Shown here: piece by piece, positions 1-32,296 of the stretch
Layout: every line of letters begins with the position of its first letter
Position numbering within the stretch: the stretch's first letter is position 1
Assembly (NCBI GenBank): GCA_021803655.1
Contig: JAJZLK010000050.1
Span: 1 to 32,296 of the forward strand
Reading direction: 5' to 3'
DNA length: 32,296 bases
Origin: Thermoplasmata archaeon
GTDB lineage: Archaea; Thermoplasmatota; Thermoplasmata; Thermoplasmatales; Thermoplasmataceae
The notes under the pieces: generated by a model
Database searches by the model: none
The model's input: the letters and a program-made list of their open reading frames with translations, nothing else
What the model was told of the DNA's origin: nothing
Made by a program: the position numbers and the translations under genes

Positions 1-1292
1 GCGTGAGCATAAACCCTGACTATGGGCTCTGTACCAGATTTCCTTATGAGGGCCCATCCTCCGTCAACGTAAATCTTCATGCCATCCATCCTGTCTATTT
101 TTTCGGCATTTGAATGTTCTTCTATGTATCTGGCCAGAGATTCCCAGTCACCGGAAAAGTGTTCTGAACCCTTCCTTATGTGGTATTTCCTGATCCCGGA
201 AAGAAGTTCAGAAATCGTGCTTCCGGATTTCGCCATTATGTCGAGCACTGAGGCAAGGGTCATCGCTCCATCCCTGCAGTACTGGTGGTTTCCAAAGATC
301 ACGCCTCCATTTTCCTCCCCTCCTATATGGGCCCTGTTGTCCATCATTGCCCTTGCGACTATCGGTGCTCCCACCATTGTGCGCAGCACTGTGGCGCCTA
401 TTTCTTCCGCCACATCATCTATGGAGTCGGACGTGCTTATTGGCGTTACAATAACATCTCCCTTCCTGGCGTGATGTTTGACAATAAGGGAAAGGATGCG
501 GTCTCCCTCAATGAAATTCCCGTTTTCGTCCACGAAGGTGGCCCGGTCGGCATCCCCGTCATGCGCAACGCCCAGATCATGGTTTCCTTCCTTCATGATG
601 GAGAGCAGAACGGAGAGGTTCTCCGGTCTTGGTTCAGGATTCCTTGCGGTGAAAAGACCATCCGGGAATCCGTTGATTGTGGTGATCCTGCACCCGAGCA
701 TGCCCAGCAGTGCCGGTGTTGAGTAATATGCCGCACCGCATGCGGGATCGGCTGCGACCCTGTAATTCTTTTCCGCAATGGATTGAGCGTCGATTCGAGA
801 GATCACACCCCTGAGATACCGATCAACAGCCGTATTATCTCCGGTCACGGTGCCGATGGATTCCCATCCTGCCGGAGAAAAGGAGTTAGAGAAATGCGCC
901 TTTTCAATTTCCAGTTCCTTTGACTGTGCCAGTTCGGTACCGTCACTGTCTATGCACTTTATTCCGTTGAACTCAGGAGGATTGTGCGAGGCTGTAATCA
1001 CAACTCCCGGTATGCCGTTTGTCTTGCAGTAGAACTGCAGAGCCGGAGTGGGCAGAATACCGAGATCCACAACATCCGTGCCGGATGAAGTCAATCCCGC
1101 AGCCACAGACGAAAAGATCATGGGACCGCTCAGTCTGGTATCCCTTCCCATTGCGATCCTTCTGGCCTTGAACATTGATGCTATTGACTTTCCTATGGAA
1201 ACTGAGAACTCAGGGGTTAGAAGTTCGTTCGGTCTTCCCCGTATTCCGTTGGTTCCGAATAGCTTCCTGGATATTCCTGTACGGTCTTGCAT
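1..1292 (-). CDS. Phosphohexomutase (phosphoglucosamine/phosphomannomutase family), 3' end cut by window
   Basis: Interconverts hexose 6- and 1-phosphates (glucosamine, mannose or glucose) for nucleotide-sugar synthesis in the cytosol. All four family signatures are visible: the phosphoserine loop TASHNP with Ser102, the metal loop DGDADR (residues 245-250), the sugar-binding GEENGG loop, and the phosphate-binding RKSGTEP loop near the truncated C terminus. The reading frame starts at ATG 1292-1290 and runs off the left edge after about 430 codons; members are usually about 450 residues, so only the tail is missing. The substrate cannot be told from sequence; archaeal paralogues are annotated as GlmM or ManB. 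A palindromic TATA-like box at 1311-1320 is about 24 bases before the ATG, so the transcript is probably leaderless. The divergent neighbour is a carbonic-anhydrase-like protein with no obvious functional link. Confidence 0.93.
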   Translation of the reverse strand, partial: MQDRTGISRKLFGTNGIRGRPNELLTPEFSVSIGKSIASMFKARRIAMGRDTRLSGPMIFSSVAAGLTSSGTDVVDLGILPTPALQFYCKTNGIPGVVITASHNPPEFNGIKCIDSDGTELAQSKELEIEKAHFSNSFSPAGWESIGTVTGDNTAVDRYLRGVISRIDAQSIAEKNYRVAADPACGAAYYSTPALLGMLGCRITTINGFPDGLFTARNPEPRPENLSVLLSIMKEGNHDLGVAHDGDADRATFVDENGNFIEGDRILSLIVKHHARKGDVIVTPISTSDSIDDVAEEIGATVLRTMVGAPIVARAMMDNRAHIGGEENGGVIFGNHQYCRDGAMTLASVLDIMAKSGSTISELLSGIRKYHIRKGSEHFSGDWESLARYIEEHSNAEKIDRMDGMKIYVDGGWALIRKSGTEPIVRVYAH

Positions 1293-1310
1293 TACTGACG
1301 TGAATTAGAA

Positions 1311-1320
1311 TTATATATAA
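1311..1320. promoter_or_regulatory. Palindromic TATA-like box shared by two divergent genes
   Basis: The sequence TTATATATAA is its own reverse complement. It lies about 24 bases before the ATG of the minus-strand phosphohexomutase, the distance expected for a leaderless archaeal transcript. On the plus strand its centre is about 37 bases before the first ATG of the carbonic-anhydrase-like gene, giving a leader of about 12 bases. The assignment rests on spacing and composition only. Confidence 0.5.
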
Positions 1321-1352
1321 AAATAGAACAATGGGTTCCAGAAGGCAAAATT

Positions 1353-1895
1353 ATGTATGATTGGAAAATCTCCATCTGCATGGTATTTTCCATCGGAAAG
1401 GATTGTTATATTGCACCGACGGCCGTGATTCTTGGAAAGGTCACCATCGGAGACAGGGTTGCGATATTTGATCATGCGGTTATCAGGGCAGACTTGAACG
1501 AGATCATAATAGGGGACGACACAAACATCCAGGACAACGTTACTATTCATGTAGAAAAAAACCACCCGACAAGGATAGGCAAAGGAGTCTCCATCGGGCA
1601 TAATGCCATTGTGCATGGATCGGAGGTGGAGAACACGGTTCTGATAGGAATGGGTGCAATATTATTGAACGGCTGTCACATCAGGAAGGGGACTGTGGTG
1701 GCTGCCGGAGCCCTCGTTCCGGAGAACTTCGAATCATCTGAAAATGCGCTGCTGGTCGGAGTCCCTGCCAAGGAAAAACGAAAAGGAGAGGAGATGTATG
1801 CGATGTCGGAAGCAAATTACAGATCCTATACATGGATCAGGGAACAGTATTTATCCGGGAACGTTGATCGATACCGCAACAACCTGGAAGATTGA
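1353..1895 (+). CDS. Gamma-class carbonic anhydrase / left-handed beta-helix (hexapeptide) protein
   Basis: Probable trimeric zinc enzyme of the gamma carbonic anhydrase family (Cam/CamH/YrdA-like), expected to hydrate CO2, although many relatives lack measured activity. Hexapeptide repeats run through most of the chain (for example IGDRVA, IGKGVS, IGHNAI). The three zinc histidines are in place: His66 in TIHV, His83 in IGHNA and His88 in IVHG; the conserved Arg in VIRAD and the Gln-Asp in NIQD are also present. At 180 residues it has the size of CamH/YrdA types, without the acidic-loop extension of Cam. A second in-frame ATG at 1380 (MVFSIGKDC) begins where many homologues start and may be the true start. 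It is monocistronic or first before the repeat-protein gene, which starts 56 bases downstream. Confidence 0.88.
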   Translation: MYDWKISICMVFSIGKDCYIAPTAVILGKVTIGDRVAIFDHAVIRADLNEIIIGDDTNIQDNVTIHVEKNHPTRIGKGVSIGHNAIVHGSEVENTVLIGMGAILLNGCHIRKGTVVAAGALVPENFESSENALLVGVPAKEKRKGEEMYAMSEANYRSYTWIREQYLSGNVDRYRNNLED

Positions 1896-1951
1896 TTAAG
1901 GGTGTTTCAATTAATCACCAGACGGACCATGGCAAAAGTTAGAGGCGTCGG

Positions 1952-4900
1952 ATGGCTGTAACTAAACCAAACAAAGTTTCGCGGAAGATAGTCACTTCCA
2001 TAACCGGTTTCACGCTCGGTGAGCCGGAAAGACCCTCGCAGAGAAAATTTGATAAACTTATTGAATCGCTTAAGGAATTCGCCGAATCCGCGGAGGAAGA
2101 GCTTGACCAGTACCTTCTCGATTCTCTTTACGTACTGATGGAATCGCCATCCCTCAGCACTGCAAGGAAGAGAGAAGTCCTGAAGATAATGCGGTTGAGC
2201 GAGAAGATGAATTTCTTCGCGGCCATTCTGGACACTGAAATACTGATAGGCGAGGGGAGAAAAAAGGAGGCTTTCCAGAAAATACTTTCTGACAAGAGGT
2301 TCGCTGGATACGCAAGGGTAAATTCCATTATCGACCGTTCAATTACATCCGAATCGGATTTTCTCAAGGCTTCAGTATATCTGTCCTCCGTGGGCACGAT
2401 ATCACTGGATCTCTTCATGAAAGCCCTTGGACAGGCATCATCAAGGGATGAACTGGATGAGGTCATCAGGAATGTACTTGTGATCAAGCCGTCCGTCGAT
2501 GGAGCCAGATTTATTGAGGCAGTCTACTCAAAGTGGAAGGAACAGGACACACTGGTAAACCTGCTGGAAATGCTTTCCGCCCTGAACCAGACCGAGCTCC
2601 TCAATAAATACGTAGCTGATCTTGAGATTGACTCGATAGGTTCTGTTCTCCTTAGAAAAGTGATAGAAACAGGGAGGAAAATGGGCAATCTTGAAATCTC
2701 GCTCAGGGCCGCAAGGCGTGAGGCCACACTCAACCCCCAGGGCGTTGAAGCCACGATGGACGTTGCTGATATCCTGTCTGAACTTGGAAGATACTCTGAA
2801 AGTGCCACGTTCTATGAGAAGGCACTGGCTGCAGGTGGAGACAGGGAAGTTGTCGTACCCCGGATAGTTTTCACAAAACTCAGAATGAAGGACTATTCGG
2901 CGGTCGTCGACCTGACCGGTTCGCTCAAGACAATGGATCGGGAAACGCTGCTTGGCAGGATAACTGCCCTGACTGCCCTGTCAGAATATGACGGCGCGAA
3001 GAAAGATTTGGGCGTTTACCTGCAGCAGTACGGTGAGGATTCAGGCTACCTGGAAGCTAAGCTTGATCTGGAAATCATACTGGGGAGCGAGAGTTCTGCG
3101 ATGGAAACCGCAGAAAAGCTTCTCAAACCTGACAGAAACAATCAAAAGGCTCTTGATTTCATAATCTCAACGCTGTACAGCCTTGGGGAATACAATCGCC
3201 TGATTGAAAAATACGGGGCTTTCGAGAATCACAGCGATTCGCAGAAGATGCTGTTCATCTCTGCCTGCATCTCCCAGGGCAAGATCGACGAGGCTCTGAA
3301 GATAATTGCGACTGAGCCTGAATTCTGCCTCAGGGGTCAGGTACTTGATGCGATGTTCCGGACTTTCAGGAATGATGCGCTTATTGAGAAACTGGAATCG
3401 GTTAATATCTCAGGCAAACCAAGAATGGCCCTTTCCAGGATCATAAGGGAGATCAGGGGAGTCGACGAACCTCTCGATCCTGAATACAGGAAACTGGTCC
3501 AGGAAACGGATTCCGTGTCTCTAGCGTGGATTTTGGCAAAGCATGAAGCACTGGGAAACAGGGACGGCTTCGAATCTGTCAACGGCATACTTACCAGGAG
3601 ACAGTTCGTGTCGGTTCTTGCAGTTGTGGAATTCATAAACGGACTTGACGGCGAAAGCGATCTTTCAGACGTCAGGGATTCCGAATTCCTCATGTACCCC
3701 ATAGTGTCTGCCTTGATCTCCAGAAACAGGGTTGAGGAAGCAGAAACCCTTCTTCAGAATTCTGCCGACCCGAAGAGTGACGATCCGTTTTATTTATACA
3801 TAAGGGCTTTGATTGCAAAACATCGCAATAATCGGTCCCAGACACGAAAGTTCATCGACAGGGCCATAGAGAAGATCACAAACGCAAAGTTCCATTCGCT
3901 CAGCATCCAGGAATCCATAGAAGAATCTGACAGCGAAACAATGATCCAGTCTCTCCGAAAACTGGTATCCATCCATGCATACTCAGAGATTCCTGCAGAG
4001 GAAATTTACCGGTTTCTCAAGAGCGAGGATGGAAAAGAGGTCTTCCTGGAGGCCTTTGAACTGCTGAAGGATTATGAAGGTATTTCCCCATGGATAAGCA
4101 GGATCCTGGCTGAGGGATACAGACTGAAGGGAGACTACCTTAACTCCGTACGGATCACGGAATCCATATGTGTCTCGGAACAGAGGACCCTGGAAGATCT
4201 TCTCCAGATGGCTGCGATTTGTGTGAAACTCGGACAGTTTGAACGGGGGATTCCAATTCTGCTTTCCAACGAGGAAAGATTCAGCGACAGCAGACTAGAA
4301 CTGGCACTCGGAGACCTGCTGTACTTCGATGGAAAGCTGCGTGAAGCTGCAGATCATTACAGGAAGAGCGTTGAAATGGGGTCTCTGAAGTCTTCCATGC
4401 ATAACTATGCTGATGCGCTGATTTCCCTGCGAAGATTGAAGGAAGCGGAGAAGGTTGTTGATGGCGTCGTCCCCAATCTGTACCTGAAGGCCAGGCTGAT
4501 GACCGCTGAACTCAGGATAGATGACATAAGGAATTTCATTGGATCCGGTGATATAGATGACGAGGACTTTATCAGGGGATTCCAACATATTACCGAGAAC
4601 CTGTGGGAAAACAGCGAGATAAGGGATTCAATACTGAAGAAATACAGAACGACCAGGGACTACACTGTTGGAGTCACTATTTCCAGGAGCCTCGAGAAAT
4701 TCGGGGATATCAGGGGAGCAGTCGAAACAAGAAAACAGCTTATGAAGGAGTATCCTGAATCAATATCAAACTGTCTCGAACTTGCAAGACTCTATGAGTT
4801 ATCCGGAATGCCGCAGGAAGCTTCAACAGTGCTCAAGAAGTCAATGAAGTTTTCGAAGTCTGACGAGGATGCCAGGAAGATCATTGAGTCGGCAATCAAG

Positions 4901-5638
4901 CTTTATTTCAACCACGGCCTTTTCGGCGAAATAATATCGCTTTACGAATCCCATAGAGAATATCTTAACGCTGAAAATGTTGGTTATGTGATAAGAAGTT
5001 ATCTGGAAAAGAATGACTTTGACACCGCTGAACGCCTCATGGGGAAGTACCACGGAACGATCATAGACGGTGAGAAATTCAATGAGCTGAACGAGGAAAT
5101 GGATGTCAGGAGGAATTTCTACAGGATCACGACCTATGCCGCCAGGCTCCTCGAAACGGAATATAAGATAGGAAAGGTTCTGGACCCGTCCGATGCGGTT
5201 GCGTACGCGAGCATCCCAGTTTCTGCCGTTGACCAGATATACAACTTCCTGGACGAGGAAGGGTATTATTCAGACATAAACGAGCAGAAATACGAACTGC
5301 TTTCAAGGGATGTTATCCAGCGTGCGGTAAAGAAGGGGAAAGTGATTGGGGTCCCGGACATGAAAATTAACGTGATCTACGCCAACCTCGAGAATCCAGA
5401 TATAGTCGTTGCAAAGAATCTGTACATCTACATAAAGAAGAATGCTGCCCGGAAGAGGAAGCCGGACCCTTCCGGTGTGCACAGCAACAGGCTCCTTAAG
5501 GTTGCTGTCAAGAACAATCTCAAGGCTAATCCCATTGAGATAGCGAGCTTCCTCAAGCTTGGAATCTCAGACGCAATGGACATTATGGCGCTTATGGAAT
5601 ATCTTTACAGTCTTAACAGAATAGGTGGTGGAGCTTGA
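1952..5638 (+). CDS. Large TPR-like helical-repeat protein, 1228 residues
   Basis: Cytosolic scaffold-like protein of unknown function. No signal peptide or membrane segment is seen. Helix-turn-helix units with TPR spacing and consensus residues recur along the chain, for example around residues 267-297 (ILSELGRYSESATFYEKAL), around 780-810 (DLLYFDGKLREAADHYRKS) and around 939-970 (LARLYELSGMPQEASTVLK); other repeats are degenerate. The last roughly 160 residues differ: they carry a basic stretch (KKNAARKRKP) and two short helical blocks that may form a separate C-terminal domain. The ATG at 1952 follows the purine-rich AGAGGCG at 1941-1947. The stop codon overlaps the TTG start of the M50 protease gene (TTGA), so the two proteins are probably made together. 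I recognise no characterised family; interaction or assembly of a complex with the protease is inference. Confidence 0.85.
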   Translation: MAVTKPNKVSRKIVTSITGFTLGEPERPSQRKFDKLIESLKEFAESAEEELDQYLLDSLYVLMESPSLSTARKREVLKIMRLSEKMNFFAAILDTEILIGEGRKKEAFQKILSDKRFAGYARVNSIIDRSITSESDFLKASVYLSSVGTISLDLFMKALGQASSRDELDEVIRNVLVIKPSVDGARFIEAVYSKWKEQDTLVNLLEMLSALNQTELLNKYVADLEIDSIGSVLLRKVIETGRKMGNLEISLRAARREATLNPQGVEATMDVADILSELGRYSESATFYEKALAAGGDREVVVPRIVFTKLRMKDYSAVVDLTGSLKTMDRETLLGRITALTALSEYDGAKKDLGVYLQQYGEDSGYLEAKLDLEIILGSESSAMETAEKLLKPDRNNQKALDFIISTLYSLGEYNRLIEKYGAFENHSDSQKMLFISACISQGKIDEALKIIATEPEFCLRGQVLDAMFRTFRNDALIEKLESVNISGKPRMALSRIIREIRGVDEPLDPEYRKLVQETDSVSLAWILAKHEALGNRDGFESVNGILTRRQFVSVLAVVEFINGLDGESDLSDVRDSEFLMYPIVSALISRNRVEEAETLLQNSADPKSDDPFYLYIRALIAKHRNNRSQTRKFIDRAIEKITNAKFHSLSIQESIEESDSETMIQSLRKLVSIHAYSEIPAEEIYRFLKSEDGKEVFLEAFELLKDYEGISPWISRILAEGYRLKGDYLNSVRITESICVSEQRTLEDLLQMAAICVKLGQFERGIPILLSNEERFSDSRLELALGDLLYFDGKLREAADHYRKSVEMGSLKSSMHNYADALISLRRLKEAEKVVDGVVPNLYLKARLMTAELRIDDIRNFIGSGDIDDEDFIRGFQHITENLWENSEIRDSILKKYRTTRDYTVGVTISRSLEKFGDIRGAVETRKQLMKEYPESISNCLELARLYELSGMPQEASTVLKKSMKFSKSDEDARKIIESAIKLYFNHGLFGEIISLYESHREYLNAENVGYVIRSYLEKNDFDTAERLMGKYHGTIIDGEKFNELNEEMDVRRNFYRITTYAARLLETEYKIGKVLDPSDAVAYASIPVSAVDQIYNFLDEEGYYSDINEQKYELLSRDVIQRAVKKGKVIGVPDMKINVIYANLENPDIVVAKNLYIYIKKNAARKRKPDPSGVHSNRLLKVAVKNNLKANPIEIASFLKLGISDAMDIMALMEYLYSLNRIGGGA

Positions 5639-6231
5639 ACTTCATAGATCCTCTCGACAACGAGGAGTTGCGGGATATAGCAATAGGTTTCATGATACTC
5701 ACCTTTGCCCTGACGATACTGTTTTACGGTGGTGTTTTCGTTAATGGAATAGCGCTGATTTACGCGCTTCCACTGGCCGCGGTAGTAACGATGACGGCAT
5801 TCCTGGGTCATGAACTCATGCACAGGCACTTCGCCAGGGAATTCGGGGGCTTTTCCCGTTTCAAGCTGTGGCCCATGGGGGCCCTGCTTGCACTCATTAC
5901 CTCCTTGTTCGGTTTTCTCTTCGCAGCACCAGGTGCAGTCTATTTTACAGGGGTCTACGAGGAGGAAAAGGTCGGGAAAATAGCTCTTGCCGGGCCGGCA
6001 TGGAATCTTGCAGTGGGTGTTTTTTTCTACGGGATCTTCGTGTTTTCGGGGAACAGCCCGATTGCGATATTTGCAGGTGCGGTGGGAAGACTGAACCTCT
6101 GGTTCGGCCTCTTCAACCTGATTCCCGTCTGGGTGCTTGACGGTGCCAAGGTCTGGAAGTGGAGCCGCGAAACCTTCGTGGTTGTATTCGCAATTGCGAT
6201 CCTCGCAAACTTCCTTGTAGGGGCCTTTTAG
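5635..6231 (+). CDS. Site-2 protease-like membrane metalloprotease (M50 family)
   Basis: Predicted intramembrane zinc protease of 198 residues. The HExxH motif is HELMH (His59, Glu60, His63), inside a hydrophobic segment, and the distal motif NLIPVWVLDG (residues 161-170) supplies the third metal ligand, Asp169. Several hydrophobic segments (about 17-55, 75-100, 115-150 and 175-198) fit a minimal S2P core without PDZ or CBS domains. The TTG start overlaps the stop codon of the upstream repeat protein, with a GGTGGTGG ribosome-site-like run just before it, so translation is probably coupled. The substrate is unknown; relatives cleave membrane-anchored regulators. The 3' end overlaps the convergent small gene by 4 bases. 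Confidence 0.88.
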   Translation: MNFIDPLDNEELRDIAIGFMILTFALTILFYGGVFVNGIALIYALPLAAVVTMTAFLGHELMHRHFAREFGGFSRFKLWPMGALLALITSLFGFLFAAPGAVYFTGVYEEEKVGKIALAGPAWNLAVGVFFYGIFVFSGNSPIAIFAGAVGRLNLWFGLFNLIPVWVLDGAKVWKWSRETFVVVFAIAILANFLVGAF

Positions 6232-6500
6232 GCATTCAGTACAGGGAAGGTGGGATCTTCCGGCTTCAGGAAGAAAATAGTGTTCTCCCCGACATCTATC
6301 CTGTACTCGATAATGAAAGGCGATTCTCTGCCGTCCGATGAAACAAGAACCTTCTTCATGGACTGGAGCGTCTGCCATGAGGGATCAGCAGGACTGCAAA
6401 TTACTCCGAGATATGGCGGTTTGACGGACGCGATAAAGACGTTTTCAAGCTGCATGGTAACTTTTCCATCGGGATGTGGTACTATGAGCGAGATTTTCAC
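6228..6500 (-). CDS. Small protein of unknown function, 90 residues
   Basis: A reading frame with a GTG start (6500-6498), a GGAG element about 14 bases upstream and codon use like its neighbours. The product begins MKISLIVPHPDGKV and has no cysteine cluster, signal peptide or membrane segment; alternating hydrophobic residues suggest a small beta-rich domain. It overlaps the 3' end of the M50 protease gene by 4 bases, convergently. I do not recognise a family. It covers the otherwise empty stretch between the protease and the zinc-finger operon, and the overlapping plus-strand frame (6250-6528) looks less protein-like, which favours this one. Confidence 0.6.
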   Translation of the reverse strand: MKISLIVPHPDGKVTMQLENVFIASVKPPYLGVICSPADPSWQTLQSMKKVLVSSDGRESPFIIEYRIDVGENTIFFLKPEDPTFPVLNA

Positions 6501-6652
6501 TACTAAGGAATATCTCCAGGATATTTAGGAATGTTGTAATTGGATAGTTTGAGAGAGTTCTCAGATTGAATCCCGAATCCAGATTTCATGGTTAGGGGTG
6601 GGCGAAAGTTGTGTACTATTGCAGATGACAATCTGGCTGTTGCGACAAAGAA

Positions 6653-6658
6653 TTATAT
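6653..6658 (+). promoter_or_regulatory. TATA-like box for the zinc-finger/aEF1B/glycosyltransferase operon
   Basis: TTATAT preceded by the purine-rich ACAAAG, a TFB-recognition-like context. It is about 60 bases before the TTG start at 6715, so the transcript would have a leader of roughly 35 bases, long enough to hold the GGTGA ribosome site at 6704-6708. Assigned by pattern only. Confidence 0.35.
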
Positions 6659-6714
6659 CTGTCTCAATATAAGGGAGAATCCAGCATTACGATAAATAAA
6701 CAAGGTGATATGAA

Positions 6715-6882
6715 TTGGAATCGGGCAATGTTTGTACTTCGTGCGGAATAGGGTTAGTGGACAGAGGGTTCTCAATATTTGCATGCCCCGGGTGCGGGGA
6801 AAGCGAGATAGGCAGATGTGCGGAATGCAGGGATCACTCTACCAGTTATAAGTGCTCCAAGTGCGGATTTTCAGGACCATAG
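6715..6882 (+). CDS. Two-zinc-finger micro-protein (HVO_2753/DUF1610-like)
   Basis: A 55-residue protein with four CxxC knuckles: CTSCG, CPGCG, CAECR and CSKCG, enough ligands for two zinc fingers. This matches the archaeal HVO_2753-type zinc-ribbon family, whose gene is typically found directly before the aEF1B gene, as here. Such proteins are thought to bind RNA or proteins; the exact role is not established. The TTG start at 6715 is chosen because the strong ribosome site AAGGTGA (6702-6708) ends six bases before it; an ATG at 6710 is in the wrong frame. The stop TAG is immediately followed by the aEF1B gene, so the genes form one operon. Confidence 0.85.
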   Translation: MESGNVCTSCGIGLVDRGFSIFACPGCGESEIGRCAECRDHSTSYKCSKCGFSGP

Positions 6883-6891
6883 GTGAACGTT

Positions 6892-7158
6892 TTGGGAGAC
6901 GTAGCAGTAGTTTTCAAGATACTTCCAGAAGATGCAGAAACTGATATGAATGTGCTGGAATCATCAGTCAGAGATGTTATTTCCGGCATTTGCGAAGTAA
7001 ACAAGATGACGATTGAGGAGATAGCATTCGGACTGAAGGCAATCAGACTCGAAGCTATAATGAAGGACGAAGAAGGTCAGATAGGAAAGGTAGAAGACCT
7101 CATAAGAGAGATACCTGGAATTTCCCAGATAGATACAGAAGACGTTACCCTTGTATGA
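6892..7158 (+). CDS. ef1b: Translation elongation factor aEF1B (EF-1 beta)
   Basis: Guanine-nucleotide exchange factor for aEF1A, 88 residues, with a ferredoxin-like fold. The family hallmarks are the start MGDVAVVFKILPEDAETDM, the central EIAFGLKAIRLEA segment that contacts aEF1A, and the ending of the type QIDTEDVTLV. An in-frame GTG at 6883 would add three residues, but the TTG at 6892 is preferred: it gives the family-typical N terminus, and the ribosome site AGGTGA (6881-6886) is five bases before it, the same arrangement as the upstream zinc-finger gene. The stop codon overlaps the ATG of the glycosyltransferase (ATGA), giving a three-gene operon. Confidence 0.93.
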   Translation: MGDVAVVFKILPEDAETDMNVLESSVRDVISGICEVNKMTIEEIAFGLKAIRLEAIMKDEEGQIGKVEDLIREIPGISQIDTEDVTLV

Positions 7159-8225
7159 ACATCGGTTCAGCGACACAACTGCTCCTTGAGATTTTCGAGA
7201 TTTACCTGTTTCTTATTTTTATCTTTTTTACCATATCGGCACTTCCCAGATGGAAACCGGAAAAGTTTGAGGAACCACATTTTCCGGTCAGGGTTATAGT
7301 ACCCTGCAAAGGAACCGATCTCACTCTCAGGGAGAATCTTGAATCTATTTCGGCACAGGATTACGGGAATTTCAGGATCACGGCCGTAGTTGACAGTGAA
7401 GATGATCCCAGTTATCCTGTTATCCGCGACTCCGGGATTGAGCACCTGATCTCCAGGAAATTCAGTACAAAGGGGAGCGGAAAGGTCAAGGCTATTGTCA
7501 CAGCCCTTCAGGAAACTACGGAGGAGATCGTGGTAATTGTGGATTCTGACGTCACAGCAGGGAGAGACTGGCTGCGGAAGCTTGTTTCTCCCCTTACCGA
7601 TAATAGATATGGTCTCTCGACAACTTTCCCGGTATTCAAACCTGCAGGTGGTTTCTGGTCCAAATTCAAGTCCCTCTGGGGACTCGTCGGGCAGGGAATG
7701 ATGGAGAGTTCCATCACAAGATTTGGATGGGGAGGTTCGCTTGCCTTCAGGAGATCCATCGTAGCGGGAAGAGAGAACGAATTCCTGGAGCAGGTATCGG
7801 ACGATATCTTCCTGACAAAGGCCTGTAAACACGCGGGCTTGAGGTTATATTATGAGCCCGGCGCCAGAGCAACAGTGTTGTCAGACGATAACTTCCCGGT
7901 GTTCTTTGAGTGGGCAAACAGACAGACCGCTCTTTCAATATCATCCGGAAGGAATATTCTGTACTCCGGGATCGCGCTTTATTTCAACCAGTCTCTGCTG
8001 TATTCCATGGGTGTTGTTTTCACAGTTCTCCTGTCTCCGTATTTTGCGTTTCTTCTAGTGCCGTTTATCATCAACACAGTAAAAGCCGCGGTCAGGCTTC
8101 CATTCAAGTCTGCCATGCTGATTCCAGGAACATTCATAATGCCGTTTTTCTATTTCTTGAACCTCGTCATAGCTGGAAGAATGAAATCCATAAAGTGGAG
8201 AGGGTCCAGTTACGATCTTCAATAA
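7155..8225 (+). CDS. Membrane GT2-family glycosyltransferase (ceramide-glucosyltransferase-like)
   Basis: Transfers a sugar from a nucleotide sugar to a lipid or polyprenyl acceptor at the cytosolic face of the membrane. 356 residues: an N-terminal membrane anchor (about 8-30), a GT-A domain with the metal motif DSD at 130-132, the acceptor-site Asp pair at 216-217 and a WGGSLAFRRS segment, then two or three C-terminal membrane helices (about 265-345). The order D-D-D-(Q/R)xxRW of processive and GT21-type enzymes is nearly kept, but the last motif reads EWANRQ, so the usual RW pair is altered. The acceptor is unknown; membrane glycolipids or the dolichol-linked glycan are plausible given the glycoprotein genes nearby. 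Translational coupling to aEF1B is by a 4-base overlap. Confidence 0.85.
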   Translation: MNIGSATQLLLEIFEIYLFLIFIFFTISALPRWKPEKFEEPHFPVRVIVPCKGTDLTLRENLESISAQDYGNFRITAVVDSEDDPSYPVIRDSGIEHLISRKFSTKGSGKVKAIVTALQETTEEIVVIVDSDVTAGRDWLRKLVSPLTDNRYGLSTTFPVFKPAGGFWSKFKSLWGLVGQGMMESSITRFGWGGSLAFRRSIVAGRENEFLEQVSDDIFLTKACKHAGLRLYYEPGARATVLSDDNFPVFFEWANRQTALSISSGRNILYSGIALYFNQSLLYSMGVVFTVLLSPYFAFLLVPFIINTVKAAVRLPFKSAMLIPGTFIMPFFYFLNLVIAGRMKSIKWRGSSYDLQ

Positions 8226-8274
8226 AAATGGGAAAGTATAATATCCGCTAAAAGAGTATATGTCTGACAAAAGT

Positions 8275-8296
8275 CTGCCACGTTTAGTTGTGGCAG
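8275..8296. repeat. Perfect 7-bp inverted repeat in front of the RHH regulator gene
   Basis: CTGCCAC (8275-8281) and GTGGCAG (8290-8296) are separated by 8 bases and lie between candidate TATA boxes (8234-8241 and 8255-8261) and the ribosome site of the ribbon-helix-helix gene. The right arm ends where the GAGGTGG ribosome site begins. The position fits an operator for autoregulation; an mRNA hairpin that modulates translation is the alternative. Confidence 0.6.
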
Positions 8297-8311
8297 AGGT
8301 GGCTATATTCA

Positions 8312-8656
8312 ATGTCTGTGCCTTACAGGATTACAATAAGGGTGTCTCAGGAAACCATGAAGAAACTGGAAAAACTCGTCGAAAGCTATGATTACGAGAG
8401 TGTTTCTGACATTATCAGGAAAGCAATAGATGAGTTTGTGGAGAGGAACTACAAGGAGAAGCCAAAGAAGGTCGATCTAATGATACCCAGGAAAGTGCTT
8501 GACAGCCTCTCCGACGATCTTGGATCAAAGTCATCCATATCTCTGGACGACCTCATCAGGGCTGTACTGAGGGAATACACCTCAAGGCAACTGGAAGAAC
8601 GCGCCCAGAAACTCACTTCATCCGATGAAGCTGATCTCCAGCAGGATGGAGAATAA
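8312..8656 (+). CDS. Tandem ribbon-helix-helix (CopG-like) DNA-binding regulator
   Basis: Probable transcription regulator of 114 residues. The first half is a clear ribbon-helix-helix: beta strand YRITIRVS, helix ETMKKLEKLVE, then helix SVSDIIRKAIDEFVER. The second half repeats the plan: strand KVDLMIP, helix RKVLDSLSDDL, helix SLDDLIRAVLREY. A single chain could therefore mimic the usual dimer, or form a tetramer-like array. The ATG at 8312 is chosen over an in-frame TTG at 8288 because the strong ribosome site GAGGTGG (8296-8302) is nine bases before the ATG. A 22-base inverted repeat sits just upstream, consistent with self-regulation. pheT begins 33 bases downstream; whether it is co-transcribed is unclear. 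Confidence 0.82.
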   Translation: MSVPYRITIRVSQETMKKLEKLVESYDYESVSDIIRKAIDEFVERNYKEKPKKVDLMIPRKVLDSLSDDLGSKSSISLDDLIRAVLREYTSRQLEERAQKLTSSDEADLQQDGE

Positions 8657-8660
8657 ATCC

Positions 8661-8666
8661 TTAATT
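8661..8666 (+). promoter_or_regulatory. TATA-like box before pheT
   Basis: TTAATT centred about 26 bases before the pheT ATG, in a short gap without a ribosome site. The spacing suggests that pheT can be transcribed as a leaderless message independent of the upstream regulator gene. Weak match; spacing only. Confidence 0.3.
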
Positions 8667-8689
8667 CCATGTTCACCCTTTCCATATGA

Positions 8690-10312
8690 ATGGTTGTTCT
8701 GAGGGGCACTATAAAGGACCAGCTTAAGGACTTCGGAGTTGACTCTATAGATATTATTTCTAAGTCAGCAGTCATCTTCGGATACACCGTGGAGAAATCC
8801 GGAGAGGAGATAAAGATAGAATTCAACCCGGACAGGATCGATCTGTGCTCCATGGACTCACTAATGGCTACACTGAGAACGTTCTGGAACCATGGCCGGG
8901 AAAAGGATAACCTCAAATTCTCCGAAAGGGGCATGATCACTGTGGACAGAGAGGCAGCTATGTTGAGGCCGTTCACAGGCATAATTGTCGCTGAAGGTAA
9001 GGAGATAGGAAGTGGGCTGGACAGGATTATATCATTTCAGGAGAAGATCCATGATACGGTGGGCAAGGACAGGGTACAGGTATCAATCGGCATTCATGAC
9101 CTTGAAAAGATAACGCTGCCCCTCAGGATGGTGTCTAGAGAAACCCTGCAGACAACGATCACAACGTACGATGGTATGGAAAGCAGTCTTCACGACGTTT
9201 TTAAGAACCATGACAAGGGAAAACAGTATGCGCATCTCATACCTTCCAGAACCCTGGCCCCTGTCATACTCGATAATTCAGATGATATCATGTCAGCACC
9301 TCCTGTGATAAACGGAGTAAAGTCAAAGGTGGAGGCTACAACCAGGAAATTCATAGTAGACTTCACGGGGCCTAGCATAGTCCAGGTAAAAGGAGCCATT
9401 TTCCTGATGGCGAGGGCATTTCAGTCGATGGGTTACGCTGTTACGGTATATCCGATAAAAGGCCCGGAAGGGGCAGTCAGCGTGGAGCAGTACCATAACC
9501 GGAAGATAGTTGTCAGGGAAACCTCGGTAAAGAAGGGAATAGGTATTGCGATTAATCTGAAGGAAATCAGGATGTGTCTGGAGAAAATGGGATACTCAGT
9601 CAGGGAGGTACCTGATGGAATGGAGGTGCTTGTACCTGGATACAGGATAGACGTAATGGGAGAAATCGACGTTATAGAAGATATCATGAAAGCATACGGC
9701 ATTGATAATGTCCCGGAAGTCCCCCTGCACATTCCGAGAAGCGGGATGCAGGATCAGTTCAGGGATTTCCAGCAGTTGTGCAGGGTTGTAATGGCAGGCG
9801 CAGGATTTCTTGAGGTGATGTCATTTGTTGTCACATCGGAACGATTCCTTGCTGGCATGAAGTATACAGGGGATGTCACAGTTCTCAATCCAAAAAACCT
9901 TGATAATTCAGTGGTCAGGGACAGGATATATCCGAACATGCTTGAGATGCTCAGGATAAACAAGAGAAGGTCACTTCCGCAAAGCATATTCGAGATAGGA
10001 GACATTATCACTGGAGGGAAACAGGAGTGCCATATGTGCGTGGTTATCGAAGACAGCAGGGCGGATCTCAGTTCGATCAAGAGGATAATGGATTACTTCC
10101 TCTCCAGAATCGTAGGTTCAGGAGGCTTGATCGTGGAATCGAAGGTCGATGGCACTATACCCGGAAGAGGCGGCACTATAAGGTGCATGGAAAAGGAAAT
10201 TGGCGTTATAGGCGAGATTCATCCTGAGTTTCTGGAACGTTTCGAACTGCAGAACCCGGTCTCAATGATGGAACTGAATCTGGACGCCATTCATTCAATT
10301 GCAGGTACGTAA
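8690..10312 (+). CDS. pheT: Phenylalanyl-tRNA synthetase beta subunit
   Basis: Beta subunit of the alpha2-beta2 enzyme that charges tRNA-Phe; it carries the editing site and tRNA-contacting domains. At 540 residues it has the archaeal/eukaryotic length, shorter than the roughly 800-residue bacterial form and lacking the N-terminal EMAP-like domain. The N-terminal segment (NPDRIDLCSMDSL), the B3/B4 editing domain with IGIHDLEKI, the B5 domain ending in RIDVMGEIDVIEDIMKAYG, and the catalytic-like core with SFVVTSERF and FEIGD are all recognisable. pheS is not in the window, so the two subunit genes are unlinked on this side at least. The 3' end overlaps the convergent HTH gene by 22 bases. Confidence 0.97.
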   Translation: MVVLRGTIKDQLKDFGVDSIDIISKSAVIFGYTVEKSGEEIKIEFNPDRIDLCSMDSLMATLRTFWNHGREKDNLKFSERGMITVDREAAMLRPFTGIIVAEGKEIGSGLDRIISFQEKIHDTVGKDRVQVSIGIHDLEKITLPLRMVSRETLQTTITTYDGMESSLHDVFKNHDKGKQYAHLIPSRTLAPVILDNSDDIMSAPPVINGVKSKVEATTRKFIVDFTGPSIVQVKGAIFLMARAFQSMGYAVTVYPIKGPEGAVSVEQYHNRKIVVRETSVKKGIGIAINLKEIRMCLEKMGYSVREVPDGMEVLVPGYRIDVMGEIDVIEDIMKAYGIDNVPEVPLHIPRSGMQDQFRDFQQLCRVVMAGAGFLEVMSFVVTSERFLAGMKYTGDVTVLNPKNLDNSVVRDRIYPNMLEMLRINKRRSLPQSIFEIGDIITGGKQECHMCVVIEDSRADLSSIKRIMDYFLSRIVGSGGLIVESKVDGTIPGRGGTIRCMEKEIGVIGEIHPEFLERFELQNPVSMMELNLDAIHSIAGT

Positions 10313-11292
10313 AATCTCCTTGCACTTCTCTCTGTTACAGTGAGTCCAAGACGGTTCAGGAAACCCATAAATGCCGCGAAGCTCCTGTCAACATTGAAAT
10401 TATATCTGCTGATCGATTCATTTACAGAACCCTCAAATCCGCAAAACCCAATTTTTTCAACATCCTCCGTATCAAATTCTACAGTTTTACAGTCCCTGAG
10501 CATGGATGACGATAACTCAATTGTGTCGTTTCTGACAACGACGCAACAGCAGGGGAGATCGCCAAGCAGGCCGGAATATTCTGCCATCTCATTAACCTGG
10601 TCCACGTGCCTTAGGTGTGAGGCAAAAGGTTCCCATATGCATATCTGTCCATATTTCCCGGAAAGGAAACCGTTCATTCCAAGACACGGATCTGTGAATG
10701 GCTCGATTATTGGCTTTAGCCCGGTACTGTCCAGATAGGCCCTCAGCATGAGTATCATCGATGACACCTCCGTGCTTCTGCAATACGATCCGTCATCGTC
10801 CGTTCTCCTGAATATGCCTGCTCCCCCGGAGGCTATCAGGTGTACTATCCTTAGGTTGCTGGCAGCGAATGTGGACACCACGGATGTGTATAACGGAGCA
10901 AACGCAATTTCCAGTATCCCTGATTTCAGATCATCAATTAGTGAGAGTGCGGACCTGTAAACCCTTACTCTGAGCACTATTCCAGTTGATTCCGCCTTCT
11001 TTCTTATAGAATGGAGGAGCGGGAGATACTCAGAAGATTTTAGCATCCCGATTCTCATCAATCCAGGAGAAAACCCGGGAAAGAATTCTGAGGACCATAT
11101 TCTCTTCATCTTCCCTGGTTCCAGTTTCCTGGAAATCAATTTTCTTTTCTCCATGCTTGAAAGAATTTCAGAAAGATATGATTTTGATATGCCAAGTGCC
11201 TCGAACAGTTCTCTCTGCGAAACACCAAGCGCCTTTGCAGCATTGAGGCGTGAGGTTATCGGCTTCTCAAGATTTGGATAATGCTTCTTCAA
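10291..11292 (-). CDS. HTH domain fused to an ABC substrate-binding-like (NMT1/SsuA type) domain
   Basis: Putative small-molecule-responsive regulator of 333 residues. Residues about 10-65 form a helix-turn-helix (LGVSQRELFEALGISKSYLSEIL, split here across two helices) followed by a basic wing-like region. From about residue 75 the chain resembles the periplasmic binding fold of nitrate/sulfonate/thiamine-precursor transport systems: MRIGMLKSSEYLPLL, then SLIDDLKSGILEIAFAPLY and later a hinge-like CLGMNGFLSGKYGQICIWEP. No signal peptide or membrane segment is present, so it acts in the cytosol. The TTG start at 11292 is the only start that includes the whole HTH. It is divergent from a gene for another detached part of the same transporter class. 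Ligand and targets are unknown. Confidence 0.75.
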   Translation of the reverse strand: MKKHYPNLEKPITSRLNAAKALGVSQRELFEALGISKSYLSEILSSMEKRKLISRKLEPGKMKRIWSSEFFPGFSPGLMRIGMLKSSEYLPLLHSIRKKAESTGIVLRVRVYRSALSLIDDLKSGILEIAFAPLYTSVVSTFAASNLRIVHLIASGGAGIFRRTDDDGSYCRSTEVSSMILMLRAYLDSTGLKPIIEPFTDPCLGMNGFLSGKYGQICIWEPFASHLRHVDQVNEMAEYSGLLGDLPCCCVVVRNDTIELSSSMLRDCKTVEFDTEDVEKIGFCGFEGSVNESISRYNFNVDRSFAAFMGFLNRLGLTVTERSARRFYVPAIE

Positions 11293-11322
11293 ACCTGAGT
11301 GAAATGAAGCGCATGGTAAAAG

Positions 11323-11329
11323 ATTTATC
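11323..11329 (+). promoter_or_regulatory. TATA-like box before the AAA-associated-domain gene
   Basis: The TTTAT core lies about 23-24 bases before the ATG at 11349, and no ribosome site precedes that ATG, which suggests a leaderless message. The box is inside the 56-base gap between the divergent genes, so a protein bound there could affect both. Confidence 0.4.
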
Positions 11330-11348
11330 CATCGACTGATATTATAGA

Positions 11349-11846
11349 ATGCCGCTTAATATGCACCTTATTGAAACTAGGGGGACCGGAGATATCGTCG
11401 GTCTTCTGGAAATTCTGGAAGATATGGGAAAACCAGTGGATATTGCCAGACTGGACGATTCACTGGATGAAGAAAGAGCAACGCTCATGAACCTCCTGCA
11501 GGATGCTCAGGCACTGGGTCTGGTTCACCTTATCAGGGGGGACGTATCTCTGACTGACACCGGAAAGAAATTTCTCTCTTCTGATATTGACGGGAGAAGG
11601 AAGCTGATTCAGGTTCAGCTGGCAGGAGTGGAACCATTCAACTCCCTAATTAGTTACATGAACAAACTCGAGAACAGAGAGATAACTACAGAAGACCTCG
11701 AGACCTTCATAGAGGATAATTTTCCATCAGACGACAATGAGAGTACCTTTGGAATAATAATTAACTGGGGAAGGTACGCTAAACTCATTGAATACGACAG
11801 CGATGCAGAGATCATTAAACTCAACTTATCACCCACCAGTGAATGA
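11349..11846 (+). CDS. Free-standing C-terminal AAA-associated domain protein (PF09821-like)
   Basis: A 165-residue protein that matches the domain normally attached to the C terminus of NitT/TauT-type ABC transporter ATPases. Typical features are the start TGDIVGLLEILEDMG, the DVSLTDTGKKFLSSDIDGRRKL stretch (shown in part), and the NWGRYAKLIEYD ending; these form a helical, winged-helix-like fold. There is no P-loop, Walker B or ABC signature, so no ATPase is attached. Its divergent neighbour is a helix-turn-helix protein with a substrate-binding-like domain of the same transporter class, which hints that both serve sensing or regulation. No permease or ATPase gene is in the window. The molecular function is not known. 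Confidence 0.82.
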   Translation: MPLNMHLIETRGTGDIVGLLEILEDMGKPVDIARLDDSLDEERATLMNLLQDAQALGLVHLIRGDVSLTDTGKKFLSSDIDGRRKLIQVQLAGVEPFNSLISYMNKLENREITTEDLETFIEDNFPSDDNESTFGIIINWGRYAKLIEYDSDAEIIKLNLSPTSE

Positions 11847-12264
11847 AGGGCTCTGTCTTGCAATCGCGACTGCGTGAGCAATGATCAGGTATATCCAGAA
11901 CCGGATATGAGGTGCATGTTGACATTCATGGTATGAATCGCAGAGCGCAATTCTACACAGGTCTAGCAGTGCGGTGTGGACACTGTGCCGACATCTATGT
12001 GCGTTCGTCTATCCTTTCATGACGAAGGACAGCACTCATCCTGTCGCAGCCGTCATCTGCTGTTCCAGGTGTATACCTCAATCGTGGTGGGCTGTCACGG
12101 AATAGTGAGGGTGTTGCGGCTCATACCATGTCTGAAGAACGCGGGCTCCCCTGATATAGGGTTGCGAATAAGCGCTGAACCTGTATTTCGCTATTCCACC
12201 TGTCACTTCATAAAAGTAGTATTTTATAGAGTAATTGCATTAGGCTCTCCTAGGTCAGACTTTA
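11847..12264. other. 418-base intergenic region with small inverted repeats and no recognised gene
   Basis: No convincing coding frame, tRNA, SRP RNA or RNase P RNA signature was found. Two perfect 6-bp inverted repeats lie close together: ATATCC/GGATAT (11891-11908, 6-base loop) and ATTCAT/ATGAAT (11924-11938, 3-base loop). Weaker 5-bp pairs follow near 11968 and 12029. The region could hold an unrecognised structured RNA, a decayed gene, or regulatory DNA for the oligosaccharyltransferase gene; the sequence does not decide. Confidence 0.4.
12215..12228 (+). promoter_or_regulatory. Promoter (BRE-like and TATA-like box) for the oligosaccharyltransferase operon
   Basis: A TATTTTATA element with its TTTATA core at 12223-12228 follows purine-rich AAAAG, as expected for a TFB site. 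The core is about 39 bases before the ATG at 12265, predicting a leader of around 14 bases. No ribosome site precedes the ATG. Confidence 0.45.
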
Positions 12265-15200
12265 ATGGAGAGCAGTGCACAAAGATTAACTGAAAGGCTG
12301 AGTAATTTCTTCAGTGCGAATCCTGAGGTAATAGTTCTTTCGCTTCTCATGCTTATTTACCTTTTTCTTGGAAACTATTTTGCCGTTTCCGCTACCCTTG
12401 GGAGCGGACTTTACGTGTCAGGCGGCAGTGACCCATATTACAATTACAGGACAATATCATACATAATCACGAATCATCACTCACTCGTATTCGACAGGGC
12501 ACTGAATTATCCGATCGGCGCCCCTAACCCAAGGACTCCATTCTTTCACTGGTTCTTAGCGTTAGCAGGTGAAATCCTTTCTCCATTTCTGGGCTTAACC
12601 TACGGGACTAAACTGGCATTCCTTGAGTTTGATGCAGTATTCGGAGCCTTGCTGATAATTCCGGTATACCTGATAACAGCAGAGGCATTTGGCAAGAAAA
12701 CGGGGATGCTGGCCGCTATTCTCTATGCCTTAATGCCAAGCAACCTATCATCAGGAGTGCTCTCAGATGGAAGAATGCACACTCCGGAACTGATATTTGC
12801 GTTTTTCACCATTTATTTCTTCGAAAAGGCAATAAACACGATAAACAAGGACAGACTGATTGGTAGCCTCAGGGATTTCCTCAAGTTTCCAGTCTCTGTC
12901 CTGAGATACGTTGAAAACAACAGACTCGGGACAATTTATGGGGCGCTTGCAGGTGCGTCAATGGGGGCGCTGATGCTATCATGGCAGGGATACGCCTATA
13001 TTGAGGCTATAATCCTGATATACGTATTCGTACAATTCATCATCAATATCCTGACAAAAAAGAATCTGGGTTATCTGACTTTCCTCACTGCACTTCTGAT
13101 CGGAATCTCATTTTCAATGTCTGCATATTACTATATAGCACTTGCTCCCGGTTTTGCACAGGTTTGGTTTTACCCGCCACTTTACCTGGGGCTGGGCGTC
13201 ATTCTCTTTGGGATGTTCGCTTCCCTATTCTCCAGGAAACCATGGATACTCAGTCTCCCCTCCTTCGTGGTTATATTCTCTATAATACTCGGTGCTGCGT
13301 ACCTGTTCCGTCCGCAGATGTTACAGACACTCATCAGCGGTGAAGGGTACTTCATAAAGACGAGGGTCTACACTACCATAGCCGAAGCCTCGGCCCCGCC
13401 ACTTGGACAGTACATTTCCGGATTTGGCCCAGCACAGTTCATTCTTGGCATGGGCGGTATAGCGTACGTAACCTACCTTTTCCTGAGACAGAGGAAGGAC
13501 GTGCTTACATTCCTTCTGGTATTCTCGATTGTTTCCATCTACATGAGTTTCGCTGCAGCAAGGTTTAATGTTACAGCAGCTCCGGCTTATGCCATACTTG
13601 GCGCAGCCCTGCTGATGTATTTTGTCAATATGCTGGGGCTCGAGAAACAGCTTTCAAAGAGAGACAGTACCAAAACTGGAATCCGCAGAATCAAGGGTAA
13701 CCAGAACTGGATCACTGCCGTGTTCTCAATCGCAGTCATCCTCTTACTAATTATCCCTTCAGGTTTCAGTACAATTGCATCTGCAGTTCCTGCAAATTCT
13801 GCAACTTCAATAAACCAGCAAATTTACAACGATCTGCCTTCGTTTTTGCAGCCCCAGAATTTTTCAGCCAGTAACCCGCAGTTCGTAGGGGCTTCCGGTT
13901 TCTATATAACCAACTCAACCACCCCTCTTTCGCGGGCCTTCAGCTGGTTATCAACGCAAGACACAAACGTTCCGCTCAATAGCAGACCGGCATTTGTATC
14001 CTGGTGGGACTACGGATTCCAGGAGATATCTCAGGGACATCATCCTACTGTCGCAGATGACTTCCAGCAGGGATATCAGGTAGCGGGACAGATACTCCTT
14101 GCCCAGAACCAGAGTCATGTGATTTCACTGTTTATTGCCAGGGTTCTGCAGGCGTCATACATTAACAACGGCAGCACCTATACTCCGGCTTTGTTCTCCG
14201 CAATGAGTCAGTATCTTGGATCTCAGGAAGCTGCCACTATAAAATCTATCACTGCGGACCCCGCAAAGTACTCTTATCTGATTGCATCAAATCCCACTGA
14301 ATATGGATCGTTTATCCCTGATATTTCAGCGCAAAACGCCTATTTTGCTCTTGTATCCGGACAGCTCTCGTATAATTATCCGGTATCAACCATAGTGAAT
14401 CTTTATAGCGCCCTTGAATCCATCACAGGGTACAATATCAAGTACATAGGCATTGACCATTCTCTCCTTCCGCTATCAGGCACGAATCCGGGGATCTTCT
14501 ACGCTCCGACATACCTGACTGACAGCCCAAGTTACACATCATCCGGGGAGATCGTCCCGTACCACTATTACCAGATCCAGGCTGTTCTTTCCAACGGAAC
14601 GACGATGAATCTTAACCAACTGCCAAGCGGTGCTGTTCCAGTCAACTACAATATTGTATACAAGCCAGCATTCTACAACACCACGATGTATCGGTTTATG
14701 TTCGGGTACTCCCCTTACGACACCGGGAACACCTCCGGGATACCCGGACTTACATTCGGACAGAATACTTACACTGTTATGCCGGCACACAATCTAAGTC
14801 ATTTCGAGTTACTCTATATGGGAATCCCCTGGAACCCGTACAAAGACTACCAGAACCACTCGAGCGCGTGGAAGATTATACCTCTCCAGCAGGCTTATCG
14901 CTATAACAAGGAAGGTATAGGAACTACGTACATCTTTCCTCCCACCAGCCAGCTTGCGGGTGGAACTGATCCAATTGTTGGTTATTATCCCGGTGCGAAG
15001 ATAACAGGAAAAGTAACAATGCCCAGCGGACAGCCAGTAAAAGGGATATATGTTACGCTGTTCGATCAGTATGGGATACCACACGACACAACAATTACAA
15101 ATTCTGCGGGATATTATAACCTGACGGCGGTTCCCGGAAACGACTCGATTCTTATTAGCTATGGGAAATATAACAAGATCTTTGACTCCGGATCAAATTC

Positions 15201-18200
15201 CATAGATTACTACCACGTGCATGTCAGCAAACTTCAGGCAGAGAGACAGACTCTCGGGGTCAACGCAACCACAGGACTTCCAAACTATTATTTTGTGCAC
15301 AATTTCCAGCTCAAATCAACAAAAGTGAGCGGGAGTCTTGCTTTCCGGTACCAGGAAGCGCCGTATGTGGCCGGAGAGAAAACAGTAAAGACCTTCAGTG
15401 TTCCAGTCAGCACCGCGACGATAACCCTGTATAACCAGACAAACGATATCTCATTCTCAACAATTATGCAGGAAGGCAACTACCAGTTCAGCAACATACC
15501 GACTTACGATTATCAGGTTAATGTTACTGTAGCTGGTCAGACGTACAACAACATTACTACAATCATTCTGACCCAGGGGGCCAATGTAATTCAGAATCTG
15601 CACATTAAGAAAGACAGCATATTTGTCAGTGCAGTGCTCGGAGGAAAAACGCTCTCCGGTGTGCAGGTAACACTCACCGGTAAGAATACAACGGTGACTA
15701 ACGTTACCAACTCAAGCGGAATAGCTTCCTTCTGGGTGAATCCAGGTTCATACGAGGCGCATCTATCAGGTCACGGAATAATATCTGTTGTACATCCATT
15801 TTCCTTTACAGGCTGGGGTAATAACCTCACTGCGAACCTTACTCCGTCTCCTTCCGCCTCCGTTACGGGGACTGTTTCTGGCACAAATGGGCCAGTATAC
15901 GTCTATTTCTATCAGAACGGCCTGGAGAACGCGTCATGGCAAACCCTTAGTTCTTCAAACGGTGCATTTAACATAACACTTCCTCTGGGTATCTATACTG
16001 CATATGCTGGAATAGGCGGACAGTCCGCGTTCCAAACGTTCGTATTGAACAGTACACGTACAATGCAGTTGTCTCTTACAAGTGGAGCTTACATTAATCT
16101 AACTTCAAACGCCCCGAGTAAGAACACCTTCACGGGATATTATGAAATTCTCAGTAATGCCGGAATAATAAAAATAAAGGATAACAACCCATACGCCACA
16201 ACCTCTGTCTTTGTTCCTATCGGGACTTATACAGTGGAATCGCAGGGAATTTCTCTGGGCAATATTTACTCAAACACAAAGATATTGAGCATAGCCTCGG
16301 ATACGACATTAAATATGTCGATGAAGATCAATTCTAACGTCAGCGTCTCCGTGTACTCCGCTAGCCCATCTGCTTCATCGCTCGTGAGTAATGGAATTGT
16401 TGAACTAAGGAGCCAGAGTTCGATACTTTCATTCCAGCCTGTACCTGCAAGTGGATACGTTGCCATGTATTACCCGTCCTCTGTCACTTCTGGTTTATCA
16501 GTTTCCTATATTTCGCCATATTTCAGTTCCGTCAGCAGCTCACCAAGTAGCGGAAGCGTTGCCCTTAAAGCAGTGCCAAAGATGTTTCATATCTCCGTGC
16601 CGATAGAAGCAGGCGGAAATCCGGCATCTTATAACGGATCTATGAGTCTGACGGGAGTTGGAAATTACACCTTCAGTTTGTCATCAGGAACGGCAACGGG
16701 AAACCTCGGGGCAGGAGAGTATTTGCTGAAGATAGCCAGTTCTGAAGCATCCATATCTCCTATTTCAGAACTCTTTTCCGTAGTTGCTGCAAATTCAACG
16801 ATTCCTCTCAATGTGACTGTCGGGGTTTCACTCCAGGTCACCGGTTCCCAGAACTCGATGTTATTCAATTCTTCAGGAGCAAGATTCTCCGGTCCGGTTC
16901 TTGTTTCTCCTGGACTATACACGGTCTATTCCACTGGCATTACGGGATCTAACATTAGCCGTGTTTATCTGGATAAGAATACCACACTTACTCCGACATT
17001 TTCCAAATCTTATAATGTGACGCTGGAAAATACCCTGGGAGTAGACAGCGGTAATTACATTCTGGGATTTGGCAGCTATACTCTTAATCTTTCCCGAGGT
17101 TCCTACGATCTTCCGGCAGGTACATATTCAGTATCCTATTCCCTGAATTATTCCAACTCTTCTGGAGATTTCAACATCCACGGGTTAAAGACAGTCACCG
17201 TTTCTTCAAGTGCAACGGTGAACCTGAGTGTAACAACTAGCAAGGTTTATGAGCACCTTGAAGGCTATGCAATGTACAACGGCGCTCCATCTGCATACAC
17301 TAAAGTTTCAATTTACACCTCTAAGGGTATTGAAGTTAATTCGACCAACACAAACTCAGCCGGGTGGTATGATCTTACGGTCTCTTCGGGAAGATATTCG
17401 GTGTACTCCGTTAACAGTGCATCTGGACTCGCATATACTGGCACTGTCACAGTAAACTCATTCTCTGGCGTTACCGTTAATAACTTGACGATGGCACCGG
17501 GAACATCCGTCTCGGTCTTGGTTACAGTGGGCGGGACACCGATTTATACCAATGTCACAGTGTTACAACAGCAGTTCAAGATAGAGTTCAACAGCTCCGC
17601 CGGAAGCATATTCCTACCTCTTGAATCGTATGCATTCTCGGCCTCCGAGTCATACAACTCCACTTATAGGAACACCACATTTACAGAATCTTACCAGACA
17701 AGCATTACGCAGCAGATTGGATATGGGACCTACATCCTGATACCTCTGAGCAGGAATTACAACTACCAGTTCGACCTTGGACAGATCAGTGGACCAGGTG
17801 GTGCAGTTGCCACTGGTACCATGACAAACTTCACCTTCTATCTGAAGAACACGGGAAGTTCATTTGCAAACGTCACTCTTTCCAGTGGAAACGGATCGTG
17901 GAACATGACTTTCAGCAAGACAAAATTCATGCTGGCTCCAGGCCAGAACGTGTCGCTTAATGTTACTGTGAACGTTTCGCAGTATGCCAGTGCAGGAACG
18001 AACAAGATCCCGGTGATCGTCAACTACGGATCCGGAAATTACACTGGCGACCTTAATCTGAAAGTTAAACAGTATTACGGCTTCACTCTATCCAGCCTGA
18101 ACACAGCAGGATCGCCTTATAAGAATAGCATTCTGATAGGATTCCAGTTGCAGAACACCGGAAATGGAAAGGAAAGAGTCAATCTCTCGGCAAACTCAAG

Positions 18201-18564
18201 CCAATATTCCGCTTTCGGCTGGACTCCTTCTTACCTGTATGACAACAAGACAGTCACCAGTGTGACTATTGAGATGAATCAGACAGTCACAGTGTACCTT
18301 GAGCTGTCTCCAATCACCTCCCAGAAACAACAATACATCACTGAAGCTACAGTTTATGCATCCCTTAACAGCGAACAGAAAAACCTAACACTTACTCCTC
18401 AGTATCCAGAGATACCGGTACTCAAGGCTTACCCTGTTGGGACCTCAATATCTAACTATACTGGTAACCCATATTCTGTTCTCCTTATAGGAATCGGGAT
18501 AAGTGCAGTAGCTATCATATCTGGAATAGCTGTGGCGGTAATACGCGGGAGGAAGAAAAAATGA
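12265..18564 (+). CDS. aglB: Oligosaccharyltransferase AglB/STT3 with a giant extracellular beta-domain tail
   Basis: Transfers the lipid-linked glycan to Asn in N-x-S/T sequons on the outer side of the cell membrane. Residues about 20-510 form the polytopic GT-C region. The first Asp motif is GSDPYYNYR (Asp56), a second acidic segment is DGRMHTPE (168-175), the external-loop TIxE motif is TIAE (371-374), and the catalytic-domain signature is WWDYG (580-584). From about residue 913 the protein has an extra stretch of roughly 1,150 residues: several carboxypeptidase-regulatory-like beta domains (one at about 913-965, another near 1662-1720), then NEW3-like domains from about 1845, and a final membrane helix with a basic stop (about 2070-2099). 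The tail is dense in sequons, so it is probably glycosylated itself. Typical archaeal AglB proteins are about 600-1,000 residues. The stop overlaps the next gene (ATGA). Confidence 0.93.
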   Translation: MESSAQRLTERLSNFFSANPEVIVLSLLMLIYLFLGNYFAVSATLGSGLYVSGGSDPYYNYRTISYIITNHHSLVFDRALNYPIGAPNPRTPFFHWFLALAGEILSPFLGLTYGTKLAFLEFDAVFGALLIIPVYLITAEAFGKKTGMLAAILYALMPSNLSSGVLSDGRMHTPELIFAFFTIYFFEKAINTINKDRLIGSLRDFLKFPVSVLRYVENNRLGTIYGALAGASMGALMLSWQGYAYIEAIILIYVFVQFIINILTKKNLGYLTFLTALLIGISFSMSAYYYIALAPGFAQVWFYPPLYLGLGVILFGMFASLFSRKPWILSLPSFVVIFSIILGAAYLFRPQMLQTLISGEGYFIKTRVYTTIAEASAPPLGQYISGFGPAQFILGMGGIAYVTYLFLRQRKDVLTFLLVFSIVSIYMSFAAARFNVTAAPAYAILGAALLMYFVNMLGLEKQLSKRDSTKTGIRRIKGNQNWITAVFSIAVILLLIIPSGFSTIASAVPANSATSINQQIYNDLPSFLQPQNFSASNPQFVGASGFYITNSTTPLSRAFSWLSTQDTNVPLNSRPAFVSWWDYGFQEISQGHHPTVADDFQQGYQVAGQILLAQNQSHVISLFIARVLQASYINNGSTYTPALFSAMSQYLGSQEAATIKSITADPAKYSYLIASNPTEYGSFIPDISAQNAYFALVSGQLSYNYPVSTIVNLYSALESITGYNIKYIGIDHSLLPLSGTNPGIFYAPTYLTDSPSYTSSGEIVPYHYYQIQAVLSNGTTMNLNQLPSGAVPVNYNIVYKPAFYNTTMYRFMFGYSPYDTGNTSGIPGLTFGQNTYTVMPAHNLSHFELLYMGIPWNPYKDYQNHSSAWKIIPLQQAYRYNKEGIGTTYIFPPTSQLAGGTDPIVGYYPGAKITGKVTMPSGQPVKGIYVTLFDQYGIPHDTTITNSAGYYNLTAVPGNDSILISYGKYNKIFDSGSNSIDYYHVHVSKLQAERQTLGVNATTGLPNYYFVHNFQLKSTKVSGSLAFRYQEAPYVAGEKTVKTFSVPVSTATITLYNQTNDISFSTIMQEGNYQFSNIPTYDYQVNVTVAGQTYNNITTIILTQGANVIQNLHIKKDSIFVSAVLGGKTLSGVQVTLTGKNTTVTNVTNSSGIASFWVNPGSYEAHLSGHGIISVVHPFSFTGWGNNLTANLTPSPSASVTGTVSGTNGPVYVYFYQNGLENASWQTLSSSNGAFNITLPLGIYTAYAGIGGQSAFQTFVLNSTRTMQLSLTSGAYINLTSNAPSKNTFTGYYEILSNAGIIKIKDNNPYATTSVFVPIGTYTVESQGISLGNIYSNTKILSIASDTTLNMSMKINSNVSVSVYSASPSASSLVSNGIVELRSQSSILSFQPVPASGYVAMYYPSSVTSGLSVSYISPYFSSVSSSPSSGSVALKAVPKMFHISVPIEAGGNPASYNGSMSLTGVGNYTFSLSSGTATGNLGAGEYLLKIASSEASISPISELFSVVAANSTIPLNVTVGVSLQVTGSQNSMLFNSSGARFSGPVLVSPGLYTVYSTGITGSNISRVYLDKNTTLTPTFSKSYNVTLENTLGVDSGNYILGFGSYTLNLSRGSYDLPAGTYSVSYSLNYSNSSGDFNIHGLKTVTVSSSATVNLSVTTSKVYEHLEGYAMYNGAPSAYTKVSIYTSKGIEVNSTNTNSAGWYDLTVSSGRYSVYSVNSASGLAYTGTVTVNSFSGVTVNNLTMAPGTSVSVLVTVGGTPIYTNVTVLQQQFKIEFNSSAGSIFLPLESYAFSASESYNSTYRNTTFTESYQTSITQQIGYGTYILIPLSRNYNYQFDLGQISGPGGAVATGTMTNFTFYLKNTGSSFANVTLSSGNGSWNMTFSKTKFMLAPGQNVSLNVTVNVSQYASAGTNKIPVIVNYGSGNYTGDLNLKVKQYYGFTLSSLNTAGSPYKNSILIGFQLQNTGNGKERVNLSANSSQYSAFGWTPSYLYDNKTVTSVTIEMNQTVTVYLELSPITSQKQQYITEATVYASLNSEQKNLTLTPQYPEIPVLKAYPVGTSISNYTGNPYSVLLIGIGISAVAIISGIAVAVIRGRKKK

Positions 18565-19337
18565 GAAACTTATTCACGGCCTTTCTGCTAATACTGTTGC
18601 TTCTTGCTGCAGTGCCTCTGGCTTCAATGCAGACAAGTGCACAGCCACCCAACATTTATGAAGTGAGTGTAAACGCACCTTCGAGTGTGTATACGGGTCA
18701 ACAGTTTTCCATCTATGTTAACTGTACGTATGGATGGGGTAATTACAGCGTTTCAGCTTACTTTGCAGGATATAACCTTACAGGTTTCCTTCCAACAAGC
18801 ACCTATCATAATTTCAGTCTCAGCGACCCATATTTCATTATCAACGTTTCTGCTCCGCTTGCCCCCCAGACTCTCTATGTCTACATCACCACATATGCTC
18901 AGGTTGGGTCAAAGACGGTCCAAGCCTCCAGTACTCAGTTGATAAATGTCTTTACCCCAATCGTTCTCAATGCCACGGTGAGCAATCCAAGCAATGTTGC
19001 CATACATAACGTGACCGTCAATTTCCTTATTGATGGGAATGGAGTTGGGCACGCCTTCATTCCTGTCATTGGTCCCGGTGCCTCTGTACCTGTGTCTATC
19101 AAGGCAGTGTACCCTCAATTGTCGCAGGGGGAGCATACTCTTTCCATCGATGTCAGCAATGCGCAGGTCCTGGTAAACGGCAAGATTCAGTATTCTACAC
19201 AATTCTACTACGGAACGCCGCCAAACTACAGCTGGATATACTATGTGTCGGCAGGCTCGATCATATTTGCCGTTCTTCTGGCCCTTGGTGCCGGTAGGAG
19301 GAAGAATCGTCTCAGTTCCCCCAAATGGAAAAAATAA
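18561..19337 (+). CDS. Membrane-anchored, sequon-rich surface protein
   Basis: A 258-residue exported protein co-transcribed with the oligosaccharyltransferase (4-base ATGA overlap). It has an N-terminal signal peptide or anchor (hydrophobic 5-22, with ASMQTSAQ as a possible cleavage region), a beta-sandwich ectodomain of CARDB/NEW3 type (about 30-220) with several N-x-S/T sites (NCT, NYS, NLT, NFS, NVS, NAT, NVT), and a C-terminal membrane helix (about 228-248) followed by a basic tail. Topology therefore puts the bulk outside. The ectodomain resembles the last domains of the neighbouring oligosaccharyltransferase tail, so it may be a partner subunit, a substrate, or a split-off copy. No enzymatic motif is seen. 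The gene is convergent with the RNase H-fold gene, with only 2 bases between them. Confidence 0.82.
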   Translation: MRNLFTAFLLILLLLAAVPLASMQTSAQPPNIYEVSVNAPSSVYTGQQFSIYVNCTYGWGNYSVSAYFAGYNLTGFLPTSTYHNFSLSDPYFIINVSAPLAPQTLYVYITTYAQVGSKTVQASSTQLINVFTPIVLNATVSNPSNVAIHNVTVNFLIDGNGVGHAFIPVIGPGASVPVSIKAVYPQLSQGEHTLSIDVSNAQVLVNGKIQYSTQFYYGTPPNYSWIYYVSAGSIIFAVLLALGAGRRKNRLSSPKWKK

Positions 19338-19339
19338 TG

Positions 19340-19987
19340 TCAGGACGATAGAACACCGCGAATAGTGACAAAATTTCTCTCAACAAAACTTCTCTCGTTC
19401 TTTCTATTCTTTGCCTGTCCATCGGGAATAGATACGGCAAGGGCGATTTTTGCAGCAGAAATTGCATTGTTGTCATTCCTGTATCTGATGGTCGTTCCGG
19501 TCTCGTCAACCTGGTACAGCATTACATTCAGATCAGCAAGCAACCTGATTATGGCCTCCCTGTTCGGTCTGTCCCCGTTCCCTATTCTTATGACGAGGTC
19601 ACGACAGAGATACTGGCTGACAATTTCTTCCACCTCATTGGAAAGATCTTCTATGGTCGGGCACTCCATGGCCTCAGTCAGAATATTGTCACATACTACG
19701 GCCAGTCCGGGTCTGGGTCCCGGATCAATTCCAACGACAACAAGATTGAATGCACTTTTTCCAACAAGTCTCGGAAATGAGTACCTGACGGCAGCCTTGG
19801 GGTCATCGAACCTCTCCTGCAGGGATCCGTAATCCGCATCCTTTGAAGAACCCAATACAACTACAACGTCTTTGGAGAAAGCATGCGGATGATCGAGGCT
19901 AACAAATGGTATGGACCATGCACGCAGAATCTTTATCACATCGTGATAAAACTTGAAGTCCTGGGTATATACACCCACCCTTCTCAT
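19340..19987 (-). CDS. RNase H-fold protein related to RuvC/YqgF and COG2433 (DUF460)
   Basis: A 215-residue protein whose second half (about 82-195) has the RNase H-like pattern VVVGIDPGPRPGLAVV with Asp88 as first acidic residue, a middle segment RIGNGDRPNREAII, the VDETGTT strand with Glu162, and a final helix NDNNAISAAKIAL. This resembles the nuclease-like domain of RuvC, YqgF and archaeal COG2433 proteins. In those, the last helix has an Asp before Ala; here the aligned residue is Asn174, so metal binding may be changed or use Asp172 instead. Residues 1-75 form a separate small alpha/beta domain I cannot name. Nucleic-acid cleavage is possible but not shown. A TATA-like TTTAAG at 20013-20018 is about 28 bases before the ATG, so it likely has its own promoter. 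Confidence 0.68.
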   Translation of the reverse strand: MRRVGVYTQDFKFYHDVIKILRAWSIPFVSLDHPHAFSKDVVVVLGSSKDADYGSLQERFDDPKAAVRYSFPRLVGKSAFNLVVVGIDPGPRPGLAVVCDNILTEAMECPTIEDLSNEVEEIVSQYLCRDLVIRIGNGDRPNREAIIRLLADLNVMLYQVDETGTTIRYRNDNNAISAAKIALAVSIPDGQAKNRKNERSFVERNFVTIRGVLSS

Positions 19988-20012
19988 CTAAAATAGATAA
20001 CACAATACACAG

Positions 20013-20018
20013 TTTAAG
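20013..20018 (-). promoter_or_regulatory. TATA-like box before the RNase H-fold gene
   Basis: Read on the minus strand, CTTAAA lies about 28 bases before the ATG at 19987, after an A-rich stretch. The spacing suggests a leaderless transcript separate from the upstream DHH gene. Pattern evidence only. Confidence 0.35.
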
Positions 20019-20065
20019 CCTTTTTGTATCGGGTCGGTGAACATCATGGGCTGAGTTCACTCAGT

Positions 20066-21415
20066 TCATGAGGGAGTGAGGCTTCCTGCGATCTGGTCTT
20101 TTACCATTGTATTTGCTATATGAATGAACTGGGATTCCTTGCCTTTGGGGATCACGGCTCCTGCAGCAATGTCATGGCCCCCGCCTGTTCCACCGACTCC
20201 TTCCGCTGCGCTTCTCATCACCAGTGAAAGGTTAAGTCCTTCGTTCACCAGCCTCCTGCTGCCACGGCCAGAAACCTTCGTAATATCGTCGCTCACGTTG
20301 AACCCGAAAAGTGGTTTGTCCTGAGGCGCGAGATATAGCATAAGGAGTCCTCCAATAGAACCCGCCATTTCTGATTCCGGAGCGTAGAAATATCTCACGT
20401 TTGTCTCATCGAACAATTCTTTGTAGGCCTTGTAAGCGTAATCTATCAGCCTGCTCTTGTACTTCTTCCAGTTGCTTATGCATTCTCCCCTCTGCGACTC
20501 GTCTCCCATGAAGAACTGCACCGGGACTCCATTCCTTCCCAGTTTGGAGTTACCGTCGATAATCGAGCTGATCTCCTTGGAGGTGAAGTCTAAGCCAGGA
20601 AACCTGTACATGTCAGTTTCCAGGTACTTGAGGGTTTCTGTTCCCACACCTTGGGAAATAAGCTTTATTCCAAGATGTTTCTCAAGCGTCTTCTTCTCAT
20701 CCTCATCGAGGTCAAACACGTTCTTTGTTGGATCTATTCCTGATTTTAGGAGTATCTTCTTGGAATTCTCAATGTTTCCAGATACATTGAGGAAAAACGG
20801 ATCAGTAGAATATGCCAGTGATTCCACAAGATCTTTGCCCTCTAGGTTGATTGTCCGTATCTTCTTGTATTTCCGCCCGTATTCATCGATCAACTGCAGG
20901 TTCAATCCTGAGAATCCACCGATATCCTGTTTATCTGCTATGGCCCCTGCAAGGAAGAACGGAAAAAGATCACTGTTCTTTTCATTGAGTGCGAGGGCTG
21001 CAATGTAAGCCATGGTGGCACCGCAAGCTCCCCGGGTACCGTCTATTCCATGATTCCTGGCGTTGATATTGAGGCAACTGGCAGGTCCTTCCTGATAGAA
21101 ATGGTGATCAAGAATTGCCAGATTTTCCTGTTGCGGAACAAACCTGCACTGATCAGAACCGGCATCCACCACTATTGTATAGACATCCGGATACTCCTCG
21201 ATCCTCTCCTTGAAATGGTCACCGCCAAGATTCTTGATATAACTGAGGTGAAACTTCTTTCCCATTCTCAGGAGGGCACTGCAGAGAATTATGGCAGAAC
21301 TGGTACCGTCGCCGTCATAGTGGGCAATTATCCTAATGTATTCTCTGTCAGAAATCTGTTCCTTCAGGGTGTTGAGTTCATTTAGGAGATTTTCTCCCAC
21401 TACCCTTGATAACAT
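20066..21415 (-). CDS. DHH-family single-strand exonuclease (archaeal RecJ/GAN-like)
   Basis: Predicted manganese-dependent exonuclease of the RecJ/Cdc45 superfamily; archaeal members act on single-stranded DNA or RNA, and the GAN type binds the GINS complex at the replication fork. 449 residues with all main motifs: HYDGDG (Asp34, Asp36), VVDAG (Asp84), DHH at 103-105, a later DKQDIGG segment, and the DHHA1 GGGH motif at 411-414. Because these residues are intact it should be catalytically active, unlike Cdc45. It follows the S15 gene by one base, a linkage conserved in many archaea. An alternative is an NrnA-like phosphodiesterase, but length and context favour the archaeal RecJ group. Confidence 0.9.
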   Translation of the reverse strand: MLSRVVGENLLNELNTLKEQISDREYIRIIAHYDGDGTSSAIILCSALLRMGKKFHLSYIKNLGGDHFKERIEEYPDVYTIVVDAGSDQCRFVPQQENLAILDHHFYQEGPASCLNINARNHGIDGTRGACGATMAYIAALALNEKNSDLFPFFLAGAIADKQDIGGFSGLNLQLIDEYGRKYKKIRTINLEGKDLVESLAYSTDPFFLNVSGNIENSKKILLKSGIDPTKNVFDLDEDEKKTLEKHLGIKLISQGVGTETLKYLETDMYRFPGLDFTSKEISSIIDGNSKLGRNGVPVQFFMGDESQRGECISNWKKYKSRLIDYAYKAYKELFDETNVRYFYAPESEMAGSIGGLLMLYLAPQDKPLFGFNVSDDITKVSGRGSRRLVNEGLNLSLVMRSAAEGVGGTGGGHDIAAGAVIPKGKESQFIHIANTMVKDQIAGSLTPS

Positions 21416-21416
21416 C

Positions 21417-21854
21417 CTATAGAACCTTTGAAAGGCTCCACTCCTTTGAAAGATAGTTGTTCAGCTTGTAGTATCTCACCAGCCTCAGCGCCTTTGACAT
21501 TATGAGATTCCTGTTCCTGATGGCTGCTGTATCTCTCTTGTTCAGTTCTATATGCTTCGAGACGCTCTTGTACTTCTCGATAAGGGCCTTAAGATCCTCG
21601 GGAATATCGTCACGAATGCCGTTTTCTGCAAGAACCGTGGCAAGTTTCTTTCCCAGCATCACTTTCGATCCGGGGTTTCCATACTGGTCTCTGAGCCTCA
21701 TTCCGACCATGGAGTTGCTCAATCCCTCGTTTTTCAGAGAGATTATCGCCTGTTTCGTCTCTTCATCAGTCATAGTGACCCAGCTGTGATCGTCTCTGGC
21801 AAAGTTTCTCTTTGAACCAGATTTTCCCCTTTTTCGAGTATACATTCGCGCCAT
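21417..21854 (-). CDS. rps15: 30S ribosomal protein S15 (uS15, S15P/S13e)
   Basis: Small-subunit protein that binds 16S rRNA in the central domain. 145 residues, the archaeal/eukaryotic form with an N-terminal extension MARMYTRKRGKSGSKR and the motif LSNSMVGMRLRDQYGNPG; the C-terminal RRNA-contact region includes KHIELNKRD and LRLVRYYK. The ATG at 21854 is preceded by the ribosome site CGGAGA about seven bases upstream. TATA-like sequences (TTTTATG near 21900) imply a leader of roughly 20 bases. The DHH nuclease gene starts one base after its stop, so both are on one message. Confidence 0.97.
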   Translation of the reverse strand: MARMYTRKRGKSGSKRNFARDDHSWVTMTDEETKQAIISLKNEGLSNSMVGMRLRDQYGNPGSKVMLGKKLATVLAENGIRDDIPEDLKALIEKYKSVSKHIELNKRDTAAIRNRNLIMSKALRLVRYYKLNNYLSKEWSLSKVL

Positions 21855-21966
21855 TGAATATTCTCCGGTAGTTGCTCCATATGTTGACCCAATTAAAGTA
21901 TTTTATGCTAAGGGCAGGCGTGTGAAGAACCCTGAAAATTCACGGTTGCGGCATTGAAGTGATACA

Positions 21967-22638
21967 TCACACGAGTTTCAGAGCCCTTTCATACTGGGCT
22001 ATTATCTCTCCGGACACGGTCCACACAGTGAGTTCCTCGGGATAAATTGAGATCTTTTCCTCTATAAATCCGGTGTCAGTGATGAAATCCCCGCCAGCAA
22101 AGCCTCCAATCACACATAACAGGTCCTTGCCAGAGTCTATTACAGTGTGCATAGGTCTTTGATCAGCCTTCGGCCATAACAGTATCTTTCTGGCTTCGCC
22201 GAAGGAATCCACCAGATTGCGTAACGACTTGTCCTCAACGCTCATCAATGTCTCATTTCCAGAGACAATTTTCCCTTTCCTGAACAGGTCCTCCACCAGG
22301 CCAGTGAACCTGTTATAAGCCCTGGGAATCCGTACAGATGGACTGAAAGATATCACCCGATCGTTCCTTGTATGTACCAGTATCCTGAGGTTGCCGCTCC
22401 TGTTAAGGATTGATTCAAGGCTCGTGAGGAGGAATGTATGTACTATGTCCGGTCTCCCCCTCCTTGTGGATTCTCCCGGGAAGCTTCTCTCTATAGCGGT
22501 GTGCATATAATTTGAGTCCAGGAGCATTTCACCCGATCGTTTGCCGGATTTCTTGGCGATCTTTCTGATGGCATAATCATCGACCATCCTTTCAGGCATG
22601 GTCTCTAATTCGGTGTCGGCCAGTATTATTGTGAGCAT
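21967..22638 (-). CDS. nep1: rRNA pseudouridine N1-methyltransferase Nep1 (Emg1)
   Basis: SPOUT-class methyltransferase that makes N1-methylpseudouridine in helix 35 of small-subunit rRNA and helps assemble the subunit, using S-adenosylmethionine. 223 residues, normal length. Signatures are RRGRPDIVH (59-67), the LVHTRND strand, and the knotted SAM-binding region with VIGGFAGGDF. The ATG at 22638 is about 27 bases from a TATA-like AT run at 22660-22670 that is shared with the divergent cobalamin adenosyltransferase gene, indicating a leaderless transcript. It lies upstream of the S15 gene in the same orientation, separated by 112 bases that hold the S15 promoter. Confidence 0.93.
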   Translation of the reverse strand: MLTIILADTELETMPERMVDDYAIRKIAKKSGKRSGEMLLDSNYMHTAIERSFPGESTRRGRPDIVHTFLLTSLESILNRSGNLRILVHTRNDRVISFSPSVRIPRAYNRFTGLVEDLFRKGKIVSGNETLMSVEDKSLRNLVDSFGEARKILLWPKADQRPMHTVIDSGKDLLCVIGGFAGGDFITDTGFIEEKISIYPEELTVWTVSGEIIAQYERALKLV

Positions 22639-22659
22639 CTGCTATGGAATATCGACCTG

Positions 22660-22670
22660 TTAAATATATT
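22660..22670. promoter_or_regulatory. AT-rich TATA-like box shared by nep1 and the cobalamin adenosyltransferase gene
   Basis: TTAAATATATT is centred about 27 bases from the nep1 ATG on one strand and about 25 bases from the adenosyltransferase ATG on the other. Both distances fit leaderless archaeal transcripts, and the 51-base gap holds no other good TATA candidate, so one element may serve both directions. Confidence 0.5.
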
Positions 22671-22689
22671 CCTGTAATCTTGAACGGAC

Positions 22690-23277
22690 ATGAAACACTC
22701 TCAGGGACTGGTGGAAGTTTATACAGGAAACGGGAAGGGAAAGACCACGGCTGCCTTCGGCCTTGCAATGAGGTCTGTTGGATGGGGGTTCATGACTCTT
22801 GTCGTCCAGTTCATGAAAATGGGTACATACGGAGAAAACAGATCTGCCCGGCTCCTCGGGGAGAAACTTGAGGTGCGGTATGTCGGGAAACCATACTTCA
22901 TAGCGTGGGAGGGGGATATCCCGAAAGAAGATGCCATAAAGGTGAAGAACGTCAGGATATGCAAGAGAGGGGAACCTCCGGCAGACTATCTTGAAATGGT
23001 ACAGAACGAGTTCGGGAAGATGTATGAGGAAACTGTCTCAGGAAAGTGGGACACTGTTATCCTGGACGAAATCAATGTGGCGCTGCACTATAATCTGCTG
23101 CAGAAGGAACAGGTGATAAAGCTCATCGATGACAAACCAGGGAACGTCGAACTGGTGATGACCGGAAGGGCGATACCGGAGGAGATAATGACACGGGCAG
23201 ATCTGGTTACGGAAATGAGGGAGGTCAGGCATCCCTACTCCAAGGGTGTTCCTGCAAGAAGAGGCGTGGATTTCTAG
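22690..23277 (+). CDS. Cob(I)yrinic acid a,c-diamide adenosyltransferase (CobA/CobO/BtuR type)
   Basis: Adds the 5'-deoxyadenosyl group from ATP to cob(I)alamin or its precursors, giving adenosylcobalamin or an intermediate. 195 residues, normal length. The unusual reversed-type P-loop TGNGKGKTTA lies at 12-21, VVQFMKMG follows, and the Walker-B-like strand DTVILDEINVAL is near the middle; the end carries RHPYSKGVPARRGVDF, typical of the family. The message is probably leaderless from the TATA-like box at 22660-22670. No other cobalamin genes are in the window, so it may serve salvage of external corrinoids. Confidence 0.94.
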   Translation: MKHSQGLVEVYTGNGKGKTTAAFGLAMRSVGWGFMTLVVQFMKMGTYGENRSARLLGEKLEVRYVGKPYFIAWEGDIPKEDAIKVKNVRICKRGEPPADYLEMVQNEFGKMYEETVSGKWDTVILDEINVALHYNLLQKEQVIKLIDDKPGNVELVMTGRAIPEEIMTRADLVTEMREVRHPYSKGVPARRGVDF

Positions 23278-23539
23278 CACAAAAGCATGTTTTGCCCATA
23301 CGTTTCCCGCATCTCTCCGGAAGTTACCGGAAACATGGTGATCAGGACCTGATTCCTGTTCAGTCATTCCACGCCTCACACACTTTAAAGCTCCTGTCTG
23401 CTTTGTGGACAGTCTGACATCCTCTCCATCGCAAGCTCAGTGGCTTTCTTGCTCGTTTAGTTGTAAAGTCCATTATCCGTAAGTCTTAATATCGCAATTC
23501 AATATACGACCCGCAAAAAAATAATGGAGTGCTGAAGTA
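23278..23539. other. 262-base intergenic region with promoter elements and a possible IS605-like relic
   Basis: No gene is seen. A 5-bp inverted repeat CTGTC/GACAG lies near 23394-23412. The segment 23416-23455 (GACATCCTCTCC then GGCTTTCTTGCTC) recalls the ends of IS200/IS605-type elements. TATA-like CTTAATAT (23485-23492) and AATATACG (23500-23507) could start the transcript of the AsnC-type gene. Confidence 0.35.
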
Positions 23540-23809
23540 TTGAACGGCAAGGTTCTGGCATTCGTCGACATTTTTGTCGACTCACTGCTCATTGACGATG
23601 TTCTCAGGGAACTCTCAGCTCTAGACAACGTTGTGGAAGTTTACGAGGTTACCGGAGAGTTCGACATCGTGAGTCTCATAAGCGCGGACAGCATTGAGCA
23701 ATTCAGGGATGTACTCAAGAGCAAGATCATGAAGATCAAGGGCATAAAGAGTACAGTAAGTTCTATTGTTCTCAAGATAGACAAGCAGCCACAGCGAAAT
23801 AGTGACTAG
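23540..23809 (+). CDS. Free-standing AsnC/Lrp ligand-binding (RAM) domain protein
   Basis: An 89-residue protein equal to the effector-binding RAM domain of Lrp/AsnC regulators, without the DNA-binding helix-turn-helix. The pattern is beta-alpha-beta-beta-alpha-beta: VLAFVDIFVD, then the VVEVYEVTGEFDIVSLI core typical of the family, and IKSTVSSIVLK at the end. Such stand-alone RAM proteins form octameric rings that bind amino acids and may modulate full-length Lrp proteins or enzymes. The TTG start at 23540 is supported by GGAGT at 23526-23530. It is followed after 152 bases, including a strong hairpin, by kdpABC in the same direction; a role in potassium or amino-acid-linked regulation is only a guess. 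Confidence 0.85.
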   Translation: MNGKVLAFVDIFVDSLLIDDVLRELSALDNVVEVYEVTGEFDIVSLISADSIEQFRDVLKSKIMKIKGIKSTVSSIVLKIDKQPQRNSD

Positions 23810-23823
23810 ATTCTGAACCCTCG

Positions 23824-23844
23824 TGAAGATCGATGGGATCTTCA
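23824..23844 (+). repeat. 8-bp stem hairpin between the RAM-domain gene and kdpA
   Basis: TGAAGATC (23824-23831) and GATCTTCA (23837-23844) pair perfectly around a 5-base loop GATGG. It starts 15 bases after the upstream stop codon. There is no T-run behind it, so a simple terminator is not obvious; it may be an operator or mRNA element for the kdp operon. Confidence 0.5.
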
Positions 23845-23961
23845 GCGAAGGTTACCGAAGAGGTGTGCTTATGGTGTCATATTTGAGTCTATATGTCGAC
23901 GGAACCTGCTATTCAGCGGGAACTGCAGCAGACTTCAGTTTAATACCCGCTTCCAGAGGAG

Positions 23962-25623
23962 GTGCATACGCTGGTATCAATACCTGATGCACTGTCAATA
24001 GTGGCTGTCTGGGCCATTGTCATCCTGATGGCGTGGGTGCTCGGCGGCTATCTCTACGCTATCTATACTGGGAAGAAGGGGAGGCTGGACAGGTTCTTTG
24101 ACCCGGTGGAGAGGTTCATCTATCGGCTGGCTGGTGTTGATCCGTCCAGGGAGATGTCATCAAAGGACTATTTCCTGAATCTCATAATCCTGAACGCTTT
24201 TCAGTGTGGGCTTGCTTTTGTCATCCTGAGTTTCCAGTCTTATCTCCCGCTCAATCCGCAGCATTTTCCAAACCTGAGCTGGGATCTCTCCCTGAACACC
24301 GCTCTTTCCATCTCATCAAACACAAATTTACAGCACTACGGAGGAGGAAGTTCTCTCTCGTACCTGAGCCAGATGATGGCAATCCAGTTCCTCCAATTCA
24401 CATCAGCCGCTACAGGTCTGAGCGTGGCAGTCGCCATTTTCAGGGGATTCTCCGGAAGGTTCGGCGGCATTGGCAATTTCTATTATGACTTCGTGAGAAG
24501 CCTCACCAGGGTACTTATTCCACTGAGCTTTGTTGCTGCAATTATCCTTGTGGCTCTCGGGATACCACAGACTCTGAATGGCTACGTTCTGGTGAAGACA
24601 TTGGAGGGAGGTTCCCAGGTTCTGAAAGTGGGGCCTGTTGCCTCTCTTGTATCAATCATGCAGCTGGGTACCAACGGTGGGGGATATTACGGAGCAAACT
24701 CTGCATACCCGTACCAGAATCCATCTCCTCTCACAAACTGGGTTGAAATAGTACTTATGATGCTCATTCCCACAGCTGTCATTTTCCTGTTCGGCAGGAT
24801 GGTCGGCAACAGGAAAGAGGGTAATGTCATCCTCGTATCGTCTTACACACTCTACGCAATAGATCTCGTTATCTCATTCATCACCGTGACAACAATAGGT
24901 CCTGGAATGGAAGTAAGATTCGGTGCATTCTCCTCTGTTTTCTGGACAGTAACGACCACGGCCTTCACAACTGGGTCCGTTAACGCCTCGCTTGCGGCAT
25001 TCAACCCTCTGGTAATTCTGGCAGCATTCATGGGAATGTTGATTCAGGCCACTCCTGGTGGTATTGGTGTCGGAACGATGTACATGCTCATGTACATTGT
25101 CATGACGGTGTTCATAGTCGGTCTCATGGCAGGAAGAACTCCTGAATACCTCGGAGCCAAGATCACTCCAAGGGACGTAAAGCTGGCAGTTATTGCCTTC
25201 CTTTCACATCCGCTCATAATACTGGTACCGACTGCGCTGGCTTATTCTATGGGTGCTGCAGGTGCGGTCGGTGCCGGAAAGGGACCTGTTGGTTTTATTG
25301 AGATATTCTATGAGTTCACTTCTGCGGCAGCCAACAATGGATCGGATTTCCTCGGTACATCGGCAAATACGGTCTTCTTCAATGTATCCACTGGAATCGT
25401 AATGTGGCTGGGGAGGTTCATTCCGATTGCCGTAATGATAAGCATAGCCGGAAACATGAGCGGAAGGGTCAGAAACATACAGGCGGGACTCAGGACGGAC
25501 AACCTGATCTTCGCGGCCGTTCTCGTTTTCAGCATAATGATCCTGGTGGTGCTCACGTTCTTCCCGTTCCTGGTTCTTGGTCCGATACTGTCTTATCTGG
25601 AGGGAATTCCAAATGGACTCTGA
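23962..25623 (+). CDS. kdpA: Potassium-transporting ATPase subunit A
   Basis: Channel-like, K+-selective membrane subunit of the high-affinity KdpFABC pump. 553 residues with about ten membrane helices. All four selectivity-filter loops are recognisable: SSNTNLQHYGG, LGTNGGGYYGANS, TTAFTTGSVNAS and AAANNGSDF. The start is uncertain: GTG at 23962 is inside the perfect ribosome site AGAGGAGGTG (23955-23964), so translation on that site would begin at an unusual CTG at 23971; alternatively a leaderless GTG message could arise from TTTAATA at 23939-23945. The last codons overlap kdpB by 11 bases. No kdpF is seen between or before these genes. Confidence 0.95.
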   Translation: MHTLVSIPDALSIVAVWAIVILMAWVLGGYLYAIYTGKKGRLDRFFDPVERFIYRLAGVDPSREMSSKDYFLNLIILNAFQCGLAFVILSFQSYLPLNPQHFPNLSWDLSLNTALSISSNTNLQHYGGGSSLSYLSQMMAIQFLQFTSAATGLSVAVAIFRGFSGRFGGIGNFYYDFVRSLTRVLIPLSFVAAIILVALGIPQTLNGYVLVKTLEGGSQVLKVGPVASLVSIMQLGTNGGGYYGANSAYPYQNPSPLTNWVEIVLMMLIPTAVIFLFGRMVGNRKEGNVILVSSYTLYAIDLVISFITVTTIGPGMEVRFGAFSSVFWTVTTTAFTTGSVNASLAAFNPLVILAAFMGMLIQATPGGIGVGTMYMLMYIVMTVFIVGLMAGRTPEYLGAKITPRDVKLAVIAFLSHPLIILVPTALAYSMGAAGAVGAGKGPVGFIEIFYEFTSAAANNGSDFLGTSANTVFFNVSTGIVMWLGRFIPIAVMISIAGNMSGRVRNIQAGLRTDNLIFAAVLVFSIMILVVLTFFPFLVLGPILSYLEGIPNGL

Positions 25624-27766
25624 TGCTGAGAGAGGAATACTGACGGGAAAGTCTGCCCCTGAGGAAAAAAAACCAAAGCTACCAGTTGCGAAGATTCTTG
25701 AAGAATCCATAGTGAGAATGAATCCTGCGAAGCTGATATCCAACCCGGTAATGTTTGTTGTTGAACTCACATTCTTTCTTGTGGGGATCATGGCAATCGA
25801 CCCGACACTGTTCCCGGTGGTGTCCAGCGGATCGGAGCAGGTCTTCTATGTCTACGTTGCTGTCATTCTCGGAATCACGGTATGGTTCAGCACCCTTTCC
25901 GATTCCATTGCTGAGGCGCAGATCAGGGCCACTGCATCCAATCTCAGGAAGATTGAGCAGGAGGTAAAGGCCAAGAAGCTCGACGGAGACAGGAAGGTGA
26001 CTGAAGTCTCCTCTAAAGACCTGAGGAAAGGCGACATGATACTCATCGAGAAAGGAGATGGCATTCCCATAGACTGCGAAGTTCTGGAAGGACTTGCAAT
26101 GGTGGATGAATCACTCCTTACCGGAGAATCGGCCCTTGTCAAGAAGGCTCCCTCAGACGTACTGATCGGCGGTTCCATTCTCATGTCGGATTCCCTTGTG
26201 GCACTGGTGTCGGTGAATCCTGAAGAGACGTACCTGAGTAAGCTGATCAGCATGGTTGAAAGCTCGAAGAGACCAAAGACTCCCAACGAAACCGCAATTT
26301 CAATCCTGCTCCTGGGTCTCACGGTGATATTCACGATCATTGTTGCGGCAATCCTGTGGCTATCCATTGAGCTCAACCTTGGGGTTGACCTGTCTGTACT
26401 GATAGCGCTCTATGTCTGCCTGCTTCCGACAACCATAGGCGCTTTGCTTCCCGCGATAGGGATATCTGGAATAAACAGGATGTCCAGGGACAGGATCATA
26501 GCGAAATCAGGGAAATCCATTGAGGCTGCAGGCGATACCGATTCCCTCCTGCTTGACAAGACAGGCACAATAACGTTCGGAAACAGGATGGCGACAGAAT
26601 TCATTCCGCTGGGCGGACATTCGGCAAGGGAAGTCGGGGAGGCTTCCTTCCTGTCGTCCTGGAATGACGATACGCCGGAAGGAAGAAGCATCATAGATCT
26701 TGCATTCAGGGAGGGATTCGTGCCGAAGGAGTTCAGTTCAATCGGCAGGGCTGAGTCCATGGAATTCAGTGCCGTGACTAGAATGAGCAGCGTGAAACTG
26801 GAGGATGCAGACGACTTTCACCTCCCGAAAGGGGGAAGGGACATCCTGCAGAGAAGAAGGGTGAGAAGGAAATACCTCAACCCTGACTCTGGGGTCGAAC
26901 TTGAGATTTCAAAGGGCGCCCCGGATGCGATAAAGGGATCCGTTCCTGAATGTCCTGAGGGATTCGATAGCACAGTGACTGAGATATCCTCCTCGGGCGA
27001 TACTGCGATGGGAGTTACAGTGGGCGATGAGATCGTTGGGATCATAAGGCTGAAGGACAAACTGAAGCCAGGTATCAGGGAGAAGATCGAGTCGGTTAAG
27101 GTGATGGGAATCAAGCCCCTCATGATCACCGGTGATCAGCCTGAAACTGCCAGGAACATTGCTTCTGAGGTCGGCATCGATAACTTTGTTTCAAGGGCAA
27201 AGCCTGAGACAAAATTCACCGTGGTAAGGGAAGAGCAGCAGGGAGGAAAAGTGGTCGCAATGATCGGGGATGGCACAAATGATGCACCGGCTCTGGCAGC
27301 CGCCGATGTGGGACTGGCAATGGCAACAGGAACAATGGCCGCGAAGGAGGCAGCCAATCTGGTTGATCTGGAGTCAAATCCTGCGAAGATCATAGATGTA
27401 GTCATGCTCGGAAAACAGTTACTGATGACACGCGGAGCAGTTACGACCTTTAGCATTTCAAACGACATAGCGAAATACTTTGCTATCGTGCCGATAATGT
27501 TCGCTTCACTTTCTGTCCTGCAGAAGATCAACATCCTCGGGCTTTCACCACATGTGGCCGTCCTGGCCGCGCTGATATTCAATGCAGCGATAATACCGGC
27601 ACTTATTCCGCTGGCAATGAAAGGAACGAGGTTTAAACCAAGAAGCACAATGTCGATCTTCCTGAGAAATGCCGTAACTTATGGTCTTGGCGGCATAGCA
27701 CTTCCGTTTATAGGCATCGAAGCAATAGGGCTGTTGCTCAGGTTAACTTTCGGAGGGTCTCTATGA
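25613..27766 (+). CDS. kdpB: Potassium-transporting P-type ATPase subunit B
   Basis: Energy-coupling P-type ATPase subunit of the Kdp pump. 717 residues. The actuator-domain TGES motif (LLTGESALV), phosphorylation site DKTGT with Asp315, the MITGDQPETA segment and the hinge GDGTNDAPALAAADVG are all intact. The nucleotide-binding domain has FSAVTRMS, then an insertion of about 35 mostly charged residues (DDFHLPKGGRDILQRRRVRR and following) before the SKGAPDAIKG motif; bacterial KdpB proteins have these two motifs close together. The ATG at 25613 follows GGAGGG at 25599-25604 by eight bases and lies inside the kdpA 3' end. The stop overlaps kdpC by 4 bases. Confidence 0.97.
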   Translation: MDSDAERGILTGKSAPEEKKPKLPVAKILEESIVRMNPAKLISNPVMFVVELTFFLVGIMAIDPTLFPVVSSGSEQVFYVYVAVILGITVWFSTLSDSIAEAQIRATASNLRKIEQEVKAKKLDGDRKVTEVSSKDLRKGDMILIEKGDGIPIDCEVLEGLAMVDESLLTGESALVKKAPSDVLIGGSILMSDSLVALVSVNPEETYLSKLISMVESSKRPKTPNETAISILLLGLTVIFTIIVAAILWLSIELNLGVDLSVLIALYVCLLPTTIGALLPAIGISGINRMSRDRIIAKSGKSIEAAGDTDSLLLDKTGTITFGNRMATEFIPLGGHSAREVGEASFLSSWNDDTPEGRSIIDLAFREGFVPKEFSSIGRAESMEFSAVTRMSSVKLEDADDFHLPKGGRDILQRRRVRRKYLNPDSGVELEISKGAPDAIKGSVPECPEGFDSTVTEISSSGDTAMGVTVGDEIVGIIRLKDKLKPGIREKIESVKVMGIKPLMITGDQPETARNIASEVGIDNFVSRAKPETKFTVVREEQQGGKVVAMIGDGTNDAPALAAADVGLAMATGTMAAKEAANLVDLESNPAKIIDVVMLGKQLLMTRGAVTTFSISNDIAKYFAIVPIMFASLSVLQKINILGLSPHVAVLAALIFNAAIIPALIPLAMKGTRFKPRSTMSIFLRNAVTYGLGGIALPFIGIEAIGLLLRLTFGGSL

Positions 27767-28212
27767 AGATTCCAGAGAAGCTTAATGCACCGCTGAGGAT
27801 GGCAATAGTGTCCATGATCATATGCGGTCTTGTATTCCCGGTGGCAGTCACCGGTATCGCTGAACTCGCGTTCCCTTTTCAGGCCAACGGGGAACAGGCA
27901 ACCTTCAACAACACATCAATCGGTTCTTACCTGATTGCCCAGGAATTTACGGCTCCGGTCTTCTTCCATCCGAGGAACGATTCGGCATCCGGTGTAGATC
28001 CTGACATTATGCTCAGCAGTGCATATGCACAGATTCCTGGCATCAGCAACAGCACAGGAATATCAAGCTCTATCCTGCACGGCATTGTTGACAATTTCGT
28101 CAGCTACACGATGTTCTTCTTCGGAACTCCGTATATTAACGTTCTTCAGGTAAATCTCTACCTCGTGGAGCACTACTCCTCAGTCTACTCAAAGTACGTG
28201 AAAGCAGGATAG
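27763..28212 (+). CDS. kdpC: Potassium-transporting ATPase subunit C
   Basis: Single-span accessory subunit that assists assembly and ATP binding or K+ delivery in the Kdp pump. 149 residues, shorter than the about 190 of many bacterial forms. One N-terminal membrane helix (about 12-35) is followed by an external domain with the signature GSYLIAQEFTAPVFFHPR and the ASGVDPDIMLSSAYAQ segment. Loss of length falls mainly in the loop after the HPR motif and at the C terminus. It overlaps kdpB (ATGA). kdpD and kdpE sensors do not follow; a convergent enolase-superfamily gene begins 31 bases after the stop. Confidence 0.94.
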   Translation: MKIPEKLNAPLRMAIVSMIICGLVFPVAVTGIAELAFPFQANGEQATFNNTSIGSYLIAQEFTAPVFFHPRNDSASGVDPDIMLSSAYAQIPGISNSTGISSSILHGIVDNFVSYTMFFFGTPYINVLQVNLYLVEHYSSVYSKYVKAG

Positions 28213-28243
28213 TCCCGTAATGCACCGTGCGTGAATATGGACT

Positions 28244-29362
28244 TTACCGGTTCAGGGAAGACTGGAGTTCGGGAACCAGGTCCTCCACAGTATATCCAAA
28301 ACCGGGACCATTCCTCAATTTTATCATTCCCTTCGAGAATTCAGGCTTCTCCCGGACGAGATCTCTCTTAAGTTTCAGCGGTCCCACGAATTCATTTTCC
28401 CTGCTTATCCAGGCTGTGGTTGCAGCAACAGTCGCCTCAACCATCGTGCCGAGGGAGGAGGAGAAGCCGTTTCCTATGACGCAGTCTATTCCTCCGGCCT
28501 CTGCCACTGCAAGTATCTTCCTGGTCTCAGAAACCCCGCCGTTCCGCATAACTTTCACCTTCACAACTGAAGCCATTTCCAGTTCAATTATGCGAAGCAT
28601 GTCCTGCTTCGTCACGACGCTTTCATCTGCCATTATCGGGATTGGGCTCATCCGGTTCAGGAATCGCATTGAATCTGCGTCCAGGCGATTGACAGGCTGC
28701 TCCAGTATGTCGATATCCAGCCTTGAGATTTTCTCTATCAGTTTCATGGATGAGGACCTTGTCAGGCTCTGGTTTGCATCAATCCTGAGACGGAATTCAT
28801 AACCCATCTTCTTCCTTATTTCCGACAAAGTGAGAACGTCCTTGTCGACATCCGGTCCTATCTTGACCTTTATGCACCTGTAACCTTCAGAAAGGAAGCG
28901 TTCTATTTCTCCCAGGGTGGATTCCAGCCTCCCGATTCCCACCCATCCTACTATTCCCAGGTTTCTGTTCACACGCCCTCCGAGAAGCTCATATGCCGGT
29001 TTCGACACAATTTTCCCCTTCAGGTCAAGCAGTGCCGTTTCGACGAGAGCCTTGGACATCAGGTGACCGAAAACTGAATCGTTCAGCCTCCTGTTGATAA
29101 CTTCCGATGCGAAGGGATCTTCTCCCTTAATCAGCCTGATGAATTCATTCTCAATAAGGGGCTGTACATTGTACCAGGCTTCCTCTGAATAGTTAGGCGT
29201 ATCCGGTTCCAGTGAGCTGAAACCCACCATGCCATTGTCGGTCGTAATCATGATTACAACAGAGTTCACATCTTCCTTGACTCCAAGGGAGTTTTCGTAT
29301 TGCATGTTGAGGGGAAGTTTGATATTATACAGTTTCACTTCCTGAATCGCCGTGGTTTCCAT
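28244..29362 (-). CDS. Enolase-superfamily enzyme, muconate-lactonizing/dipeptide-epimerase subgroup
   Basis: Metal-dependent enzyme that abstracts a proton alpha to a carboxylate (racemase, epimerase, cycloisomerase or dehydratase). 372 residues from the second ATG. Active-site residues line up with the MLE subgroup: Lys165 and Lys167 in KVKIG, metal ligands Asp195 (DANQS), Glu221 (EQP) and Asp246 (ADES), and the second base Lys270 before NGG. The substrate is not deducible. An upstream ATG at 29374 would add MVLK, but the TATA-like TAAATTAT (29381-29388) is only about 11 bases from it and about 23 from the ATG at 29362, which favours the inner start and a leaderless message. It is divergent from the LeuCD/TcuA-like cluster. 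Confidence 0.85.
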   Translation of the reverse strand: METTAIQEVKLYNIKLPLNMQYENSLGVKEDVNSVVIMITTDNGMVGFSSLEPDTPNYSEEAWYNVQPLIENEFIRLIKGEDPFASEVINRRLNDSVFGHLMSKALVETALLDLKGKIVSKPAYELLGGRVNRNLGIVGWVGIGRLESTLGEIERFLSEGYRCIKVKIGPDVDKDVLTLSEIRKKMGYEFRLRIDANQSLTRSSSMKLIEKISRLDIDILEQPVNRLDADSMRFLNRMSPIPIMADESVVTKQDMLRIIELEMASVVKVKVMRNGGVSETRKILAVAEAGGIDCVIGNGFSSSLGTMVEATVAATTAWISRENEFVGPLKLKRDLVREKPEFSKGMIKLRNGPGFGYTVEDLVPELQSSLNR

Positions 29363-29380
29363 TTTAAGCACCATTATCCA

Positions 29381-29388
29381 TAAATTAT
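29381..29388 (-). promoter_or_regulatory. TATA-like box before the enolase-superfamily gene
   Basis: Read on the minus strand, ATAATTTA is centred about 23 bases before the ATG at 29362. The rest of the gap to 29508 is very AT-rich and has further candidates on the plus strand (ATTAATATTTT near 29437-29449 and TTTTAAAT near 29470) for the hydro-lyase operon. Confidence 0.4.
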
Positions 29389-29508
29389 GTCATCAATGAG
29401 TCTCTGCTGGAGACACATGCACCCAATCTTTTGTATAATATTAATATTTTCAATAGAAACCTATTAGTATTTTAAATTGCTTCCTGCGAACATGGGAGAT
29501 GGGCCCAA

Positions 29509-30822
29509 ATGGTAGCTGATCATGATGATAGTTCTATAATAAACGACAGGGGGCTGACTTTTGCCGAGAAGATTCTGTCCCTGAAGAGTATGTCAAATTC
29601 AGGTCCAGGAAGAAACGCGGCAGCAGCAGGAGATTTTGTCATCTCATCGGTCGACTTCACTTACGTTCACGATGTACAGGGGCCCCTGGTTATCAAGATA
29701 TTTGAGGAACTGAAAGGGGAAAAGGTATTTGACAGGAACAAGGTCCTGCTCAACATAGACCATGACTTCCCGCCAAGTTCTGAGCGTTCGGCGGAACTCC
29801 ACAACAGGATGAGAAATTTTGCAAGTTCGCAGGACTGCATGATCCAGGAGGGATCCAACTGTCACCAGTACATCCTTGAGAATTTTGCAACTCCGGGAAT
29901 GCTCATAATAGGTGCAGATTCCCACACAACTACACTGGGATCACTGGGTACATTTGCTGCCGGTATGGGGAGCAGCGATGTGGCTTCGATACTCCTTACC
30001 GGAAAGACCTGGCTCAGGGTTCCGGAAACCATAAGGATACACGTGGACAGCCCTCTCGGACCCGGCATCACAGCAAAGGACGTTGCGCTGGAAGCTCTTC
30101 GGGTCCTCGGGACGGACGGAGCAAATTACAAGTCAATCGAGTGGGTGGGCAAAGGCGTGGAGGCAATGACCATTGACTCAAGATCAACGCTGACAAATCT
30201 CGCACTGGAAATGGGTGCAAAGAATTCAGTCGTTTTCTCAGATGGCGTAACAAGAAAGTTCCTGCGGGGACGCAACAGGGAACCGGGAATGGAGATCAGG
30301 GCAGGGGATGAATCACCCGTGTTCAGGGATATATACATTGAGAGTGAATCGCTGGTTCCAATGGTGGCTCTTCCCGGAAGTCCCGGGAACGCAAAGCCCG
30401 TTTCCGAGATAGGTGCACGGATACCGATAAATGCGGTTCTCGTCGGCACATGCACTAACGGGAGGCTGGAAGACCTGAGACGTGTTGCGGCGATCCTGAA
30501 GGGAAGACATGTGAAGCAGGGAGTGAGGATGATAGTCACACCCAACTCAATTGAAGTATACAAGCAGGCGGACAGGGAAGGAATCATATCAACACTGCTG
30601 GAAAGCGGTGCAACAGTCACGTCTCCCGGATGCGGGGCATGTGCGGGCCTGTCAAAGGGACTGATAGGCAAGAACGAGGTTGCGGTATTTGCCGGCCCAA
30701 GAAATTTCCCGGGAAGGCTTGGAAGCGTCGACTCTAAGATCTATCTTTCATCGCCGGAAACAGCTGCGGCGTCAGCGATAACGGGATTTGTATCATCAAT
30801 CGAGGAGGTTGATCATAAATGA
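29509..30822 (+). CDS. Aconitase-superfamily hydro-lyase, large subunit (LeuC/homoaconitase type)
   Basis: Large subunit of a two-subunit [4Fe-4S] hydro-lyase that moves water across a C=C bond in an isopropylmalate-, homoaconitate- or aconitate-like acid. 437 residues, normal for the archaeal LeuC/HacA group. Iron-sulfur ligands are Cys315 (GTCTNGR) and Cys375/Cys378 (GCGAC). GADSHTTTLGSLGTFAAGMG (given in full at 133-152) is the typical substrate-loop segment. ATG 29509 is preceded by GGGAG (29494-29498). It overlaps the small-subunit gene by 4 bases, and both are followed by a TcuA-like dehydrogenase. No leuA or leuB is present, so leucine synthesis is not supported by the context; a catabolic role with the dehydrogenase is the better guess. 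Confidence 0.9.
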   Translation: MVADHDDSSIINDRGLTFAEKILSLKSMSNSGPGRNAAAAGDFVISSVDFTYVHDVQGPLVIKIFEELKGEKVFDRNKVLLNIDHDFPPSSERSAELHNRMRNFASSQDCMIQEGSNCHQYILENFATPGMLIIGADSHTTTLGSLGTFAAGMGSSDVASILLTGKTWLRVPETIRIHVDSPLGPGITAKDVALEALRVLGTDGANYKSIEWVGKGVEAMTIDSRSTLTNLALEMGAKNSVVFSDGVTRKFLRGRNREPGMEIRAGDESPVFRDIYIESESLVPMVALPGSPGNAKPVSEIGARIPINAVLVGTCTNGRLEDLRRVAAILKGRHVKQGVRMIVTPNSIEVYKQADREGIISTLLESGATVTSPGCGACAGLSKGLIGKNEVAVFAGPRNFPGRLGSVDSKIYLSSPETAAASAITGFVSSIEEVDHK

Positions 30823-31331
30823 AGAACGTACGTGGAAAGTGCTGGACTTTCGGCGATGATGTCAGTACAGATGCCATCCTGCCGTCGAAGTGGAAGACTG
30901 TCTCATTCGAACCCTCAGAACTTGGAAAACATGCCATGACCGGCATTGACGAAAAGTTTCCGGAGAAGGTCTCGAACGGGGACATCATTGTTGGCGGTTT
31001 GAATTTCGGATGCGGTTCCAGCAGGGAGCAGGCTCCAATTGCCCTTCTCGGCTGCGGAATAAGGGTGGTCATTGCAAAGAGCATCGCGAGAATATTTTTC
31101 AGGAACTGTGTCAACGTCGGGATATATCCCATCGAGGCAGACTTCCCTGATGACTTTTTTATGGACTCGGATGAGATCGAAGTACACTTTGATCTTGGTG
31201 TCATAGTAAACAAGAGGACCGGGAAGGGACTGCCATTCAAGGTGATCCCGTCATTCCTCTCGACGATACTTAATTCCGGCGGACTGAAGTCTTTCATTCT
31301 CGGTGGCGGAAAATATGAGGACCTGTTCTGA
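30819..31331 (+). CDS. Aconitase-superfamily hydro-lyase, small subunit (LeuD type)
   Basis: Swivel-domain subunit partner of the upstream large subunit. 170 residues, normal length. The substrate-carboxylate motif FGCGSSREQAP is intact (63-73). The loop that decides substrate in this family, after the Thr-Asp pair, reads TDAILPSKWKTVS; in isopropylmalate and homoaconitate enzymes it is usually of the form P-(A/G)-(R/K)-Y-L-x-x, so Trp25-Lys26 at the Tyr-Leu place is unusual. This argues for a substrate other than isopropylmalate. Start and stop overlaps: ATG overlaps the large-subunit stop; the next gene begins about 50 bases after its stop. Confidence 0.9.
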   Translation: MKNVRGKCWTFGDDVSTDAILPSKWKTVSFEPSELGKHAMTGIDEKFPEKVSNGDIIVGGLNFGCGSSREQAPIALLGCGIRVVIAKSIARIFFRNCVNVGIYPIEADFPDDFFMDSDEIEVHFDLGVIVNKRTGKGLPFKVIPSFLSTILNSGGLKSFILGGGKYEDLF

Positions 31332-31381
31332 CTTGTTTCCCGAAGAACGGCCAGCACCGCATAAAGTGAACGCAGGATGGT

Positions 31382-32296
31382 GTGAAATTGGAAATTGACG
31401 CAAAGTATGATGTGCTTATTGTTGGAGGCGGAAATGCAGCCCTTACAGCGGCTATCAGTGCCATAGAACACAAAAGATCAAAGAGGGTACTCCTGATAGA
31501 GAGAGCTCCGAAGGATTTCCGGGGAGGGAATTCAAAGTATACCAGGAGCATAAGATACGTTCATGATCACGATAACTACAGCACCGGACCATATACGAAG
31601 AATGAGTATATCTCCGATATAGAGAAAATAACCCGTGGATATACTACCAAGGAGATCCTTGAAAAGGTTGTAACCGAATCCGCCGATCTTCCTGCCTGGA
31701 TGAAGGAACACGGGGTCCTGCTTCATCACGCTGTCAGGGGAGCGTTTCACTATTCCCAGGCAAATGCATTCATAATGGGTGGCGGAAAGCAACTAGTCAA
31801 TACCTATTACCACAATCTGGAAAAGCTAGGAGTCAAGGTTATTTACGATACCTGCGTGGAAGCCATCTCACTGGAGAAGGAATCCGTAAGCGTGAGGATT
31901 TCGAAGGATGGGTCAACCGGTAACGTGACGGCCGGAGCTGCAGTGATAGCTTCCGGAGGATACGAGGCGAACCTGGAATGGCTCCGTGAAGGGTACGGAT
32001 CATGTATCGATAATTCTGTAGTCAGGGGGAACAGGTACAACGACGGCATACCCTTGAAGAGCCTGTTCAACATCGGGGCAGATCCTGTCGGCGAACCGAA
32101 CCAGGCCCACTGGACCGCAGTGGACGGAAGATCCCCGAAGTACGACGGGGGCTTCGTTACAAGAATTGACCTTATCCCCCTTGGGATAGTGGTCAACAAC
32201 AAGTGCGAGAGGTTCTACGATGAAGGGGAGGATCTCTGGACAAAGAGGTACGTTCTCTGGGGGCACATGGTCAGGGACCAGCCCAACCAGGTGGCG
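31382..32296 (+). CDS. tcuA: FAD-dependent tricarballylate dehydrogenase-like protein, 3' end cut by window
   Basis: Flavoprotein of the fumarate reductase/succinate dehydrogenase family. The first 305 codons are present. The dinucleotide fold YDVLIVGGGNAALTAAI is at 9-25, followed by RGGNSKYTR, then FIMGGGKQLVNTYY, VIASGGYEAN, and the active-site region TRIDLIPLGIVVN and ERFYDEGEDLW. These segments follow the Salmonella TcuA sequence closely as I recall it; TcuA oxidises tricarballylate to cis-aconitate. The GTG at 31382 follows AGGA at 31374-31377; a TTG at 31388 is an alternative. The partner TcuB, an electron-transfer protein, and the transporter TcuC are not visible but could lie beyond the right edge. 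Co-directional with the hydro-lyase pair. Confidence 0.85.
   Translation, partial: MKLEIDAKYDVLIVGGGNAALTAAISAIEHKRSKRVLLIERAPKDFRGGNSKYTRSIRYVHDHDNYSTGPYTKNEYISDIEKITRGYTTKEILEKVVTESADLPAWMKEHGVLLHHAVRGAFHYSQANAFIMGGGKQLVNTYYHNLEKLGVKVIYDTCVEAISLEKESVSVRISKDGSTGNVTAGAAVIASGGYEANLEWLREGYGSCIDNSVVRGNRYNDGIPLKSLFNIGADPVGEPNQAHWTAVDGRSPKYDGGFVTRIDLIPLGIVVNNKCERFYDEGEDLWTKRYVLWGHMVRDQPNQVA

Follow-up and report, generated by a model that had tools for sequence, protein, structure and literature searches.

A giant AglB-type oligosaccharyltransferase of Thermoplasmata carries a conserved beta-domain tail and adjoins a conserved membrane-protein gene

We found that an archaeon of the family Thermoplasmataceae encodes an AglB/STT3-type oligosaccharyltransferase (OST) with an outward-facing tail of about 1,190 residues, which re-enters the membrane at a C-terminal anchor, and that a gene for a small two-Ig membrane protein, here termed the partner, lies directly behind it. 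The DNA analyzed, hereafter the window, is a 32,296-nucleotide stretch of a contig (JAJZLK010000050.1, assembly GCA_021803655.1). Our preferred reading, to which we give a probability of roughly 0.45, is that the catalytic unit extends into the first tail domain, the remaining tail is a membrane-anchored scaffold at the site of protein export, and the partner is a second OST subunit. Archaeal OSTs have been described as single-subunit enzymes (PMC8342417, PMC2952790), and no published description of the tail or the partner was found in the open-access literature. We regard as new the partner gene behind AglB, a D-x-YGIPH motif, a joint loss of motifs in one family (f16), and a mid-tail deletion in Acidiplasma.

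The gene is a single ATG-to-stop frame of 2,099 codons with zero internal stops and is the sole STT3 gene found in the genome. Its membrane region matches the Pfam STT3 family with 48.5 bits (cut-off 24.5). In comparisons with the PDB, the closest solved relative is the Archaeoglobus fulgidus AglB, aligned over residues 52–636, and the AglB profile matches structure 3waj with an E-value of 2e-32. Together with the GGSD, TIAE, and WWDYG motifs, these matches bear out the original prediction of an OST whose chain continues into a long tail rich in sequons. The beta domains anticipated from about residue 913 were also recovered by domain search, with a CarboxypepD_reg match starting at that residue (E = 3e-16) and an Ig/NEW3-like match at residues 1846–1924, and the expected second membrane anchor appears both as a hydrophobic segment and as a helix at about residues 2069–2098 of the AlphaFold2 model. 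A family 2 glycosyltransferase gene lies about 4 kb upstream (window positions 7155–8225).

Table 1. Features of the AglB locus (positions are those of the window).
Feature	Residues	Positions	Strand	Basis
AglB/STT3-type OST with giant ectodomain, 2,099 aa		12265..18564	+	ORF, Pfam, PDB comparison
N-terminal transmembrane region	1–505	12265..13779	+	Pfam STT3 (50–451), hydrophobic segments
GGSD, first acidic (GXD) motif	53–56	12421..12432	+	alignment
Second DXD position, SDGRMHTPE	167–175	12763..12789	+	alignments
TIAE (TIXE) motif	371–374	13375..13386	+	alignment
Catalytic ectodomain	506–905	13780..14979	+	class alignment
WWDYG motif	580–584	14002..14016	+	alignment
Tail: about a dozen beta-sandwich (CarboxypepD_reg/prealbumin-like) domains, then Ig/NEW3-like	906–2066	14980..18462	+	domain matches, sequons, model
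DQYGIPH in first tail domain	934–940	15064..15084	+	class alignment
Mid-tail missing in genus g2 (Acidiplasma), limits approximate	~1290–1930	16132..18054	+	sequence comparison
C-terminal Ig/NEW3-like tail part, limits approximate	~1841–2060	17785..18444	+	domain matches, model
C-terminal membrane anchor, then RGRKKK	2067–2096	18463..18552	+	hydropathy, model
Partner gene, 258 aa: signal peptide, two Ig-like domains (~35–220), TM 224–244, basic tail		18561..19337	+	sequence, model

The window protein shares with archaeal AglB-L enzymes (A. fulgidus, 3waj and 5gmy; Pyrococcus AglB-L) the membrane core and the GXD, TIXE, and WWDYG motifs; the Asp of GGSD (D56) is present in 53 of 56 aligned sequences. 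A conserved D731...I744-x3-P748 is a candidate for the DK or MI motif, the placement of which depends on structure. The second DXD-type motif, on which the original prediction is silent, lacks its metal-binding acid, since R-M-H at residues 170–172 replaces D-H-H of A. fulgidus and R170 aligns with the catalytic Asp. This R-M-H is common to the sequences of the window organism's family, whereas many other families of the class keep DHD; the motif also deviates in families f11, f9, and f5. The protein is an OST homolog by descent and is therefore likely, though not certain, to be active. Its AglB counterpart in Picrophilus torridus (PTO0786) is listed in an LC-MS secretome (PMC8345856). AglB-L ectodomains carry the extra peripheral beta units IS, P1, and P2 (PMC3703281), and the A. 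fulgidus chain in the PDB has 875 amino acids, compared to 2,099 in the window protein, which adds about a dozen beta domains, the second anchor, the conserved downstream partner, and R-x-H at the second DXD.

A homolog was present in 71 of 77 genomes of the window organism's family, nearly all with a frame of 2,050–2,130 amino acids; this excludes an assembly error or a separate gene, either of which, according to the original prediction, would have spoken against it. In the class, frames of about 1,850–2,430 amino acids are general, and we extracted full frames for 60 AglB loci that cover most of its families. Named relatives in the class include Ferroplasma acidarmanus Fer1, Acidiplasma aeolicum, E-plasma, I-plasma, Aciduliprofundum, and Methanomassiliicoccus. 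Tails of intact class AglBs measure 1,147–1,296 amino acids, except for the Acidiplasma deletion and a form of about 1,024–1,048 amino acids in f16. Each short frame among relatives could be accounted for: in E-plasma (G030) a frameshift splits the gene, of which both halves are there, in G006 and G041 the contig stops within the frame, and in Acidiplasma part of the tail is deleted. The original prediction was to fall if all Thermoplasmata AglBs had the same known tail; this is essentially the case, as the tail is class-wide, although we found no paper that describes it. One genome (L085, G018:C32) carries a second, divergent AglB of 1,589 amino acids without a C-terminal anchor, which ends 272 bases from the contig end.

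Giant AglBs of 2,300–3,200 amino acids also occur in the rest of the phylum beyond the class, with 2,357–2,478 amino acids in lineages f33, f44, and f53, about 2,320–2,363 in f32, and up to about 3,207 in f40 and f46, which are probably Poseidoniia. These outside lineages look marine and non-acidophilic. To our knowledge, Methanomassiliicoccales and the rest of the phylum are not acidophiles. Because giant AglBs are found throughout the class and in its sister lineages, this distribution marks the tail as ancient within the phylum, rather than as something that a single wall-less acidophile evolved for itself. Three AglBs of about 3,170–3,207 amino acids (L147–L149) have an N-terminal extension of about 340–370 amino acids ahead of the STT3 match and have no downstream partner gene.

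The AlphaFold2 model of the tail, the structure prediction for which the original prediction had called, is an all-beta chain (mean pLDDT 88, pTM 0.55). In 34 tails scanned for domains, CarboxypepD_reg was found in every one, NOMO_5th in 14, FixG_C in nine, and NEW3 in three; a Foldseek search with the tail model returned just generic bead chains with TM-scores near 0.1. The tail is collinear across 32 class sequences, with an occupancy of at least 0.88 per 50-residue bin and mostly at least 0.93. Conservation within it is uneven: the majority fraction in the class alignment is 0.61 at residues 901–950, 0.49 at 951–1000, and mostly 0.29–0.42 over the remaining tail. The first tail domain is thus conserved like the catalytic part and carries the class-wide motif D-x-YGIPH, of which D934 and H940 are invariant, while conservation drops steeply beyond it and the sequence changes quickly, as is common in passive surface domains. 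In Acidiplasma a true internal deletion has removed the mid-tail, leaving in place the first domains, the C-terminal end with its anchor, and the partner gene.

Sequons are as abundant in the window tail as had been claimed: residues 906–2060 contain 48, compared to 23.5 ± 4.0 in composition shuffles, i.e., twice the expectation, whereas the transmembrane half shows no excess (2 vs. 2.3 expected). Tail density is 5.25 per 100 amino acids in the window organism's family and falls to 0.7–1.2 in several other families; a glycan coat therefore does not characterize the tail in general.

The start codon of the partner gene overlaps the AglB stop by four bases (ATGA), and the two genes are probably translationally coupled. 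Its structure was modeled with a pLDDT of 91.7. The partner sits directly downstream of AglB in all 55 testable class loci, i.e., those with the AglB 3' end and flank on the contig; in the five others, no more than about 270 bases separate the end of AglB from that of the contig. The same held for 64 of 64 loci of a second, named set, which has genomes in common with the first, and in G030 the partner sits behind the second half of the frame-shifted AglB. When neighbors were tested with single sequences, the partner was recovered in 52 loci, compared to eight for the upstream gene (all one family) and 24 for the next downstream gene (three families). A partner search gave a strong match in nearly every class genome; matches outside the class were weaker, mostly of the CARDB type, and best in f33, where, as in sister lineages, a weaker homolog lies behind AglB. 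The giant AglBs of the Poseidoniia-like lineages have no partner, which shows that a tail can do without one. The conserved adjacency is suggestive of a complex, but is not proof of one. Matches in seven genomes (G089, G090, G114, G116, G119, G132, and G136) contain one in-stretch stop codon, mostly TAG, which may reflect an upstream start artefact or readthrough.

Family f16 is probably Methanomethylophilaceae, a group of gut methanogens. Outside its genus g59, WWDYG and TIAE are missing from AglB in every sampled f16 genome, the first acidic residue is also gone in most, and D-x-YGIPH occurs in none of 16 aligned genomes; genus g59 has a canonical AglB with all motifs, including DEYGIPH. The motif-dead loci (L108, L110, L232–L234, L239–L254) give a single match in 15 of 16 genomes, the match in G166 being in two pieces. 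Their AglBs are mostly intact frames of about 1,830–2,000 amino acids that retain the tail, and the partner adjoins AglB in all five cases with gene ends checked. Pairwise dN/dS was below 1 in four of five comparisons, at 0.13–0.24 for the transmembrane region, 0.34–0.66 for the tail, and 0.39–0.53 for the partner; the most divergent pair gave 1.2 for the tail, where dS is unreliable. From these patterns we infer a link between the first tail domain and catalysis, and a role for the remaining tail and the partner that can persist once catalysis is lost. The joint loss may be a single event, in which case the effective number is small.

In our preferred reading, the catalytic ectodomain of the single cellular AglB-type OST would continue into about a dozen beta-sandwich domains and back to the membrane via the anchor. 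The catalytic unit most likely includes the first, D-x-YGIPH-bearing domain, and the remaining tail, with a membrane attachment at either end, most likely serves as a scaffold next to the site of protein export, where it would present emerging chains to the active site; the earlier proposal that the tail holds acceptor proteins near the active site is thus possible and forms part of this reading. The two-Ig protein would interact physically with AglB, most likely as a second subunit. All tail and partner pieces are predicted to be extracytoplasmic or membrane-anchored, consistent with a scaffold near the translocon. Eukaryotic accessory OST and TRAP subunits (OST1, OST3/6, TRAP alpha/beta) are likewise small membrane-anchored proteins that act with STT3 or the translocon (PMC11417166, PMC11186639), and TACK and Asgard archaea are reported to have OST1 and OST3/6 (PMC11417166). 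The partner resembles such subunits in size and anchoring, but no relative of OST1, OST48, OST3/6, or TRAP was among the families and PDB chains listed as its sequence matches; these are generic CARDB/Ig domains, and Foldseek with its model returned just tandem Ig folds with low TM-scores.

If true, a class-wide coupled partner and a phylum-wide tail would revise the single-subunit view for a large archaeal group and add another, independent case in which beta-domain accessory parts surround an OST. Through its motif-dead relatives, the parts needed for glycan transfer could be told apart directly from those with another role. A bolder formulation, which we consider tentative and somewhat doubtful, is that Thermoplasmata have a two-subunit OST with a built-in NOMO-like scaffold, and that one family keeps the catalytically dead assembly for protein export or membrane biogenesis.

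The motif-dead f16 proteins, with their mostly intact frames, adjoining partners, and dN/dS mostly below 1, also argue for tail and partner having a separate membrane job, as a NOMO-like translocon or membrane-spacing factor for which the AglB core is a mere platform. The best PDB match of the tail profile by sequence was NOMO2 (E = 8e-28), and NOMO, a BOS complex subunit that lies beside the export machinery in the ER translocon (PMC11186639), shares with the window protein a long chain of prealbumin-like domains and a membrane anchor, but is a separate protein without an OST fusion. Orthology to NOMO was ruled out: the matches overlap, are not collinear, and align the same tail domains to several NOMO domains, so that the likeness is one of domain type and layout. 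Given also that the motif-dead proteins may have been repurposed secondarily and that tail dN/dS reached 1.2 in the most divergent pair, albeit with unreliable dS, we consider a separate job unlikely.

The proposal of a coat function, with the tail as an S-layer-like glycoprotein at the surface or as one component of the coat, was not supported. The doubled sequon count and the presence of PTO0786 in the secretome would fit it, but the tail has a fixed length and collinear order across the class, belongs to a single-copy enzyme gene, is sequon-poor in several families, and, in the window protein, matches no S-layer family in Pfam or NCBIfam; in Cuniculiplasma, moreover, AglB is present but microscopy shows no S-layer (PMC5155288). 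We judge a coat role improbable. With the tail phylum-wide and the partner following AglB across the class, a built-in scaffold with a second subunit is more likely than a cell-coat protein. That tail and partner are drifting historical baggage is very improbable: the mid-tail does diverge fast and is deleted in Acidiplasma, but tail length and anchor are constant in the class, the partner stays adjacent, and dN/dS is below 1 in most pairs. Shielding of the enzyme from acid or proteases, also raised by the original prediction, would suit the acidophilic, mostly wall-less Thermoplasmatales (PMC5155288) and the heavy sequon load of the window organism's family, but giant tails in Methanomassiliicoccales and in apparently non-acidophilic lineages across the phylum leave it scarcely credible.

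The NCBIfam model of archaeosortase A-associated OSTs, TIGR04154, is homologous over residues 23–656, with 202.4 bits, below its cut-off of 450. The window AglB has no PGF-CTERM end, unlike the AglBs of sister lineages (L140–L143), in which the tail ends with a PGF-CTERM-like signal (e.g., PGFEALGLVSSLAAAALLLGRRRR); these ends suggest processing of an OST by an archaeosortase.
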